Below are positions 1 to 64,000 of a stretch of 64,000 nt of DNA, one piece after another. Source of the stretch: Halanaerobium saccharolyticum (GTDB lineage: Bacteria > Bacillota > Halanaerobiia > Halanaerobiales > Halanaerobiaceae); contig NZ_QAXS01000001.1 of assembly GCF_003053565.1 (NCBI RefSeq), positions 1 to 64,000 of the forward strand. The letters are read 5' to 3'. The notes under the pieces are model-generated. The model worked only from the letters and a program-made list of their open reading frames with translations. It had not been told where the DNA came from and did not search any database. Each line of letters begins with the position of its first letter. The stretch's first letter is position 1. Position numbers and translations under genes: made by a program.

Positions 1-128
1 AATCTTTCACCCACCGGGTGAAAACAATATTTTGATAGAAGTTGATATATCAGGGCTGATAATTTATTTCGTGATTGCTATGAATAATTCAGGTTTTTCT
101 AACAACTTTTTCGGCAGCTGCTCAGGAT

Positions 129-800
129 TTGACTGCAGATGAGATAATAAACCGCAGAGATGAAAATGAATATGTAATTACTGCCTATTCGGAAGCTGAA
201 ATGATCATTAAAAATAGCGGTAGAACTCAGACTAAAACAATGCGCAGCTGGCAGGATCAGGAACATGCACTGGCAGAATTTACAAACCCTCGGGACAGGG
301 GGACCAAGTTTTTAAAAAGGGGTGATGATCTCTGGATGTTTTTTCCACAGGCTGAAGATTTAGTTAAGATTTCAGGCCATATGCTGGAACAGGGAATGAT
401 GGGAAGTGATTTCTCCTATCAGGATATGCTGGAATCTGACAAGTTAACTGTTCTTTATGATTTTGAAATAATCGGAGAAGAGGAATACGAAGGACGGCCC
501 ACCTATAAACTGGAAGGAGTCAAAGTGCCCGGTAAAGAGGTAAGTTATTACAGACGGGTGGTCTGGATTGATAAAGAAAGATTTGTTGGTTTAAAAGAAG
601 ATCTTTATGCAGAAAGCGGCAGGCTGCTCAAAGAAGCTAGAGTTTTAGAGGTAGAAGAGATTGACGGCCGCTGGTATCCGGTGCATATGGTGATGGAAAA
701 TAAGCTGCGCCGGGATACAAGTACCGAATTTATAGTCAATGAAATTGAATTCAATCCGGAATTACCGGAAAATATTTTCACCCTGGAAAGATTGCGCTAA
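129..800 (+). CDS. LolA-like outer-membrane lipoprotein-sorting family protein, signal peptide frameshifted
   Basis: The mature part resembles the periplasmic LolA-like family that carries lipid or lipoprotein in two-membrane bacteria: an RTQTKTMRSW-type first strand, a KFLKRGDDLWMFFP strand, and a C-terminal ELPENIFTLERL ending typical of the family. The only canonical in-frame start is TTG at 129, which would give a protein without an export signal. The same frame is open back to 84, and codons 87-128 read IIQVFLTTFSAAAQD, a convincing end of a signal peptide. The preceding codons of that signal (LIIYFVIAM, ending at the ATG at 80) lie in another frame. A one-base insertion around 83-86 would explain this. 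The gene may therefore be a recent pseudogene or contain a sequencing error. The barrel gene follows 34 bases downstream. Confidence 0.7.
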   Translation: MTADEIINRRDENEYVITAYSEAEMIIKNSGRTQTKTMRSWQDQEHALAEFTNPRDRGTKFLKRGDDLWMFFPQAEDLVKISGHMLEQGMMGSDFSYQDMLESDKLTVLYDFEIIGEEEYEGRPTYKLEGVKVPGKEVSYYRRVVWIDKERFVGLKEDLYAESGRLLKEARVLEVEEIDGRWYPVHMVMENKLRRDTSTEFIVNEIEFNPELPENIFTLERLR

Positions 801-834
801 CTTAAGAAGTTAATGAGGATGGTGATGTAAAAAG

Positions 835-1929
835 ATGAAAGTTTTGACCAAAAAACACAGCCTTTTTTTAATAACCATTGTTGCTTTATTGACCATTTTT
901 TCAGCGCCGGTGCTGTCTGCAGATATAGGAGGAAAGGCCAGTTTGATCAGCAATTTAACTTATGCTGATTCTGAGCTGGAAAACAATCTGGCAGCAGAAC
1001 TTGAGCTGGAGTGGTTTTTACCCTATGATTTTCCCCTGGATATCCAAAACAGAGCCGTTATTTCTCTCTCGGAAGCAGAAGAAGATAAATTTGATCTCTG
1101 GTTTAAAAAATTATATTTAAGAGAAAAGTTTGGTCCTTTTAATGCCAGTATTGGGCGTCAACCAATTTCCTGGTCATATGGTGCCTTAATTAACCCGGTT
1201 GACTACAGCCTGGGGGCAGAAAATTTAGAAGAAGAAAGTCGGGCTAAGTTTGTGGATGGTTTGGAGTTATATTATCCAATCAACTGGGGTTCTGGGCTGA
1301 CTTTTGTTGCTTCCAATCTTGAAAATCAAAAAGAGCATAAATGGGCTCTAAGAGGGAGAACTACTTTTAGGGGCTATGATTTAAGTGCCAGTTATGTAAA
1401 TACACCTTTAGAAGCTGAAACCGATCTGGAGCGTTATGGTTTAACAGCTAAAGGTGATCTGGGCCCTGTTGGTGCTTATGGTGCCTATGGCCTCTGGCAG
1501 AGTGATCAGATTGATTATGATATCTACCAGCTTGGTACTGATTACAGTTATAATTTTCAGGCCGGAAGCAGACTTTACCTGCAGGCTGAGTATTTAAGGC
1601 TGGAGGGGCTTAAAGGAGATATTTCTGCCTTTGATCTCTTTAATCTCGAATCATCTACTTCAGATGAGGAAAATGGATCAGAAGGCCGAAATAACCTGGA
1701 TTTTATCAATACCAATTTAAGTTATGAGATCGACGAATTCTCTTCCATTGGAATTATGACGGTCAGCTATTTAGATGACGGCAGTACGCTTTTTATTCCT
1801 AATTACAGCTATCTTTTTGGGAGTAATCTGCTGCTTGAGCTGCGGGGTAGTATTGCAGCCGGCAGTGAAGGAGAGGTTTTAGGTGGAGATGCTAAAGGCT
1901 TAGAAATTAATTTAAGTTATACTTTTTAG
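835..1929 (+). CDS. exported outer-membrane beta-barrel protein, hypothetical
   Basis: A 364-residue protein with a clear signal peptide (basic start, hydrophobic core, cleavage expected after VLSA around residue 29). The rest is made of alternating short amphipathic strands rich in Tyr, Gly and Leu, such as LGPVGAYGAYGLW and SRLYLQAEYLRLEG. It ends in LEINLSYTF with a terminal Phe, as expected of an outer-membrane barrel recognised by BamA. A segment near residues 95-125 (FNASIGRQPISWSYG) resembles porin-like DUF1302-type proteins, but the family is not certain. It follows the LolA-like gene by 34 bases and is probably co-transcribed. A dispersed repeat starts 4 bases after its stop codon. 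Confidence 0.7.
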   Translation: MKVLTKKHSLFLITIVALLTIFSAPVLSADIGGKASLISNLTYADSELENNLAAELELEWFLPYDFPLDIQNRAVISLSEAEEDKFDLWFKKLYLREKFGPFNASIGRQPISWSYGALINPVDYSLGAENLEEESRAKFVDGLELYYPINWGSGLTFVASNLENQKEHKWALRGRTTFRGYDLSASYVNTPLEAETDLERYGLTAKGDLGPVGAYGAYGLWQSDQIDYDIYQLGTDYSYNFQAGSRLYLQAEYLRLEGLKGDISAFDLFNLESSTSDEENGSEGRNNLDFINTNLSYEIDEFSSIGIMTVSYLDDGSTLFIPNYSYLFGSNLLLELRGSIAAGSEGEVLGGDAKGLEINLSYTF

Positions 1930-1933
1930 GCCC

Positions 1934-1976
1934 GTACACGCACCGGGAACCACCCGATTTGTGTCTATAAATGTCG
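1934..1976 (+). repeat. dispersed intergenic repeat, copy R1a
   Basis: Begins GTACACGCACCGGGAACC and continues ACCCGATTTGTGTC, then ATGTCG. It starts 4 bases after the stop of the barrel gene. The 21-base stretch from GCACCGGG to CGATTT is identical to the copy at 4762-4797 on the other strand. Confidence 0.75.
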
Positions 1977-2008
1977 AAAGAGAAGCTTTTCTGACAGATA
2001 AATGTATA

Positions 2009-2057
2009 AACCGACATAAACTGACATGCACCGTGAACCTGTCAATTTATGTCGGTT
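2009..2057 (+). repeat. dispersed intergenic repeat, copy R1b, long hairpin form
   Basis: An almost perfect inverted repeat: arms 2009-2026 and 2040-2057, 18 bases each with one mismatch (C opposite A), enclosing the loop TGCACCGTGAACC. The outer arm contains ACATAAA on the left and TTTATGT on the right. The loop carries the family core also found at 27265-27283 and 33894-33912. It lies between convergent genes. Confidence 0.8.
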
Positions 2058-2082
2058 AAGGTCTAAAAGTTTCAGAGCTTAA

Positions 2083-2529
2083 TTATGTAAATTTCCAATG
2101 ATAGATTTTTTTAGTTAATACAAAGCCCAGGGGCAGCAGTAAAGACAGTTGGATGACTGGAACTAAAGCAATGGAAGTACCGTAAACAAGGGGCATGTTT
2201 TCCTGGTAACCCCAGCGGCCTAGATGCAGAGCATGAGCTTCAAAATAAAAGGCAACTAATACCGAGTAGAGTAGGGAAATAATATAATCTTTTCTCTCCC
2301 AGTCCCCGAGAAACCAGTTGCTGCGTTGATTGACAAAGGCCAGTATGAAAAATAATCCCAGGGCAATGAAGACATCACCTATGGTCGCCTGAATCATCAG
2401 CAGTTGGTGTTCAATGAATCCCTGGCCCTCCATTGTATAAAAGATCCCACAGGCTGTGTATTCCCAGATTCCGTGAAGTACAAGTTCTACTGCAGCAAAA
2501 ATTGAAATTAATTTAATTGTTTTAGGCAA
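2083..2529 (-). CDS. small integral membrane protein, hypothetical
   Basis: A 148-residue protein with four predicted membrane segments (about residues 5-22, 43-66, 83-100 and 117-140). His and Glu residues sit near the membrane (VLHGIWEY, FYFEAHALHLGRWGY). The start is TTG at 2529, chosen because GGGAGGAAA lies 8 bases upstream. I do not recognise the family. It stands alone: it converges on the barrel gene across repeat R1b and is divergent from the MNT/HEPN pair. Confidence 0.6.
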   Translation of the reverse strand: MPKTIKLISIFAAVELVLHGIWEYTACGIFYTMEGQGFIEHQLLMIQATIGDVFIALGLFFILAFVNQRSNWFLGDWERKDYIISLLYSVLVAFYFEAHALHLGRWGYQENMPLVYGTSIALVPVIQLSLLLPLGFVLTKKIYHWKFT

Positions 2530-2671
2530 AATAATTTCCTCCCTCTGTTAATTGTCTTCAATTTGTTTTATAATAATGTAAAGACGGTAAATAAATTTAT
2601 CTCGAGCAGCTAAATGTTTTGGTTAGTTCTTTGCTCAGGTAATGAAGTCAAGCTGTTTAGGGGTTGATATT

Positions 2672-3079
2672 ATGAAAAAGAAAGTTATTGATAAGATAAT
2701 TAAAATGGCCAGAGAAAATAATGTAATTAAAGCTGTTTATCTTTTTGGCTCTCAGGCTAAGAATCAAGCCAGTGTAAATAGCGATATAGACATTGCGATT
2801 CTTCTAGAGGATAATTATACTAAAAAAAGTGGAGAAATTAAAGTTAAGATTTATGAGGACTTAATTAAAGCTGGACTTGATAATATAGATTTAGTTATTT
2901 TAAACAAGGCATCAGCTCTTTTAAAATATGAAGTTGTTAAAGAAAATTATCTGCTTTATAAAAAAGAAGACTTTGACGCAGCCTCCTATCAATCACTAGC
3001 AATTAGAAAGTACCTTGATTTTGAGTATTACCTGAAAAAAAATCAGCAGAAGTTTAAGGAGAGAATTTTAAATGGTTAA
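2672..3079 (+). CDS. mntA: MNT-domain nucleotidyltransferase antitoxin (MntA-like), pair 1
   Basis: Minimal nucleotidyltransferase of the Pol-beta fold. The signature G-S-x10-D-x-D is present (GSQAKNQASVNSDID, residues about 26-40), and a third acidic residue lies in NIDLVIL. In characterised MntA/HepT systems this protein neutralises the HEPN ribonuclease by adenylylating its active-site tyrosine. ATG at 2672 is preferred over the upstream ATG at 2642 because AGGGGT lies just upstream and the family begins here. It overlaps the HEPN gene by 8 bases, so translation is probably coupled. Confidence 0.88.
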   Translation: MKKKVIDKIIKMARENNVIKAVYLFGSQAKNQASVNSDIDIAILLEDNYTKKSGEIKVKIYEDLIKAGLDNIDLVILNKASALLKYEVVKENYLLYKKEDFDAASYQSLAIRKYLDFEYYLKKNQQKFKERILNG

Positions 3080-3488
3080 AAAAGAGATAATTTTAGAAAG
3101 ATCTCAAAAGTGTAATGAATATCTTAAACAGCTGGAGAATATAGTTGAAGATGTAGAATTTAAAGAATTTAATAATAATCCACTTCTGTATGGAAGTGCC
3201 GAGAGATTTTTGCATCTATCAATTGAAGCATTAATTGATATAGGGAATCACATAGTTTCAGATGATGATCTGGGGAGGGTTAATGTTTATAAAGATATTG
3301 CTGTAATTTTGGCAGAAAATAATTATCTAAATGAAGAGGAAAAAGAGTTGTTTATTCGTATAATTGCTTTCAGAAATATTTTGGTTCATGATTATATGGA
3401 TTTAGATAGAGATGTAATTTTTAATTTATTAAAAAATAACTTAGATGATATCCGGGGGCTTTTGAAATCATATTTAAACTTAGTTTGA
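3072..3488 (+). CDS. hepT: HEPN-domain ribonuclease toxin (HepT-like, DUF86), pair 1
   Basis: A 138-residue helical protein with the HEPN ribonuclease motif R-x4-H-x-Y (RNILVHDY, about residues 97-104). Length and motif position fit the DUF86/HepT family, which cleaves RNA, and the Tyr is the known target of MntA adenylylation. It starts inside the last codons of the MNT gene, the usual order for this module. Arg, His and Tyr are all intact, so the toxin is predicted to be active. Confidence 0.88.
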   Translation: MVKKEIILERSQKCNEYLKQLENIVEDVEFKEFNNNPLLYGSAERFLHLSIEALIDIGNHIVSDDDLGRVNVYKDIAVILAENNYLNEEEKELFIRIIAFRNILVHDYMDLDRDVIFNLLKNNLDDIRGLLKSYLNLV

Positions 3489-3536
3489 TTTAGTTTCAAC
3501 AAATAATTTATTTCTATATTAAAAGAGGTGAAAAAA

Positions 3537-3842
3537 ATGAAAAAACTTTATCGTTCCCGTGAAAACAGAAAAGTCGGGGGAGTTTGTGGCGGAATAGCAG
3601 AATACTTTGGCTTTGATCCGACTCTGGTTCGTCTGGGAGCAATTGTTCTGATTTTCATCTGGGGGGCAGGACTTTTAGCCTACATTGTGGCCTGGGCCAT
3701 CATCCCTGAAAGACCGGCCCATGTTGATGTTGATTATGATGTCAGCTCAGAACCGGTTTATGAAGATCAGCACAAAGAAGACAGCAAAACTGACCAGAGT
3801 AAAAATGGTAATGATGATGATCCTAAATACTATGATATTTAG
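3537..3842 (+). CDS. PspC-domain envelope stress protein
   Basis: The N-terminal 60 residues are a classic PspC domain: LYRSRENRKVGGVCGGIAEY, then FDPTLVRLG, then a membrane helix ending AYIVAWAIIPE. The remaining 40 residues are hydrophilic, very acidic and probably disordered. PspC proteins sense or regulate membrane stress. ATG at 3537 fits the AGAGGTG ribosome site 7 bases upstream better than GTG at 3528. It stands alone between two toxin-antitoxin pairs. Confidence 0.85.
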   Translation: MKKLYRSRENRKVGGVCGGIAEYFGFDPTLVRLGAIVLIFIWGAGLLAYIVAWAIIPERPAHVDVDYDVSSEPVYEDQHKEDSKTDQSKNGNDDDPKYYDI

Positions 3843-3887
3843 TGATTTATCTTTCTGGCTCACAAATTTTATAGTAAGAACAGAAAA

Positions 3888-3912
3888 GCTCCAGCTTAAC
3901 GGCTGGAGTTTT
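3888..3912. terminator. bidirectional terminator between pspC-like gene and hepT pair 2
   Basis: Hairpin CTCCAGC/GCTGGAG with a 6-base loop, followed by TTTTC on the plus strand and CTTTTCTG on the minus strand. On the minus strand the first arm encodes the last codons of the HEPN gene and the loop contains its stop codon. Confidence 0.7.
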
Positions 3913-4333
3913 CGATATTTTTGAGGTAGCTTTCAATTTTTCTAATATATTTTTTGTAACTCTCAATAGTTTTTTGAATACTTTTATATACAATTTGATC
4001 ATCGATTTCCTCATATTCGTGAACAAGTCTGTTTCTCAATCCAGCAGAAGGGGCAATTTCTTCAGCGAATTTTTGATCTACTATCTGACAATCACTTAAT
4101 TTAATAAAAGAAGTATAATAATCTGCAGGAGGCTTATGGCCTGAGCTTACTATCAGATGACCATTTATATCCGTGGCAGTTTCAACTATCAGTTGGATTA
4201 ATCTTTCTGCAGTCCGTTTAACAAAAAAGTTGTCAAGATAATTTTCCATTGAATATTGATTGACTTCTTCCAGCTGGCCCAGGTATTCGATCATCTTATT
4301 TAATTTTCGGCGCACGATGAGAGGATCGGTCAT
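3896..4333 (-). CDS. hepT: HEPN-domain ribonuclease toxin (HepT-like, DUF86), pair 2
   Basis: A 145-residue helical protein with an intact R-x4-H-x-Y motif (RNRLVHEY, about residues 101-108). It is the same family as the HEPN protein at 3072-3488 but clearly diverged from it, so the pairs are not a recent duplication. The ATG at 4333 lies 38 bases inside the upstream MNT gene, a longer overlap than in pair 1. A terminator hairpin is folded over its stop codon. Confidence 0.85.
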   Translation of the reverse strand: MTDPLIVRRKLNKMIEYLGQLEEVNQYSMENYLDNFFVKRTAERLIQLIVETATDINGHLIVSSGHKPPADYYTSFIKLSDCQIVDQKFAEEIAPSAGLRNRLVHEYEEIDDQIVYKSIQKTIESYKKYIRKIESYLKNIENSSR

Positions 4334-4739
4334 TGGTCTGACTCCTTTCTAAAAAATTATCAATAAATTTTTGATCAAGCTGATAAAATTTCCGGACATC
4401 ATTATGTTCAGCTGCTGCTCTTACCTGGAATTTCTCAAATAGGCCTTTTTCATTTTGATAAAGCAGTTTCCCCTCTGAAGCAATTTTGAATTTAATTAAG
4501 GGATCAGCATGATTCAATAAAACCAGATCAACAGGCCGCAGGTCAAAGATTTTAGAAATAGAATAAAGCACATGATCCTGATTTTTCTTTAAAGAACTCT
4601 CTTTTTTTACTTTAACTGCAAGATCAATATCACTATTCTCATTAAAGTTTTCACTTTCATATGAGCCAAATAAGATAAGCAGCTGCAGCTCATAATTCTT
4701 AAGAATTCCCCTTATTTTATTTATTTTTTCTTTTTCCAT
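4296..4739 (-). CDS. mntA: MNT-domain nucleotidyltransferase antitoxin (MntA-like), pair 2
   Basis: Carries the G-S-x10-D-x-D signature (GSYESENFNENSDID, about residues 22-36) and the third acidic position in PVDLVLL. The frame is open further upstream to 4856, but that extension crosses the dispersed repeat at 4762-4797. ATG at 4739, with GGAGG about 10 bases upstream, gives the normal family start and a protein of 147 residues. It precedes and overlaps its HEPN partner, so the pair is complete. Confidence 0.85.
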   Translation of the reverse strand: MEKEKINKIRGILKNYELQLLILFGSYESENFNENSDIDLAVKVKKESSLKKNQDHVLYSISKIFDLRPVDLVLLNHADPLIKFKIASEGKLLYQNEKGLFEKFQVRAAAEHNDVRKFYQLDQKFIDNFLERSQTNDRSSHRAPKIK

Positions 4740-4761
4740 AAATACAGCCTCCTCCGCATAA

Positions 4762-4797
4762 AACGACATAAATCGGGTGGTTCCCGGTGCCTGTACG
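4762..4797 (-). repeat. dispersed intergenic repeat, copy R2
   Basis: Read on the minus strand: GTACAGGCACCGGGAACC, then ACCCGATTTATGTCG. It starts directly after the TAA of the 64-codon gene and matches R1a almost base for base over 33 positions. Confidence 0.75.
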
Positions 4798-4992
4798 TTA
4801 AAAATCACTTTCCGGGAAAATTTCGTGCAGCCGAGATTTAAATTCTTCAGGAGCATATTCCTGATAGTTTTCCACCAGCTGCATTACCTCTTCTAACTGC
4901 TGATCGCTGATCTCTCCCTTTTCGTTGAGGCGGCGGTAAGCATTGGCAAAGGAAAGTACCAGTTTTAAATCTAAACTGTCCAGATTAGCCAT
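4798..4992 (-). CDS. hypothetical 64-residue protein coupled to dnaB
   Basis: A small, acidic, mostly helical protein (MANLDSLDLKLVLSFANAYR start, ending FPESDF). Its ATG overlaps the end of dnaB by 8 bases, a layout typical of translational coupling. A longer frame is open back to 5196, but that part only reads through dnaB in another frame. I do not recognise a family. The tight coupling suggests real translation, perhaps linked to replication, but the function is unknown. Confidence 0.6.
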   Translation of the reverse strand: MANLDSLDLKLVLSFANAYRRLNEKGEISDQQLEEVMQLVENYQEYAPEEFKSRLHEIFPESDF

Positions 4993-6367
4993 GGGGAATC
5001 GTTCCTTCCAGTGATAGATTTTCGGGGTCAACAAAGCGGATAAATTCTTCTTCAAAAAAGAGTTTAATCGACCCTGTCTGGCCGGTACGCTGCTTGGCGA
5101 TGATAATATCTGTATCACTTTCGGTTCCTTCTGCTTCCGCTTCTTCGCGGGCTTTAGCAGAGGTATGAGCATGACGGTAGAGGAATATAACACCATCAGC
5201 TACCTCCTCAATATTACCGGAGTCTCTTAAGTCAGAAAGCACCGGTCTTTTATCCTGGCGGCTGGTAAAACTACGAGAAATCTGAGATATTAAAATTACC
5301 GGGATATCAAGCTCTGAGGCTAAGTTTCTCAGCTGAAGGACAATCTGACCGACTGCCCGTGAGGTGTTCTGGGCATGTTCCTCCGGCAGCTGAATCATCT
5401 GCAGGTAATCAATAACTGCCAGGTCAAGTCCATCCATCTGGGCCTTAAACTTCCGCAGACGAGCTCTAATCTGAGCAGTATTTAAACCACGCTCATCAGA
5501 AATCATTAAGGGCAGCTCATGTAAGTTATCAAGTGCCTTAGAAACCCGCTGATCTTCCTCATCATTGGTCTCTCCCTGAGTGTACTTCCAGGCGTTAACC
5601 TGAGATTCCTGGACAACCATTCTGTCTACAACCTCAGTTGCATCCATCTCCAGTGACATGATGGCCACTTTGGCCTTTCTTTTAAGCACATTTTTGGCAA
5701 TGTTGATTGCAAAGGCAGTTTTTCCCATTGAAGTTGAGGCCGCAATAACTGTCAGGTGACCGCGTTTAAAACCTCCGATTAAATTATCAAGGGAGATAAA
5801 GCCACTCCGCAGGCCGACATCTGCTTTTTTATGTTTGCGGTCCATATAGTTGGAAAATGACTCCATCAAAACTTCTTCCATATTATAAATATGTTTTTCT
5901 AAGTCATTGCTTTCATTAGTTGCCTGAAAGATAATTTCCTGAGCCCGAGCCTGATAGTCATCGATAGTCAGGTCATTAGCCTCAGTCAGTTCTTTCAACT
6001 TGTTGGAAGCTCTCTTTAAAAGTGAGCGCTGATAATCCTTTTTGATCAAATCAATGGTAGGATTCAACTCATCAACGGTGTTGAAACCTGAAGTCAGGCG
6101 TTCAATTATTTCTTCGGCTTCATCAACTGCATTCTGACTCTGCAGATCAATTAAAAGCTTGGTTCTCGAAATCTGGTTATCCTGCTGATACTGTTTTAAA
6201 AGCTGGTCAAAAATAATCTGAGCCTGGGGATCCAGAAAATGTTTGACTTCGAGCAGGTCAGCAACCTCATCAATTTTATCCGGGTACTGCAGCAGGATGC
6301 CTAAAAGCTGATATTCATTTTTATTGTAGCGGTCGTCCTTACGCTGGTTCTGTACTTCAACTGCCAT
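4985..6367 (-). CDS. dnaB: replicative DNA helicase DnaB
   Basis: A 460-residue hexameric replication-fork helicase. The N-terminal domain (residues 15-120) opens YNKNEYQLLGILLQYP. The C-terminal RecA-like domain has Walker A as ASTSMGKTAFAINIA (about residue 210), Walker B as LAVIDYLQMI, and the SQISRSFTSRQDKRP and DSGNIEEVADGVIFLYR motifs. Length and motifs are normal for the family. The start at 6367 is set by AGGAGG, which lies within the final codons of the loader gene. It is the last large gene of a DnaD-like/DnaI-like/DnaB set, so helicase, loader and initiation protein are probably made together. Confidence 0.95.
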   Translation of the reverse strand: MAVEVQNQRKDDRYNKNEYQLLGILLQYPDKIDEVADLLEVKHFLDPQAQIIFDQLLKQYQQDNQISRTKLLIDLQSQNAVDEAEEIIERLTSGFNTVDELNPTIDLIKKDYQRSLLKRASNKLKELTEANDLTIDDYQARAQEIIFQATNESNDLEKHIYNMEEVLMESFSNYMDRKHKKADVGLRSGFISLDNLIGGFKRGHLTVIAASTSMGKTAFAINIAKNVLKRKAKVAIMSLEMDATEVVDRMVVQESQVNAWKYTQGETNDEEDQRVSKALDNLHELPLMISDERGLNTAQIRARLRKFKAQMDGLDLAVIDYLQMIQLPEEHAQNTSRAVGQIVLQLRNLASELDIPVILISQISRSFTSRQDKRPVLSDLRDSGNIEEVADGVIFLYRHAHTSAKAREEAEAEGTESDTDIIIAKQRTGQTGSIKLFFEEEFIRFVDPENLSLEGTIPHG

Positions 6368-6369
6368 AA

Positions 6370-7392
6370 TCAGGCCTCCTGTTGTTCTTCAATTTTTTTA
6401 ACTCTGACATTACCTGCAAGTTCTAAATACTTATTCATTTCCAAAAGTCGCTGAAAAATTCGCTCTCCCATTACCGGGAAACGATTTTTTAAATTTTTAA
6501 TAGAATAATTTGTTGATAAAATAATTGGTTTTTCCTCTCTGTAGCGGCGGTCTATAATCTGATAAAGGGTAGAAGAGGCAAATTCTGTTGCCTTTTCAGT
6601 TCCCAGATCATCAATTAAAAGTACCGGAATCTGCTGGACTGTACTTAAAATTTGTTTTTCATCAGTCTCAGGATTGTTCTGGTTATAGGTGCTTCTAATC
6701 TGCTGCAGGAGATCAGAATATACAATGTAGCGGAACTGAATCCCGCGGTCAATTAAAGCATTGGCAATACAGCCTAAGAGATAGGATTTACCACTCCCGA
6801 TCGGGCCTTCAATAATCAATCCCCTGCTGACCCCTTCAGAATTATATTTCTGGACAAAGGAAGATGCCAGGCTGTAAATTTTCTGCGCATTTTCGCGGTA
6901 GTTCATCCCGCTGTCTGTTACGAGATCAGTTTCATAATAGTTGAGATTAGCATTGGCGAAAGTTGCACTCTGTAAATGACGGGGTAAATTGCCGTTCTGC
7001 TGTTTGCGCTGTCTTAAGTCATTTTTGGCACAGCTGCAGACTAAATACTGGTTGTTCCGATAGATGCGGCCAGTATCATGGCACTTTTCACAGTCCCAGT
7101 CCGGTTCTTTATAGTCAAGTGGAATATCATGTTTTTTTAACAGTTCATGGTAGTGAGCTTCCAGATTTTCTATTTCTTTTTTCAACTCTTCAATTGAATT
7201 TTGGTCTGACTGACCTTTATTAAAAAGCCCAACTTTCAGCATCTTATATTCACGTTTGAGGGAATTTAAATAACTGTAAGCCTGCTCAACATCAGGATAC
7301 TCCCTGTGGACGCGGGCTATTCTTTTTTCGGCTTCCATATATTTTTCTCGGGCCTTACCCTGATATTTATTTGAATTAAACTGTAGTGGCAT
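6370..7392 (-). CDS. dnaI: helicase loader, DnaI/DnaC-type AAA+ ATPase
   Basis: A 340-residue protein. The N-terminal half is a coiled coil plus a zinc-binding motif (CEKCHDTG, then CSC, residues about 99-120), as in Bacillus DnaI. The C-terminal AAA+ domain has Walker A GPIGSGKSYLLGCIA and Walker B VLLIDDLGTEK, followed by a sensor-like STNYSIKNL. It loads DnaB onto DNA. ATG at 7392 follows GGGGAT. Its stop is 2 bases before the dnaB start. The order of genes supports the role. IstB-type transposition ATPases look similar but lack this N-terminal domain. Confidence 0.88.
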   Translation of the reverse strand: MPLQFNSNKYQGKAREKYMEAEKRIARVHREYPDVEQAYSYLNSLKREYKMLKVGLFNKGQSDQNSIEELKKEIENLEAHYHELLKKHDIPLDYKEPDWDCEKCHDTGRIYRNNQYLVCSCAKNDLRQRKQQNGNLPRHLQSATFANANLNYYETDLVTDSGMNYRENAQKIYSLASSFVQKYNSEGVSRGLIIEGPIGSGKSYLLGCIANALIDRGIQFRYIVYSDLLQQIRSTYNQNNPETDEKQILSTVQQIPVLLIDDLGTEKATEFASSTLYQIIDRRYREEKPIILSTNYSIKNLKNRFPVMGERIFQRLLEMNKYLELAGNVRVKKIEEQQEA

Positions 7393-7442
7393 TATTTATC
7401 CCCTTTCTCCTCAGCAGCTACCGTTTTGGAACCCAAAATTTT

Positions 7443-7470
7443 CCAGGTACCCGGTACCCACCAATTTATT
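7443..7470 (+). repeat. dispersed intergenic repeat, copy R3 (diverged)
   Basis: Reads CCAGGTACCCGGTACCCACC, then AATTTAT. It aligns with R2 as CAGGYACCSGGWACC followed by CCRATTTAT. The centre GGTACCCGGTACC is a 13-base palindrome. It overlaps the stop codon of the DnaD-like gene. Confidence 0.5.
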
Positions 7471-8587
7471 CTTTATATTTATCGAAGTCAATAAAAAAGT
7501 CCTTCCATTTATAGCTGTCATCATCATCTTTTTCTCTATTCTTTTTATTTTCATTCTTATTTTTGCTCTGCTTTGATTTTTTCTCTTCGGAGCCGGAATC
7601 ACTCTGATCCCTGCTGTCAGCTTCTGCTGCTTTGCCGTCCATTTCTTTCTGCAGCCAGCGGCGGAAATCAGCCAGGTTGTTGATCCCGAGTTCCTTAATC
7701 GGGTTAATAAAATTATCTTCTACATATTTCAAAGAAGGCTGACCGTCTCTTTTGCGGCGGACTGCTTCTCTGATTGCAGCCAGAGCGAGCTCCTTACTTA
7801 AAGCCTGCTCACCACTGAGCCAGCTCTGAAAAGTTTTCAGCTGGGCAGTGTTGGAGGAAAAGGACCTGATTCCATAGGCCCGGGCCAGCTCCTTTGTTTC
7901 CCGATGCAGTTTATCCTGCTGCTGCAGCTTTTCGTAGGTTGTAATTTCTTCCTGATACCAGCTGTCAATAATTGCTTTCAGATAAGCATAGGCTCCCTGC
8001 AGGTGGTCGGTTGCTCCCTGTCTTTTGAGCCATTTATCAACTCGGCGCACCAGCTCTTTGAGCATTCTGGACTCAAAATCATTAAGCCAGCTTTTTATCT
8101 CTTCCCGGCGGTGAATATTTCTGCTGGCCGGGGGCAGAAAAGAAATTAAAGCAGCTGCAATTTCATTTTTGGAAGCGGAGTTGCTGTTGATCAGCTGTTT
8201 TCTGATTTCCGCTCCTGCAGTCGAGCTTTCTTCAACTACCTTTTTATTTTCAGTTTCCATTAAGACTGCTTCTAAACTTAGAAAACAGCGAAAAAAGTTA
8301 TTTTCTGCTGTCGGCTGCCGACTGATGATACCGGTTCCGGCAAGTCCTTTGAGAGCAGATTTTAAGTCTTCGATCTCCATCCCCAGTGCACCGGCTGCCA
8401 GAGGCAGTTCGATTTCAATTTCACTGGCTTCCTTCCGGTGGGTAAGCAGATAGAGCAAAACCTTTGTTTCTGTTCCGGAAAACTGGCGCAGAAACCCCTT
8501 TTCGATTAAACTGTCACCTAAAGTTAAAAGCTGCCTGCTGTCAGCTTCACTTAAGTCTACTGTTTTTCTATAAAAATTATTATCCAT
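7466..8587 (-). CDS. DnaD-like replication initiation protein
   Basis: A 373-residue protein. Residues 1-100 look like the winged-helix domain of DnaD (FSGTETKVLLYLLTHR, with predicted strand-turn-strand after it). Residues about 165-235 carry a DnaD-type C-terminal domain ending YAYLKAIIDSWYQEEITT, close to the family pattern Y-I-x-x-I-L-x-x-W. The tail is highly charged (Lys, Glu, Asp, Ser) and probably disordered. Its place just upstream of the helicase loader and helicase supports a primosome role. ATG at 8587 begins MDNNFYRKT. The stop lies inside a dispersed repeat. Confidence 0.75.
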   Translation of the reverse strand: MDNNFYRKTVDLSEADSRQLLTLGDSLIEKGFLRQFSGTETKVLLYLLTHRKEASEIEIELPLAAGALGMEIEDLKSALKGLAGTGIISRQPTAENNFFRCFLSLEAVLMETENKKVVEESSTAGAEIRKQLINSNSASKNEIAAALISFLPPASRNIHRREEIKSWLNDFESRMLKELVRRVDKWLKRQGATDHLQGAYAYLKAIIDSWYQEEITTYEKLQQQDKLHRETKELARAYGIRSFSSNTAQLKTFQSWLSGEQALSKELALAAIREAVRRKRDGQPSLKYVEDNFINPIKELGINNLADFRRWLQKEMDGKAAEADSRDQSDSGSEEKKSKQSKNKNENKKNREKDDDDSYKWKDFFIDFDKYKE

Positions 8588-8742
8588 TTGATCACCATTA
8601 ACCCTTCAAAATTTTAGCGCTTACATTTATTATATCAGATCTCAGAGATTTTTTAAGAAAAAATCCAATAAATTTCTTAACTGCAGTTAATAATTATATG
8701 TGTTATTTGACTAAAATTCAACAGGCAGGCGGGAGACTTATC

Positions 8743-8771
8743 TTGACAGCTCCCACTGCATCTGCTAATAT
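8743..8771 (+). promoter_or_regulatory. probable promoter for purB
   Basis: TTGACA (8743-8748), a 17-base spacer and TAATAT (8766-8771), 124 bases before the purB start. The -35 box lies inside an inverted pair GGGAG/CTCCC (8731-8754), which could be an operator. The rest of the 308-base gap is AT-rich, and I see no purine-riboswitch core in it. Confidence 0.6.
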
Positions 8772-8895
8772 TAAACTGAAAAAAAGAGAATAGCGAAATT
8801 ATTGGCAGATCAGCGGCTAAACTGCTGAAATATGCCTGATATTTATTTTTAAAGAAAATTAATCTAATAATGGAAAAAAGAGAGGGAGATTATTT

Positions 8896-10191
8896 ATGCT
8901 TTCAAGGTACAGCCGGGCAGAGATGGAAAATGTCTGGAGTGAGGAGAGAAAATATGAGATCTGGCTTGAAATCGAAATTGCTATTTTAAAGGCCAGAGCA
9001 GAGCTGGGAGAAATTCCAGTCAGTGCAGCTGAGAAAGTTGAGCGGGAAGCAGAGGTTGATTTAAAGCGGATTAAAGAAATTGAGGCGGAGACTCGCCATG
9101 ATATGATTGCCTTTATTGAAGGGATTTCGGAGAATTTAGGTGAGGAATCTCGTTTTATTCACGAGGGAGTAACTTCTTCTGATATTAAGGATACAGCTCG
9201 AGCAATGCAGATGCAGCAGGCCGTAGAGCTGATTTTAACAGGTTTAAAAGAGCTAAAGGAAACTCTGGCTGCAAAAGCTCTGGCTGATAAGGATACAATT
9301 ATGGTCGGCAGGACCCACGGTGTTCACGCTGAACCGATCACCTGGGGCTTAAAGGTCCTAAACTGGTATCAGGAAATTGAGCGCCAGATTACTCGCTTTG
9401 AGCAGCTGGAAGAAGTTGTGGCAGTTGGTCAGATTTCTGGGGCTGTTGGAACCTTTGCCACTATTGACCCTGCAGTTGAGGAAAGGGTTTGTGAGATTTT
9501 AGGTCTTAAAAATTCAAAAGTCAGCTCTCAGATTCTGCAGCGGGACCGTCATGCTGATTTTGTGGAAAGAATTGCCCTGGCAGCTGCTTCTATAGAAAAA
9601 TTTGCGACAGAAATTAGAAATTTACAGCGGACAGATATTCTGGAGGTTGAAGAAGGTTTCCGCAAAGGTCAGAAGGGTTCATCGGCCATGCCTCACAAAA
9701 AGAATCCAATTGTCTGTGAGCGCCTCAGCGGACTGGCCCGGGTGATTAGAGGTAATGTAGTTCCTGCACTCGAAAATGTAAGCCTCTGGCACGAGAGAGA
9801 TTTAACCCACTCTTCAGTTGAACGGGTTATTCTGCCTGACAGTGCAGTGCTGCTCGATTATATGCTGGCTAAGTTTAAGGGAGTAATGGAAGAGCTGGTA
9901 GTCAATGAAGATAATATGAAGCTTAATCTGGAAAAAACCCTGGGGCTCACCTTTTCACAGCGCTTAATGCTGGCCCTGGTCGAAAAAGGTCTGCGCCGGG
10001 AGGAAGCCTATGAGCTGGCCCAGAGAAATGCGATGACCGCCTGGGAAGAAAAGACCGATTACAGAAAATTGATTGCAGCTGACGAAGAAATTGGAGAACA
10101 TTTATCAGAGGCAGAACTTGACCAGATTTTTGACTGGCAGGCCTATTTGAAAAACATTGATCAGATTTTTAAGCGGACGGGATTAATTTAA
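8896..10191 (+). CDS. purB: adenylosuccinate lyase
   Basis: A 431-residue fumarase/aspartase-superfamily lyase acting twice in purine synthesis: it splits SAICAR to AICAR and adenylosuccinate to AMP, releasing fumarate each time. Visible motifs are the His-containing GRTHGVHAEP (about residue 139), the signature GSSAMPHKKNP with the flexible catalytic Ser loop (about residue 262), and ETRHDMIAF near the N-terminus. Length is normal. ATG at 8896 is preceded by AGAGGGAG. It is followed 188 bases later by purA on the same strand, with no obvious terminator between them. Confidence 0.97.
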   Translation: MLSRYSRAEMENVWSEERKYEIWLEIEIAILKARAELGEIPVSAAEKVEREAEVDLKRIKEIEAETRHDMIAFIEGISENLGEESRFIHEGVTSSDIKDTARAMQMQQAVELILTGLKELKETLAAKALADKDTIMVGRTHGVHAEPITWGLKVLNWYQEIERQITRFEQLEEVVAVGQISGAVGTFATIDPAVEERVCEILGLKNSKVSSQILQRDRHADFVERIALAAASIEKFATEIRNLQRTDILEVEEGFRKGQKGSSAMPHKKNPIVCERLSGLARVIRGNVVPALENVSLWHERDLTHSSVERVILPDSAVLLDYMLAKFKGVMEELVVNEDNMKLNLEKTLGLTFSQRLMLALVEKGLRREEAYELAQRNAMTAWEEKTDYRKLIAADEEIGEHLSEAELDQIFDWQAYLKNIDQIFKRTGLI

Positions 10192-10379
10192 GGATGCATA
10201 TTGGTCTGATTTTTGTTAAACTATAGTTAAGAGAGAAGAACTTAGAATTTAGTAGTGTTTCTGTTTGGGTCTTTAAGAATTTTGAAGGAAAGTAATTTCA
10301 CTAATCAATAATAGTAGTTTAAAAATAAAGAGTAGTAGTGAGAAGAATTAATCAAAGAATATGTGAGGAGAGAAATTAA

Positions 10380-11651
10380 ATGTCTAATAAGATAGTTGTT
10401 GGTGCACAGTGGGGAGACGAAGGTAAGGGTAAAATTACCGATATGCTGGCTGAGACTGCTGATTTAGTTGTCCGCTATGGTGGTGGAAATAATGCCGGGC
10501 ACACAGTAATAGTCGGTGAGGAAAAATTTGAGCTGCACTTGATTCCGTCTGGAATTTTATATGAGGATAAAAAATCTGTGCTGGGCGGAGGAGTAGTAAT
10601 TGACCCTGAAGCTATGGTTGAGGAGATGGAAGGCTTAGAAGAACGAGGAATTTCGCTGGCCAACCTTTATATTTCTGAGACTGCCCATGTGATTATGCCC
10701 TACCACAGGATGCTGGATGCCCTGGAAGAAGAGCGCAAGGGTGACAGCAAAATTGGAACTACCGGTAAAGGAATCGGCCCCTGCTATACTGATAAAACCG
10801 CCCGCCGGGGAATTAGAATTGCTGACCTGCTGGATGAAGGCAGACTGCGGGCAAAACTGGAAAAAGCACTTGATTATCATAATGTATTATTAGAAAAGGT
10901 TTATAATGCAGAGCCATTAAAAGCAGAAGAAATCATTAAAGCCTACCAGCCGTACATAGAAAAGCTGAGACCATATGTGACAAATACTTCTCTGCTGCTG
11001 AACGAAGCTCATAAAAATAATCAGAAAATATTTTTTGAAGGAGCACAGGGTACACTGCTCGACATAGATTATGGTACCTATCCCTTTGTTACTTCCTCTA
11101 ATCCAACTGCCGGGGGAGTCTGTACCGGTACTGGAATGGGCCCGACAACAATAGATGATGTTATCGGGGTTACTAAAGCTTATTTGACCAGAGTTGGAGC
11201 AGGTCCTTTCCCCACAGAACTGGAAAACGAGCAGGGAGAATACTTAAGAGATAAGGGCCATGAGTTTGGAGTAACTACAGGCCGTCCCCGCAGATGTGGC
11301 TGGCTCGATATTCCGATTTTGAAACATGCTGTTAGAGTTAACGGTTTAACCGAGATTGCACTGACCAAAATAGATGTTTTAACCGGTCTGGACGAGATTA
11401 AAGTCTGTACCGCCTATAAGCACGGGGAAGAAATTGTGGAAGAATTCCCACCGTATTTAGAAAGTGAAATTCCCTATGAGCCGGTTTACGAAAATTGGCA
11501 CGGCTGGGAAGAAGATATTACCGAAATCAGAGATTTTGAAAAACTGCCTGAAAATGCTAAAAAATATATAAAAAGAATTGAAGAACTGATCGGAATTCCG
11601 GCTAAGATTATCAGTGTTGGCCCGGGCCGGAAGCAGGCAATTATCAGATAA
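10380..11651 (+). CDS. purA: adenylosuccinate synthetase
   Basis: A 423-residue GTP-dependent enzyme making adenylosuccinate from IMP and aspartate. The N-terminal phosphate loop is GAQWGDEGKGKITD with the catalytic Asp, followed by NNAGHTV with the catalytic His. GIGPCYTDK and the base-recognition motif TKIDVLTGLD are also present. Length is typical. ATG at 10380 follows TGAGGAGAG. purB just upstream supplies the next step toward AMP and purD follows at 24 bases, forming a purine cluster. Confidence 0.97.
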   Translation: MSNKIVVGAQWGDEGKGKITDMLAETADLVVRYGGGNNAGHTVIVGEEKFELHLIPSGILYEDKKSVLGGGVVIDPEAMVEEMEGLEERGISLANLYISETAHVIMPYHRMLDALEEERKGDSKIGTTGKGIGPCYTDKTARRGIRIADLLDEGRLRAKLEKALDYHNVLLEKVYNAEPLKAEEIIKAYQPYIEKLRPYVTNTSLLLNEAHKNNQKIFFEGAQGTLLDIDYGTYPFVTSSNPTAGGVCTGTGMGPTTIDDVIGVTKAYLTRVGAGPFPTELENEQGEYLRDKGHEFGVTTGRPRRCGWLDIPILKHAVRVNGLTEIALTKIDVLTGLDEIKVCTAYKHGEEIVEEFPPYLESEIPYEPVYENWHGWEEDITEIRDFEKLPENAKKYIKRIEELIGIPAKIISVGPGRKQAIIR

Positions 11652-11674
11652 ATAAAAGATGAGGAGGATCGGTT

Positions 11675-12967
11675 ATGAAAGTTTTAATAGTGGGAAGTGG
11701 AGGTAGAGAACATGCCTTAGCCTGGAAGCTTTATCAGAGCGAAAATGTTGATAAGATTTATGCAGCTCCAGGTAATGATGGGATGTTAGAAATCGCAGAA
11801 AGAGTTGAAATAGAAGTAGATGACATTGAAGCCCTGGCAGATTTTGCCCGCGAAAATGAAATTGGGATGACTGTTGTCGGCCCCGAAGAACCACTGGTGG
11901 CAGGAATAGTTGACTATTTTGTAGAGCGTGAGCTGCCGATCTTTGGACCAAAAAAGCAGGCTGCTCTCTTAGAGGGCAGTAAAGCCTTTGCCAAAGAGAT
12001 TCTTAATAAATATAATATTCCAACTGGAGAATATGAGGTCTTTACTGATCCGGATTCTGCGCTCAACTATCTTGAAAATGCAGAATATCCGCTTGTAGTT
12101 AAGGCCAATGGTCTGGCAGGAGGTAAAGGGGTTATTGTTGCTTCCAATTATCAGAATGCCCAGGATGCAGTTTCCAGAATCATGGAGGATAAAGCCTTTG
12201 GTGATGCCGGGGACAGGATTGTGGTTGAGGTCTTCATTGAAGGAGAGGAAGTATCGATATTTGCTCTAACAGATGGCCAGACGATTCTGCCAGTAACCAG
12301 CACCAGAGAGCACAAGGCTGTCTTTGAGGGAGAAGAAGGACCAAACACCGGTGGTATGGGTTCCTATTCGCCTTCACCCTATGTGGATCAGGAGATGATG
12401 GATCAGATCTGCCGGGAAATTTTAAGACCGACCCTTCATGCTTTAAACAGTGAAGGAATCGACTACCGGGGAGTTATGCATGTTGGGATTATTTTGACTG
12501 AAAATGGACCAAAAGTAATAGATTATAATGCCCGCTTCGGTGATCCGGAAACCCAGGTTATTATGCCGCTTTTAGCAGAGGATCTGCTGGAGCTGATGCA
12601 GATGACAAACGATGTAGAATTAAAATACAAAAAAGAGATTGATGTTTACGGCAGTGATGCAGTCTGTGTAATCCTGGCATCTGCCGGCTATCCTTTAACT
12701 TACGAAACAGGTCATGAGATTAAAGGCTTGGAAAATCTCAAACACCATGATGATTTAATTGTTTTTCATTCCGGCACCCGCCTGGAGGACGGTAAATATT
12801 ATACTGATGGCGGCAGAGTTATCGGGATGACAGCAGTAGGTGAGGGAATTTTAAGTGTAATTGATTCTGTATACGATTATATTAACGAGGTAGAATTTAA
12901 GGATATGCACTACAGAACAGATATTGGTTTTTCTATCTCCGATGTGCCTGAGGCCGCTGTGGAGTAA
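11675..12967 (+). CDS. purD: phosphoribosylamine-glycine ligase (GAR synthetase)
   Basis: A 430-residue ATP-grasp enzyme joining glycine to phosphoribosylamine in de novo purine synthesis. It opens MKVLIVGSGGREHALAWKL, the usual N-terminal nucleotide-binding fold. The ATP-grasp part has KANGLAGGKGV (about residue 145), GEEVSIFALTDG, PNTGGMGSYSP and a metal-site RFGDPETQ. Length and order are normal. GGAGGATCGG lies just upstream of ATG 11675, and purA ends 24 bases before, so the two are probably co-transcribed. A dispersed repeat follows the stop after 8 bases. Confidence 0.97.
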   Translation: MKVLIVGSGGREHALAWKLYQSENVDKIYAAPGNDGMLEIAERVEIEVDDIEALADFARENEIGMTVVGPEEPLVAGIVDYFVERELPIFGPKKQAALLEGSKAFAKEILNKYNIPTGEYEVFTDPDSALNYLENAEYPLVVKANGLAGGKGVIVASNYQNAQDAVSRIMEDKAFGDAGDRIVVEVFIEGEEVSIFALTDGQTILPVTSTREHKAVFEGEEGPNTGGMGSYSPSPYVDQEMMDQICREILRPTLHALNSEGIDYRGVMHVGIILTENGPKVIDYNARFGDPETQVIMPLLAEDLLELMQMTNDVELKYKKEIDVYGSDAVCVILASAGYPLTYETGHEIKGLENLKHHDDLIVFHSGTRLEDGKYYTDGGRVIGMTAVGEGILSVIDSVYDYINEVEFKDMHYRTDIGFSISDVPEAAVE

Positions 12968-12975
12968 TTTAATAA

Positions 12976-13016
12976 TGTGCATGCACCGGGAACTTGTCGC
13001 TTAAAGTCGAATTATG
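12976..13016 (+). repeat. dispersed intergenic repeat, copy R4
   Basis: Reads GTGCATGCACCGGGAAC, then TTGTCGCTTAAAGTCGAATTATG. It shares GCACCGGGAAC with R1a and R2, and TGTCG plus a TTATG end with the R7/R9 form. Confidence 0.6.
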
Positions 13017-13031
13017 CGAGCGAAATATTGC

Positions 13032-13060
13032 TTGCATTTAGCTCTTGAAGCCGGTATAAT
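13032..13060 (+). promoter_or_regulatory. probable promoter for cysE
   Basis: TTGCAT (13032-13037), a 17-base spacer and TATAAT (13055-13060). It lies between repeat copies R4 and R5, so the cysE leader of about 107 bases contains R5. Confidence 0.55.
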
Positions 13061-13100
13061 AAACTTGAGTATGGAACTTATAATTAATTTTAATTGATTA

Positions 13101-13157
13101 TTCGACAGGAAACTTCAAAAACTTACATGCACCGGGTGCATGTCGGTTTTAGTCGGA
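13101..13157 (+). repeat. dispersed intergenic repeat, copy R5 (palindromic core)
   Basis: The core ACATGCACCGGGTGCATGT (13125-13143) is a perfect 9+1+9 palindrome, followed by CGGTTTTAGTCGGA and preceded by TTCGACAGGAAAC. It lies in the leader of cysE and would form a hairpin 32 bases before the start codon. Confidence 0.6.
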
Positions 13158-13174
13158 TTCAGGGGGTAAAATTT

Positions 13175-13831
13175 ATGTTTAAAAGATTAAAATGCGATAT
13201 TAACGCAGTTTTTGATAGAGATCCGGCAGCGGATAATCTGCTGGAGGTAATTTTGGCCTATTCAGGTCTGCACGCACTGCTCTTTCATCGCTTTTCGCAC
13301 TGGTTCTACAGTAAGGGGTTAAGAACTATTCCCAGGCTGATCTCCCAGCTGGCCCGCTTTTTGACCGGGATTGAGATTCATCCCGGAGCAGAAATTGGCT
13401 GTGGTTTTTTTATTGATCACGGTATGGGAGTCGTAGTCGGCGAAACAACAGAGATTGGAGATAATGTAACTCTTTATCAGGGTGTTACTCTTGGTGGTAC
13501 AGGTAAAGAGCGGGGTAAACGTCACCCTACGATTGGCAATAATGTTGTCGTTGGAGCAGGAGCCAAAGTTCTCGGCTCAATTACAATTGGTGATGATGCC
13601 AAAATTGGTGCCGGCTCAGTTGTCCTAAAAGATGTGGAAGAAAATTCTACAGTTGTCGGTATTCCCGGTCGAGTTGTGAGCCGTGATGGCCGCAGAGTCC
13701 ATCCGGAAAGAGATTTGGAGCATGCCGATCTTCCGGATCCAATTAGAGATAAGCTGCTGGAATTAGAAGAAGATTTTTTAAAGCTAAAAAAAGAGATTTT
13801 AACCAAAGATTCATTTGAAGATGTCGGTTAA
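13175..13831 (+). CDS. cysE: serine O-acetyltransferase
   Basis: Transfers acetyl from acetyl-CoA to serine, giving O-acetylserine for cysteine synthesis. After an N-terminal helical part, residues about 60-180 form a left-handed beta-helix of hexapeptide repeats: [35 protein letters not shown], then [14 protein letters not shown]. His of IDHGMG and the [12 protein letters not shown] loop are the known active-site elements. ATG at 13175 with AGGGGG upstream is preferred over an earlier ATG at 13094 whose extra 27 codons only read through repeat R5. cysK lies about 9 kb away on the other strand. Confidence 0.93.
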
Positions 13832-13864
13832 AATTCACTTTATAAAAATTTAATAGAATGATTA

Positions 13865-13901
13865 CAGGTGGCAGTTTCCTTCCGGGAGCTGTCATTTTTT
13901 T
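13865..13901 (+). terminator. terminator after cysE
   Basis: Stem GGCAGTTTCC/GGGAGCTGTC with a short loop, counting G-T pairs, followed by ATTTTTTTC. Confidence 0.65.
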
Positions 13902-13991
13902 CTTGCTGTGATATAATAGAGATGTGAAATTAAAATTTAATTATAAAGCAAAATAAATCTCTACTTTCTACCAGCCAGAAGGAGGATCAGA

Positions 13992-15269
13992 ATGGGCATC
14001 AAAAAAATTAAAGTTTCCAATTTTAAGAGCTTTAAAGAACTTGAAATTGATTTAAATCAATTTAATGTTTTAGTAGGGGCCAATGCAGCCGGAAAATCGA
14101 GTTTTATTCAGATATTTGATTTCATTAGGGATATAATTAAAAGTGGTTTGAGCAATGCAATTTCCATGCAGGGTGGGGTAGAATATTTGCGAAATATAAA
14201 TATTGGAGATCAGCAGCCGCTTTACATGGAGATAATTTTTGATCGCCCCAATATCCAGAAAATTGAAAAAGAAAGCGAGGATAATATTCTCTTTAGAGAG
14301 GCTTACGAGAGTAGATATCAGTTCAAAATTGATTTTAATGGCGAAGATTTCAAAGTGGTAGAGGATCAGTTAACCTTAAAATTTAAATATTATCAAATTA
14401 AAAAGCAAAATAGAATAGCAGAAAAGAAAAAAGAAGAAAAGGAAATGGGAGAAATCGTCCTAACTTTATTGAAAGAAAATAATGGTCTAGAGATCAAGAT
14501 TAATAAAGACACCTTAAAAACTGATCAGATTAAAGTTACAAAGGATAATATATTACCGTCATTTTTAGAAGAAATTAAGCTTTCAGATAGGGAATTGATT
14601 TTAGAAACTCCATTTGCTTTTATTGTTGAGCGTTCAATTAAAGAAATTTTAGGTGGGATTTCGATTTATAATATTAATCCTTTACTATCCAAAAAAGCAA
14701 CTCCAATAACTGGTAAGGCAGAATTAGAAGAAGATGGAGAAAATCTGGCTATAGTATTGAAAAATATAATCGAAGATCAAGCTAAAGCCAGGAAATTTTC
14801 TAATATTGTCAAAGATATACTTCCCTTTGTTGAAAATATTGATATAGAAAAATTTGCAGATAAATCTTTGCTTTTCAAACTTAAAGAAGAATATTCTAAA
14901 AAAGATTATATTCCAGCTTCGATTCTTTCTGATGGAACAATCAGCACAATAGCGTTGATAATTGCCCTTTATTTTGAAGATAAAAAAATTGCAATTATAG
15001 AAGAACCGGAAAGGAATATTCATCCTCACTTAATTTCAAAACTGGTGGATATGTTTATTGATGCTTCAAAAAAGAAACAAATTCTAATCACCACCCATAA
15101 TCCAGAGCTGATTAAATATATTGATTTAGATGATTTATTTTTAGTTCATCGTGATCAGGAAGGTTTTTCTAAGATTAGCAAACCGGTAGAAAAAGAAGAA
15201 GTTCGGGTATTCCTGGAAAATGATATGGGAATTGATGATTTATACATCCAAAATTTACTGGAGGTGTAA
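13992..15269 (+). CDS. AAA ATPase of the OLD/RecF-like type, probable defence protein
   Basis: A 425-residue ABC-type ATPase. Residues 1-70 have the SMC-like start IKVSNFKSFKELEIDL and Walker A GANAAGKSS. The middle is a variable helical region. The C-terminal part has a signature-like SDGTISTIALIIAL, Walker B IAIIEEPERNIHP and TTHNPELIKY with the switch His. Such ATPases with a TOPRIM-like partner form phage-defence modules (OLD, PARIS-like), and here a broken TOPRIM-like gene follows after 2 bases. It ends in its own short C-terminal region without a TOPRIM domain, so it depends on the partner. Sequence is more AT-rich than the purine genes upstream, suggesting transfer. Confidence 0.7.
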   Translation: MGIKKIKVSNFKSFKELEIDLNQFNVLVGANAAGKSSFIQIFDFIRDIIKSGLSNAISMQGGVEYLRNINIGDQQPLYMEIIFDRPNIQKIEKESEDNILFREAYESRYQFKIDFNGEDFKVVEDQLTLKFKYYQIKKQNRIAEKKKEEKEMGEIVLTLLKENNGLEIKINKDTLKTDQIKVTKDNILPSFLEEIKLSDRELILETPFAFIVERSIKEILGGISIYNINPLLSKKATPITGKAELEEDGENLAIVLKNIIEDQAKARKFSNIVKDILPFVENIDIEKFADKSLLFKLKEEYSKKDYIPASILSDGTISTIALIIALYFEDKKIAIIEEPERNIHPHLISKLVDMFIDASKKKQILITTHNPELIKYIDLDDLFLVHRDQEGFSKISKPVEKEEVRVFLENDMGIDDLYIQNLLEV

Positions 15270-15271
15270 TC

Positions 15272-15606
15272 TTGCATAAGCGGCTGTATATACTGGTGGA
15301 AGGGAATGATGATGAAAGATTTTTCAAAAAATTATTGTGGTTATCAAAGAGATTGAAAGTTGGTATCTTGCCGGACTGGACCAGGAAACAAGCTCAGCTA
15401 TCGGGGTTCAGAATTTTGAAAGAACAGATCATTTATTTAAAGAAGATTTTAATGATTTATTAGAGTCGGTTTATGATTCCAGGATTGATTTTATGTGGGA
15501 GATAATAAAAGTATTCTCGCTTAAAACTGCAGCTAAAAAGAACAGCTCACTTAATTATTTTCTGAATAATTTTGTTGATAGAGATCTACTCGATAAAAAA
15601 ATATAA
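15272..15606 (+). pseudogene. DUF4276/TOPRIM-like partner of the ATPase, internally deleted
   Basis: Starts at TTG 15272 after GGAGGTG with HKRLYILVEGNDDERFFKK, the beginning of a TOPRIM-like DUF4276 protein whose VEG-x-D-E motif is the first acidic site. After about 22 codons the matching frame is lost. The next frame resumes at about 15339 with VVIKEIESWYLAGLD, which resembles the middle of the same family, and runs to the stop at 15606. Roughly the central third of such a protein seems to be missing at about 15325-15340, and the joint is out of frame. The active site cannot form, so the module is probably dead. Confidence 0.7.
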
Positions 15607-15621
15607 TGGGAAGTGAAGCTA

Positions 15622-18600
15622 ATGTTTTTCAAAGAGGGAAAAATTGAAAGATACTTAAAAGATTTAGCAGCTAATTTGAATCAGCAGGAAATTTTAATCG
15701 AAAAATTTACAAAATATTCTGCAAGAATTGAGGATAAATCACTACCGGAATTCTCAAAGTTAAGAGGTGAAACTTTTAAAGTTGGGGGGAGCTGGGGAGG
15801 TAGGGAGCAGTGCAGCTGGTTTGTAACTGAGCTCAAACTGCCTCAAGACTGGGATTTAGACCAAAACAATATTTATTTAGAAATAATTCCTGGCAGCAGT
15901 CACCCCGGCGGCTTGGCCGGAGCAGAATCGCTGCTCTATTTAAACGGTCAGCCGCTGCAGGGTCTGGATCGCAACCATTCGCTGGTTAAATTAAGAGATA
16001 AAGACTTAAAAGGTGAAAGTTTAAAAGTAGCAGTCAAAGCCTTTAGCGGTCTGGAAGCAGAAAAAAGATGGTTTAAAAAAGCAGCTTTAATCTTTAGAGA
16101 TTCGACTCTGGAAGACTTTTATCAGCTGGCTAAAACCCTTAAAGAATCTATTGCTCTTATGGATGAGGGGGATAACCTGCGGCAGAAACTTTTAAATAGG
16201 CTGAATCAGGCTTTTAATTTAATTGATTTTAGGAAACCGGGCTCAGCTGAATTTTTAGCGACTGCAGCTGAGGCCAGCCAGTATCTTAAAAACTCGCTGG
16301 GAGAACTCAAAGCTGAAACTGAGCTGCCAAAAATAACAGCAGTTGGTCATTCTCATCTTGATGTAGCCTGGCTGTGGCGGCTGCTGCACACCAGAGAAAA
16401 GACAGCCCGCACTTTTTCTACAGTTCTAAAACTGATGGAAGAATATCCGGACTACACCTTTGTTCAGTCCAGTCCCCAGTTATATAAGTTTATTAAAGAA
16501 GACTATCCGGAAATTTATGCCCGGATAAAAGAAAAAATTAAAGAGGGAAGCTGGGAAGTAACCGGAGGAATGTGGGTTGAAGCCGACTGCAATCTGACTT
16601 CGGGGGAATCACTGGTCAGACAATTTTTGCACGGAAAGCGTTTTATCAAGGAAGAATTTGATCAGGACTGGAATATTCTCTGGCTGCCCGATGTATTTGG
16701 CTATTCCTGGGCTCTGCCGCAGATTATTAAAAAAAGCGGCATGAAGTATTTTATGACCACCAAGATCAGCTGGAGTCAGTTTAACCGGCCTGAGTATGAT
16801 ACTTTTAAGTGGCGGGGCATTGACGGCACAGAAGTATTAACTCATTTTATTACAACTCCTGAGGTAAATAATGATGAGCCTTTTTATACCTATAACGGGC
16901 TTCTAAATCCCGAATCAGTCAGGGGAAGCTGGGATAATTATCAGCAGAAAGAAATTAATGATCAGCTGCTTATTGCCTATGGCTGGGGAGACGGTGGGGG
17001 TGGTCCGACTCGAGAGATGATCGAAAGCGGTAAAAAAATGCAGCAGATTCCCGGGCTGCCAGAAGTAGAGTTCGGCAGTGCAGAAGAATATTTTGAAAAA
17101 CTGGCAGCTCGAATGGAAGAAAAACCTGAGCTGCCTGTCTGGGATGGCGAATTATATTTAGAATATCACCGGGGAACCTATACCTCACAGGCTGAAATTA
17201 AGAAAAATAACCGCCGTGCTGATATTATGCTGCATGATACAGAGCTTTTTAGATCTTTTGCAGAGCAGACAGCAGGTCTGAGCTATCCTGCTCAAAAACT
17301 GCAGTCAAACTGGGAAATTCTGCTTAAAAATCAGTTCCATGATATTTTGCCCGGATCTTCAATCAAAGAGGTTTATCAGGACAGTGCCCGCGAATTTAGA
17401 GAGCTTTTTGCCGAGCTGAGAGGAGAACTGCAGGGCGGCCTGAAAAAAATTGCAGCTCAGATTGAAGGTGAGCAGAAAAAGCTGGTCGTTTTTAATTCTC
17501 TGCCCTGGCAGCGCTCAGGTTATATTGAATTTGAAGGACGGCAGATTATGATCGATAATATTCCGGCCAGTGGTTATAAAGCCTATAATCTTAGTGAAAG
17601 TGATGAGGGATTAAAACTGGAAGCGGAAGTGGCAGCTCAGAAAGAAGCTGATTTTAAAGAAAGCCAGATTAAGTATCTGCTCAGTAAGAGCCAGGGCCAG
17701 CAGACTGTTGGGGCTGGGAGCCGCAATTTATTAAAGGTTGAGGCAGAAAAAAATCAGCTGGAAAATAGATACTACAGGATTAAGCTCAATCAGCAGGGGC
17801 AGATAATCTCTCTCTATGATCGACAGTTTCAGCGGGAGTTAATTCCGGCTGGGAAAAAAGCCAACCTGCTGCAGGCTTTTGAAGATCGGCCAATGCGCTT
17901 TAATGCCTGGGATATAGATATTTACTACCAGGAAAAAGAGTATTCGATTGATAAGCTGGAGGAGCTGGAAATAGAAAAAATGAACGACAGAATTGTTGCC
18001 AGGCTGAAGTGGAAATTTTTAGATTCAACTATTTCCCAGCAGCTGGTTATCTATGCCAATCAGCGGCGGCTTGATTTTAAAACTGATGTGGACTGGCAGG
18101 AAGAACAGATTCTCCTGAAGACGGCTTTCCCGGTTGATCTGCGCAGTACAAAGGCGACCTATGAGATTCAGTTTGGGAATGTGGAGCGAAATACTCACTG
18201 GAATACAAGCTGGGATTATGCTAAGTTCGAAACTGTTGGCCATAAATGGGCTGATCTCTCGGAAAGAAACTATGGAGTTAGCCTCTTAAATGACTGCAAA
18301 TATGGCTATGATATTAAAGACCAGACAATGCGTTTGACTCTGATAAAATCCGGGGTTTATCCTGACCCAGCAGCAGATCAGGGTAAGCACAGTTTTACTT
18401 ACAGCCTCTACCCACATGCTGGGGACTGGTTTGAAGCTGAGACTGTAAAAGAGGCCTACGAGCTAAATTATCCGCTTAAAACTGTAATTACTCAAAATGA
18501 AACAGGTAAAGAACCGCAGCAGAAGTCATTTATCGATGTTGAAGCAGAGAGTACAATTTTAGAGACTGTCAAAAAAGCAGAAGCTTCCGAGGAGCTGGTT

Positions 18601-18783
18601 TTTAGATTTTACGAATACGGTAAACAGAGGGATAAAGTTAAGGTCAGTCTGGGCCAGGAGCTGAAAAAAGTTACTGAATGTAATTTGATGGAGGAAGATA
18701 TTGCAGAGCTTAAGGCTGAAGTTGATAGTTTTGAATTTAAAATTAAACCATATGAGATTAAAACTTTTAAAGTAAAATTATAA
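15622..18783 (+). CDS. alpha-mannosidase, glycoside hydrolase family 38
   Basis: About 1053 residues. An N-terminal beta domain precedes the GH38 catalytic barrel (about residues 240-530): HSHLDVAWLWRLLH (zinc-binding His and Asp), FVQSSPQLYKF, GGMWVEADCNLTSGESLVRQ, and WLPDVFGYSWALPQI with the nucleophile Asp. A C-terminal beta-sandwich follows. No signal peptide is visible, so it acts in the cytoplasm on imported mannosides. GTG at 15613 is also possible, but ATG at 15622 has GGGAAG 8 bases upstream. The aldo/keto reductase begins 17 bases after the stop, suggesting co-transcription. Confidence 0.92.
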   Translation: MFFKEGKIERYLKDLAANLNQQEILIEKFTKYSARIEDKSLPEFSKLRGETFKVGGSWGGREQCSWFVTELKLPQDWDLDQNNIYLEIIPGSSHPGGLAGAESLLYLNGQPLQGLDRNHSLVKLRDKDLKGESLKVAVKAFSGLEAEKRWFKKAALIFRDSTLEDFYQLAKTLKESIALMDEGDNLRQKLLNRLNQAFNLIDFRKPGSAEFLATAAEASQYLKNSLGELKAETELPKITAVGHSHLDVAWLWRLLHTREKTARTFSTVLKLMEEYPDYTFVQSSPQLYKFIKEDYPEIYARIKEKIKEGSWEVTGGMWVEADCNLTSGESLVRQFLHGKRFIKEEFDQDWNILWLPDVFGYSWALPQIIKKSGMKYFMTTKISWSQFNRPEYDTFKWRGIDGTEVLTHFITTPEVNNDEPFYTYNGLLNPESVRGSWDNYQQKEINDQLLIAYGWGDGGGGPTREMIESGKKMQQIPGLPEVEFGSAEEYFEKLAARMEEKPELPVWDGELYLEYHRGTYTSQAEIKKNNRRADIMLHDTELFRSFAEQTAGLSYPAQKLQSNWEILLKNQFHDILPGSSIKEVYQDSAREFRELFAELRGELQGGLKKIAAQIEGEQKKLVVFNSLPWQRSGYIEFEGRQIMIDNIPASGYKAYNLSESDEGLKLEAEVAAQKEADFKESQIKYLLSKSQGQQTVGAGSRNLLKVEAEKNQLENRYYRIKLNQQGQIISLYDRQFQRELIPAGKKANLLQAFEDRPMRFNAWDIDIYYQEKEYSIDKLEELEIEKMNDRIVARLKWKFLDSTISQQLVIYANQRRLDFKTDVDWQEEQILLKTAFPVDLRSTKATYEIQFGNVERNTHWNTSWDYAKFETVGHKWADLSERNYGVSLLNDCKYGYDIKDQTMRLTLIKSGVYPDPAADQGKHSFTYSLYPHAGDWFEAETVKEAYELNYPLKTVITQNETGKEPQQKSFIDVEAESTILETVKKAEASEELVFRFYEYGKQRDKVKVSLGQELKKVTECNLMEEDIAELKAEVDSFEFKIKPYEIKTFKVKL

Positions 18784-18800
18784 ATCAGGGGGAATTTAAA

Positions 18801-19919
18801 ATGGAAAAGAGAAGACTTGGAAAAACTGGCATGGAAGTTAGTCTGCTCGGTTTTGGCGGCTTTCACCTAATAGAAATACCAGCTGACAGGGCGGCAGATT
18901 TATTGACCACTTATTTAGATCGAGGTGGAAATTATCTGGAAACAGCAGCTTCTTATGGTGATGGTGAGTCAGAAAAGAAGATCGGGGAAATAGTTAAAAA
19001 CAGGCGGGATGAGCTTGTTCTGGCCAGTAAAACTGGAGTCAGAGATGCTGAGGGTGCAATGGCAGAAATAGACCGCAGTCTGAAAAATCTGCAGACAGAT
19101 CACCTCGACATAATTTTTATGCATGGAGTTGGTGATGAGGCAGATTTGGAGGCGATTTTAAAGCCGGGCGGCTCCCTGGAGGCTGCCAAAAAAGCAAAAG
19201 AAATGGGGAAAGTTAAACATATTGGGATTACAGCTCACGGCCAGCCTGATGTTTTAATTAAAGCCTTAAAAACTGGCGAATTTGAGGTGATGATGACTCA
19301 CTTCAATTATTTTGACAAATTCAACTTTCCTAAATTAGAGGATCAGCTGCTGCCGCTGCTTAAAGAAAAGGAGATAGGAACACTCTGCATGAAGCCGCTT
19401 GCTGATGGATTTCTGTGGCAGAATGTAGAAGATGCCTTTCGCTATGTTTTTTCACTGCCGGTTGATGCTGTGGTAACAGGGATGAATAACCAGGAGATGC
19501 TGGAGATGGATTTAAAGCTGGCAGAGGAGTTTGAGCCGCTGACTGAGGCTGAAAAAGAAGAACTATTTGCTAATGCTGAAGAATTGGGAGATTATATCTG
19601 CCGCCAGTGTGATCAGTGCAGTGTTTCTAAAGAATTTGGGGAAGACCTGAAAGCTGTATTTAGAATGGAAGGTTATTTTGACCGGCAGATGTATGACGGC
19701 AGGCCCCGAAACCCTGCTGAATATGCTCTGCGGGACCGCCTCCGCTTCTGGTTTGGCGACATAGAACTGGCAGAAGCTCGCTATCAGAAGCTGGAGCTTA
19801 AAGCAGCTGACCTGCTGGATAAAGCGGTTGAATTTAAAGCCTGTAAGTATGGACTTGATGTCAAGAACAAGCTGGAAATAGTGGATTATAAATTAGGTGA
19901 AAGTGAGGTCATGCAGTAG
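18801..19919 (+). CDS. aldo/keto reductase with incomplete C-terminal Fe-S motif
   Basis: A 372-residue NADPH-dependent reductase fold. It has GKTGMEVSLLGFGG at the start, NYLETAASYGDGESEKKIG around the catalytic Tyr (with Glu where Asp is usual), LASKTG with the Lys, and FMHGVGD with the His. Related proteins carry a C-terminal ferredoxin-like motif C-x2-C-x2-C-x3-C-P. Here CRQCDQCSVSKEF (about residue 271) keeps three Cys and lacks the fourth Cys and the Pro. The last 100 residues are helical. It follows the mannosidase closely; the substrate is unknown. Confidence 0.8.
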   Translation: MEKRRLGKTGMEVSLLGFGGFHLIEIPADRAADLLTTYLDRGGNYLETAASYGDGESEKKIGEIVKNRRDELVLASKTGVRDAEGAMAEIDRSLKNLQTDHLDIIFMHGVGDEADLEAILKPGGSLEAAKKAKEMGKVKHIGITAHGQPDVLIKALKTGEFEVMMTHFNYFDKFNFPKLEDQLLPLLKEKEIGTLCMKPLADGFLWQNVEDAFRYVFSLPVDAVVTGMNNQEMLEMDLKLAEEFEPLTEAEKEELFANAEELGDYICRQCDQCSVSKEFGEDLKAVFRMEGYFDRQMYDGRPRNPAEYALRDRLRFWFGDIELAEARYQKLELKAADLLDKAVEFKACKYGLDVKNKLEIVDYKLGESEVMQ

Positions 19920-19956
19920 CTTAAAAAGTAGAATTGATTAAAAATAAAATTGAGCT

Positions 19957-19986
19957 AAAAAAGCCCAGCCTGAGAGCTGGGCTTAG
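19957..19986. terminator. terminator between converging aldo/keto reductase and DUF362 genes
   Basis: Hairpin AAGCCCAGC/GCTGGGCTT with a 6-base loop (19961-19984). The minus strand continues into TTTTTTAG, so it is strongest for the DUF362 gene; on the plus strand the T run is poor. Confidence 0.7.
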
Positions 19987-20045
19987 ATATTAGAGTTAAA
20001 TCAAGTTGTATCCGGCGGCTGCATCTTTTGCAGCACCTGCATGCT

Positions 20046-21149
20046 TTATAAAGAAACCAGCTCGTATTCTTTTGAGCCCATTCCAATTTCTGCTGCATAA
20101 TCAATCTGCCTTACTCCACCATCAGTACTCGGATGAACTGCCTTAAACTTATTTTCACCCGGCTTTAAATCGCGGTCCTCAAGCATTCCCTTCGGTTCAG
20201 CCTGATTGACGAGATCTAAAGAAGCCTGCTCCAGGGCAACCGGATCCTTAGAAGCTAAAATACCGATATCATTGACAATCGGGCGGTCACTCCAGCCAGC
20301 ACAGTCACAGTCAGGAGAAACATTGGTGATAAAATTGATATAAACATTTTTTCTATCCTTAACAATTCCATAAGTAAATTCTACCTGACGCTCTTCCATT
20401 CCTTCACTGGTAGATTCCCATTCAACAGAAATTGCATCGGTCGGGCAGGTGACAACACATTCTCCACAGCCAATACAGATTTCATGGTCGATGTAGCTTT
20501 CATTTTCATTAATAGTAATACAATCTTCCGGACAGTGTTTTACACACTGCATACATTTAATACATTCTGATTCAGTGATTTCGGGCAGCACGGCTGAGTG
20601 CATCATCTGCTTGCCGGCTCTACTGCCGAGTCCCATTCCGATATTTTTAAAGGTGCCGCCAAAACCTGCCAGCTCATGACCCTTAAAATGAGCCAGACTG
20701 ATCAATACATCAGCATCGAGAACCTCAGAGGCGATGCGGACCTTATCAAAATGTTTAAGGTTAACTTCAACTTCAGTTGAGCCTTTACCAGTGAGACCAT
20801 CGGCGATAATTATTGGTGCCTGAACAGTAGCATAACCAAAACCATTGCCAATTGCTGCGTTTAGGTGGTCAACAGAATTGGAGCGCTCGCCGGTATAAAG
20901 AGTATTGGCATCAGTTAAAAAAGGTTTCCCCTTTAATTTCTTTGCAATTTGGACAATTTCGCGGGTAAAGACCGGCCTGATAAAGGCTGTATTGCCCGGC
21001 TCACCAAAATGCTGTTTGATTGCCACAAAATCATCTTCCTCGATTAATTCGTGAAAACCCGCCTTATAAAATAATTTCCCCAGTTTTTTAACCAGACTTT
21101 CACTGCCAGATGAAGCTTTCATATCTGCCATAAATACTTTACTTGCCAT
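20046..21149 (-). CDS. DUF362-domain protein with two [4Fe-4S] ferredoxin motifs
   Basis: A 367-residue protein. The DUF362 part covers residues 1-180 and continues after the ferredoxin insert. Residues about 190-250 carry two clusters, CIKCMQCVKHCPEDC and CIGCGECVVTCPTDA, each with the full C-x2-C-x2-C-x3-C-P spacing. DUF362 proteins are widespread in anaerobes, and their reaction is not well established; electron transfer is the safe inference. ATG at 21149 follows AAGGGGGA. It stands alone, with its own terminator. Confidence 0.85.
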   Translation of the reverse strand: MASKVFMADMKASSGSESLVKKLGKLFYKAGFHELIEEDDFVAIKQHFGEPGNTAFIRPVFTREIVQIAKKLKGKPFLTDANTLYTGERSNSVDHLNAAIGNGFGYATVQAPIIIADGLTGKGSTEVEVNLKHFDKVRIASEVLDADVLISLAHFKGHELAGFGGTFKNIGMGLGSRAGKQMMHSAVLPEITESECIKCMQCVKHCPEDCITINENESYIDHEICIGCGECVVTCPTDAISVEWESTSEGMEERQVEFTYGIVKDRKNVYINFITNVSPDCDCAGWSDRPIVNDIGILASKDPVALEQASLDLVNQAEPKGMLEDRDLKPGENKFKAVHPSTDGGVRQIDYAAEIGMGSKEYELVSL

Positions 21150-21191
21150 AAAAAAATCCCCCTTAAAGATAGTCTTTCAAAATTTAATTGA

Positions 21192-22424
21192 TTATTTCTG
21201 ATTTTTAATTAAAATTCCCATTGTTTCATAAGCAAAATCTACAGCTTCCAGATATTTATTATAGAGTTTTTTAGGATCGAGCTGGTTCTTTTTTTCGATT
21301 AGGGCTACCTGATCCCACTTAACCCTTTCGAAGGCAATAACAAGATTTAAGATTTCTCCCATAACCCCTTCTCTGATCAAAAGAGCTTCCTTAATTTCTT
21401 CGGTGAGAGCAGTTTCTTCCAGAATCTTTGACATCGGTCTATTTAAAAAAGCATCCATCATCGAAAAAATGCCCATCGTAAATAAATCTTCACTTTTTTC
21501 AGCTGACTTAAATTCTTCAGCAAGTGATTCGGCAAATTTGGCCCGAGTTAGGGTATTAACAAAAAGAATATTTGGCTTATCATCTTTTAAACCACTAATT
21601 AGATAAAGCAGACTCCATTTTTTGAGGCCTTTAACTCCCAGCAGGGCTGAGGCCTGTTTGATTGAAGAGACATTATAGCCATAAGAGGCAGAATTAATTG
21701 TTTTTAAGAGGCTGAAAGTCATTGAGATATCATTTTTAATTATTTTCTCAACTTCATCAAAATCAACATCCTCTTTATTTAATTCTTTTAAGACATTGAG
21801 GTAGTTTATTTTATACCCTGGGGTACCGCTGTCACTTATCATATCAGCTTTTGTAAAGAAAATTCCCTGAAAATAATCAAAACCGAGCTCTTTTGCCTCT
21901 TTAAAGTGATGGTGCTCATCGATGTTTTGGGCTAAGAATTTGACTCCTTTGGGGCTTTGAGATTTTATCTTTTCGATAAAACTTTTATGTTCGGCCTTAG
22001 AAGCCTTTTTATAATCAATTTTAATTATATCTGCATAATTATAAAGTTCGTTTTCTGCTGGAGCAGCTTCTGATTGATTTAAGATAAGCAGTGAACCCAT
22101 TTCTCTTAAATTTTTTATGTTATTTTTGATTTGATTTTCAAAATTAAGAGCAGCTGAAACTTCGATGCCGAGTTTTGCCTTTGATAAAAGCTGAGGAACT
22201 TCGCTCTGAAGCAGTTCTGCATTAAAATGAATAAAAATTCTTTTGCCATCAGCAAGGTTGCTTTTCTCAAAAAATTCAATGTCATCACTAATTTCTTCTG
22301 CAAAAAGATTTGAAGTTTTAGTGAGTTCTTTACCCTTAATTACATTTTTAAAAACTATCTCATAAGCAAATACCTCTTGATTTTTGTCTAGAACCGGTTT
22401 CCGGGCAGCAATATATTTCCCCAT
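21192..22424 (-). CDS. EAL-HDOD signalling protein (YuxH-like)
   Basis: A 410-residue protein. Residues 1-195 are a degenerate EAL domain: it opens IAARKPVLDKNQEVFAYEIV, where the EAL triplet is replaced by YEIV, and includes FLAQNIDEHHHFKEAKELGF and GFDYFQGIFF. Residues 200-400 are an HDOD domain (VEKIIKNDISMTFSLLKTIN, then ASALLGVKGLKKW). Proteins of this build are thought to bind partners rather than cleave c-di-GMP, and the missing catalytic acids agree with that. ATG at 22424 begins MGKYIAARK. It is a single gene, 42 bases downstream of the divergent-free DUF362 gene start. Confidence 0.85.
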   Translation of the reverse strand: MGKYIAARKPVLDKNQEVFAYEIVFKNVIKGKELTKTSNLFAEEISDDIEFFEKSNLADGKRIFIHFNAELLQSEVPQLLSKAKLGIEVSAALNFENQIKNNIKNLREMGSLLILNQSEAAPAENELYNYADIIKIDYKKASKAEHKSFIEKIKSQSPKGVKFLAQNIDEHHHFKEAKELGFDYFQGIFFTKADMISDSGTPGYKINYLNVLKELNKEDVDFDEVEKIIKNDISMTFSLLKTINSASYGYNVSSIKQASALLGVKGLKKWSLLYLISGLKDDKPNILFVNTLTRAKFAESLAEEFKSAEKSEDLFTMGIFSMMDAFLNRPMSKILEETALTEEIKEALLIREGVMGEILNLVIAFERVKWDQVALIEKKNQLDPKKLYNKYLEAVDFAYETMGILIKNQK

Positions 22425-22549
22425 TTGATATCACTCTCTTTTTAAAAAATTTTAAGTAATTAATCTTTTTCATTAAAATAAAAGTTAGAATTAATAGACA
22501 CTTTAAACTAGCTTAATGTAAATTATACACTAAAAACTATAATTTTACA

Positions 22550-22585
22550 AAAAAATAGCCCGGTAGGTTGGGGGTCCTCCGGGCC
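22550..22585 (-). terminator. terminator for cysK
   Basis: On the minus strand GCCCGGAGG pairs with CCTACCGGGC, with one bulged base and a short loop, followed by TATTTTTTTG. It lies about 105 bases after the cysK stop. Confidence 0.75.
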
Positions 22586-22650
22586 TTTCACAGGGGAAAT
22601 TCTTCTATATCAAATTATCGGGGTAAACTTTATTAAAAAAATATAAATTT

Positions 22651-22684
22651 CGACAAAAATCGGGTGGTATTTGGTAACTGCACT
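22651..22684 (-). repeat. dispersed intergenic repeat, copy R6
   Basis: On the minus strand it reads GTGCAGTTACCAAATACC, then ACCCGATTTTTGTCG. The second half matches R2 (ACCCGATTTATGTCG) with one change; the first half has diverged. It begins 5 bases after the cysK stop codon. Confidence 0.6.
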
Positions 22685-22689
22685 TCAGC

Positions 22690-23601
22690 TTAGCCAAAAA
22701 CTCCTGTTGAGAGGTAGCGCTCACCTGTATCAGGTGCAATAACAACAATTCTTTTATCTGCGCCTACTTCATCAGCAAGTTTCAGGGCAGCTGCCACTGC
22801 AGCGCCAGTTGAAATCCCGGCAAAGATACCTTCTTCAGCCGCTAATCTTTTAGCAGTTGTAAAAGCTTCATCGTTTTTTACCTTTTCTACTCGGTCAATA
22901 ATTTCAGTATTTAAGACTTCAGGTATAAATCCGGCTCCAATCCCCTGAATTTTATGGGGGCCTGGTTCACCACCAGAAATAACAGCAGAGTTTTCAGGCT
23001 CGACTGCAACTACCTTCAGGTTATTAATTCTTTCTTTCAATTTTTCGCCGGTACCAGTAATCGTACCACCGGTTCCAACACCTGCCACAAAATAATCAAT
23101 TTTACCCTGAGTTTCAGCGATTATTTCTTTGGCAGTAGTTCTGCGGTGGATATCAGGATTAGCAGGATTGGTAAATTGAGAAGGAATAAAGCCATCTCTT
23201 TCAGCAGCAATTTCTTCTGCTTTAGAGATTGCACCTTTCATACCTTCAGCTGCTGGAGTTAGAACCAATTCAGCTCCATAAGCCTTGAGCATCTGCCTTC
23301 TTTCCTGACTCATTGATTCAGGCATTGTCAGAACAACAGTATAGCCTTTTGCAGCTCCAACCATAGCAATTCCAATTCCGGTATTACCACTTGTTGGCTC
23401 TACTAAAACACCACCCGGTTTAATTTTGCCAGCCTTTTCGGCCTCATCTATCATATTAAATGCTATTCTATCTTTAACACTTCCACCGGGGTTAAAACTC
23501 TCAAGTTTCAAAACAACCTCAGCAGAATCGTCACTGACTAAATTATTTAGCCTAACTAAAGGAGTATTTCCTATTAGTTCTGTTACATTATTAAAAATCA
23601 T
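22690..23601 (-). CDS. cysK: cysteine synthase A (O-acetylserine sulfhydrylase)
   Basis: A 303-residue PLP enzyme making cysteine from O-acetylserine and sulfide. Visible motifs are [10 protein letters not shown], the PLP lysine in [12 protein letters not shown] (about residue 40), the substrate loop [12 protein letters not shown], the phosphate-binding [12 protein letters not shown] and [12 protein letters not shown] near the C-terminus. ATG at 23601 with GGGAGGTATTT is clearly the start; the open frame upstream to 23748 only covers the promoter. It uses the product of cysE, which lies about 9 kb away. A consensus promoter precedes it. Confidence 0.95.
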
Positions 23602-23667
23602 AAATACCTCCCAAAACTTAATGTCGAATATAGTTAATTTAAAGTTGAGCACTTTACTTTGATTTAT

Positions 23668-23696
23668 ATTATAATATAGTCTAGTAATCCTGTCAA
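23668..23696 (-). promoter_or_regulatory. consensus promoter for cysK
   Basis: On the minus strand TTGACA (23691-23696), exactly 17 bases, TATAAT (23668-23673), 67 bases before the start codon. An inverted repeat ATATAGT/ACTATAT overlaps the -35 box and the spacer and could be an operator; Rrf2/CymR-type regulators control cysteine genes in Firmicutes, but no match to their site is claimed. Confidence 0.75.
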
Positions 23697-23753
23697 CTAT
23701 ATTACAAAAAATGAATATATTTTCTTTAAAATAAACAGCTGCAGGCATTTACT

Positions 23754-23781
23754 TTGACATTTTTTTCAAAAAAGGTATAAT
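23754..23781 (+). promoter_or_regulatory. promoter for the holin-like membrane protein gene
   Basis: TTGACA (23754-23759), a 16-base spacer, TATAAT (23776-23781). Downstream in the leader is a direct repeat of TATATAAGATA. Confidence 0.65.
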
Positions 23782-23867
23782 GTAATTATCAGAGAAATAT
23801 GTATATAAGATATCTATATAAGATAAGAAAGATAATAATTTTAAAAATATAAAGAGGGGGAATTTAA

Positions 23868-24209
23868 ATGTCTCATTTCTTTGCGAAAGTTTTTTCAACA
23901 ATGGTTGCTCTGTTAGTAGCTGCCTATTTACTGCCGGGAATTACAGTTACCGGAGTCTGGGCTGGTTTCTTTGCAGCGGTTGTTTTAGGCTTTGTAAATG
24001 GTTTTATCAGACCGATCTTTACTATCCTGACAATTCCGTTTACTATTTTAACTTTTGGCCTATTTTTACTGGTGATTAATGCAATAATGCTTTCTTTAAC
24101 TTCAGTTTTAGTGCCCGGTTTTGCAGTCAGTGGTTTCTTTTCTGCTTTAATAGCCTCTGTAATTGTAAGCTTTGTTTCCAGCATTCTGCATAATATGTTC
24201 GAAGAATAA
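23868..24209 (+). CDS. YvlD-like / phage holin superfamily 4 membrane protein
   Basis: A 113-residue protein with four membrane helices of the PF04020 type, without a cytoplasmic domain. Family features are YLLPGITVTGVWAGFFAAVV in the first half and RPIFTILTIPFTILTFGLF in the middle. In Bacillus the related YvlD is envelope-stress related and chromosomal, so there is no reason to see a prophage here. ATG at 23868 follows AGAGGGGGA. The next gene starts 47 bases later and may be co-transcribed. Confidence 0.85.
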   Translation: MSHFFAKVFSTMVALLVAAYLLPGITVTGVWAGFFAAVVLGFVNGFIRPIFTILTIPFTILTFGLFLLVINAIMLSLTSVLVPGFAVSGFFSALIASVIVSFVSSILHNMFEE

Positions 24210-24256
24210 GCAGCAGTAATTTAAAAAGCTTTAAGTAAGTGTCAGGAGGTTTAAAA

Positions 24257-24904
24257 ATGAAAAAAATATCAGCACTTTCCATATTTATATTTGTAATAAT
24301 ATTTATAATGACTGGAGCCGTCTCTGCTGATCAAATTGAGCTGCAAAGTGGAGAAAAACTGCGGGGTGAGGTTCAAAATCAAAGTTTGAGCCTGCAGACA
24401 GCCTACGGAAAATTGAATATCCAGCAGCAGTATTTAAGTAAAATTAATAAAGAGCTCGTCAATGAAGAAGAAATTTTTGTTCTGAGAGCTTCAGGAAATA
24501 ATAGATTTAGCGGCCAGCTTCTGACAGAGATTAGATTTATGGCTAATAGCTCAGAAAGAGTTTTTGCAGTATCCGAGATTAGGAGTGTCGATTTTTCTGC
24601 CAGCAGTGCTTTTGACGAGAATAAAGAAATCACTGTAAGATTAAAGAACGGGGACCTCTTTTTTGCCAGTACCGTAGAAGATTCTATCAGTGTAAGTACT
24701 TCTCTTGGAAGTCCTTTAAAGATCAGTTATAATAATCTGCTTGCTATTGAATATTTAGCAGATGAGGAGAGCTATTTAATTAAGCGGAAAGATGGCTCCG
24801 AAATTAAATCTGACCTTAAGGGGCAGAAAATTATTGTCTGGCCGGCAGCTGCAGAAATTGTTGAGCTGAAATTTGATTATATAGCTAAGATTAATTTTAA
24901 TTAA
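24257..24904 (+). CDS. exported protein with Sm-like beta repeats, hypothetical
   Basis: A 215-residue protein with a signal peptide (KKISALSIFIFVIIFIMTG, cleavage near VSA at residue 26). The mature part repeats a beta unit of about 60 residues. One example is IELQSGEKLRGEV, then SLSLQTAYGKLNI; another is VRLKNGDLFFASTV, then SISVSTSLGSPLKI; each unit closes with an I-x-x-I/V-pattern. This reads like small barrel repeats exposed to the periplasm. ATG at 24257 with AGGAGGT upstream replaces an earlier GTG at 24239. I do not know the function. Confidence 0.6.
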   Translation: MKKISALSIFIFVIIFIMTGAVSADQIELQSGEKLRGEVQNQSLSLQTAYGKLNIQQQYLSKINKELVNEEEIFVLRASGNNRFSGQLLTEIRFMANSSERVFAVSEIRSVDFSASSAFDENKEITVRLKNGDLFFASTVEDSISVSTSLGSPLKISYNNLLAIEYLADEESYLIKRKDGSEIKSDLKGQKIIVWPAAAEIVELKFDYIAKINFN

Positions 24905-25011
24905 CAGCTCGCTTATATAATTTAAGCAGTTTTAGACTTGAAATAGACTAACTGTGATAATATAATAGATATGGTATTTTAATTAAATTGTGGTTTTATG
25001 GAGGTATTTTA

Positions 25012-25836
25012 ATGGAACGGGAGCAGCATCCTAATTATTATGATGAATATGAGATTGACTTAAGAGAATATATACTTCTCTTATGGAAGAACAAATTTTT
25101 TATCGGTGGGCTGGTAATACTGGCGGTTATAGCTGCATTTTTAGTCAGTTCATATTTTATGGCACCGACATACGAAACAAAGGCCAAAATACAGCTGTCA
25201 AATTACGAAGGGCTCTACAGCAATCCGGATACGGCTGTCCAGCTTTTAAGCAGTACTGGTCTGATGCAGAAAGTGATGCAGGCAGAGGATTTTGACCTGT
25301 CAGCAGCCAGATTGAATTCTTATATTAATAACAACTTAACTGTCAGCCAGGTTAACAATACATCAATTATTTCAATAACAGTAAAAAATGATGAGCCGCA
25401 GTTAACTATGGATGTGGCAGCAGGATTAATTAGTAATTTTGAAGAAGCTTCCAATCAATATTTTGAAAACAAACTGGAAAATGACCGAGAATACATTTCC
25501 AGTTTAAAAACTGAGCTCGAGGATTTAAATTCTGACCTGGCAAGAAACTAGGAATTAATTCAGTCAAGCAGAGAAAGTGGAGAGAGCGAAGTGGCTTCTC
25601 TTTTGATCCAGGAAAATTCTTCACTGCAGAGTTCGCGGCTGGAGCTGAGAAGAGAAATTGAAGAACGAGAATCAGAGCTTGAAAACTTTTATCCCCTGGA
25701 GATTCTGGATGCACCTTATCTGCCAGAAAATCCGGTCAGTCCAAACACAAAGTTAAATACTGCAATTGCAGCAGTGCTGGCTTTAATGCTGGCGGTATTT
25801 ATAGTCTTCTTTAGAGAATTTATGAAGGAAGAATAA
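25012..25836 (+). pseudogene. Wzz-type chain-length determinant with an in-frame amber codon
   Basis: The N-terminal part has the Wzz domain: YEIDLREYILLLWKNKFFI, a first membrane helix, and FMAPTYETKAKIQLS. After residue 179 an amber TAG at 25549 interrupts the frame. The same frame then continues with coiled-coil sequence, the conserved proline-rich motif ILDAPYLPENPVSPN and a second membrane helix, ending at 25836. A single-base change (for example CAG to TAG) explains this. Wzz proteins set polysaccharide chain length together with a polymerase. ATG at 25012 follows GGAGGTATTTTA. Either a pseudogene or a read-through or sequencing case. Confidence 0.75.
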
Positions 25837-25895
25837 ATCAGTTAAAAAAGAAATAATAAGGTTAATATAAAAATAAATAATCAACTAAGAAATTA

Positions 25896-25934
25896 AAACC
25901 CCGGTAATTTATTAATTTAAATTTACCGGGGTTA
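25896..25934. terminator. bidirectional terminator between wzz-like gene and gshA
   Basis: Long hairpin AACCCCGGTAA/TTACCGGGGTT extended by an AT-rich stem, with A and T runs on both sides. It serves converging genes. Confidence 0.8.
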
Positions 25935-25940
25935 AATTAT

Positions 25941-27209
25941 TTAATTTAGAATACACCAGTTTAAGGCTTTCTTCTTACCCTGCTTAAGATTATTTAGAGT
26001 TCTAAATTTTGGGCGGCCATAATTTAGGTAGAGCTCTTTTAATTCTTTAAGATATTCTAATTCATCCTCTTCACCATCTGCGGCAGTTCTTTCCGCTCGC
26101 TCAAAAAGCTCGGCAGCTAAATCCTTTCGCAGCTGGCTCTCTTTAGAACCGGTAATTTCAGCCTTAAACTGCAGAAATTCCTGCTGTGAATATTTTAGAG
26201 ACTGCTCGTAAAAATAATCAAGATTTGCCTGATCGTAAAAGACAGCTTTTAATAAAGCAGCAAAGGCAAAGTTATAGGGATAGGGAACTGCATCTGCTGA
26301 TCTGATTTCGATATACTTTTTGGTTCTGACATCCGGAAAAACCATAGAGAGATAGTGGTCAATAGTCTCAGCTTTATCGTTTTCCATCAGCTCTTTAATT
26401 TTCTTTGACCCACTGTAGACTAATTCATCATCTTTTAAATCAATAATTGCTGGAGTATTTAAGATATACTCAGCATAATCACGGTAGCCAAATTCTTTAG
26501 CGAAGACTCCCGGGATGATGCCCGAGCGGTCACTGTCACAGTTTGACCAGATTTCTTCTCTAATGCTCGCCTCAGAGGCTTCTTCCCCTTCAAAAAAAGG
26601 AGTATTGTCAAAAAGATAATAGATTAGAGGGCTTAAAAAATAGCCAACCCGCAATTTTTTTATGTAGTCTTTTTCGTCAGTATAATCAATATTCATCTGC
26701 ACAGAGGCTGTACCTTTCATCATGTGATGGGCATATCTACCCCGATCTTTAAAATATTTATACATGAAGTCATAGCGTTTTTTAGGCAGCAGCGGAAGAT
26801 CTTCAATTGAACTTGCTGGCTGGTAGCCGAGGACGGCTAGTTTTTGCTTTCTGCTGCTTAAAATTTCTTTAAGCTCTGCCAGAAACTTATGATAGATTTT
26901 TTTAGTTTGTTCTAAATCTGCAAAGGGAATGAGGCTCAGTTCAAGCTGGCCCCCGGGCTCCAGAGTCACTGCTCGCTCAGCATCCTGAAGTCCAATTAAA
27001 TTATCACCTTCAAAAACTTTTTCCCAGCTGCCCTGACTTAACTGCTCAAGCAGGGATTCAATTCCCTCAGCCTCTGAATAGCTGACTGCAGTTAAATCTT
27101 CCTTTAAAATTAGATGTTCAAACTCCATTCCAATTTTGTGATCTTCTTTTTTGCTTTCAGCAGCTTTAAAATAGCTGACTAGACTTTCGATTTGTTTTTG
27201 GTAATTCAT
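25941..27209 (-). CDS. gshA: glutamate-cysteine ligase, GCS2 (plant/proteobacterial) type
   Basis: A 422-residue protein of the GCS2 class, which joins glutamate and cysteine through a gamma bond using ATP. It shows KIGMEFEHLIL near residue 25, QDAERAVTLEPGGQLELSL (nucleotide and metal region, about residue 71-89), DRGRYAHHMMKGTASVQMNI, and IEIRSADAVPYPYNF. No glutathione synthetase gene lies nearby, so the product may be gamma-glutamylcysteine or glutathione with gshB elsewhere. ATG at 27209 follows AAAGGACC. It stands alone and ends in a terminator. Confidence 0.85.
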   Translation of the reverse strand: MNYQKQIESLVSYFKAAESKKEDHKIGMEFEHLILKEDLTAVSYSEAEGIESLLEQLSQGSWEKVFEGDNLIGLQDAERAVTLEPGGQLELSLIPFADLEQTKKIYHKFLAELKEILSSRKQKLAVLGYQPASSIEDLPLLPKKRYDFMYKYFKDRGRYAHHMMKGTASVQMNIDYTDEKDYIKKLRVGYFLSPLIYYLFDNTPFFEGEEASEASIREEIWSNCDSDRSGIIPGVFAKEFGYRDYAEYILNTPAIIDLKDDELVYSGSKKIKELMENDKAETIDHYLSMVFPDVRTKKYIEIRSADAVPYPYNFAFAALLKAVFYDQANLDYFYEQSLKYSQQEFLQFKAEITGSKESQLRKDLAAELFERAERTAADGEEDELEYLKELKELYLNYGRPKFRTLNNLKQGKKKALNWCILN

Positions 27210-27234
27210 AATTGGTCCTTTCTTTTTTTTGTTT

Positions 27235-27293
27235 GTTTATGTGCGTTTATGTGTGTTTATGTACACGCACCGTGAACCTGTCGGTTTATGTAA
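27235..27293 (+). repeat. dispersed intergenic repeat, copy R7, with three 10-base tandem units
   Basis: Three tandem decamers GTTTATGTGC, GTTTATGTGT and GTTTATGTAC (27235-27264), then the core ACGCACCGTGAACCTGTCG (27265-27283), then another GTTTATGT. The core is identical over 19 bases to R9 at 33894-33912. It lies in the 302-base gap between gshA and the divergent ugd. Confidence 0.85.
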
Positions 27294-27421
27294 TATTTTG
27301 CGCTGCAATTAAGTTGATTGATCTGCTCATATATATTAACATTATAACTTAATATTTTATTTTCTGCAATCTGCCTGGATTTACTTTATTAAGAGCTCAG
27401 CTGCAAAAAATGTCGAGCTTT

Positions 27422-27449
27422 TTGTTTGAATCTCGGCCCCTTTTATAAT
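27422..27449 (+). promoter_or_regulatory. possible promoter for ugd
   Basis: TTGTTT (27422-27427), a 16-base spacer, TATAAT (27444-27449), 62 bases before the start codon. The -10 box is consensus, the -35 box weak. Confidence 0.45.
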
Positions 27450-27511
27450 AAAATTAGAATTGAGAATTTATTCATCAATAATAAAATTTACATACAGGGG
27501 AGAATGATAAC

Positions 27512-28678
27512 ATGAAAATCACAGTGGCAGGTGCCGGATATGTGGGCTTATCGAACGCGGTTTTACTTGCTCAAAATCACGAGGTTACTGCAGTTGATGT
27601 AATTGAAGAAAAGGTAGAAATGATCAACAGGAGAGAGTCACCAATAGTTGATGCAGAGCTTGAAGATTATCTTGCCAATAAGGAGCTTGATTTAAGAGCA
27701 ACAACTGATGCCTTAAAGGCTTATCGTGAGGCAGATTATGTAATAATCGCAACTCCAACCAACTATGATCCTGACCAGAATTATTTTAATACCAGAACTG
27801 TAGAAGCTGTTGTGGCTAATGTTCTTTCTTTTAATGAAGATGCGGTAATGATTATTAAATCAACAGTCCCCGTTGGCTACACAAAAGAACTCAGGGAAAA
27901 ATTTGATACGGAAAACATTATCTTTTCACCGGAATTTTTGCGAGAGGGTAAGGCACTTTATGATAATCTTTATCCTTCCCGGATTATTGTCGGTGAGCAG
28001 TCTGAGAGAGCGGAAGAATTTGCCGATCTGCTGGTAGAAGGAGCAGAAAAAGAGGATATTTCAGTTTTATTTACTGATTCCACTGAGGCAGAAGCAATCA
28101 AATTATTTGCCAATACCTACCTGGCAATGCGGGTGGCCTTCTTTAATGAACTCGATACTTACGCTGAAGTTAGAGACTTAGACAGCAAACAGATAATTGA
28201 GGGTGTTGGGCTTGATCCAAGGATTGGAGATCACTACAATAATCCTTCTTTTGGTTATGGAGGTTACTGTCTGCCCAAAGATACCAAACAGCTTCTAGCT
28301 AATTATGAAAATGTGCCCAATAATATTATGCAGGCCATTGTGGATGCCAACCGCACCAGAAAAGACCATATAGCAGAGATGATTATTAAACAGCAGCCCG
28401 AAAAAGTGGGGATTTATCGGCTGACCATGAAGAAAAACTCAGATAACTTTAGACAGTCCTCTGTCCAGGGAGTAATGAAGCGGATTAAGGCCAAGGGGAT
28501 TGAAGTGGTTGTTTATGAGCCAACTTTAGAAGATGACCTGTTCTATAGATCAAAAGTGATTAATGATTTAGATCAGTTTAAAGCTGAATCTGAAATTATT
28601 GTAGCTAACAGGATGGCTGCTGAATTAGAAGATGTAGAAGAAAAGGTTTATACCAGAGATTTATTTAATAATAATTAA
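27512..28678 (+). CDS. ugd: UDP-glucose 6-dehydrogenase-type nucleotide sugar dehydrogenase
   Basis: A 388-residue enzyme that oxidises a UDP-sugar to its uronic acid with two NAD. It opens with the Rossmann motif [15 protein letters not shown] (G-x-G-x-x-G). [11 protein letters not shown] is the sugar-binding loop, [18 protein letters not shown] the central helix, and [14 protein letters not shown] holds the catalytic Cys (about residue 255). The length is that of the short bacterial class. UDP-glucuronate feeds capsule or envelope polysaccharide, which fits the nearby Wzz-like remnant. ATG at 27512 follows CAGGGGAGAA. It ends in its own terminator. Confidence 0.93.
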
Positions 28679-28692
28679 GGTGAAGTACTGTT

Positions 28693-28742
28693 AACCACCC
28701 GGGATGTCGATGCTAATCGGCTGAATCCGGGTGGTTTTTTCT
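28693..28742 (+). terminator. terminator after ugd
   Basis: Stem AACCACCCGG/CCGGGTGGTT with a 25-base loop, followed by TTTTCTTTT. Confidence 0.75.
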
Positions 28743-28773
28743 TTTGAAAAGGTCTTTAAATTTACAGAAAAAG

Positions 28774-29253
28774 CTAAAATTCTACCCCACCGGTAATAAT
28801 AATTCCTGCATCGGCAAAGGGAATAATATCAAGCCTTAAAGGCTCACGTCTTAAGCCGAAACTAAAAACAAAACCCGGAAAAGTTGTCACCTCATGCATC
28901 CAGGTATTGTATTTTCCGTCTTCATCATCATAACCGTGGACTATGCCATAGGTAAATTTGGCAGTGATTTCTGTTTTGCCGATCGAAAATAAGCTGTAGT
29001 TTGTTCCGGCATAGAGATAGATAGTCGGCTGTTCATAGGTATTTTTAAAATAAGCTATTCCATCGAGATCGCTATTGCTATAGTGTCTTTCCAGCCCAAT
29101 AAGCTGCTGCTGGTTATTCTGATAGTCTTTATCACTGTAGTGGTGGGTAAAAAAGCTGGTCTGCAGATAATAATTTTCTATTTCAGCTGCTGAAGCTGGA
29201 TTTATTAAAATAAGCGTGATTAAAAGAGTCGTGATTATTATTTTATATCGCAT
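28774..29253 (-). CDS. small exported outer-membrane protein, PagP-like fold suspected
   Basis: A 159-residue protein with a signal peptide (YKIIITTLLITLILINPASA, cleavage near residue 23). The mature part is made of short beta strands: GLERHYSNSDLDGIAYFKN, TIYLYAGTNYSLF, TAKFTYGIVHGYDDE, and it ends in Phe (GGVEF). The spacing FKNTYEQPTIYLYAG and a YG-x-x-HGY motif recall small PagP-like outer-membrane proteins, but the family is not certain. ATG at 29253 follows CGAGGAGGT. It stands alone. Confidence 0.6.
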   Translation of the reverse strand: MRYKIIITTLLITLILINPASAAEIENYYLQTSFFTHHYSDKDYQNNQQQLIGLERHYSNSDLDGIAYFKNTYEQPTIYLYAGTNYSLFSIGKTEITAKFTYGIVHGYDDEDGKYNTWMHEVTTFPGFVFSFGLRREPLRLDIIPFADAGIIITGGVEF

Positions 29254-29410
29254 TAAAATACCTCCTCGAAATTTGATAGAGGTTTTAAACTTCTTATATA
29301 TTTAAGTTCTTCAGTTTAGCTTTTATTCCTGCCTGCAGCTGAAAATTTTAAGCAGCTCCAGCCTGTTAATATTTAGCTTTTGTGATATAATTTAATGAGA
29401 GGTGATGTAA

Positions 29411-30079
29411 ATGGACTTATTTACTCTGGCGGCACCAATTTTTGACCTGGCAATGAGAATCTCCGGTCATGATAAGGTTTTAGTTGAGCTGGGAAATCGA
29501 ATAAAAAAAGCTGAGTTGAAAAGATGTTCTGAAGGCAGTGGGGATAATCTTAATTTAGAGCAGCTGGAAAGTAAAAAAGTAGCGAAAGACAGTATTCCAG
29601 AAACCGAACTGCTGGATCTCGGTGGAGGAACCGGTGAGCTGGCAAGATATCTGCCCCGTAATCTTAAAATAACAGTAGCAGATCCTTCCCAGGCAATGCT
29701 CAAGCAGGGAAGGGAAAAGGTTTTCAAACAGCAGGTACAACATGTACTGGCCGATGGGGCTGATCTGCCCTTTGCTGATCATTCATTTGACTATCTAACA
29801 ATTTCGGACGCCCTACATCATTTTCGAGATGTGGAAACGGCTCTGGATGAGGCGCTTAGGGTGCTCAAACCGGGTGGTAAATTATATATTTTAGAATTTG
29901 ATCCGAGGACTATTTTTACCAGAGTGATTATCTTTTTTGAAAAGTTGGCCGGAGAGCCTGTTAATTTTTTTCAGCCGGAAAAACTGACGGAAATACTGGG
30001 TGAAAATGAACTTAAAATTGAACACGAATACCTTAACAAATCACTTTACATTCTTTCAGCAGAAAAGACTCATCACTAA
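29411..30079 (+). CDS. class I SAM-dependent methyltransferase, UbiE-like
   Basis: A 222-residue protein with motif I LLDLGGGTGELARYL (SAM-binding), motif II ITVADPSQAM, YLTISDALHHFRD (motif IV region, the UbiE-like DALHHF), and EALRVLKPGGKLYILEFDP. The first 70 residues include a low-complexity, charged insert. The substrate is not known; UbiE-like sequence alone does not show a quinone substrate. ATG at 29411 follows GAGAGGTGA. It lies alone, 175 bases before nifJ. Confidence 0.8.
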   Translation: MDLFTLAAPIFDLAMRISGHDKVLVELGNRIKKAELKRCSEGSGDNLNLEQLESKKVAKDSIPETELLDLGGGTGELARYLPRNLKITVADPSQAMLKQGREKVFKQQVQHVLADGADLPFADHSFDYLTISDALHHFRDVETALDEALRVLKPGGKLYILEFDPRTIFTRVIIFFEKLAGEPVNFFQPEKLTEILGENELKIEHEYLNKSLYILSAEKTHH

Positions 30080-30171
30080 AGGAAAATCAAGGCTTCCCTA
30101 ATAGTGCGCTTATTTAAAGAATTCTAATAATTTCGAATACCGGAAAAAGGCCAATAAAAGATGTGAAATAT

Positions 30172-30200
30172 TTGACAGCAGAATTGTAAAGTATTATACT
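30172..30200 (+). promoter_or_regulatory. strong promoter for nifJ (PFOR)
   Basis: TTGACA (30172-30177), 17-base spacer, TATACT (30195-30200), 54 bases before the start codon. Confidence 0.75.
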
Positions 30201-30254
30201 TAAAGAGGAAATAAATAATAAAAATTTACCTTATTAATAGGAGGGAAAGTTATA

Positions 30255-33200
30255 ATGGCAAAACAAATGAAGACCATGGATGGAAATACTGCTGCAGCTC
30301 ATGTAGCTTATGCTTTTACAGACGTAGCAGCTATCTATCCTATTACTCCTTCATCTCCAATGGCTGAATTAGTTGACTCATGGAGTGCTAACGGTCGTAA
30401 GAATATCTTCGACCAGGAAGTGAAGTTAACTGAAATGCAGTCTGAGGGAGGAGCATCTGGTGCAGTACACGGTTCTCTGGTGGCAGGAGCTTTGACAACT
30501 ACTTTTACAGCTTCTCAGGGATTATTATTAATGCTGCCTAACATGTACAAAATCGCCGGTGAATTATTACCTGGTGTATTCCATGTTAGTGCTCGTACTG
30601 TTGCTACTCATGCTCTATCAATCTTTGGTGATCACTCTGATGTAATGGCAACCCGCCAGACTGGTGTTGCTATGCTGGCTTCCGGTAGTGTTCAGGAAGT
30701 TATGGACTTAGCTGGTGTCGCTCACCTGGCGTCCATCAAATCAAGTGTACCATTTACTCATTTCTTTGATGGTTTTAGAACATCTCATGAATATCAAAAA
30801 ATAGAAGTTTTAGATTATGATGATCTGGCAGAATTGGTTGATTACGGCAAGGTCAGCGAATTTAGACACAGAGCATTAAATCCTGAGCGCCCTGTAACAA
30901 TGGGAACAGCTCAAAACCCTGATATTTTCTTCCAGGCCCGTGAAGCTGCTAATAGTTTTTATGATGCAGTGCCTGATATTGTAGAAGAATATATGCAGGA
31001 GATTTCCGAATTAACAGGTAGAGAATACCATCCATTTAACTATGTAGGTGCAGAAGATGCTAAATATGTAGTTATTGCTATGGGTTCTGTAACTGATACT
31101 ATCGAAGAAACTGTTAAGTACTTAGTTGATCAGGGAGAAAAAGTTGGTCTAATCAAAGTAAGATTATATCGTCCATTCTCCAAAAAGTACTTCATGAAGG
31201 CTCTTCCAGAAACTGCTGAGAAGATTGCTGTATTAGATAGAACTAAAGAACCTGGTGCAGTAGGGGAACCACTTTATGAAGATGTAAGATCATTATTCTA
31301 TGATCAAGAAAAGCGTCCGGTTATTGTTGGTGGACGTTACGGTTTAAGTTCTAAGGATACTACACCTACTCAAATTAAGGCTGTATTTGATAACCTTAGA
31401 AAAGATGAGCCTAAAAATCAATTCACTATTGGTATTAACGATGATGTTACAAATACTAATCTTGAACTTACTGAACATATTAATACTTCTCCAGAAAGTA
31501 CAGTTCGCTGCAAGTTCTGGGGTCTTGGTTCTGACGGTACTGTTGGTGCTAACAAAAACGCTATTAAGATTATTGGTGACAACACAGATAAGTATGCTCA
31601 GGCATATTTCTCTTATGACTCCAAAAAATCTGGTGGTGTTACAGTATCTCACTTAAGATTTGGTGATGAGCCAATTAAGTCAACTTACTTAATTGATGAA
31701 GCAGATTATGTAGCCTGTCATAACGAATCTTATGTAGATAAGTTTGAGATGGTACAGGATCTAAAAGATGGCGGAAACTTTGTGCTTAACTGTACCTGGT
31801 CAGAAGATGAGTTAGGCGAAAATCTTCCTGCAGAAATGAAGAAATATATCGCTGATCACGATATTAATCTATATACAATCAACGCTGTTGATATTGCTCA
31901 GGAAGTTGGCTTAGGCCAGAGAATCAACATGGTTATGCAGACTGCTTTCTTTGAGGTAGCTGACATTATTCCTGTTGATGAAGCAATTGAATATCTAAAA
32001 GAAGCTATTCAGAAATCTTATGGTCACAAAGGTGATAAGATTGTTGAAATGAATAATAAAGCTGTAGATAAAGCTCTGGATGCCTTAACAAAAATTGATG
32101 TACCTGCCGATTGGGCAAGTTCAGTTGTTAAGGAAGAAGAGGAGGAAGACGTGCCAGAATTCGTTAAAAATGTAGTTCAGGTTGTTAACGCTCAAAAAGG
32201 TGATGAATTACCTGTTAGTACATTTGTTGGCCGTGAAGATGGACACTTCCCTCCAGGACTTTCTAAATATGAAAAACGTGGAATCGCAATTAATGTACCA
32301 AACTGGTTAAGCGATAAATGTATTCAGTGTAACCAGTGTTCATTAGCCTGTCCACATGCTGTAATTAGACCATTCTTACTGGATGAAGAAGAAGCTGCAA
32401 ATGCACCAGAAGGATTCGAAACTCTGGATGCTCGCGGTAAACAGTTAGAAGGTTTAGAGTACAAGATTCAGGTAAGCCCTTATGATTGTACTGGTTGTGG
32501 TGTTTGTGCTGATGTATGTCCTGTTGATGCTTTAGAAATGACTCCATTTGCAGAAATGGTAGAAAAAGATGCAGACAACTGGGATTATGCTATTAACGAA
32601 ATATCTATTAAAGATGATTTAATGGATCCTGTTAATATTAAAGGTAGTCAGTTCCAGGAACCACTACTTGAGTTCCATGGTGCTTGTGCCGGTTGTGGAG
32701 AAACAGCTTATGCTAAGCTTGTAACTCAGTTATTTGGAGATAGAATGTTAATTGCTAACGCTACAGGTTGTTCTTCAATCTGGGGTGGATCTGCTCCTGT
32801 ATCTGTTTACTCTACTAACCCAGAAGGACACGGACCAGCCTGGGCTAACTCCTTATTCGAGGATAACGCCGAGTATGGTTACGGTATGTTCTTAGCTAAT
32901 CAGCAGATTAGAGCTAAGATTGCTGACCTGATGGAAGAAGCAATTGAGCTTGATTTAGATGCTGAATTAACAGAACTAATGCAGGAAATGCTAGATAACT
33001 TTAATGACGGCGAGAAAACTAAAGAAATCAAGAAGAAAATGATGCCTTTACTCGCTAAGTACAGTGAAAACGAAGTAATTGCTGAGATCGTGGACCGCAA
33101 AGAGTTCATTACTAAGAAATCTCAGTGGATCTTCGGTGGAGACGGCTGGGCTTATGATATCGGTTATGGTGGATTAGACCATGTTATCGCTTCTGGTGAT

Positions 33201-33785
33201 GATGTAAATGTATTAATCTTTGATACAGAGGTTTACTCCAACACCGGTGGACAGTCTTCTAAAGCTACTCCAACTGCTGCAGCTGCTAAGTTTGCTGCTT
33301 CAGGTAAGAAGATCAAGAAGAAAGACTTAGGCCAGATGGCTATGACTTATGGCTATGTTTATGTAGCTCAGATTTCTATGGGAGCTAATATGAACCAGGC
33401 TATTAAAGCTATCGCAGAAGCTGAAGCATATGATGGACCTTCCATTGTAATTGCTTACGCTCCCTGTATTTCACATGGTCTGAAAAAAGGTATGGGCTGT
33501 AGTGTTAGCCAGGAGAAAGATGCTGTTAAGGCAGGATACTGGCACTTATTCCGCTTCAACCCAGAACTCAAAGAGCAAGGAAAGAATCCATTTAGCATGG
33601 ATTCTAAAGAGCCTACAGAAAGCTTCAGAGACTTCATTCTTAGTGAGGTACGTTTCTCCTCCCTACAGAAGACATTCCCTGATCTTGCTGAGGAACTCTT
33701 TGAAAGATCAGAACAGGATGCAAAAGAGCGCTATCAGTCCTACAAGAGACTGGAAGAAGCTTATGCTCCTGAAGATGAAGAGTAA
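30255..33785 (+). CDS. nifJ: pyruvate:ferredoxin oxidoreductase (PFOR), single-chain
   Basis: A 1176-residue enzyme that converts pyruvate and CoA to acetyl-CoA, CO2 and reduced ferredoxin. Domains run in the usual order: N-terminal pyruvate-binding domain (YPITPSSPMAE), transketolase-C-like domain, the EKR-type linker, two [4Fe-4S] clusters (CIQCNQCSLACP and CTGCGVCADVCP, about residues 690-760), the proximal cluster CAGCGET (about 815), and the TPP domain with GGDGWAYDIGYGGLDHV and SNTGGQSSKATP. Its codon choice (many GCT, TCT, GTA, ACT) differs from its neighbours and points to high expression. GGAGGGAAAG precedes the start. Confidence 0.97.
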   Translation: MAKQMKTMDGNTAAAHVAYAFTDVAAIYPITPSSPMAELVDSWSANGRKNIFDQEVKLTEMQSEGGASGAVHGSLVAGALTTTFTASQGLLLMLPNMYKIAGELLPGVFHVSARTVATHALSIFGDHSDVMATRQTGVAMLASGSVQEVMDLAGVAHLASIKSSVPFTHFFDGFRTSHEYQKIEVLDYDDLAELVDYGKVSEFRHRALNPERPVTMGTAQNPDIFFQAREAANSFYDAVPDIVEEYMQEISELTGREYHPFNYVGAEDAKYVVIAMGSVTDTIEETVKYLVDQGEKVGLIKVRLYRPFSKKYFMKALPETAEKIAVLDRTKEPGAVGEPLYEDVRSLFYDQEKRPVIVGGRYGLSSKDTTPTQIKAVFDNLRKDEPKNQFTIGINDDVTNTNLELTEHINTSPESTVRCKFWGLGSDGTVGANKNAIKIIGDNTDKYAQAYFSYDSKKSGGVTVSHLRFGDEPIKSTYLIDEADYVACHNESYVDKFEMVQDLKDGGNFVLNCTWSEDELGENLPAEMKKYIADHDINLYTINAVDIAQEVGLGQRINMVMQTAFFEVADIIPVDEAIEYLKEAIQKSYGHKGDKIVEMNNKAVDKALDALTKIDVPADWASSVVKEEEEEDVPEFVKNVVQVVNAQKGDELPVSTFVGREDGHFPPGLSKYEKRGIAINVPNWLSDKCIQCNQCSLACPHAVIRPFLLDEEEAANAPEGFETLDARGKQLEGLEYKIQVSPYDCTGCGVCADVCPVDALEMTPFAEMVEKDADNWDYAINEISIKDDLMDPVNIKGSQFQEPLLEFHGACAGCGETAYAKLVTQLFGDRMLIANATGCSSIWGGSAPVSVYSTNPEGHGPAWANSLFEDNAEYGYGMFLANQQIRAKIADLMEEAIELDLDAELTELMQEMLDNFNDGEKTKEIKKKMMPLLAKYSENEVIAEIVDRKEFITKKSQWIFGGDGWAYDIGYGGLDHVIASGDDVNVLIFDTEVYSNTGGQSSKATPTAAAAKFAASGKKIKKKDLGQMAMTYGYVYVAQISMGANMNQAIKAIAEAEAYDGPSIVIAYAPCISHGLKKGMGCSVSQEKDAVKAGYWHLFRFNPELKEQGKNPFSMDSKEPTESFRDFILSEVRFSSLQKTFPDLAEELFERSEQDAKERYQSYKRLEEAYAPEDEE

Positions 33786-33832
33786 TTCTAAAGAAAAAAT
33801 AGCTTAAAAATAAATATAAAGAGCAAGGATAA

Positions 33833-33861
33833 AAGACCAGCGGGACGCCGCTGGTCTTTTT
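33833..33861 (+). terminator. terminator after nifJ
   Basis: Stem AAGACCAGCGG/CCGCTGGTCTT with a 4-base loop, followed by TTT. Repeat R9 begins 2 bases further on. Confidence 0.85.
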
Positions 33862-33863
33862 GC

Positions 33864-33920
33864 GTTTATGTGCGTTTATGTTTATTTATGTACACGCACC
33901 GTGAACCTGTCGAATTATGT
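33864..33920 (+). repeat. dispersed intergenic repeat, copy R9, with three 10-base tandem units
   Basis: GTTTATGTGC, GTTTATGTTT, ATTTATGTAC, then the core ACGCACCGTGAACCTGTCG (33894-33912), then AATTATGT. Same structure as R7. It lies between the nifJ terminator and the RAYT transposase, 110 bases before that gene. Confidence 0.85.
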
Positions 33921-34030
33921 AAAACTCTGCCTAAAGAATAATACCCTTTTATTATGTAAAATTATTGAAATTAATTAAATAAAAGGATATAATAGTATTA
34001 AAGTAAAATTATGGAAGGTAGGAGAGAGTC

Positions 34031-34564
34031 ATGGGTCATAAAAGAAGAGTCTGGTATCCGGAGGCAAAATATCACATAATTTGCAGAGGGAATAAAAAGC
34101 AAAATATTTTTTTAGATACTGTTGATCATCTCATATATCTGGACATAGTTAGAGAAGTAAAAGCAAGATATGATTTCTTGATTTTAACTTATTGTTTAAT
34201 GCCGAACCACATTCATCTACAAATTAGAACAAAAGATATTGAGATTTGGAGAATCATGAGGGGTATCAACTGGCGTTACGCAAGATATTTTAATGAGAGA
34301 TATTCGACTGTTGGCCATGTTTTTCAGGGTCGTTATGTTTCCAAAATTATAGAGAATAATTATTATAATCTAATTGTGAACCGCTATATCCATCTCGATC
34401 CGGTTAAAGACAAGCTGGCCTTAAACCCCAAAGATTACCGCTGGAGCAGTTTTAGGTCCTATTTAGGAGAAGAAAAAAGTGATTTCGTTGAAGAGGAAGA
34501 GATTCTAAATTATTTTGGTGGTGAAAGAAGTTTATACAATAAATTCATTATGAGATTTGTTTAA
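34031..34564 (+). CDS. REP-associated tyrosine transposase (RAYT) family protein
   Basis: A 177-residue single-strand DNA transposase of the Y1/HUH type. The N-terminus YHIICRGNKKQNIF, the HUH motif in YCLMPNHIHLQI (His60, His62), and VFQGRYVSKII, then a Tyr motif in NRYIHLDPV (Tyr119) with a YRWSSFRSYLG ending are typical of the RAYT branch rather than of IS200 TnpA. RAYTs in other bacteria act on short palindromic REP sequences. No terminal inverted repeats flank it, and dispersed repeat R9 lies 110 bases upstream. All catalytic residues look intact. Confidence 0.85.
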   Translation: MGHKRRVWYPEAKYHIICRGNKKQNIFLDTVDHLIYLDIVREVKARYDFLILTYCLMPNHIHLQIRTKDIEIWRIMRGINWRYARYFNERYSTVGHVFQGRYVSKIIENNYYNLIVNRYIHLDPVKDKLALNPKDYRWSSFRSYLGEEKSDFVEEEEILNYFGGERSLYNKFIMRFV

Positions 34565-34586
34565 GCCTTCAAACAATTTTCCAAAG

Positions 34587-34617
34587 AAAAAAGGCTATTG
34601 AAATTTAATCAATAGCC
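34587..34617 (-). terminator. terminator for the 159-residue exported protein gene
   Basis: Stem GGCTATTGA/TCAATAGCC with a 7-base loop. The minus strand continues CTTTTTTCTTTGG. It may also act weakly on the RAYT gene. Confidence 0.7.
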
Positions 34618-34668
34618 CGCTATTTTTAAAGATTTTAATAGTTTAGTTTTTGAAATAAATATTAAATT

Positions 34669-35148
34669 TTAATTACCTTTGCCGGGATTATTACCTTTTC
34701 CAGGGTTAGCGCTGTTACCTTTACCTGGGTTATTTTTATCAAGTCCTTTTCCCCTGCCCGGATGATTATCATCCATATAGTTATGAATCATGTTTGATAA
34801 TTCCTGACCGGTCCAATCTTCGTTATTTGCTTTATATTCTTTAATTCTCTGCGCAAGACCACGACCAAAGTTAGCTTCCTCGCTGTCCTCGTCATAGTCA
34901 TAATCATCTTCAAAGTCATCGTTATCTTCTTCTAATTCACCTAGAATGATTTTAATCATCCCCAGATCAATTTCACCTGAAATATCAACAATAGCGCTCA
35001 ATTCATCCTCTAAAATATTTTTCTGTTCGATTGTTAAGTCCAAGTTGTAGTCGTTTAAATCAATATAATCATCATCCTGAGCCATTAACGGGATTGATAC
35101 CGCCAGCAAGATGACTAATACTGCAGTTGTAATTATTTTTTTATTCAT
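34669..35148 (-). CDS. exported acidic protein with Gly-Lys-Gly-Asn tail, hypothetical
   Basis: A 159-residue protein. The signal peptide spans residues 1-23 (KIITTAVLVILLAVSIPLMA, cleavage after A). A middle part is acidic (DDDYIDLNDY, then EEDNDDFEDDYDYDEDSEE), and the last 30 residues repeat GKGN/PGKGN units several times. ATG at 35148 follows GGAGGTTAAATT. It probably lies in the periplasm or on the surface, where the acidic part could bind metal; this is only a guess. I do not recognise a family. Confidence 0.65.
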   Translation of the reverse strand: MNKKIITTAVLVILLAVSIPLMAQDDDYIDLNDYNLDLTIEQKNILEDELSAIVDISGEIDLGMIKIILGELEEDNDDFEDDYDYDEDSEEANFGRGLAQRIKEYKANNEDWTGQELSNMIHNYMDDNHPGRGKGLDKNNPGKGNSANPGKGNNPGKGN

Positions 35149-35357
35149 AATTTAACCTCCATTCCAAAATTATAAATCCTTGCTTATTTAAAATATAACA
35201 CTGGTTAAAGATTAAATCAAATAATCGGGCAATTTGTAATGAATTTTACTAAAATCACACTGGATTTAAATTAATCTAATTATAATGAAAATATTAAAGG
35301 ATTGATATTAATTACGAAGAATATTATATATATAGAAATATTGTGGAGGTGAGGCAG

Positions 35358-35786
35358 TTGGTTTTGGATTGGATAGGAGTTTTTCGGCTTGTATTAGCTG
35401 CTCTTCTGGCAGCATTAATTGGTTATGATAGAGAAAAACAGAATAAAGCGGCAGGTATTAGAACAAATGTTATTGTTGCTGTAATTTCGTGTGTTATTAT
35501 GATCTTATCGGTGGAAGTTGCCAAAACGGGAACTGGAGTTGGTGGAGTCGAAGGTGATCCTGCTCGTCTAGCTGCTCAGGTAGTAAGTGGAATTGGTTTT
35601 TTGGGTGCAGGTACAATTATTAAACAGGAAGATAAGGTTGAAGGATTGACAACTGCAGCCAGCCTCTGGGGAGTTGCAGGTTTAGGCCTGGCAGTAGGAT
35701 ATGGTTTATATGATATTTCTATTGCTGCAGCTTTTATTATATTTTTAAGTTTGAGGGTTGCCCCTTCTGTAAAGAAGAGAGTTTAG
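35358..35786 (+). CDS. MgtC/SapB-family membrane protein
   Basis: About 142 residues with four or five membrane helices. The family signature is LAALIGYDREKQNKAAGIRT, followed by helices ending IGFLGAGTIIKQEDKVEGLT, TAASLWGVAGLGLAVGYGLY. It lacks the long C-terminal ACT-like domain of virulence MgtC, so it is the short membrane-only form. TTG at 35358 with GGAGGT 7 bases upstream is preferred to GTG at 35343. The substrate is unknown; links with magnesium in other species are not shown here. Confidence 0.88.
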   Translation: MVLDWIGVFRLVLAALLAALIGYDREKQNKAAGIRTNVIVAVISCVIMILSVEVAKTGTGVGGVEGDPARLAAQVVSGIGFLGAGTIIKQEDKVEGLTTAASLWGVAGLGLAVGYGLYDISIAAAFIIFLSLRVAPSVKKRV

Positions 35787-35849
35787 TAAGTACTTACTAA
35801 ACCTGGTTAGTTAAAATTGTTATTATTGAAAAGAAAAGAGGGGATATCA

Positions 35850-37817
35850 TTGAAGAAAAAGTTTTTGATTTTAATTGCAATGTTAATAGTGGGAGGGCTT
35901 GTGTTATCCGCCTGTAGTAGTGGAAGCAGTCCCAGTTTAAGAGGTAAAGTATATTATAATGATTCAGATTCTATGGTATATAATGCTGAAGTTTTACTTG
36001 ATGGTCAGGTAAGAGATAGAACAGATTATTATGGAGAATTTTATATTACCGGTTTAAATGAAGATAGTTATACTTTAAGAATTAGAAAAAAAGATGCAAT
36101 AGAGGATTATGTAGATACAGTTTTTCCTGAAGTTAATGGTGATTTAGGAATAATTAGAGTTGATCCAGTTGCTGATACAACAGTAATTAATGGGCAGGTC
36201 AAAGTCAGTAATTTGACTTTATATAAGGATTCTGAACTAAGTGGATCTAGCAATGTAAAATCAGCATCTAACTTTACCCAACCTAATAAAGAAAAATTTG
36301 TACAGGATGAAATAATTGTTAAGTATGATAATTCAACTATAACCAGTGCTTCAAATTCAGTTAAAGAAGTTCAAGGTTTAAATATTGCTAAAAAAATGAA
36401 TAGAGGCAATGGTGAACTGGTTAAATTTAAGATTCCAAAAGGAAAAACAGTTGAAGAAATGATAGAATATTTTTCTCAGCAGCCGGGAATTGAATACGCT
36501 GAGCCAAATTATTATGTTTATCCGCAGGCGATTCCTAATGACGAACAATACGAAGACAATAATGGTATAATCCAATGGGGTTCAATAGCCTCCAATCTTG
36601 AAGCTGCCTGGGATGAACAAAAATACAGTAATTCTGTTACTGTAGCAGTACTTGACTCAGGCATTATTCCGGATCATGAAGATTTAGAAGGAAATATATC
36701 TGGGGGAGCAAATTTGGTTGGTGACAGTGGCGGAAATAATGATCCTAGAGATTATACTGCTGATACAGATATAAGAGACAGGACAACTCAAACAAATGGC
36801 GGCAGTCATGGAACTCATGTTGCAGGAATAATTGGAGCCCTTACAAATAACTCTACTGGAATAGCTGGGGTAAGTTGGGGAATAGACTTAATGCCAGTAA
36901 AGGTTCTTGATGATACACAAAATGGAAATACTTTTGATGTTGCAGAAGGAATATATTATGCTGTAGATAATGGTGCTGATATTTTAAATATGAGTCTTGG
37001 CGCTGACTTAGATTCAGAGGAAGTGCCTTCTCATTTAACCGAAGCTGTTGAATTTGCTGACAATAAGAATAAAATTTTAGTAGCAGCTTCAGGTAATAGT
37101 GGAATTGATTCTATATTATATCCTGCTGCTTACCCTGAAGTTATTGCAGTAGGAGCTGTAGATAGAAATAATGAGCAGGCAAGTTATTCAAATTATGGTT
37201 CGAATTTAGATTTAGTAGCACCAGGTGGAGATTTTGATGTTGATACGGGAATTTTGAGCACCTGGGGATATTATGAAGATGGGACTTTTTATACAGATGA
37301 ATATTATGAGATGGAAGGCACTTCAATGGCAACCGCATATGTTAGTGGTGCAGCTGCTTTATTATTAGAAAAAGATGTCGCACCAAGAGATATAAAAGAT
37401 CGACTTACTTCTACAGCCGTAGATTTAGGTGCAACAGGCAAAGATAACGAATATGGTTATGGTTTACTTGATGCTTATGGAGCACTTTTAAATAAAAAAA
37501 TTGCAGCACCCTATGTTTTTGCTGCAACAAAAAATAATAATGTTATTACAATAGCAAGCAATTCAACCAGGATGAATAGTGATGGAAGTTACACTCTATC
37601 TGATAGAATTATTGGTGACTATTATATGGTTTCCTGGAGAGATATAAATAATAACTTTGAAATTGATGGTGGAGACTATTTTGGAATTACAGATACAACA
37701 GAAGATTATCAACCAGGTGTGGTTTATGAGAATCAGGACATAGACATGTATTACGTAACTTCAAGTTCCAGCGCAGCTGCACTAAGCGTAGAAGGCATTG
37801 AAAAGTTAAGAGACTAA
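35850..37817 (+). CDS. lipoprotein subtilisin-family serine peptidase (S8)
   Basis: About 655 residues. TTG 35850 starts a lipoprotein signal ending LSAC with lipid Cys22, so it is membrane-anchored outside the cytoplasm. Domains in order: a carboxypeptidase-regulatory-like beta domain (residues about 25-90), a fervidolysin-like propeptide (QDEIIVKYDN to GIEYAEPNYYVYP, about 155-235), and the peptidase with the triad Asp269 (VAVLDSGI), His320 (GSHGTHVAG) and Ser492 (GTSMATAYVSGA). A small C-terminal beta region follows. Sequence is AT-rich. The next gene, 18 bases on, carries a BsuPI proteinase-inhibitor-like domain, so the two may work as a pair. Confidence 0.9.
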   Translation: MKKKFLILIAMLIVGGLVLSACSSGSSPSLRGKVYYNDSDSMVYNAEVLLDGQVRDRTDYYGEFYITGLNEDSYTLRIRKKDAIEDYVDTVFPEVNGDLGIIRVDPVADTTVINGQVKVSNLTLYKDSELSGSSNVKSASNFTQPNKEKFVQDEIIVKYDNSTITSASNSVKEVQGLNIAKKMNRGNGELVKFKIPKGKTVEEMIEYFSQQPGIEYAEPNYYVYPQAIPNDEQYEDNNGIIQWGSIASNLEAAWDEQKYSNSVTVAVLDSGIIPDHEDLEGNISGGANLVGDSGGNNDPRDYTADTDIRDRTTQTNGGSHGTHVAGIIGALTNNSTGIAGVSWGIDLMPVKVLDDTQNGNTFDVAEGIYYAVDNGADILNMSLGADLDSEEVPSHLTEAVEFADNKNKILVAASGNSGIDSILYPAAYPEVIAVGAVDRNNEQASYSNYGSNLDLVAPGGDFDVDTGILSTWGYYEDGTFYTDEYYEMEGTSMATAYVSGAAALLLEKDVAPRDIKDRLTSTAVDLGATGKDNEYGYGLLDAYGALLNKKIAAPYVFAATKNNNVITIASNSTRMNSDGSYTLSDRIIGDYYMVSWRDINNNFEIDGGDYFGITDTTEDYQPGVVYENQDIDMYYVTSSSSAAALSVEGIEKLRD

Positions 37818-37835
37818 TCAAAGGAGGAGTTTAAA

Positions 37836-38621
37836 TTGAGAAAAAATATTAAAATTTTATTTCTGGTAATAGCTATTGCTGCTTTATTTTCGATTTCAGC
37901 ATCGGCTCAGATTAAGGTAGAAAATAGAAATATAGATTTTGACCTTGTACCAGATCAAATAACTGCAGACACTTATATACCTATCGAAAAGCTGGTTGAT
38001 GCAGACTTATTTGATATCGACAGAGTCAGCAGCAATCGGTATATTGTGCTAAAAAACAATAACTATTATATTCTAGAAAACAATGAAAAATTGGTCAGAA
38101 CTAATTTAAGAAATCGGAGTCTTGAATATGCACCAGTAGTTATTAATCAGCATTTTCTGGTTCCGGTAGAATTTCTGGAAGAGTTTTTAAATTTCAATGT
38201 TCGAGTCGAGAAGGGTTTAACCATGCCGGATAGAATTGATAGAGATGATCAAAGTGAAAATGAGCTTCGCTTTAGAGTTTACCTTAATGATGATGAGTTT
38301 GAGCGTGATGAGCGGCTAAGACTTAGATTTGAAATTATGAATACTGGAAGAAATGATGTTAATCTGCGCTTCAATTCAGCTCAAAAATATAATATTTATG
38401 TAAAAAATAGATTTGGGCGAGTTCTTTACTCCTGGGCTGACAGCAAGATATTCTCTCAGGCAGTACAGAATATTGAAATTGAAGGCCGAGATTCTCTAAG
38501 ATTTGAAGAAGAAATTGACCTGGATCAGTTTAGAGAAGGCAGATATTATGTCGAAGTAGAAATAACAGCAGATAATTATCAATTTGATCCCATAGAAAAA
38601 GAATTTGAAATTGATGATTAA
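37836..38621 (+). CDS. exported BsuPI-domain protein, possible inhibitor of the neighbouring subtilase
   Basis: A 261-residue protein with a signal peptide (KILFLVIAIAALFSISASA, cleavage near residue 24). Residues about 30-130 resemble a copper-amine-oxidase N-terminal stalk domain (TYIPIEKLVDADLF, FLVPVEFLEEFL). Residues about 145-255 match BsuPI, the intracellular proteinase inhibitor of Bacillus: NELRFRVYLNDDEF, LRFEIMNTGRNDVNLRFNS, then KNRFGRVLYSWADSKIFSQ. TTG at 37836 follows AAGGAGGAG. It is 18 bases after the subtilase stop, suggesting an operon. Inhibition of that subtilase is an inference. Confidence 0.75.
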   Translation: MRKNIKILFLVIAIAALFSISASAQIKVENRNIDFDLVPDQITADTYIPIEKLVDADLFDIDRVSSNRYIVLKNNNYYILENNEKLVRTNLRNRSLEYAPVVINQHFLVPVEFLEEFLNFNVRVEKGLTMPDRIDRDDQSENELRFRVYLNDDEFERDERLRLRFEIMNTGRNDVNLRFNSAQKYNIYVKNRFGRVLYSWADSKIFSQAVQNIEIEGRDSLRFEEEIDLDQFREGRYYVEVEITADNYQFDPIEKEFEIDD

Positions 38622-38683
38622 GAATTTGTTTTAATCAATACTAAAATAAATAAATATAATTAAAAAGCTTAATTTATTAAAAA

Positions 38684-38716
38684 GGGCCTGATCATTTGAT
38701 TGGGCCTATTTTTTTG
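38684..38716 (+). terminator. terminator after the BsuPI-domain gene
   Basis: Stem GGCCTGATC/GATTGGGCC, counting two G-T pairs, short loop, then TATTTTTTTG. Confidence 0.65.
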
Positions 38717-38837
38717 CCTGAAATTAGTTAAAATAGTTTGACAATGGATAAATTAACCTGATATGATTTTAGTATATACTAAAAAAATATAGAATTAATT
38801 AAACAAAAACTAAAAGATAAGCTGGAGGGTTAAATTG

Positions 38838-40946
38838 ATGAGAGTAAAGAAGCTTTCACTGGTCATTTTTTTATTAACTATTTTCTTAGTCCTTAGTCTT
38901 GCTGTTCAGGCAGCTGATGCTGGTTTAATAGCGCATTATCAGTTTGAAGGAGATTTAACTGATGCAGAAAGTAATTTTTCTGATTTTAAGGTAACTGGTG
39001 ACAGAATTTTTAATAGTGGTGGGAAGATTAATTTTGGTCAGGGGAAAAATGGTCAGGCAGCAGTTTTTGATGGCAGTTCAGGATTGTTCTTAGCAGAAAA
39101 TCTAATTGACGATTATTCCTACAGCATTGCCTTCTGGCTGCGGGCAGATGCTATAAATCAGTTTACAACAACATTTTTTGCTGGGCTGTCTGATCAAGAA
39201 TCAGGTATTGAATCCTGGATTAGTTTTGTGCCCCAGGGTCCCAGCGGGAGAACAATGCTCTGGTCAGGAAATAACTGGTATGATGCTGATGGTAATTTTA
39301 AGATACCGGAAGATCAGTGGGTTCACCTGGCGGCCGCAGTTGATCAGGGTGAGGTCCACTTTTACATCAACGGTACAGAACATTTTAGAGGGTCTGATTT
39401 TCCTGATGTTTTTAGTGATATAGAGGCCAAATTTGCTCTGGGTGTAAACTACTGGGACAATCCCTTTGAAGGTAAAATTGACGATCTGAGAATTTATGAT
39501 CAACCTTTAACTGCAGAAGAAGTAGCGGAACTTGCTGCAGGGGCAGAAAAAATTGAAGTTAAAGCTGAGACAAAAGTAGAGCTTGATCCTCAGAGTGTTT
39601 CAGTTCATGACCCAATGATTATTAAAGAAAATGGAAGTTTTTATGTCTTTGGTTCCCACCTGGCAGCAGCGAAATCAGAGGACTTAATAGAGTGGAAGCA
39701 GATTTCTGGTGATTGGGATGCTTCCAATCCAATTATTCCTAACCCGGAAGAGGAACTGCAGGAAACGCTTGCCTGGCCTGAGCCTGATGCAGAAAGCACT
39801 TGGGCCAAAAGTCCCATCAAAATTAGGGCAAAGGATACGAATAAATATCATTTATATTTCAGTTCAGCTAACTGGGAGTCAGAGCGGTCCAATATTTCTC
39901 TCGCGGTTTCTGATAATATAGAAGGTCCATATGAGTTTGACAGGATTTTAATCAGAAAATATGAGGAAGGTCAGTACAGCCGTGAGGCCGGTGAAAACTT
40001 CAGGCATCAAAAACATCCCGGAGTAATTGACCCTCATGTTTTTTATGACAAAAATGGCAGGCTCTGGATGTTATATGGTTCTTATGCTGGCGGACTTCAC
40101 CTGCTTGAGATGGATGAAGAAACAGGCTATCCAGAAAATTACAATCCCGAGACAGGCTATTTAGAAGAAGGCTCAGGTTATGGCAAAAAGCTAGCAGGTG
40201 GAGGCCATTCTCCAATCGAAGGTGGCTATATTTTATATAATCCGGAGACTGATTATTATTATCTCTATATGTCATTTGGCACCCTGGCAGCAGATGGCGG
40301 CTATAATATCCGAGTCGCTCGCTCTAAAAATGTTGATGGTCCTTATTTAGATCCTCAGGGGACAGATCTAAGAGAATATGACAGCGGCAGCTGGGCTGAT
40401 GCGGTTAACTATGGTGCTAAATTAATCGGTAATTTTGTTTTTGAAAAATCTGAACTGGGATATTTATCACCGGGCCATAATTCAGCTTATTATGACCAGA
40501 GCAGCGGCAAAAGTTTTGTCATCTTCCACAGCCGCTATCCCGGTCAGGGAGAATATCATCAGGTCAGAGTTCATCAGACAATTTTTAATCAAAAAGGCTG
40601 GCCGGTAATTACCCCTCATGCTTATAATGGTGAGAGTCTTTCGGCAGTCAGTGGGGAGAAAATAAGCGGCAGCTATCAATTTGTAAATCACGGCCGCAAT
40701 ATTCAAAACGGCTATAAGGAGATCAATTATTCAGAAGAAATAAAACTAAATGCTGACGGCAGCATCAGTGGAGAAGTAAGAGGCAGCTGGAAGCTGATCG
40801 ATGATTATTTTGCCGAGATTACTATTGAGGGTGAAAAATATTATGGAGCATTTATCAGTCAGTTTGATAGGGGCTTAGCTAAAGAAGTAATGACCTTCAG
40901 CGCCCTTTCTGATAAAGGTGTAACTGTCTGGGGTAGTCAGTATTAA
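38838..40946 (+). CDS. secreted GH43 glycosidase with N-terminal LamG domain (arabinanase-like)
   Basis: About 702 residues. Signal peptide (KLSLVIFLLTIFLVLSLAV, cleavage after QAA). Residues about 28-225 are a LamG/concanavalin-like carbohydrate-binding domain (LIAHYQFEGDLTD, then GKIDDLRIYDQPLTAEEVAEL). Residues about 245-560 are a five-bladed GH43 domain: SVHDPMIIKENGSFYVFGSH with the base Asp, VIDPHVFYDKNGRLWMLYGS and PIEGGYILYNP with the acid Glu. The C-terminal part is a beta module found with arabinan-degrading GH43 enzymes. Endo-1,5-alpha-arabinanase is the best guess. ATG 38838 follows GGAGGG. Confidence 0.85.
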   Translation: MRVKKLSLVIFLLTIFLVLSLAVQAADAGLIAHYQFEGDLTDAESNFSDFKVTGDRIFNSGGKINFGQGKNGQAAVFDGSSGLFLAENLIDDYSYSIAFWLRADAINQFTTTFFAGLSDQESGIESWISFVPQGPSGRTMLWSGNNWYDADGNFKIPEDQWVHLAAAVDQGEVHFYINGTEHFRGSDFPDVFSDIEAKFALGVNYWDNPFEGKIDDLRIYDQPLTAEEVAELAAGAEKIEVKAETKVELDPQSVSVHDPMIIKENGSFYVFGSHLAAAKSEDLIEWKQISGDWDASNPIIPNPEEELQETLAWPEPDAESTWAKSPIKIRAKDTNKYHLYFSSANWESERSNISLAVSDNIEGPYEFDRILIRKYEEGQYSREAGENFRHQKHPGVIDPHVFYDKNGRLWMLYGSYAGGLHLLEMDEETGYPENYNPETGYLEEGSGYGKKLAGGGHSPIEGGYILYNPETDYYYLYMSFGTLAADGGYNIRVARSKNVDGPYLDPQGTDLREYDSGSWADAVNYGAKLIGNFVFEKSELGYLSPGHNSAYYDQSSGKSFVIFHSRYPGQGEYHQVRVHQTIFNQKGWPVITPHAYNGESLSAVSGEKISGSYQFVNHGRNIQNGYKEINYSEEIKLNADGSISGEVRGSWKLIDDYFAEITIEGEKYYGAFISQFDRGLAKEVMTFSALSDKGVTVWGSQY

Positions 40947-40987
40947 AATTAAAAATTAAACGTCATTGAACTCTAAAATCGCATTCG

Positions 40988-41029
40988 AAAAGAGGATTTA
41001 GTCACAATCTGGCTGAATTCTCTTTTTTT
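40988..41029 (+). terminator. terminator after the GH43 gene
   Basis: Stem AAGAGGATT/AATTCTCTT with a 17-base loop and one G-T pair, followed by TTTTTA. Confidence 0.6.
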
Positions 41030-41115
41030 ATACCCCAAAAAGCAGGAAGTAGCTAAAATTTATAGAAAACAATTACTAATAGCTAAAAATTTTAATTTTG
41101 ATGGGGTAATAATTT

Positions 41116-44100
41116 ATGTTAAAAAATAAAATCAAATTAATGGATAAATATATTATCAAGGAGGTCAGCTATCCCTTTATTCTGGGGGTTTTTATAGTTA
41201 CTGTGATCCTGATTGGTAATTACTTTTTTCAACTGACAGATTTAATAATAGTAAAAAAAGTTCCGGTACCGCTTGTGCTGCAGCTTTTAGCCTATAAAAT
41301 CCCTTCCGTAATGGTCGAAACCTTTCCGATTGCAGTATTATTTGCAACAATGACCGGGATTGGGCGGCTGAATAGAGAAAATGAGATTACAGCAATTAGA
41401 ATGGGAGGAGTCAGCATTTTTCGGCTGATAATTCCACTGCTGGTTGTCGGAATAACTGTGAGTGGGCTGACCCTGATTTTAAATGAGAAGATTGTGCCCT
41501 GGGCAAATCACCAGGCAAATAATATTATTCGCGAAACAATTTTAAAAGATGCAATGCCCGATCCGGAAGAAGAAGTCTTTTTTAAAGGTCCTCAGGGGCG
41601 TCTTTTTTATGTTGAAGAATATGACGAAAAGGCTGGGGAGCTGCGCCGGGTTGTTATTTATGAGCTGGGTCAGGACCAGTTTCCGGAGGTAATTACAGCT
41701 GAGCGGGGAATAATTGAAGAAAACCGCTGGCTTTTAAATTCAGGAATTATTCACCAGTATGATGAACAGGGACGAGTTATTTTTGAAAGTAAATTTCAGG
41801 AGATGGAGATTCAGTTGACTGATGAAATGAAAGAACTTTACGGCAGCCAGAAGTCTTCATCAGAGATGAGCAGAGAAGAACTCGGCAAAAGAATTGCTCT
41901 ATTCAAAAAAAGCGGGATTAATGTGGATTCCTTGATGGTTGACTATCATTTGAAACTCGCCGAGCCGCTGACAGCTCTCCTTTTTGTGCTGATTAGTGTT
42001 CCCTTAAGCTTGAGTGGTAAGGAAAGCAGAACTTTAAATTTGATTTTTACAATCGTCATTGTCTTTTTATACTATGTAATTTTATCCTTCAGCCGCTCTT
42101 TTGGCAAAAATTATATTCTGCCACCACTGGTTGCTGCCTGGCTGCCCAATCTGATATTTCTGCTTCTGGGAGTTGCACTGCTTTTCTGGCGTGATTCCTG
42201 GCAAAAAATAATCAATAAGATCTTTAAAATCCTGGGGATTTCTACGGCGGTTTTCCTGCTGGTTTTAAGTCTGAACACAGCCGGAAGTGCGGAAGAATTT
42301 AGAGTCAATGCAGATTATTTAGACTATGATCAGAGCAGTGGCTTTATTAAAATTAGAGGTAATATCGATGGTAATTATGGTCAGTATTATTTAAAATCAG
42401 AAGATATAAAGATTGAGCTTGCCGACGGCAGCCAGCGCAGTCTGGAGAGTGCCGAAAATATTGAGCTTTTACCCGGAGCAATTTCGGGCTGTGATTTTGA
42501 CAGTCCCCACTATTATTTTGATGCAGAAAGAGTTGTCATTAAACCGGAAGAATATATTAAGATGTATAATATAGTTTTTAAAGAACTAAACGGCAGGCTG
42601 CCGCTTTTATACTGGCCCTATCTTTACATCTCATTGAAAGAAGAAAACAGCAATTTTGTCCCTTCCTTTGGCTACCATCAGCAGCGGGGCTGGTTTATCA
42701 AGACCAAATACTTTTACAACAACCGCTTTGACCTCCCCGGTAACTTTTATCTGGACCACTACACTATTTCAGGTTCAGCAGGGGGAATTAAACAGTACTT
42801 TCTCAACAGCAGCCGGCAGGAAGCCTATCTTTATTACTATACTCAGCAGAATAAAACTGATCTTCCCGGCCTTTTCAACTGGGAAGCAGAATTATATCAT
42901 GAGGCCGATCTCGGCAGCTGGGAGGAAGAATTGTCCTATTTTTATCAGGATTATGATGACAGAATTGAAATCGAGACTGGACTTGATTTTTACTACAACA
43001 AACAGAGTCGGCGCAGCAGAATAAATTTTGATTATGAAGAAGAGGATTATTTTGAGCAGAACAGCCGGGATCAAAAAGATTACGGGCTTGATTTCTATTT
43101 TTATGACCGCTTTTTCGACAGTCTGACAGCCAGAGTTAATTATGACCGCGATTATATCAGGGATCCTGATGATGGTCTGGAGCGGGAAATCAATAGAGAC
43201 CTTGACCTGCGCTATAATCCAGGCGGAGGCTGGCGCAGTCGGCTTAACTATTATGATGGTGAGAGGGAAAGTCCTACAGACCCTTTAAAAAGCAGACAGG
43301 GAGGGGAATTTTCAATCTCCAAAAGAAGCGGTTATTATGATTTCACTTTTTTACTGGAGCAGTATTCTCCCCGCCTGACAGAAGATGACCAGGTTAACTT
43401 TTCCCGACTGCCGGAGCTTTCTCTCGACTATAATCCACCGGGGGCTTTTTCCTACCTCGGTCAGCTGGGGCGTTATTACGAAGATGCCAGTGGAGTAGAA
43501 GGTTACCGGATTCGCGGGGAAGCAGAATACAGTGACTCTTTTTCCCTGCCTTTAAATAGTTATCTGAGAGTCAGCCAGGAATTCAGCAGCAGTGCCTATC
43601 AGATTGAAGGCAGAGAATATGACCGAATTCCCAACCAGCAGCATTCTGAAACCGGCCTGCGGCTGAGGACAAATTTAGGCCGCAGCTTAACTCTGCGCAA
43701 TAACTATACATATCGAGAGCAGTGGGGCTATACCCCCTTTGAATTTGATGAGGTGGAAAGAAAAAATGAGCTTGAAAATGAGCTTAATTATCAAATTTCT
43801 CCCTATCTAGATTTTGACCTGGAAGGCGGTTATGACTTTCTTGATTATCAGTATCTGCCGCTGGAAGCATATCTGGACTTAAACCCGACCGAAAATTGGG
43901 AGCTTAAGCTTGGAACTCGTTATGACTTGAATAATATGCTTTTTGATGATCAACTAATTTTCAGCAGTACTTATGAGAGCGAGCGCTGGGAGCACCGGCT
44001 GGGGCTTGAATATGACCTCAATTCCTCCCGGCTTGAAGAAATTGACAATCAGCTGATTTATGAGCTGGAAGGAGACTGGGGCTGGTATCTGGAGAGTAAT

Positions 44101-44331
44101 TTGAGTATCGATTATGACTATGATCAGCAGATCAGGGAGGCCAATATTCAGCTCAATAAGAGATTCCACTGCCGGGAGCTTAAGTTTAGCTATGATTATC
44201 TGCGGGAGGAATTTACTGTTCAGTATTCAATCGATCTTTTCCCCGCCGATCCAGTTGGCTTTACTAAAACAGAAGACGATCTGATTTTTGAATCACGGAT
44301 AGAAGACCGCCTTAAAAGCGGTGATTTGTAG
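41116..44331 (+). CDS. fused LptF/G permease and LptD (OstA) outer-membrane protein
   Basis: One uninterrupted 1071-codon frame. Residues 1-360 are an LptF/LptG (YjgP/YjgQ) permease: KYIIKEVSYPFILGVFIV, RLNRENEITAIRMGGVS, a periplasmic beta domain (150-250), and the three last helices ending ALLFWRDSW. Residues about 365-392 look like a signal peptide (IFKILGISTAVFLLVLSL, then NTAGSA before EEF). Residues 393-1071 are LptD-like: an OstA N-domain (FRVNADYLDYDQSSG), the GCDFDSPHYYFDAE motif (Cys459), a long Tyr/Asp-rich barrel, and the LptD-type end HCRELKFSYDY (Cys1019), LFPADPVGF. LptG exports lipopolysaccharide from the inner membrane and LptD inserts it in the outer one. The only two Cys seen in the LptD part could form the usual disulfide. 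Confidence 0.88.
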   Translation: MLKNKIKLMDKYIIKEVSYPFILGVFIVTVILIGNYFFQLTDLIIVKKVPVPLVLQLLAYKIPSVMVETFPIAVLFATMTGIGRLNRENEITAIRMGGVSIFRLIIPLLVVGITVSGLTLILNEKIVPWANHQANNIIRETILKDAMPDPEEEVFFKGPQGRLFYVEEYDEKAGELRRVVIYELGQDQFPEVITAERGIIEENRWLLNSGIIHQYDEQGRVIFESKFQEMEIQLTDEMKELYGSQKSSSEMSREELGKRIALFKKSGINVDSLMVDYHLKLAEPLTALLFVLISVPLSLSGKESRTLNLIFTIVIVFLYYVILSFSRSFGKNYILPPLVAAWLPNLIFLLLGVALLFWRDSWQKIINKIFKILGISTAVFLLVLSLNTAGSAEEFRVNADYLDYDQSSGFIKIRGNIDGNYGQYYLKSEDIKIELADGSQRSLESAENIELLPGAISGCDFDSPHYYFDAERVVIKPEEYIKMYNIVFKELNGRLPLLYWPYLYISLKEENSNFVPSFGYHQQRGWFIKTKYFYNNRFDLPGNFYLDHYTISGSAGGIKQYFLNSSRQEAYLYYYTQQNKTDLPGLFNWEAELYHEADLGSWEEELSYFYQDYDDRIEIETGLDFYYNKQSRRSRINFDYEEEDYFEQNSRDQKDYGLDFYFYDRFFDSLTARVNYDRDYIRDPDDGLEREINRDLDLRYNPGGGWRSRLNYYDGERESPTDPLKSRQGGEFSISKRSGYYDFTFLLEQYSPRLTEDDQVNFSRLPELSLDYNPPGAFSYLGQLGRYYEDASGVEGYRIRGEAEYSDSFSLPLNSYLRVSQEFSSSAYQIEGREYDRIPNQQHSETGLRLRTNLGRSLTLRNNYTYREQWGYTPFEFDEVERKNELENELNYQISPYLDFDLEGGYDFLDYQYLPLEAYLDLNPTENWELKLGTRYDLNNMLFDDQLIFSSTYESERWEHRLGLEYDLNSSRLEEIDNQLIYELEGDWGWYLESNLSIDYDYDQQIREANIQLNKRFHCRELKFSYDYLREEFTVQYSIDLFPADPVGFTKTEDDLIFESRIEDRLKSGDL

Positions 44332-44345
44332 AAAGGAGAAATTCG

Positions 44346-45029
44346 ATGCAGGCTAAAAGAGTAATCTTATCAGTTATAATAATTTTAATTTTAGTTTTCA
44401 GCTTCTCAGCTTCCGGGCTGGCCCAGTCTGAGCAAAATACTGAGCAGTCAGCAGAAGTCGAAGAGTCAACAGAAAATGAAGATGCAGTCTATATCAACGC
44501 CTCCCGCCTGGAATATCAGGAGGAAAAAACACTTTTGAGTGGTGGAGTTCGAATCAGAAAAGATGAGACCATAATTAATGCCCTCCAGGGTGAGCTGTTT
44601 AGAGATGAGCAGAAGATGATCTTAAAAGAAGAAATTGCAGTCGAATATCCTGACGGCAGAGTTAAATCAAAACTGCTGACTGCTTTTTTAGAAACTGAAG
44701 AATATATTTTTGAAAATGAAGCAGTACTTAATTACATTTTATCTGACGGAGATGAAATGGTTCTGCACAGTGATTATCTAAAAATAACCGGGGACAATAA
44801 TTCATTTACTGCTGAAGAAAATGTGGAGATTGATTATGACGGCCAGAAATTTAGAGGCGACAAAGCCAACTATAATGGCGAAACTGAAATGATGGAGCTG
44901 ACAGGTAATGTGGAGATCGAGGAAGACCGCGACTGGGTGCGCAGTGATCGAGCAACCTTCAACCTAAAAGAAGGGGGAGAAGGCTATACTGCAGAGGGTA
45001 ATGTCGAAATTAAGATGATGCTGGATTAA
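44346..45029 (+). CDS. lptA: LptA/OstA-like periplasmic lipopolysaccharide transport protein
   Basis: A 227-residue protein with a signal peptide (KRVILSVIIILILVFSFSA, cleavage near GLA-Q around residue 27). The mature part has OstA beta-jelly-roll repeats: YINASRLEYQEEKTLLSGGV, DGDEMVLHSDYLKITGDNN, FRGDKANYNGETEMMELTGN, VRSDRATFNLKEGGEGYTAE. LptA forms the bridge carrying lipopolysaccharide from the LptB2FG transporter to LptD. It starts 15 bases after the LptG-LptD gene, with GAAAGGAGAAA as ribosome site, so all parts of the route except LptB and LptC are encoded together here. Confidence 0.87.
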   Translation: MQAKRVILSVIIILILVFSFSASGLAQSEQNTEQSAEVEESTENEDAVYINASRLEYQEEKTLLSGGVRIRKDETIINALQGELFRDEQKMILKEEIAVEYPDGRVKSKLLTAFLETEEYIFENEAVLNYILSDGDEMVLHSDYLKITGDNNSFTAEENVEIDYDGQKFRGDKANYNGETEMMELTGNVEIEEDRDWVRSDRATFNLKEGGEGYTAEGNVEIKMMLD

Positions 45030-45089
45030 TCTAATATTTGGTTTGCAGAAAAAGACTGACTTAAAATTTCAAGGGAGAGAGGTAAAGCG

Positions 45090-46478
45090 ATGGGCCTGAT
45101 ATTAACAATTTTAACAGCAGTATTATTGACCGCGGCCAATTACTATATGCACCTCTATTTTTTGACCTGGATTGCTTTTTTGCCCTTTCTCTATTATCTT
45201 TATCACTACAGGCCGGGAATGAGATATAAAAAGATTTTTTTGAGCGGCTGGAATCTCGGATTCTGGATTCTACTTTTCTCAGGCAATTTTATGTATCATT
45301 CAATTAAATTATATACCGGGGCGCCACTGCCAATTATTATTTTACTTTTAGTGCTGCTTTTTTTGCTGCTTGCTTTAAGCTACGGCATCTTTTTTCTCAT
45401 TTATTTTTACCTGGAGCAGCGCCTTTTGGCAGCTGAAGGTTTTAATCCTTTTTTCTTTGCCGGCTCCTGGACTCTCTTTGAGCTGGCCCGCCATTATCTG
45501 CTCTTCTTTTTCCCAATTGCCAACCCTGCCTACACTCAGGCTGAATTTTTGGCGTTTATTCAGCTGGCTGATCCGGGAGGAATCTGGCTTTTAACTTTTA
45601 TCCTGATTCTGGTTAATGGGCTGCTCTTTCAGATTATTTTAAAGAAAAATTTCAAAAAAATACTGGTGCTCGGACTTTTGATAGTGCTTATTTTTAGTTT
45701 TTCTCATTACAGTCAGCAGAAGCAGCTGGCTGAAAGCAGCAACATTTCAGAAAAGATAGAGATCGGGATTATCACCAGCGAAATTAAGCAGCAGGAAAAA
45801 TGGAGTTCCAGGCAGCTGGAGCAGAATATTGAGCTGACTTTAAATGCGGCTGATAAATTAAATCAGACGAGCCTGGTTATTGCTCCGGAAACAAATCTTA
45901 CCTTTGATTTTCATCGAAATCAGCATTACCGGCAGCTTTTTTTAGAAAGACTGGCAGCAGAATTTGAAACTCCAGTTCAGATTGGTTCTCTAGCCTCTAA
46001 AGATTCAGGCAGCAGCCGCTACAATAGTTCCTATTTGCTTTCAGAGGAGGGAGAAGTACTTGCTCGTTACGATAAAAATCTGCTGCTTTATTTTGGTGAG
46101 ACCTATCCCTTTTTGGAGCTTTTAAACAAGTATACACCTTATTATTTCTCATCCTTAGAAGCGGGAGACGAAAGAGTTATCTTTAAAAGTGGAAACTTAA
46201 AGTGGAAAACCGTAATTTGTTCAGAAATATTATATCCGGCTTATGTTAAAACAGAAAAGGAAGTTGATTTTATAGTCAATCAGACAAATGAAGCCTGGTT
46301 TAATGAAAGCAGGCTTTTAAAAAATATAATGTGGCAGGCTGCAGTATTGAGAGCAGTCGAAAACAGAATGCCGGTTATTAAAACAGGAAATCAGGCTCAC
46401 AGTGGGATTATTTATCCTTCCGGTGAGTACAAGAAAGTTGATCCTGCAGAAAATTATCATAAATTAAAGTTAAATTAA
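45090..46478 (+). CDS. lnt: apolipoprotein N-acyltransferase
   Basis: A 462-residue protein adding the third acyl chain to lipoproteins, acting on the outer face of the inner membrane. Residues 1-205 contain six or seven membrane helices. Residues 220-460 form a nitrilase (CN-hydrolase) domain with the triad Glu267 (IAPETN), Lys329 (ARYDKNLLLYFGE) and Cys377 (ICSEI). The Asn-containing NQTNEAWF and a RAVENRMP motif also fit. Length is a little short of the E. coli enzyme (512). Its position after LptA supports a two-membrane envelope operon. ATG 45090 follows AGGGAGAGAGG. Confidence 0.9.
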   Translation: MGLILTILTAVLLTAANYYMHLYFLTWIAFLPFLYYLYHYRPGMRYKKIFLSGWNLGFWILLFSGNFMYHSIKLYTGAPLPIIILLLVLLFLLLALSYGIFFLIYFYLEQRLLAAEGFNPFFFAGSWTLFELARHYLLFFFPIANPAYTQAEFLAFIQLADPGGIWLLTFILILVNGLLFQIILKKNFKKILVLGLLIVLIFSFSHYSQQKQLAESSNISEKIEIGIITSEIKQQEKWSSRQLEQNIELTLNAADKLNQTSLVIAPETNLTFDFHRNQHYRQLFLERLAAEFETPVQIGSLASKDSGSSRYNSSYLLSEEGEVLARYDKNLLLYFGETYPFLELLNKYTPYYFSSLEAGDERVIFKSGNLKWKTVICSEILYPAYVKTEKEVDFIVNQTNEAWFNESRLLKNIMWQAAVLRAVENRMPVIKTGNQAHSGIIYPSGEYKKVDPAENYHKLKLN

Positions 46479-46617
46479 TTTGCCAAAAACTCTTTTCAGA
46501 TCAGGCCTTTTTCTGATATAATCAACTCAAGAAAATGTTTTCAAAAATTATTATTTTATTTATTGGGAAAAAAATTCAAAATTTGAGCCGGCCGAAAAAA
46601 AGAAAATAGCTATTTAG

Positions 46618-46652
46618 AGTGGATATATTTAAATCAATATCCACATTTTTTA
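46618..46652 (+). terminator. hairpin-T terminator in the leader of the rnf operon
   Basis: Stem GTGGATAT/ATATCCAC (46619-46626 and 46637-46644) with a 10-base loop, followed by ATTTTTTATC. It lies 82 bases before rnfC and downstream of a TATAAT at 46517-46522, so it might end a short leader transcript or act as an attenuator. I match no known riboswitch to the leader. Confidence 0.65.
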
Positions 46653-46733
46653 TCTCTAATTATTTTTAATTTTCTTTTTATTTAGTCAGGTGTATAGTTA
46701 TTGATTTTTTAAACAAAATTTGGAGGTGCAGAG

Positions 46734-48062
46734 ATGGCAATTAAGGAAGTTAAGAAATTTCCTATTGGTGGAATCCACCTGCCTGAGAAAAAAGGGCTGA
46801 CAAGTGATCAGCCGATCAAAATAATGCCGGATCCGGTAGAGGTAGCGATTCCCTTAAGCCAGCATATTGGTGCTCCAGCGGAGCCTATTGTTAAAGCTGG
46901 CGATAAAGTTAAAAAGGGTGAATGTATAGCAGAATTGCAGGGGAAGATTTCGGCTCGAGTTCATTCCAGTATTAATGGAACAGTTAAAGGAATTGTCGAG
47001 CGAAAAATGCCTGGTGAAGGAAGTTATCAGTGTATTTTAATTGAAAAGGATAAAGAAGAGGTTGAGCTGGAAAAAGAAGAAATAGATCGAAAGCTCCTGC
47101 CTGAAGTAGAGACAATTAGAAAGCGGGTAGAAGCAGCCGGGATAATTGGAATGGGAGGGGCTGGTTTTCCAACCCATGTTAAACTTAGTCCACCTCCGGA
47201 AATGGAAATTGACACAGTAATTATCAATGGAGCCGAGTGTGAGCCTTTTCTGACAGTTGATCACCGCCTGCTCCTGGAAGAATATGAAGATTTGTTTAGA
47301 GGTCTGGAGCTGATCAAAAAGGCAGTTGGAGCTGAAAATGGGATTATTGCAATTGAGTTAAACAAAAAGGATGCAATTGAAAAATTACAGCAGAAAGCTG
47401 CTGACTGGCCCGGAATTGAGGTACAGGCACTGGATACTCGTTATCCTCATGGAGCCGAAAAACATCTGATCAAAGCTGTTTTAGATCGAGAAGTTCCCAA
47501 GGGGGAGCTGCCGATGGCGGTTAATGTGGTTGTTAATAATGTGCAGACTGCAGTCAAAATTGCCAGAGCAGTTGATTTTGAAGAAGCAGTAATTGACCGG
47601 GTGCTGACTGTTAGTGGTGAGGCCTTAAAAACCCCTTCTAATTTAAGGGTTCCGATCGGAACTTCAGTTCAGGATGTAGTAGAATTTTGTGGTGGTCCAA
47701 AAGATAAAGAAGACTATCAGATTATTGTGGGGGGACCGATGACAGGAATGAATATTGATGACTGGACAATTCCGGTAACCAAAGGAACTTCCGGGGTAGT
47801 TTTAATCACTGCTGAAGAATATGCAGATAGCGAAACCCGTCCCTGTATTAGATGTGGTAGATGTGGTGAAGTCTGTCCTATGTACCTGGCGCCAAATAGG
47901 ATAACTGCTTTTATCAATAATGATCTGCTTGAGCGTTCACTGGAAGTTGGCTTAATGGACTGTATAGAATGTGGTGCCTGTGCTTATATCTGTCCATCCA
48001 AAAGGCCGCTGGTCCGCTGGTTAAAACGAGGGAAGGCAGAGCATAGAGCAAATCAAAAATAA
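46734..48062 (+). CDS. rnfC: Rnf-type electron transport complex subunit C
   Basis: A 442-residue NAD(H)-interacting, FMN-binding cytoplasmic subunit. It opens KFPIGGIHLPEKKGLTSDQP, then has the NuoF-like Rossmann part with AAGIIGMGGAGFPTHVKL and NGAECEPFLTVDHRL. It ends in two [4Fe-4S] clusters, CIRCGRCGEVCP (from Cys371) and CIECGACAYICP (from Cys410). All motifs look intact and the length is standard for the short form, without the long C-terminal tail of enterobacterial RnfC. GGAGGTGCAG precedes ATG 46734. It is first in the operon; a possible leader terminator lies upstream. Confidence 0.93.
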   Translation: MAIKEVKKFPIGGIHLPEKKGLTSDQPIKIMPDPVEVAIPLSQHIGAPAEPIVKAGDKVKKGECIAELQGKISARVHSSINGTVKGIVERKMPGEGSYQCILIEKDKEEVELEKEEIDRKLLPEVETIRKRVEAAGIIGMGGAGFPTHVKLSPPPEMEIDTVIINGAECEPFLTVDHRLLLEEYEDLFRGLELIKKAVGAENGIIAIELNKKDAIEKLQQKAADWPGIEVQALDTRYPHGAEKHLIKAVLDREVPKGELPMAVNVVVNNVQTAVKIARAVDFEEAVIDRVLTVSGEALKTPSNLRVPIGTSVQDVVEFCGGPKDKEDYQIIVGGPMTGMNIDDWTIPVTKGTSGVVLITAEEYADSETRPCIRCGRCGEVCPMYLAPNRITAFINNDLLERSLEVGLMDCIECGACAYICPSKRPLVRWLKRGKAEHRANQK

Positions 48063-48081
48063 AAGAGGTGGTATTTAAAAA

Positions 48082-50625
48082 ATGGCAAATTTATTTAGGT
48101 CGAGTGGGCCTCATATAGAGAGCCCAGAAACTATAGAAACCAACATGTGGAGTGTAGTAATAGCACTGATTCCTGCTTTAATTGCGGGAACATACTTTTT
48201 TGGCTTATATGCACTGTATTTAGTTCTGGCCAGTGCTTTAAGTGCTGTTTTATTTGAAAAACCTTTTGTCAAAAGCAAAGCCACCTTTGGAGATGGGAGT
48301 GCTTTTCTGGCGGGTATTTTACTTGGCCTGACTCTACCACCTGTGGTTCCCTGGTGGATACCAATTCTGGGTGGATTCTTAACAGTTGTGGTTGGGAAAC
48401 ACTTATTTGGTGGGCTGGGCAGCAATATCTTTAACCCGGCTTTAGTTGCCAGAGCAATTTTGCTTTTATCCTATCCTGCCTTAATGATCGAGTGGGTAAG
48501 TCCGGTTGATGGAGTTTCAGCGGCCACAGCTCTGCAGCTGGGGAGTGATTCCTTTAGTTATACTGAACTGATAATCGGAAATGTTCCGGGCAGTATTGGC
48601 GAAACTTCTGTTATTGCTCTGCTAATTGGTGGAGCTTATTTGTATCTTAAAGATTATATTGATCTGAGGATTCCGCTTTCTTTTGTAGCCGGTGCGGCTG
48701 GAGCAGCGATGCTTTTTGGTCAGGATCCAGTTTTTGCCGTATTTTCCGGAGGTCTAATTTTTGCTGCTATCTATATGGCAACAGATATGGTAACTTCTCC
48801 GGTTGCTAAATGGGCAAAGATAGTTTATGGTCTTGCAGGAGGATTTTTAACAATTTTTATCCGCCGCTATACCCCTTACCCTGAGGGAATAACCTTTGCA
48901 ATTTTGATTATTAACGGAGCTTCTTATTTTCTGGATAATGCTTTTGAGGAGCCGCATTTTGGCGAAGTTGAGTATGTTAAGAAAAGAGTTGCTCACTTCA
49001 GTGCAATAATTATGGCGGCTGTTTTAATTTTACTTGTGGGCATGACTTTAATCGATGATGACGACCCCTATCCCGGTAGTCTAACCTACAATCATTTAAA
49101 AGAAGCGGTGCCGGCAGCAGAAAATTTTGAAATAATAGAAAGAGACGATAATGATATTTTATTTGCAGCACGAGCAGAGGAAGAAATTATCAAAGACCTT
49201 GTTTACATATCTCGTAATGGTTTTGAAGCTCCAATAGAGCTTTTATTGAGTCTGGAGCCAGCAGGTAGTATAGATAAAATTCAAATTATTAATGAAAGCG
49301 AATCACCAACCCTGGGAGCCAGAATAAAGGATCAGGAATTCCTGTCTCAGTTTAGAGAATTTACAACTGCTGAGGCTGATCAGGTTATGGCAGAAACTGA
49401 TATGATCAGTGGAGCTACTTATTCTTCTCAAACAGTCTCTCGAGGAGTTCAGGCTGGTCTGAGGCTTTTAATTGCAGAAAAGGAAGCTGGACTGCAGGAT
49501 GGAGTCTATCAGGGACAGGCTGAAGGAGCACAGGGAGATATTGTCCTGGAGATTACAGTTGAAAATGGAGATATAGTTGATCTAGAGATTCTGGAAGAGC
49601 AGGAAACCGAGCATCTGGCTGAGCCAGCTTACGAAGAGCTAGAAGCTCAGCTCTTAAGAGAACAAACTGCTGATTTAGATGTTATATCCGGTGCAACTTA
49701 TACCAGTGAAGCATATATGGAAGCAGTACAAAAAGCAATCGATCAGGCTTCCCCGGAATCCAGTACTGATGGTGATTTTGAAGCTGGAACTTACCAGGGC
49801 TCAGCTCAGGGCCACTCCGGTCAGATCGAATTAGAAGTTGTTGTTGAAGCCGGAGAAATTACCGAAATTGAAGTCTTAACCCAAAATGAAACTGAGGGTC
49901 TTGGTGATGATGCAATTGAAGAGATTGCAGCTCAAATTATTGCAGAGCAGAGCCTCGAAGTTGACTTGGTTTCTGGAGCTACTAATTCTTCAGAGGGGAC
50001 AATTAATGCGGTTAGGAATGCTTTAGACTCTGATTCGGAGTCAGCTGAGACCGATGCTGGTTCTGAAGAAGATTCAGAAAGTGATACTGATTCCTCAGCA
50101 ACCTGGGAGGAAGAAGACTCTGAGGGAGAGGAAGAAACTGCAGCTGAAGCAGAAAGTGAAGGTGGTCTGATCAACTTATCTAACCTTGACTTAGAAGACG
50201 GAGAGTATCGAGGTTCAGCTGAAGGGCACCGAGCACCGATAGAAGTCAGTGTGCTGGTTGAAGATAACGAAATCAATGAGATCAGAATAGTGTCTCAGGA
50301 AGAAAGCCCCGGTATTGGAGATGAGGCAATGGCAGAACTGAGTCAAAGTCTGCTTGCCGAGCAGAGTCTGGAAGTAGATCTGGTCTCAGGAGCAACCAAT
50401 TCTTCTGAAGCTTTTCTAAAGGCGATAGATAATGCACTTACAGGTGAAAGATACGGCAGCCTGGAAGAGGCAGAAGATCTGCAGACAGCTCAGGAAATTC
50501 TTGCAGCTGAAGAAGATTCAGAAAGCGATACAGATTCTTCAGCAACCTGGGATGAAGAAAGCGACTCAGAAGAAAATGCAGAAGAAACAGATGAAGAAGC
50601 TGCAGAAGGAGGTTCCAATGGATAA
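48082..50625 (+). CDS. RnfD-RnfG fusion with four FMN-binding domains
   Basis: An 847-residue fusion. Residues 1-305 are RnfD, an integral membrane subunit with about eight or nine helices; Thr149 in DGVSAATAL fits its covalent FMN site. A membrane helix (HFSAIIMAAVLILLVGMTLI, about residue 308-328) and the RnfG-type FMN domain follow, with SGATYSS (Thr446). Three further FMN_bind domains come next, with SGATYTS (Thr539), SGATNSS (Thr634) and SGATNSS (Thr772). Two acidic linkers (about 650-690 and 810-847) are nearly the same. RnfG alone normally has one such domain. The usual separate rnfG is absent. Up to five flavins would lie on the outer side. Confidence 0.92.
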   Translation: MANLFRSSGPHIESPETIETNMWSVVIALIPALIAGTYFFGLYALYLVLASALSAVLFEKPFVKSKATFGDGSAFLAGILLGLTLPPVVPWWIPILGGFLTVVVGKHLFGGLGSNIFNPALVARAILLLSYPALMIEWVSPVDGVSAATALQLGSDSFSYTELIIGNVPGSIGETSVIALLIGGAYLYLKDYIDLRIPLSFVAGAAGAAMLFGQDPVFAVFSGGLIFAAIYMATDMVTSPVAKWAKIVYGLAGGFLTIFIRRYTPYPEGITFAILIINGASYFLDNAFEEPHFGEVEYVKKRVAHFSAIIMAAVLILLVGMTLIDDDDPYPGSLTYNHLKEAVPAAENFEIIERDDNDILFAARAEEEIIKDLVYISRNGFEAPIELLLSLEPAGSIDKIQIINESESPTLGARIKDQEFLSQFREFTTAEADQVMAETDMISGATYSSQTVSRGVQAGLRLLIAEKEAGLQDGVYQGQAEGAQGDIVLEITVENGDIVDLEILEEQETEHLAEPAYEELEAQLLREQTADLDVISGATYTSEAYMEAVQKAIDQASPESSTDGDFEAGTYQGSAQGHSGQIELEVVVEAGEITEIEVLTQNETEGLGDDAIEEIAAQIIAEQSLEVDLVSGATNSSEGTINAVRNALDSDSESAETDAGSEEDSESDTDSSATWEEEDSEGEEETAAEAESEGGLINLSNLDLEDGEYRGSAEGHRAPIEVSVLVEDNEINEIRIVSQEESPGIGDEAMAELSQSLLAEQSLEVDLVSGATNSSEAFLKAIDNALTGERYGSLEEAEDLQTAQEILAAEEDSESDTDSSATWDEESDSEENAEETDEEAAEGGSNG

Positions 50626-51184
50626 AAACCTAACAATACTCGAAAAAGTAATGCTGATGGGGCTTTTGCCACTGCTGGGAGCTACCAACAATTTAAAACA
50701 GGCTTTAATCACAGCTATCAGTGCAGTTTTGATTTCGCTTTTAATAAAATTCTTTGCCAGATTTATGACTGAAAGGGAGGATTATCACTGGTATTTACTG
50801 ATTGGAGTTGGTATTACCCTAAGCTATGTTTTTTACATAGCAGTTATCGATATCTTTCCGGAATTAGAAATCTATGTTAACAACTATTTACTGCTGCTTG
50901 GCGTAACTCCACTGATATATATTGGAGCCAGCAGAAGTGAGAATGAATTTTTCGCCTATCAGAAGGATTTCTTTATCCTGATGATTTTTGTCGGTGCTCT
51001 GCGTGAACTATTAGGTAGAGGCAGTATTTTTTCTATTCAGCTGACAGCAGCGGGTTATCCACCTTTGGGTTTTGTCAAAGATTTCCCCGGAGCGTTTTTA
51101 ATAGTCAGCATCATTTATCTGCTGGTAGAGCTTTCACGTAAGGATAAAAAAAACCTGAGGGAAGGAAGTGAGAAAGTTGTCTGA
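50618..51184 (+). CDS. rnfE: Rnf-type complex subunit E, divergent and cysteine-free
   Basis: A 188-residue protein with six membrane helices. The family is recognised by position and by patterns such as MLMGLLPLLGATNNLKQAL in place of the usual LGLCPTLAVT. In RnfE/RnfA and NqrD/NqrE, Cys in this motif and in a second half-motif hold an intramembrane [2Fe-2S] cluster. This protein has no cysteine at all; the second motif reads LGVTPLIYIGASRSE. ATG 50618 overlaps the RnfDG stop by 8 bases, after AAGGAGGT; the longer open frame upstream only reads through the fusion gene. Confidence 0.8.
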   Translation: MDKNLTILEKVMLMGLLPLLGATNNLKQALITAISAVLISLLIKFFARFMTEREDYHWYLLIGVGITLSYVFYIAVIDIFPELEIYVNNYLLLLGVTPLIYIGASRSENEFFAYQKDFFILMIFVGALRELLGRGSIFSIQLTAAGYPPLGFVKDFPGAFLIVSIIYLLVELSRKDKKNLREGSEKVV

Positions 51185-51728
51185 GTTATCTCGTCTATTT
51201 TTGAATTCATTATTAAGTGAAAATATGAGTCTTGCTTTTTTCCTGGGGATATTATTTATGATGGTTGAATCAGGCTCGATCAAAAAAACAGCGGTCAAAG
51301 GTTTAAAGTATGTGAGCACAGTTTTTGTAATTAATATACTGGGCTGGTTTTTACACAGCTTTTTACCATCAGGTCTGGATCCACTCAACCCGGCAATATT
51401 TTTTATTACAACAGTGCTCGGGGTTACCGTTCTCAAATACTGGGGTGAGCTGAAAGGGGAGTGGTTTGGGCTGCCTAAATTCATCCTGGCTATTGGACCG
51501 CTTTTTGGTACCCAGCTGTTGATTCAGAATGGAGCTTATGTTTATGCAGAGATGATGACAGTAAATACAGCCTATATTCTGGGCGGCTATATTCTTTTTG
51601 TGCTGATTGCGGCCATTAAAGAAGAAATTATCATTTCTGATGCAGCACCTGTTTTTAAAAGTTATTCGACTCTGCTGGCTGCAATTGCAATGCTGGCCCT
51701 GGGAGTAATTGGGATACAAATTATCTAA
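51168..51728 (+). CDS. rnfA: Rnf-type complex subunit A, divergent and cysteine-free
   Basis: A 186-residue membrane protein with about six helices, partner of RnfE. It starts at GTG 51168 (MRKLSELS) or TTG 51177, both inside the end of rnfE. In place of the conserved Cys motif it reads SLAFFLGILFMMVESGSIKK, and the second half-motif is GPLFGTQLLIQNGAYV; no cysteine is present. RnfA and RnfE normally pair with inverted topology around a [2Fe-2S] cluster, which cannot form here. The operon ends with this gene: a terminator follows in 29 bases and no rnfB is present. Confidence 0.75.
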   Translation: MRKLSELSRLFLNSLLSENMSLAFFLGILFMMVESGSIKKTAVKGLKYVSTVFVINILGWFLHSFLPSGLDPLNPAIFFITTVLGVTVLKYWGELKGEWFGLPKFILAIGPLFGTQLLIQNGAYVYAEMMTVNTAYILGGYILFVLIAAIKEEIIISDAAPVFKSYSTLLAAIAMLALGVIGIQII

Positions 51729-51756
51729 TCAAATTTAATAATTCCTTCAGATGATG

Positions 51757-51780
51757 CCGACAGTTCAAACTGTCGGTTTT
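51757..51780 (+). terminator. terminator after the rnf-like operon
   Basis: Perfect stem CCGACAGTT/AACTGTCGG with a tiny loop, followed by TTTTG. Confidence 0.75.
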
Positions 51781-51854
51781 GCTGTTGTTTTAAACCCAAA
51801 AATGTTATAATATGAATAGTAATAGTTATATATGTAAATTAAGGAGGGATTACT

Positions 51855-52943
51855 ATCTCTGCAGCTAAAAGCAGTACCTTTAAAATTATTGATTTAGAAA
51901 GTGGTATGATAACTAACGAGGAAGTCCGGAGTGAGTTTGGCGGTGTCTTAATCCCACCCGGCACCCGGTTAAATAGAAAGCTCATTGATCAGTTAAAAGA
52001 AACTGAAATTAAAGAAATTCAAATAAAAACAGCTGCCGTAATTGAAGCAGAAAAGGATAAAAAAGTAATTGCTAAAGAAAAATATGAAAAAAGTCTCGAT
52101 GATTTTTCTGAAGCTTATAAAAAAGCCTACTATATGAAAAAGGTTGATTTTAGAACAGTTAGAAGTCTGACTGAAGAGGCAATGGAGATTTCTCAATATC
52201 TTGATTTAGAAGATATTCTAAAAATAACTCGTGATATTGATATGTACACTTATTCTCATTCTCTCCATGTTGGAATTCTGGCCCATAAGTTTGGAAACTG
52301 GTTAAATCTAACAGAAAACAAAATCTGTAATTTGACCACCTCAGCTCTGCTTCACGATATTGGCAAAAGCAGAATTAAAAAAGAAATAATAACCAGGCCG
52401 GCTCCTCTGAGCCCAGAGGAATATGAAGAGGTCAAAAAACATTCCGAATATGGTTATAAACTTCTCAAAAAAAGTAACCGTTTTTCAAAAAGTATAATGG
52501 CCGGAGTTTTAACCCACCACGAGCGCTACCATGGAGGTGGTTATCCCCTTGGTCTAAAAAAGGAAGAAATTCCTTTATTCGGGAGAATTATTGCTATCTG
52601 TGATACTTTTGATGCCCTGACAACTGACCGGCCCTACCAGAAAGCAGTTTCACCATTTACTGCAGTTAAAATAATGGAAGAGGATTTTGATTCCTTTGAT
52701 CACAGGCTGAAGATGCTTTTTATAGAAAAAATTCCTTATTCACTGATTGGTGATCGCGTAGTTCTGAGCAATGATCAGCTGGCACGGGTGGTGTTTATTA
52801 ATCCCTCTCATCCGGAATCACCAATAGTTAAAACAGAGGATGAGTATCTTGATTTAAGCAGTCAGAGTGAGCTGAGTATCAAAAAATTACTTAGAGACCT
52901 TGAACAGATGGAAGAAATGATGGAAGAAGCTGAGCAGAATTAA
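51855..52943 (+). CDS. HD-GYP domain c-di-GMP phosphodiesterase-like protein, possible ATC start
   Basis: About 362 codons counted from ATC 51855. The usual N-terminal helper domain (KIIDLESGMITNEE, then GVLIPPGTRL) is in frame but begins before the first ATG at 51906. AAGGAGGG at 51841-51848 sits at ideal distance only from 51855, where the codon is ATC. Either this is a rare start or ATG was mutated. The HD-GYP domain (about 120-290) has LLHDIGKSRI, HHERYHGGGYPLGLKKEEIP and ICDTFDALTTDRPY; its second position reads GGGYP, fitting HD-GYP. It hydrolyses c-di-GMP in active members. The cls gene follows 15 bases later. Confidence 0.8.
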   Translation: MSAAKSSTFKIIDLESGMITNEEVRSEFGGVLIPPGTRLNRKLIDQLKETEIKEIQIKTAAVIEAEKDKKVIAKEKYEKSLDDFSEAYKKAYYMKKVDFRTVRSLTEEAMEISQYLDLEDILKITRDIDMYTYSHSLHVGILAHKFGNWLNLTENKICNLTTSALLHDIGKSRIKKEIITRPAPLSPEEYEEVKKHSEYGYKLLKKSNRFSKSIMAGVLTHHERYHGGGYPLGLKKEEIPLFGRIIAICDTFDALTTDRPYQKAVSPFTAVKIMEEDFDSFDHRLKMLFIEKIPYSLIGDRVVLSNDQLARVVFINPSHPESPIVKTEDEYLDLSSQSELSIKKLLRDLEQMEEMMEEAEQN

Positions 52944-52958
52944 AGTTGAGGAGATCTT

Positions 52959-54377
52959 ATGAATTTTTTATCTTTTTTACCAACAGGAATCATAATCTTA
53001 AATATAATTTTTATCATCCTTTTGATCTTTTTTGAAAGAAAGGATCCGACTGCAACCTGGGCCTGGCTCTTAATTTTAACTTTAATTCCAGTACTGGGCT
53101 TTGTTCTGTATCTATTTTTAGGTTTAACCCCTAAGAAAAGGAAGCTTTTTCAGCGGAAACAGGAAGAAGATGAGTTAAAAAAATATGATGGCAAACTTAT
53201 TGCCGCAGAACTAAAGGAAAGAATTAAGGATTTTGATCATCTGGAGCAGAGTATAATTAGGCTGGCTTTTGAAAATGATCTGCCGGCAGGACTGGGCTAC
53301 AATCAGCTCGATATTTATACCAGCGGCCGAGAAAAGTTTGCTGATTTATTTGAAGATATTAAGAATGCCGAAAAATTTGTACATGCTAATTATTATATTA
53401 TTAATGATGATCAGCTTGGTGATCAGTTTATGCAGCTTTTAACTAAAAAGGCGGCAGAAGGAGTTGAGGTCAGGCTGCTCTATGATCGAATGGGCTGCAG
53501 AAATCTTTCGCGCTATACAATTTTCGAACTGGAAGATGCCGGCGGTAAAGCGGTTCCTTTTGCTCCCTTTGTCCTTGATATGAATTACCGCAACCACCGC
53601 AAGAATGTGGTAATTGACGGCCAGATCGGGTATCTGGGAGGCATAAATATTGGTGATGAATATCTGGGAGAGAGCCGCAGATTTGGTGACTGGCGTGACA
53701 CTCACCTGCGTTTAAAAGGTGAAAGTGTTGACAGCCTTCAATATCGTTTTCTTTTAGACTGGAGCTTTGCCAGTGGTAATGCCCTGATGCGGAAGCAAAA
53801 ATATTTCCCTGAAAAAAAATCTAGAGGAGATGTAGCTGTCCAGATTGTCAGCAGTGGGCCTGACTCTAAAGAGGCTGAAGTCAAGTCCCTCTTTTTGAAG
53901 ATGATCTATGAGGCCGAAAAGTCAATTTATATTCAGACCCCTTATTTTATTCCCGATCAATCGATGCTGGAAGCTCTAAAAATTGCCGCTCGCTCTGGAG
54001 TTGAGGTTAAAATTATGATTCCAGACCGGGGAGATCATCCCTTTGTCTATGCCGCCAATAACTCTTTTGTCGGTGAACTTTTGGATGCTGGAGCCCGCTG
54101 CTACCGTTATAAAAAGGGCTTTCTGCACAGTAAAACTCTCTGTATTGACAGCCGGGTTCTTTCGATCGGAACAACCAATATGGATGTCCGCAGTTTTAAA
54201 CTGAATTTTGAAATAAATGCCTTTATCTATGACCGGGAGCGGGCCAGATACCATAATCAAATTTTTGCAGAGGACCTAGAAAATTCGGAAGAAATAACAA
54301 GAGAAATTTTTGAAAACCGGGGCTGGACAATGAAGCTCAGGGAGTCAGTTTCAAGACTGCTTTCACCGATTCTTTAA
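52959..54377 (+). CDS. cls: cardiolipin synthase, phospholipase D family
   Basis: A 472-residue membrane enzyme joining two phosphatidylglycerols to cardiolipin. It has two N-terminal membrane helices (residues 5-60) and two catalytic HKD motifs: HRKNVVIDGQIGYLGGINIG (His213) and HSKTLCIDSRVLSIGTTNMD (His390). ATYAW-like ATWAWLL and GRxxxxL-type linkers fit bacterial ClsA. The length is normal. GAGGAGA lies just upstream of the ATG, and it is 15 bases after the HD-GYP gene, suggesting co-transcription. Cardiolipin is important for salt tolerance in other bacteria, which would suit this organism. Confidence 0.93.
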   Translation: MNFLSFLPTGIIILNIIFIILLIFFERKDPTATWAWLLILTLIPVLGFVLYLFLGLTPKKRKLFQRKQEEDELKKYDGKLIAAELKERIKDFDHLEQSIIRLAFENDLPAGLGYNQLDIYTSGREKFADLFEDIKNAEKFVHANYYIINDDQLGDQFMQLLTKKAAEGVEVRLLYDRMGCRNLSRYTIFELEDAGGKAVPFAPFVLDMNYRNHRKNVVIDGQIGYLGGINIGDEYLGESRRFGDWRDTHLRLKGESVDSLQYRFLLDWSFASGNALMRKQKYFPEKKSRGDVAVQIVSSGPDSKEAEVKSLFLKMIYEAEKSIYIQTPYFIPDQSMLEALKIAARSGVEVKIMIPDRGDHPFVYAANNSFVGELLDAGARCYRYKKGFLHSKTLCIDSRVLSIGTTNMDVRSFKLNFEINAFIYDRERARYHNQIFAEDLENSEEITREIFENRGWTMKLRESVSRLLSPIL

Positions 54378-54427
54378 TCTGGCTCTTAATAATTATTATA
54401 GTCTCAAATAAATATTGATTAATCTAG

Positions 54428-54455
54428 CCGCCCTTTTTGGGGCGGTCTTTTTTTG
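54428..54455 (+). terminator. terminator after cls
   Basis: Stem CCGCCC/GGGCGG with a 6-base loop and TCTTTTTTT after it. Confidence 0.8.
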
Positions 54456-54539
54456 GGTATTATAATAATTTTACTTCATTTCCAAATTATTCTATGATAT
54501 ACTTTTTATAGTATAAATATTAGAAAAGGAGGAAATTTA

Positions 54540-55427
54540 ATGCAGCAGTTTGATGTGACGGCTCATAATTATGATTTCGTTTTTAAAGATTCTTTTAGTC
54601 TCTTTAAAAATGATATTGGCGATTTTTTAAAGGTGGAGCTGCCTGGAATTGATTCTTATCTGGAGACTGAGTTTGCTGAGATTGAAACAAGTGCGGAAAG
54701 GATGGATTTAAATTTTAAATTAGAAGATGGTTCAATTTTGCATTTAGAAGAAGAGATAGAGGTTTCTGTTGATGATTTGATTCGTTTTGCTTCCTATGAT
54801 CTAAAGTTGTATAATAGATATAGAGATAAAATACGGACAATAATTTTATGTATTAAAGGTTATCCCGCTGCTGAGGCAACTTTTAATGCCGGGAGTCTGG
54901 GCTACAACACAATTGTTGTTAACATGTCTGATAAAGATGGTAAAGAAAAGATGAAAGAATTAAGAGAAAAAATAGAGAAAGGTGAAGAAATTAATTACCT
55001 GGAATTAATATTTCTACCTTTAATGAATAGTGACCAGGATATGGTTAAACGGGTTAAAGAGACTATTGAGCTGGAGAAGCAGCTAGAAGTTGAACAGAAT
55101 CTAAAAAATAATATTGTTGCTTTAACATTTGTGTTATGCGATAAACTTTTAAGTGATCAGGAAATCTCAGAAATATGGAGGGATTACAAAATGGTAAGAA
55201 TATTTAAATATGCAGAAGAGCAGGGGAAGAAAAAAGGAAAAGACGAAGGAAAACAAGAAGAAGCAAGGATGCTTATGATCAGACAAATAAAAGCAAAATT
55301 TGGTAATGCAGATAATGAAATTATTGATTTAATTAACAAATCTGAGTTAAGTAAAATTGAAGACTTAAGTGAGAAAATTGTAACTGTAGATTCTAAAGAA
55401 GAAATAATAGATTTTTTGAAGCATTAA
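54540..55427 (+). CDS. Rpn-family (PD-(D/E)XK) putative nuclease
   Basis: A 295-residue protein of the recombination-promoting nuclease/putative transposase family. The N-terminal 130 residues have a PD-(D/E)XK-like pattern: an Asp in AERMDLNFKLEDGSILHLEEE and the following Glu pair, then LKLYNRYRDKIRTIILCIKG. The rest is a charged helical tail with the typical EEQGKKKGKDEGKQEEA linker. Despite the name such proteins are not proven transposases; in E. coli Rpn proteins are DNA endonucleases promoting recombination. ATG 54540 follows AAAGGAGGAAA. It is flanked by terminators on both sides. Confidence 0.75.
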   Translation: MQQFDVTAHNYDFVFKDSFSLFKNDIGDFLKVELPGIDSYLETEFAEIETSAERMDLNFKLEDGSILHLEEEIEVSVDDLIRFASYDLKLYNRYRDKIRTIILCIKGYPAAEATFNAGSLGYNTIVVNMSDKDGKEKMKELREKIEKGEEINYLELIFLPLMNSDQDMVKRVKETIELEKQLEVEQNLKNNIVALTFVLCDKLLSDQEISEIWRDYKMVRIFKYAEEQGKKKGKDEGKQEEARMLMIRQIKAKFGNADNEIIDLINKSELSKIEDLSEKIVTVDSKEEIIDFLKH

Positions 55428-55444
55428 AATAGGAGCAAGTTAGT

Positions 55445-55477
55445 AACCGGCTGGGATTAAAATCTCTGCCGGTTTTT
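55445..55477 (+). terminator. terminator after the Rpn-family gene
   Basis: Stem AACCGGC/GCCGGTT with a 16-base loop that can itself pair (GATT/AATC), followed by TTTATA. Confidence 0.75.
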
Positions 55478-55600
55478 ATATTTATCAAAACTTTCCTTAA
55501 ATTTTTTGATTTTACTGCACAAACTATTTACCTCAATTAACTTGAGTGATATAATAAGGATTGTATTGTGTCAACAATTATATATGTAGAAGGTGATAAA

Positions 55601-57376
55601 ATGCTCTGCGAAACTCCATGTTTTCTAAATTCTTTAGCATATAAAAGTGTGATCTTAAATAAAGATTTGGAAATCATATTTATAAACAATGACTGGAAAG
55701 AATATATTTCACAAACAGATAAAGTAATAAAAAATAACAGTATCGGCTTAAATTATATTGAGCTAATCAAAAGTCTCAATAATTCTGCCGCAGATTATTC
55801 TGCTGAGATAAATTCAGGAATCAAAGCTGTCGTCAAAAACAAAAAAGACAAGTTCGAGTTAGAATATCATGATTCATCTTCGGAAAATAAATCCTGGGTA
55901 AAGATGATAGTTACTCCTTTTGCTGAGGGAGTTTTAATCATGCATGAAGATATAACTGACAGGAAAAATTATGAAGAAGCATTACAAATAAGAGAAGAAC
56001 AGTATAAAAAGATTTTCAACTCGGCTCCGATTGGGATGCTGGTTGAGGATCCAGAAGGAAACATCCTCGAGGTTAATGAAGAATTGTGTGAGATGACCGG
56101 TTACAGCAAAGATGAGTTAATAGGAGATAGTATTTTTAATAAGTTTGTTGTTCCTGATAGAATTGAAGAAGCAAAAAAAGATATCGAAATAATACTAAGT
56201 GGTCAGGATTTAGAATTTAACCTTGATAATATTAATAAAAATGGAGAGCACTATTATACTCATTTCAAAGAAACTAAAATTAATCTGCCTGATAAAGGAG
56301 CAGGTATTTTATCAATGCAGGTAGATCTGACAAATCTGAGAATGAAAGAAAAGAAACTTGAGTTTTTAAGCTATAATGATCAGTTAACAGGACTTTATAA
56401 TAGGGCATATTTTGATCAGGAGTTAAAAAGGCTGGATAATCAAGATGAGCTGCCGCTAAGTTTGGTGGTTATTGATGTTAATGGTCTGAAGATGATTAAT
56501 GATGTCTACGGCCATTTGGCAGGAGATGAACTGATCAAAAGTGCTGCAGCTGTGCTTAAGTCATGTTTGAGAGACGAAGATATTTTAGCAAGATTTGGCG
56601 GTGATGAGTTTGCTCTAATCTTACCTCAGACTCCTAAAAAAGATGTTGAGAAAATAATAAAAAGAATTAAAGAAGAAAGCACTAAGGTTGAAGTTGAAGG
56701 AAATAAGTTATCTTTAGGTATCGGTTTTGCGACTAAAACTAAGCTGGAAGAAGAGATTGAGCAGATATTTGAGCAGGCTGATGATAATATGTATAAAGAT
56801 AAACTGGTTAAAAATAAGGACAGCAAAAGTAATATTATAAAGAATTTAATGATTACTCTGGAAGCCAAAAGCAATGAAAATAAAGAACATGTTCAGCGGC
56901 TGGAAGAATTAGCAGTTAAATTGGGGCAGAGGCTCAATTTAAGTTATGAACAGCTGAGTAATCTATCTCTATTAGCTTCGATCCATGATATAGGTAAAGT
57001 AACAATTTCTGAGGGGATTTTAAAAAAGCCGGATAAGTTAAACAAAGATGAATGGGAAACAATGAAAAAGCATGCTGAAAGAGGCTATAAAATAGCAAGC
57101 TCTACTGAAGAATTTTCAGTTATTGCTAAATATATTTTACACCACCACGAAAAATGGGATGGAACTGGTTATCCGAATGGTTTGAAGGGAGAAGAGATCC
57201 CACTTTTCTCCAGGATAATTGCGATAGCTGATGCCTATGATGTGATGACCCATGCCAGACCTTACAGTGAGCCATTGCCAAAAAAAGAGGCTTTAAAAGA
57301 AATAAAGAAATGTTCAGGAAGTCAGTTTGATCCTGAGATGGTAGATGAATTTGTTGATTTAATATTAGAAGATTAA
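55601..57376 (+). CDS. PAS-PAS-GGDEF-HD-GYP bifunctional c-di-GMP signalling protein
   Basis: About 591 residues from ATG 55601 (AAGGTG upstream; the GTG at 55568 lacks a ribosome site). Residues 1-125 and 130-255 are PAS domains (the second has FNSAPIGMLVEDPEGNILEV). Residues about 260-415 are a GGDEF domain with an intact active site, FGGDEFAL at 332-338, so it should make c-di-GMP. Residues about 425-590 are HD-GYP, with HDIGK (His462, Asp463) and HHEKWDGTGYPNGLKG, so it should also break it down. No membrane segments are seen, so it is cytoplasmic. What its PAS domains sense is unknown. Confidence 0.9.
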   Translation: MLCETPCFLNSLAYKSVILNKDLEIIFINNDWKEYISQTDKVIKNNSIGLNYIELIKSLNNSAADYSAEINSGIKAVVKNKKDKFELEYHDSSSENKSWVKMIVTPFAEGVLIMHEDITDRKNYEEALQIREEQYKKIFNSAPIGMLVEDPEGNILEVNEELCEMTGYSKDELIGDSIFNKFVVPDRIEEAKKDIEIILSGQDLEFNLDNINKNGEHYYTHFKETKINLPDKGAGILSMQVDLTNLRMKEKKLEFLSYNDQLTGLYNRAYFDQELKRLDNQDELPLSLVVIDVNGLKMINDVYGHLAGDELIKSAAAVLKSCLRDEDILARFGGDEFALILPQTPKKDVEKIIKRIKEESTKVEVEGNKLSLGIGFATKTKLEEEIEQIFEQADDNMYKDKLVKNKDSKSNIIKNLMITLEAKSNENKEHVQRLEELAVKLGQRLNLSYEQLSNLSLLASIHDIGKVTISEGILKKPDKLNKDEWETMKKHAERGYKIASSTEEFSVIAKYILHHHEKWDGTGYPNGLKGEEIPLFSRIIAIADAYDVMTHARPYSEPLPKKEALKEIKKCSGSQFDPEMVDEFVDLILED

Positions 57377-57457
57377 TTTATACATTAACACAGATTAAAT
57401 ATTGCCCTTGATTATGGAAAAGAAAGTGGAAGTCCATATCTCTTCTTCAATCAGGAA

Positions 57458-58252
57458 ATGAAAGAACAGATAAAAAGAAAAGATAATCTAGAAAGTGAAT
57501 TAAGAGAAAGCATTCGTCTGGAAAATGATAAAATATATCTCGAATATCAGCCAATCTATGACTTGAATAAGAATAAAGTAGTTGCTTTTGAAGCTCTTGC
57601 CCGGATGCAGTCCAGTCAATATGGTAGAGTTGCGCCAGATGAATTTATTCAGATTGCTGAAGAAAAGCACTTAATTATATCACTGAGTCGACTAATTCTT
57701 AAAAAAGCAGCTAAATTTTCTGCTGATCTGGAAAAAGCTGGATTTGGAGAAGTTAAAATATCAGTTAATATGTCAGGACTGGATATTATACAGGAAGATT
57801 TCACAAATAAGGTTATAGAAATAATAAATAATGCTGGTATAAAAGCTGAGAATATTAAAATTGAAATTACGGAATCTGTTTTATTAAATAATTTTGAGAT
57901 TATTAATTCGAAACTGGCAAAATTAAAAGAGGCAGGCATCACAACTGCTCTGGATGACTTTGGTACAGGCTATTCTTCTTTCTATAGATTAACAGAGTTA
58001 AATATTGACCTGATAAAAATTGATAAGTACTTTATTAACAAAATAACTAAAGGAACAGAAAATAATATTGTTGCTGCAGCGATTATTGATTTAAGCCACA
58101 GCCTGGGTTTGACTGTGGTTGCAGAAGGTGTGGAAACTGAATCTCAGAGAGATTATTTAATAGAAAAGAAATGTGATTATATACAGGGCTATTTATTCAG
58201 CAGACCACTGCCTGAAAAAGAGGCTGTTTCACTTTTGAAATCAGCGGATTGA
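57458..58252 (+). CDS. EAL-domain protein, truncated remnant of a GGDEF-EAL protein
   Basis: A 264-residue EAL domain that looks complete: FEALARM with the EAL signature, SVNMSGLDIIQEDF, KIEITES, ALDDFGTGYSSFYRL, DLIKIDKYF, and VVAEGVETESQ. It should hydrolyse c-di-GMP. Upstream in the same frame about 21 codons (57395-57457) read NIALDYGKESGSPYLFFNQE, the typical last strand and helix of a GGDEF domain, and are preceded by a TAA. The GGDEF part has thus been lost. There is no good ribosome site before ATG 57458, so expression is doubtful. Confidence 0.75.
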   Translation: MKEQIKRKDNLESELRESIRLENDKIYLEYQPIYDLNKNKVVAFEALARMQSSQYGRVAPDEFIQIAEEKHLIISLSRLILKKAAKFSADLEKAGFGEVKISVNMSGLDIIQEDFTNKVIEIINNAGIKAENIKIEITESVLLNNFEIINSKLAKLKEAGITTALDDFGTGYSSFYRLTELNIDLIKIDKYFINKITKGTENNIVAAAIIDLSHSLGLTVVAEGVETESQRDYLIEKKCDYIQGYLFSRPLPEKEAVSLLKSAD

Positions 58253-58350
58253 CTTGAGAACAAAGGAAGAATTAAAAAGAGAATAAGTGGCTAGATTAAT
58301 GTTTGAGAAAATAATAATTGAAAAACTAAATAAATTTTTATTTAGCACCT

Positions 58351-58386
58351 CCCTACATAATTGTGCACAAAATGTAGGGTTTTTTT
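58351..58386 (+). terminator. terminator after the EAL gene
   Basis: Stem CCCTACAT/ATGTAGGG with a 13-base loop, followed by TTTTTTT. Confidence 0.8.
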
Positions 58387-58436
58387 AAAAACAAACTGTT
58401 ATAATATTGATATAAATTGATAAGGGAGGTTTTTTG

Positions 58437-59312
58437 ATGGATTCGTTGACTAAGTTGAACGAAGCTTTAAATCATCTTGAAAAAAATTTAACAAATGAGA
58501 TTGACTTTGAGAAGCTTGCTGAAATTGCTGTCTGTTCTGAATATCATTTTAAAAGGATGTTTTCTTATATAGCCGGGATTACTTTATCACAGTATATACG
58601 AAATCGAAGGCTGACCTTAGCAGCATTCGAGCTGCAGAGTAACAGACAGGTTAAAATAATTGATTTGGCTCTTAAATATGGATATAGCTCACCAGATTCG
58701 TTTACAAGAGCTTTTAAGGGCTTTCATGGTTTAACACCAACAGCAGCCAGGGATAAAAATCAATCATTAAAAGCTTTTCCACCAATGACCTTCCAGTTAT
58801 CAATTAAAGGAGGAGATTTAATGAATTATCGAATAGTAGAAAAAGAAGAGTTCAATATTATTGGGATTATGAAAAGAGTTCCTATAGTTTTTGAAGGAGC
58901 AAATTCAGCAATTGATGCAATGTGGCAGAGTTTAGATCAGGAAACAATTAACAGATTAAAACAGCTTTCCGATATCGAGCCAGCAGGAATTATTAGTGCA
59001 TCCACCAATTTTTCAGAAGGGAGGATGGAAGAAGAAGGGGAACTTGATCATTATATTGGAACAGCGACTACCCAAAATTGTCCAGATGATTTAGCAAAAT
59101 TGGAGGTTTCAGCTGGAAGTTGGGCGGTTTTCGAAGCTATTGGTCCTTTTCCAGAGACTCTTCAGAATGTCTGGGGACGTATTTATTCTGAATGGTTTCC
59201 TGGTTCAGAATATGAGCTGGCAGAAGGTCCTGAAATATTATGGAATGAAAGTAAAGATACTGAAGCAGAGGAATTTAGAAGTGAAATTTGGATTCCAGTC
59301 AAAAAAAGATAG
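58437..59312 (+). CDS. AraC-family regulator with GyrI-like effector-binding domain
   Basis: About 291 residues. Residues 1-105 hold the two helix-turn-helix units of AraC ([20 protein letters not shown], then [20 protein letters not shown] and [14 protein letters not shown]). Residues 125-291 are a GyrI-like domain that in related proteins (Rob, BmrR-type) binds small hydrophobic ligands: [19 protein letters not shown] and [23 protein letters not shown] 58437 follows GGAGGTTTT. It stands alone between two terminators; its target genes and ligand are unknown. Confidence 0.9.
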
Positions 59313-59323
59313 AATTTAATCTA

Positions 59324-59356
59324 ACCGGTTGAGGTGATGTGCTTCAGCCGGCTTTA
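59324..59356 (+). terminator. terminator after the AraC-type gene
   Basis: Stem CCGGTTGAGG/CTTCAGCCGG, counting two G-T pairs, with a 7-base loop, followed by CTTTATTTAT. Confidence 0.6.
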
Positions 59357-59776
59357 TTTATAAGTAGAAAATGAAAGGTAAAAGCCAGTGAAATTAAAGG
59401 ATAAAACGGAATATGCAGAAGAAATATTTGATCATTAATTTCTGAGTAAGATAACTATCAATAAATGCAAATTTAATAACTTAAGTTTTCGAAATATCAG
59501 ATTAAAGTAATTAACATATTAATAGAGGACAAAAACTTGACTTTTCAACCAGAATAATATAGCTTAAAAAGTACGGAAGGTTTTGCAGGGTCAGAAGTGT
59601 TAATACCTAAAAGATCAGATGCTTTTCAAATTTTCATACTGGAAATTTCACTTAAATAACACTAGATATTTTCTATAAATGGTCTTTTTTACTGTCGTCA
59701 AGACAGCTTACTAACTAACTTAAATAGCTCACAAAGGCTGTCAGATCAATGAATATAATTTTTTCTCAAAAAATCC
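59357..59776. other. 420-base stretch without a supported gene
   Basis: AT-rich sequence with stops in all frames. A frame at 59388-59438 reads VKLKDKTEYAEEIFDH before a stop and could be the end of a lost gene, but it is too short to support. An inverted pair GACAGC/GCTGTC at 59702-59742 is present. I see no RNA gene or repeat of the dispersed family here. Confidence 0.5.
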
Positions 59777-59805
59777 TTGACGATAATAAGAGTAACTGTT
59801 ATAAT
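59777..59805 (+). promoter_or_regulatory. promoter for tRNA-Arg
   Basis: TTGACG (59777-59782), 17-base spacer, TATAAT (59800-59805), 32 bases before the tRNA. Confidence 0.75.
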
Positions 59806-59837
59806 ATTTATTGTTGCTTAAGAAAAGTTTTAACTGT

Positions 59838-59911
<74 letters not shown>

Positions 59912-60097
59912 CTTTTTGGGAATATAATTCTGAGAAAACCCCGATATGAAGGGGATAAGCCCGTGTAAAAACTTTATAATTATAAGCTAGTGAAAGGCTT
60001 GTATTGTTATTTTTTTATAACAATCAGTCGTTCACTTTTTTTGTTTATAATAGTATTTTTTATGCGGAATTATTTTCTTTAAAAGGGGGAGCAAACT
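59912..60097 (+). other. tRNA-integrase spacer with AT-rich hairpin
   Basis: Contains CCCC-x8-GGGG (59939-59954) and a perfect hairpin ATTGTTAT/ATAACAAT around six T (60003-60024). The latter could be a terminator for the tRNA or an operator or arm site for the recombinase. No gene is visible. Confidence 0.4.
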
Positions 60098-61045
60098 ATG
60101 ATCAAAATTGATGTTAAGCAGCCTGATTTAGAAGAGATTTTAGCTGATTTTTTAGAAGAGAAGAGGTCTAAGAGATTATCGCCTGCGACTATTGATTATT
60201 ATGAAAATAATATTCATAATTTTATCGTTTTTACAAAAACTAAGAATAAAAATATTAGCCATAAAGATGTAAATAAAAAGCTAATAAATGAATATTTAGT
60301 TTGGTTGGATAGAAAATATAATTATAATACCACCAGTGCTAATACTGCTTTGAGAGCTATCCGTGTTTTTGTTTATTATATGATTGAAAGAAATGATTTG
60401 AATATTGAACCTTTTAAGATATTATTATTACCAGATAATAAGCGAAAAAAGAAAGAAATTTACAGCACGAATGAACTTTCTAAGCTGCTGGAAAAGCCCA
60501 ATATTAAAAAGACTAGATTTTCTACTTATAGAAATTGGGTTATAATTAACTTTTTTCTTACTGCTGGTGCTAGAATAAAAACTACAGTAAATATTCAGAA
60601 TCAAGATATTGATTTGGCCAATCAGAAAATTACTCTTTTTAATTATAAAACCCATCATACTTATCAAGTAAGCTTTTATGGAAAATTCAAAAAGATCATA
60701 GAGGAATATATGGGCATAAGAAAAGGTGCTCCTGAAGACTATTTGTTTTCTACAGAGTACGGAGAAAAACTGTCTAGAGCAGGTCTCAGGTCCGCTATAG
60801 TGCGATATAATAATAGAAGAGGAGTAGATAGAAGCAATATTCATGCCTTCCGCCACACTTTTGCCAGCTTGTGGATTAAAAATGGTGGTGATCCCTATAG
60901 ATTGATGGATTTATTAGATCATCAGAGTATGGAAATTACAAAGCAGTATGTTCACCAATTTTCCGATGATGAGTCTATGAAAAATTATAATCCGCTTGAA
61001 AGTTTGGTAGATGATGATAAAGAATATATCAATTTGAATAAATAA
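60098..61045 (+). CDS. tyrosine recombinase / integrase (XerD-like)
   Basis: A 315-residue site-specific recombinase. Residues 1-105 are a SAM-like core-binding domain (LSPATIDYYENNIHNFIVF). Residues about 115-300 are the catalytic domain with the expected set: Arg159 (GARIKTTVNI), a Lys in the beta hairpin (NYKTHHTY), His249-x-x-Arg252 (HAFRHTFASLW), His275 (LLDHQSM) and Tyr284 (KQYVHQF). All are present, so it should be active. Its place beside a tRNA with an altered 3' end suggests integration of a mobile element, with the element body downstream. ATG 60098 follows AAAAGGGGGAG. Confidence 0.9.
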   Translation: MIKIDVKQPDLEEILADFLEEKRSKRLSPATIDYYENNIHNFIVFTKTKNKNISHKDVNKKLINEYLVWLDRKYNYNTTSANTALRAIRVFVYYMIERNDLNIEPFKILLLPDNKRKKKEIYSTNELSKLLEKPNIKKTRFSTYRNWVIINFFLTAGARIKTTVNIQNQDIDLANQKITLFNYKTHHTYQVSFYGKFKKIIEEYMGIRKGAPEDYLFSTEYGEKLSRAGLRSAIVRYNNRRGVDRSNIHAFRHTFASLWIKNGGDPYRLMDLLDHQSMEITKQYVHQFSDDESMKNYNPLESLVDDDKEYINLNK

Positions 61046-61223
61046 GTTCTGTCACTCACGAGAAATCTATCTTGATTTGTAAGTATTATTTAGGCTGCTT
61101 ATGAATTAGGATAGGTTTTTAATTTTATTCATAATAAAGGAATATTAATTTGATTATGGAAATGTATAATTAGAAAATCAACTATTGTTAAGGTTTCAAA
61201 ATTGATATATGGAAGTGATTAAT

Positions 61224-63920
61224 ATGATGGATTGGTTTATTTCTTTTATAAAACAACTAAATGTTAATTTAGCATATTTAACAACTGTTACAGCTTTATC
61301 AGGAACTATAGTGGCTATTGCAATTCCACTAAGTATTGATATAATTGCTAGAATTTCTGCTAGATTTGAGTCAAGTATAATTGCCAAAAAATTTAATAGT
61401 GAAAAATCAATAGTTTTTTTAAAGATTATAAGCTTTTTACTGCTATTTTCTTCTTCTGCTATTCTATTTTTATATGATGAAAATTTAAACTCATTTAATT
61501 GGAATTTAATAATTTTTATTCACTTCATTATTTCTATTATTTCAATAGTCTTTTTGCTGATATTTTTTAAAAAGATAGTATCTTATATTAAAGACAACAG
61601 GTATATATTGAATAAATTATTTAATAATGCAAATAAAGCTATAAATTATAAAGGAAACTATGATGAACAAAAAGATATTTTTATAGAATCTGTAGAAGGA
61701 ATAGGAGATGTTTTGGTACATATTACACAATATAAGAAGAATAAGTTGATCAAAAATAATTTAAGAAAATTTAGTGATTTGATAATTAATTACACTGATT
61801 TGGTGCAAATAGATCAAAGTGTATTTGAGAAGATTACGTTTGAAAAGTGGTATTTAGAAAAATATTATTCTCAAGATGAAGAGAATAGAAATTCTTTAAA
61901 TTTCATTTCTCCTCATAGAAGAATGATAAGTTTTAGAACGACAATAAATCAATTTCTTAGAATTTACAATGCCTCTTCAAATAAGGAAAATGAAGACATA
62001 ATTGTCTTTGTAATTAATAATTTAAGCGATATTTTATTAAAATTAGTTACCAAAGAAAATACAGGTTTGTTAACAAAAAATATTTTAATTAAGTTTAATG
62101 ATATTTTAAGAAAAAATATTAATAAAGATTATGAATCCACATATTTTTTAGCCACAAAATGGTATACTAAGTCAATTTATAGTGTTACTATTGAAGAAAG
62201 TGTTTTTAATTTTGACTACTTGGAATTATTTAATAAATATTTAAAAGCAAACCTGAGAATTATCATAAAGAATGAAAAATTTAAATTATTTAACTCTTTC
62301 ATTAGTGATTTAGATTTAATCCATTTAAATCGTTATAGAAAGACAATAGCAAGCTATAGTAACATTTTACTATTAAATGATAAACAAATTTATGTCGATA
62401 AAAATATACAAATGTTAACAAAAAAATTAGATAAAAAATTAAATAAGCTTTATAATAACGAGTCGCTTGATGAGTGGATTAAAGAATTTGATAAATTGAA
62501 AAATATAATAGAAAAGAATCTTCCTGATGAAAAACTAAATGATTTGTGGGAAGAAGAAAAAAAAGTAATTAATTTTGTTTTGGACAAATATAAATATAAT
62601 AATTTATTACAAATAACTTGTTACATAGGTGCTTACTGTATTTTTAAGAAAAAATATAATTATATTAAGTATATGTGGAATTATCATCAACCCCAAGATG
62701 CGAGTCATATAAATGCAGGACATGATTTTATTCCTAATTCTTTCACTGAGATTCTGGATTTAATCGTAAGAGGCAATTTGTTTTATAATAATTTTTGGGA
62801 GGGTAATCATGGTAGTAAGCATTATTATGAAATTTATCTAATACTATTATTTATGAAAACAATTCAAAAAAATGAAGATACTAAAATTTCATTATCAAAT
62901 TACAATGCCAGAGAATTAAATAATTTAAAATATAGAATAACTGCTTTAAAAAATAAAAAAATAAAAGAAAAAGAGCTTATTAATAATATAGGATTTGATA
63001 TTGAAGAAGCAAAATTTATAGCCAATAATGAATTATCAATTAAACTAGATATTATTATAGAAAAGTGTGAAATGAAAATAGAAAAAATACTTATGGGAAG
63101 TGAAAAAAGCCGTAAGAAATTAACTGAATTTAAAGAAAAATTTATAGAGTCATTTTATAAAAATTCAATTGTTAGGAATTGGTTAGAACAAATCAATGTT
63201 GTTAATTTTGAATATGGCGAATTCGATGATGAATATTTTGAATTCAATCCAGTCTTAGTAGATAGGTCAACATTTATAGATGACTGGTATATAGATTCCA
63301 CGGCAGTTCCTGCTAATTGGGCTATTAATTTTTCTCAGTATGAAAATAATCATTTTATAAATAAAATTTTGTCTTTAGAAATAGAGACTAAGAATATTGA
63401 TGAAAGCGAATATTTTAATCAAATTGAGAAATCAGTAAAGAAGCTTATTGATAAGTCTTCTGAAGATGTAATTTTGATTTCAATAGGTGGTAATAATATT
63501 CATAGACTTTTTAGTGAAAATGAAAAATTTATTAATATAGCTCAAGATAAAAATAAAGCTATGCTAACAGGTTATTATAAAATTGAAGATTATAAAATAC
63601 CTATATATTACTATTCCCAAGGGGGATTTCATAAAAAAATTAATAAAACTATAATTATAAATAAAAATGAACTACCTAATATAAAACAAACTCTTTCTAG
63701 TCAGGAAACAATAAAAGATATATTTGAATTTTCTATATCAGAACTTGATCAAGATAGAATTGATGAGATAATTACAAAAGAACCAAAGTATTTAGATACT
63801 GTTAAAAATAAAACTAAGTATTTAAGTAAAAAAGTAGAATTGAGAATAAGAGAAAAATTTGAATTTAATGATACTCAAAATATTAATAATGGATATAAAA
63901 TTATTTTAGATAAAGATTAA
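61224..63920 (+). CDS. large AT-rich membrane-anchored protein of unknown function
   Basis: About 898 residues. ATG 61224 is preferred to ATG 61209 because GGAAGTGA lies between them. Three hydrophobic segments lie near residues 12-40, 65-83 and 92-115 (VALIFFKK-like end), so the N-terminus is membrane-bound and the remaining 780 residues are a soluble, Lys/Asn/Ile-rich helical part. No catalytic motif is recognised; a late region has DVILISIGGNNIHRLFS. The very high A+T content and the position just after the recombinase suggest an imported gene, possibly a defence or anti-phage gene, but this is not shown. Confidence 0.55.
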   Translation: MMDWFISFIKQLNVNLAYLTTVTALSGTIVAIAIPLSIDIIARISARFESSIIAKKFNSEKSIVFLKIISFLLLFSSSAILFLYDENLNSFNWNLIIFIHFIISIISIVFLLIFFKKIVSYIKDNRYILNKLFNNANKAINYKGNYDEQKDIFIESVEGIGDVLVHITQYKKNKLIKNNLRKFSDLIINYTDLVQIDQSVFEKITFEKWYLEKYYSQDEENRNSLNFISPHRRMISFRTTINQFLRIYNASSNKENEDIIVFVINNLSDILLKLVTKENTGLLTKNILIKFNDILRKNINKDYESTYFLATKWYTKSIYSVTIEESVFNFDYLELFNKYLKANLRIIIKNEKFKLFNSFISDLDLIHLNRYRKTIASYSNILLLNDKQIYVDKNIQMLTKKLDKKLNKLYNNESLDEWIKEFDKLKNIIEKNLPDEKLNDLWEEEKKVINFVLDKYKYNNLLQITCYIGAYCIFKKKYNYIKYMWNYHQPQDASHINAGHDFIPNSFTEILDLIVRGNLFYNNFWEGNHGSKHYYEIYLILLFMKTIQKNEDTKISLSNYNARELNNLKYRITALKNKKIKEKELINNIGFDIEEAKFIANNELSIKLDIIIEKCEMKIEKILMGSEKSRKKLTEFKEKFIESFYKNSIVRNWLEQINVVNFEYGEFDDEYFEFNPVLVDRSTFIDDWYIDSTAVPANWAINFSQYENNHFINKILSLEIETKNIDESEYFNQIEKSVKKLIDKSSEDVILISIGGNNIHRLFSENEKFINIAQDKNKAMLTGYYKIEDYKIPIYYYSQGGFHKKINKTIIINKNELPNIKQTLSSQETIKDIFEFSISELDQDRIDEIITKEPKYLDTVKNKTKYLSKKVELRIREKFEFNDTQNINNGYKIILDKD

Positions 63921-64000
63921 AAATATTTTAATACATTTTTGACCCGTTCTGGATTATAAGATAAAATGAACACCGAAGAGCTTATAACCATTTAAAAGAG

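Follow-up and report, generated by a model that had tools for sequence, protein, structure and literature searches.

Canonical Rnf complexes pass electrons from ferredoxin to RnfB and then across the membrane, through the cluster of RnfA and RnfE, to the FMN of RnfG; from there they return by way of the RnfD flavins to RnfC and NAD+ (PMC12174285). Structural models disagree on the Na+ site of Rnf and NQR: one places it in RnfA/E, gated by the [2Fe-2S] cluster, with Na+ handling assigned to particular residues of both subunits in a recent study of the A. woodii complex (PMC11889175), and another places it in NqrB/RnfD (PMC10643135). One-way electron export by an 'NQR/RNF-like' system was proposed by Meheust et al. 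2021 and Huang et al. 2024. This exporter consists of RnfD fused to an NqrF-type NAD domain and one FMN_bind subunit, and was reported for the most part from Actinobacteria and the candidate phyla radiation (PMC8238504, PMC11334425).

The window, by which we mean the whole stretch of 64,000 nucleotides analysed, comes from a Halanaerobium-like genome (G000; 3.2 Mb, 98.7% complete). It carries four head-to-tail genes: rnfC, a fusion of rnfD with FMN-binding domains, and the genes of Cys-free RnfE-like and RnfA-like proteins, hereafter E* and A* (Table 1). The first-pass annotation had described an operon of rnfC, an rnfD-rnfG fusion, rnfE and rnfA followed by a terminator, with no rnfB and with Cys-free RnfE and RnfA. 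Open reading frames, Pfam and TIGR assignments and the hairpin all agree with this layout, and both translations are free of Cys; the fusion is also real, but it holds four FMN-binding domains and not one RnfG.

The RnfC protein reaches 510.7 bits with TIGR01945 (cut-off 246) and has the NADH/FMN domain and the two [4Fe-4S] motifs of canonical Rnf; the fusion reaches 240.7 bits with TIGR01946 (cut-off 207). PF00175, the NqrF-type NAD domain, gave no match in the fusion, where the partner of RnfD is FMN_bind, and the flavin motif of RnfD still has its Thr (DGVSAATAL). E* starts at ATG 50618 with an AGGAGG site just 5' of it; a longer reading frame from 50432 runs into the fusion gene. The upstream lnt gene is separated from rnfC by a 255-bp gap, and the gene 3' of the operon (51906) encodes an HD-domain protein according to Pfam. 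A search of the reading frames and of Pfam matches in the window detected no rnfB in or beside the operon. Neither Mrp genes nor a terminal acceptor gene adjoin it, and no Rfam elements were found within it or upstream.

Table 1. Features of the clusterless operon in the window and their supporting evidence.
Feature	Position	Strand	Evidence and remarks
Promoter-like site 5' of rnfC	46493..46522	+	10/12 consensus match, TG before second hexamer; number of such sites not above chance
rnfC-like gene	46734..48062	+	Complex1_51K (NADH/FMN) domain, SLBB domain, two [4Fe-4S] motifs; Pfam domains, TIGR01945
rnfD + RnfG-like segment + four FMN_bind domains, 847 aa	48082..50625	+	PF03116 at residues 7-294, four PF04205 stretches
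FMN_bind domain 1 (RnfG-like)	49219..49461	+	
FMN_bind domain 2	49525..49743	+	
FMN_bind domain 3	49810..50028	+	
FMN_bind domain 4	50224..50439	+	
E*, Cys-free RnfE/NqrD homologue (188 aa) lacking the cluster ligands	50618..51184	+	Leu/Pro in ligand columns, hhalign, low-confidence model
A*, Cys-free RnfA/NqrE homologue (186 aa) lacking the cluster ligands	51168..51728	+	GTG start; alignment, hhalign, low-confidence model
Intrinsic-terminator-like hairpin 3' of A*	51756..51777	+	9-bp stem, T-rich tail

Another contig of the same genome carries an intact canonical rnfCDGEAB operon (L003 5975-10996), so that both the second rnf operon and the rnfB that the first-pass annotation had proposed to look for are present. 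Both Cys are found in its RnfE (VIGMCPTLA, IVVNCLILG) as well as in its RnfA (FLGICPFLG, ITTNCAIMG). The only full RnfB of the genome lies in this operon, which rules out a separate rnfB dedicated to the window operon elsewhere; the latter is therefore a second, divergent system. One ApbE flavin transferase is encoded in the genome.

As single sequences, E* and A* score 21.0 and 18.0 bits with the Pfam Rnf-Nqr model (PF02508), both below its cut-off of 23.8. When groups of sequences were compared with hhalign, E* matched RnfE with 99.3% probability and A* matched RnfA with 98.7%, over 177-179 columns, that is, the whole chain; E* did not align with canonical RnfA, nor A* with canonical RnfE. 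Such whole-chain homology makes both of them members of the Rnf-Nqr family. AlphaFold models, built on four-row alignments, are weak (pLDDT 55 for E* and 58 for A*). In structural comparisons, the low-confidence E* model matched NqrD/RnfE best (Z about 7.9) and the A* model RnfA/NqrE, with RnfA the highest at Z 10.8; values of this size fall within the chance range for helical proteins and are used as support only. Helix breaks in the E* model coincide with the places where ligands would sit. Foldseek alone returned no match for this model at E 0.001.

To locate the cluster ligands, clusterless and canonical homologues gathered from genomes of the class and the phylum were aligned. Both ligand columns of the E family hold Cys in every aligned canonical row (24/24 and 24/24), against Leu and Pro in 12/12 clusterless rows. 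The same holds for the A family, where Cys occupies both columns in all canonical rows (23/23 and 23/23) and in 0/12 clusterless ones; here A* has Leu, Val or Thr at the first position and Pro, Ala, Gly or Met at the second. Across the full sets, all 47 canonical E and all 45 canonical A sequences contain at least 2 Cys. The 12 distinct A* sequences contain none, and E* sequences contain zero to two, at non-ligand positions. One of these is a conserved Cys six columns past the lost second ligand (GVTPLTYIGCK), seen in six of the seven distinct E* sequences from family f142 (e.g. L091:9040-9633).

The residues proposed to handle Na+ in A. woodii Rnf are also gone. Numbered here by mapping through the conserved Cys, they are R67 and E115 in RnfE and, in RnfA, E88 together with the TTN that precedes the second Cys. 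New invariant residues have appeared, among them Gly-x-Thr-Pro and a Tyr in E*, and in A* a Glu (Val in most canonical sequences), a Gln (Ala in canonical ones) and a Tyr; the Thr-Pro and Tyr of E* and the Glu and Gln of A* lie near the lost ligands. Other RnfA/E features, such as Arg-Glu and Gly positions, are retained. In RnfC, all 8 cluster Cys are kept in each of the 19 aligned proteins.

When the E and A families are placed in a single tree, E* and A* form one clade each with 100/100 support; their stem branches are very long (3.79 and 2.94 changes per column), leaving the exact attachment points unsure. The RnfC and RnfD proteins of clusterless operons likewise form one clade each (100/100), apart from canonical C and D of the same genomes. 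The E* of Halanaerobium sp. 5-U2 matches that of the window at each of its 188 aa, and the E* of H. saccharolyticum MSL 17.2 shares 89% identity with it. Comparison of the window with the latter strain puts dN/dS at 0.02-0.06 in E* and 0.08-0.09 in A*, with values of 0.065 in C and 0.06 in D; these are rough figures, synonymous sites being near saturation. The clusterless operon is under purifying selection and is a conserved, monophyletic paralogue with one origin.

The first-pass annotation had allowed for a sequencing or assembly fault, or for a recently decayed copy with an intact operon elsewhere. An intact canonical operon with rnfB does exist in the genome, but we give next to no credence to decay or misassembly of a canonical copy: the frames are open, dN/dS stays at 0.02-0.09, the clades are deeply separated from the canonical proteins, and the same state is found in 12 genomes. 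Decay is ruled out by dN/dS and conservation, and an assembly fault by the recurrence of the operon in other genomes, H. saccharolyticum MSL 17.2 included.

Among the 59 genomes of the class, 12 carry the clusterless pair, and these fall within three families of the order Halanaerobiales: four genomes belong to the genus of the window (one with two copies), one to f2 and seven to f142. No member was detected outside the order among 398 genomes of the phylum. A degenerate peptide-pattern scan of contigs from 84,980 species genomes, the only search to cover phyla beyond that of Halanaerobiales and one that can miss distant members, found none outside the order either. Viral contigs gave no match for the clusterless complex, and a plasmid search with the RnfD fusion yielded RnfD-level matches only, below 60% identity; the one match inspected, in Acetoanaerobium, turned out to be a canonical operon.

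The order C-D-E*-A* is constant wherever the contig shows this stretch, and the number of FMN_bind domains varies from locus to locus: the window has 4, the first copy of G007 3, G352 4 and G422 9. Two Halanaerobium loci of the same gene order, in G006 and in the second copy of G007, have none, so the expectation of a multi-FMN fusion travelling with Cys-free RnfA/E in relatives held for the pair, present in 12 genomes, but not for the fusion, which is not universal. The only FMN_bind protein of G006 is its canonical RnfG; a covalent FMN chain is therefore not essential to the family. This FMN_bind-free arrangement is a second type of C-D-E*-A* operon, represented at L025:2774-6453 and L026:7718-11251 beside a rhodanese-domain gene resembling tRNA 2-selenouridine synthase.

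The constant gene order bears on whether E* and A* might have dropped out of electron transfer altogether and now work as an independent transporter whose genes have simply remained in place. Their very long stems do speak of a strong functional change. A separate transporter nevertheless seems quite improbable to us, as all four proteins share one clade pattern, the order of their genes does not vary, and E* and A* keep the RnfA/E features described above.

In its order C-D-(G)-E-A, its RnfC cofactor motifs, its RnfD flavin Thr and its FMN_bind domains, the window operon resembles canonical Rnf. It differs in that RnfB is missing, RnfA/E have neither the four Cys nor the proposed Na+ residues, and FMN_bind is fused to RnfD in numbers that vary from 0 to 9. 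With two defining features absent, RnfB and the four Cys of RnfA/E, this is not a canonical Rnf complex. Of the remaining ones, the flavinylation Thr of RnfD and FMN_bind are both present in the window, the latter being absent from G006 and the second G007 copy.

Na+-NQR (NqrABCDEF) has a homologous membrane core, and the low-confidence E* and A* models match NqrD and NqrE; NqrF, however, is missing here, the D/E pair lacks cluster ligands, and the peripheral subunit is of the RnfC and not the NqrA type. Closer in outline is the 'NQR/RNF-like' exporter, which also uses half of the Rnf route, from NAD(P)H through an RnfD-like protein to extracytosolic FMN_bind. That system does without the RnfD flavin Thr, RnfC, E or A; the window complex has the Thr and RnfC, and E* and A* in the place of E and A. 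The two share a principle and not a composition. What the first-pass annotation had thought might be a distinct type of machine is better seen as a variant with its own make-up, one-way export by half-Rnf systems of other composition having already been proposed (PMC8238504, PMC11334425).

Multi-flavinylated proteins and Listeria PplA offer a further parallel, with covalently bound FMN outside the membrane as a possible wire (flavinylation being predicted in our case). Flavin-based electron transfer in Listeria uses Ndh2, EetA and EetB; unlike there, the wire of the window complex belongs to RnfD itself. A separate locus of G007 (L121:5606-8360) encodes a protein with FMN_bind and FAD_binding_2 domains; the genes after it are NusG_II and one like heptaprenyl diphosphate synthase component I, a setting reminiscent of extracellular electron transfer of the Listeria type. 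In the mainly open-access literature covered, on Rnf complexes lacking RnfB, on Rnf associated with Mrp and on Rnf in Halanaerobium, we found no description of a C-D-E*-A* complex.

We now propose a route for electrons through this complex. With no RnfB and no Cys-held [2Fe-2S] cluster (0/12 ligand Cys), the path from ferredoxin through RnfB and RnfA/E to RnfG is closed, just as the first-pass annotation had argued; its view that this is not a standard ferredoxin:NAD pump is strongly supported, both RnfB and the four Cys being missing. The loss of RnfB and of the A/E cluster leaves the C-D path only. That second half of the Rnf route is intact, comprising the Cys and NADH/FMN domain of RnfC, the Thr of RnfD and the FMN_bind domains attached to RnfD.

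An electron export machine is a plausible reading of these sequences. In the form that we favour and hold to be probable, the clusterless paralogue RnfC-RnfD/(FMN)n-E*-A* would be a one-way electron exporter with E* and A* as non-redox subunits. NADH would reduce the FMN of RnfC, and electrons would pass over its two [4Fe-4S] clusters to the flavins of RnfD, where they would cross the membrane. They would leave along the covalently bound FMN domains, four in the window, towards an extracytosolic acceptor, which could be Fe(III), a different soluble compound or a reductase in the periplasm. E* and A* would take the place of RnfE and RnfA and carry no electron; they would partner RnfD structurally and might also conduct ions. 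We infer in this scheme that the four products assemble into one complex, that its FMN_bind domains are flavinylated, and that electrons flow outward to such an acceptor, with or without coupling to ions.

Counted against the exporter is that pure transfer from C through D to FMN would not need E* and A*, which are strictly retained. The operon of G006 without FMN_bind and the lack of an acceptor gene adjoining the window operon also weigh against it. Since E* and A* are conserved no less strictly than C and D, the two proteins must matter. A structural role beside RnfD would be the cautious reading of this retention and an ion path the bolder one.

Electron uptake, with the complex running inward from extracytosolic donors to NAD+, appears highly improbable. 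Flavin potentials above that of NADH would make inward flow go uphill. No energy input is evident and no donor system lies beside the operon, even if every carrier is reversible in principle and electrons in Rnf normally run from RnfD through RnfC to NAD+ (PMC12174285).

Genes that follow A* in relatives bear on the nature of the acceptor and on ion coupling. In G352, G422, G423 and G428, A* is immediately followed, in the same orientation, by genes for an Mrp Na+/H+ antiporter operon, whose identity Pfam confirms for G352 and G422. Three f142 genomes (G424, G425 and G427; loci L096:1454-5073, L095 and L093) instead have MobA-like and TatC genes after A*, joined by ExbB/ExbD/TonB in the two with enough sequence (L096 and L095). 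Genomes of f142 hold several molybdopterin enzymes; together with the neighbours of A*, these hint that the acceptors in this family may be respiratory reductases.

Two further f142 operons (L122:3305-10923 and L123:4460-12890) encode an RnfD-like domain fused to a molybdopterin oxidoreductase, in proteins of 1142 and 1125 aa. Their other products are a multi-FMN protein and subunits of the NuoE-like, NuoF-like and NuoG-N-like kinds, and RnfA/E are absent. We saw no description of this further electron-export design in the literature. By analogy, these operons support the idea that RnfD alone may serve as the membrane crossing.

The Mrp neighbourhood is one reason to consider an ion-coupled exporter, a possible though unlikely alternative in which E* and A* would form a cluster-independent cation path and export through C and D would be charge-balanced by, or coupled to, Na+ or H+, with Mrp as a partner in relatives. 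The new invariant polar residues near the lost ligands fit such a path, as does the assignment of Na+ transport to RnfA/E by one group (PMC11889175). Yet the very residues given this role are missing from E* and A*, the window operon has no adjoining Mrp genes, and another group places Na+ in NqrB (PMC10643135). A fuller version of the idea, which we rate as rather unlikely, would see E* and A* as a redox-free ion-translocating pair: the alternating-access RnfA/E module, once a Na+ pump gated by the cluster, would have become a cation path powered by the flow of electrons through RnfD, and the whole would have turned into an ion pump between NADH and an extracytosolic acceptor, working with Mrp in some relatives.

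Whichever role E* and A* have, a natural complex devoid of the cluster and of the proposed RnfA/E Na+ residues, in which strong selection still maintains the pair, lends itself directly to testing the dispute over the Na+ site. One-way export, our preferred reading, would also be a candidate pathway for halophilic fermenters, Halanaerobium among them, to deliver NADH electrons to outside acceptors, for instance in unexplained ferric reduction: H. saccharolyticum_B KY39 reduces ferric citrate with pyruvate, for which its authors suggest fermentation products or electron equivalents (PMC13340142). We take a connection between this activity and the clusterless operon as a lead.

Elsewhere in the window, positions 41116-44331 form a single frame of 1071 aa, the first third of which is an LptF/LptG permease, the only part named by Pfam. 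Its remaining 700 aa come after a signal-like stretch and resemble an OstA-type start with, behind it, Tyr- and acid-rich strands like those of outer-membrane barrels. LptD/E were not found in Halanaerobiales by Antunes et al. (PMC5007114); the product of this frame may be a fused LptD-like protein.
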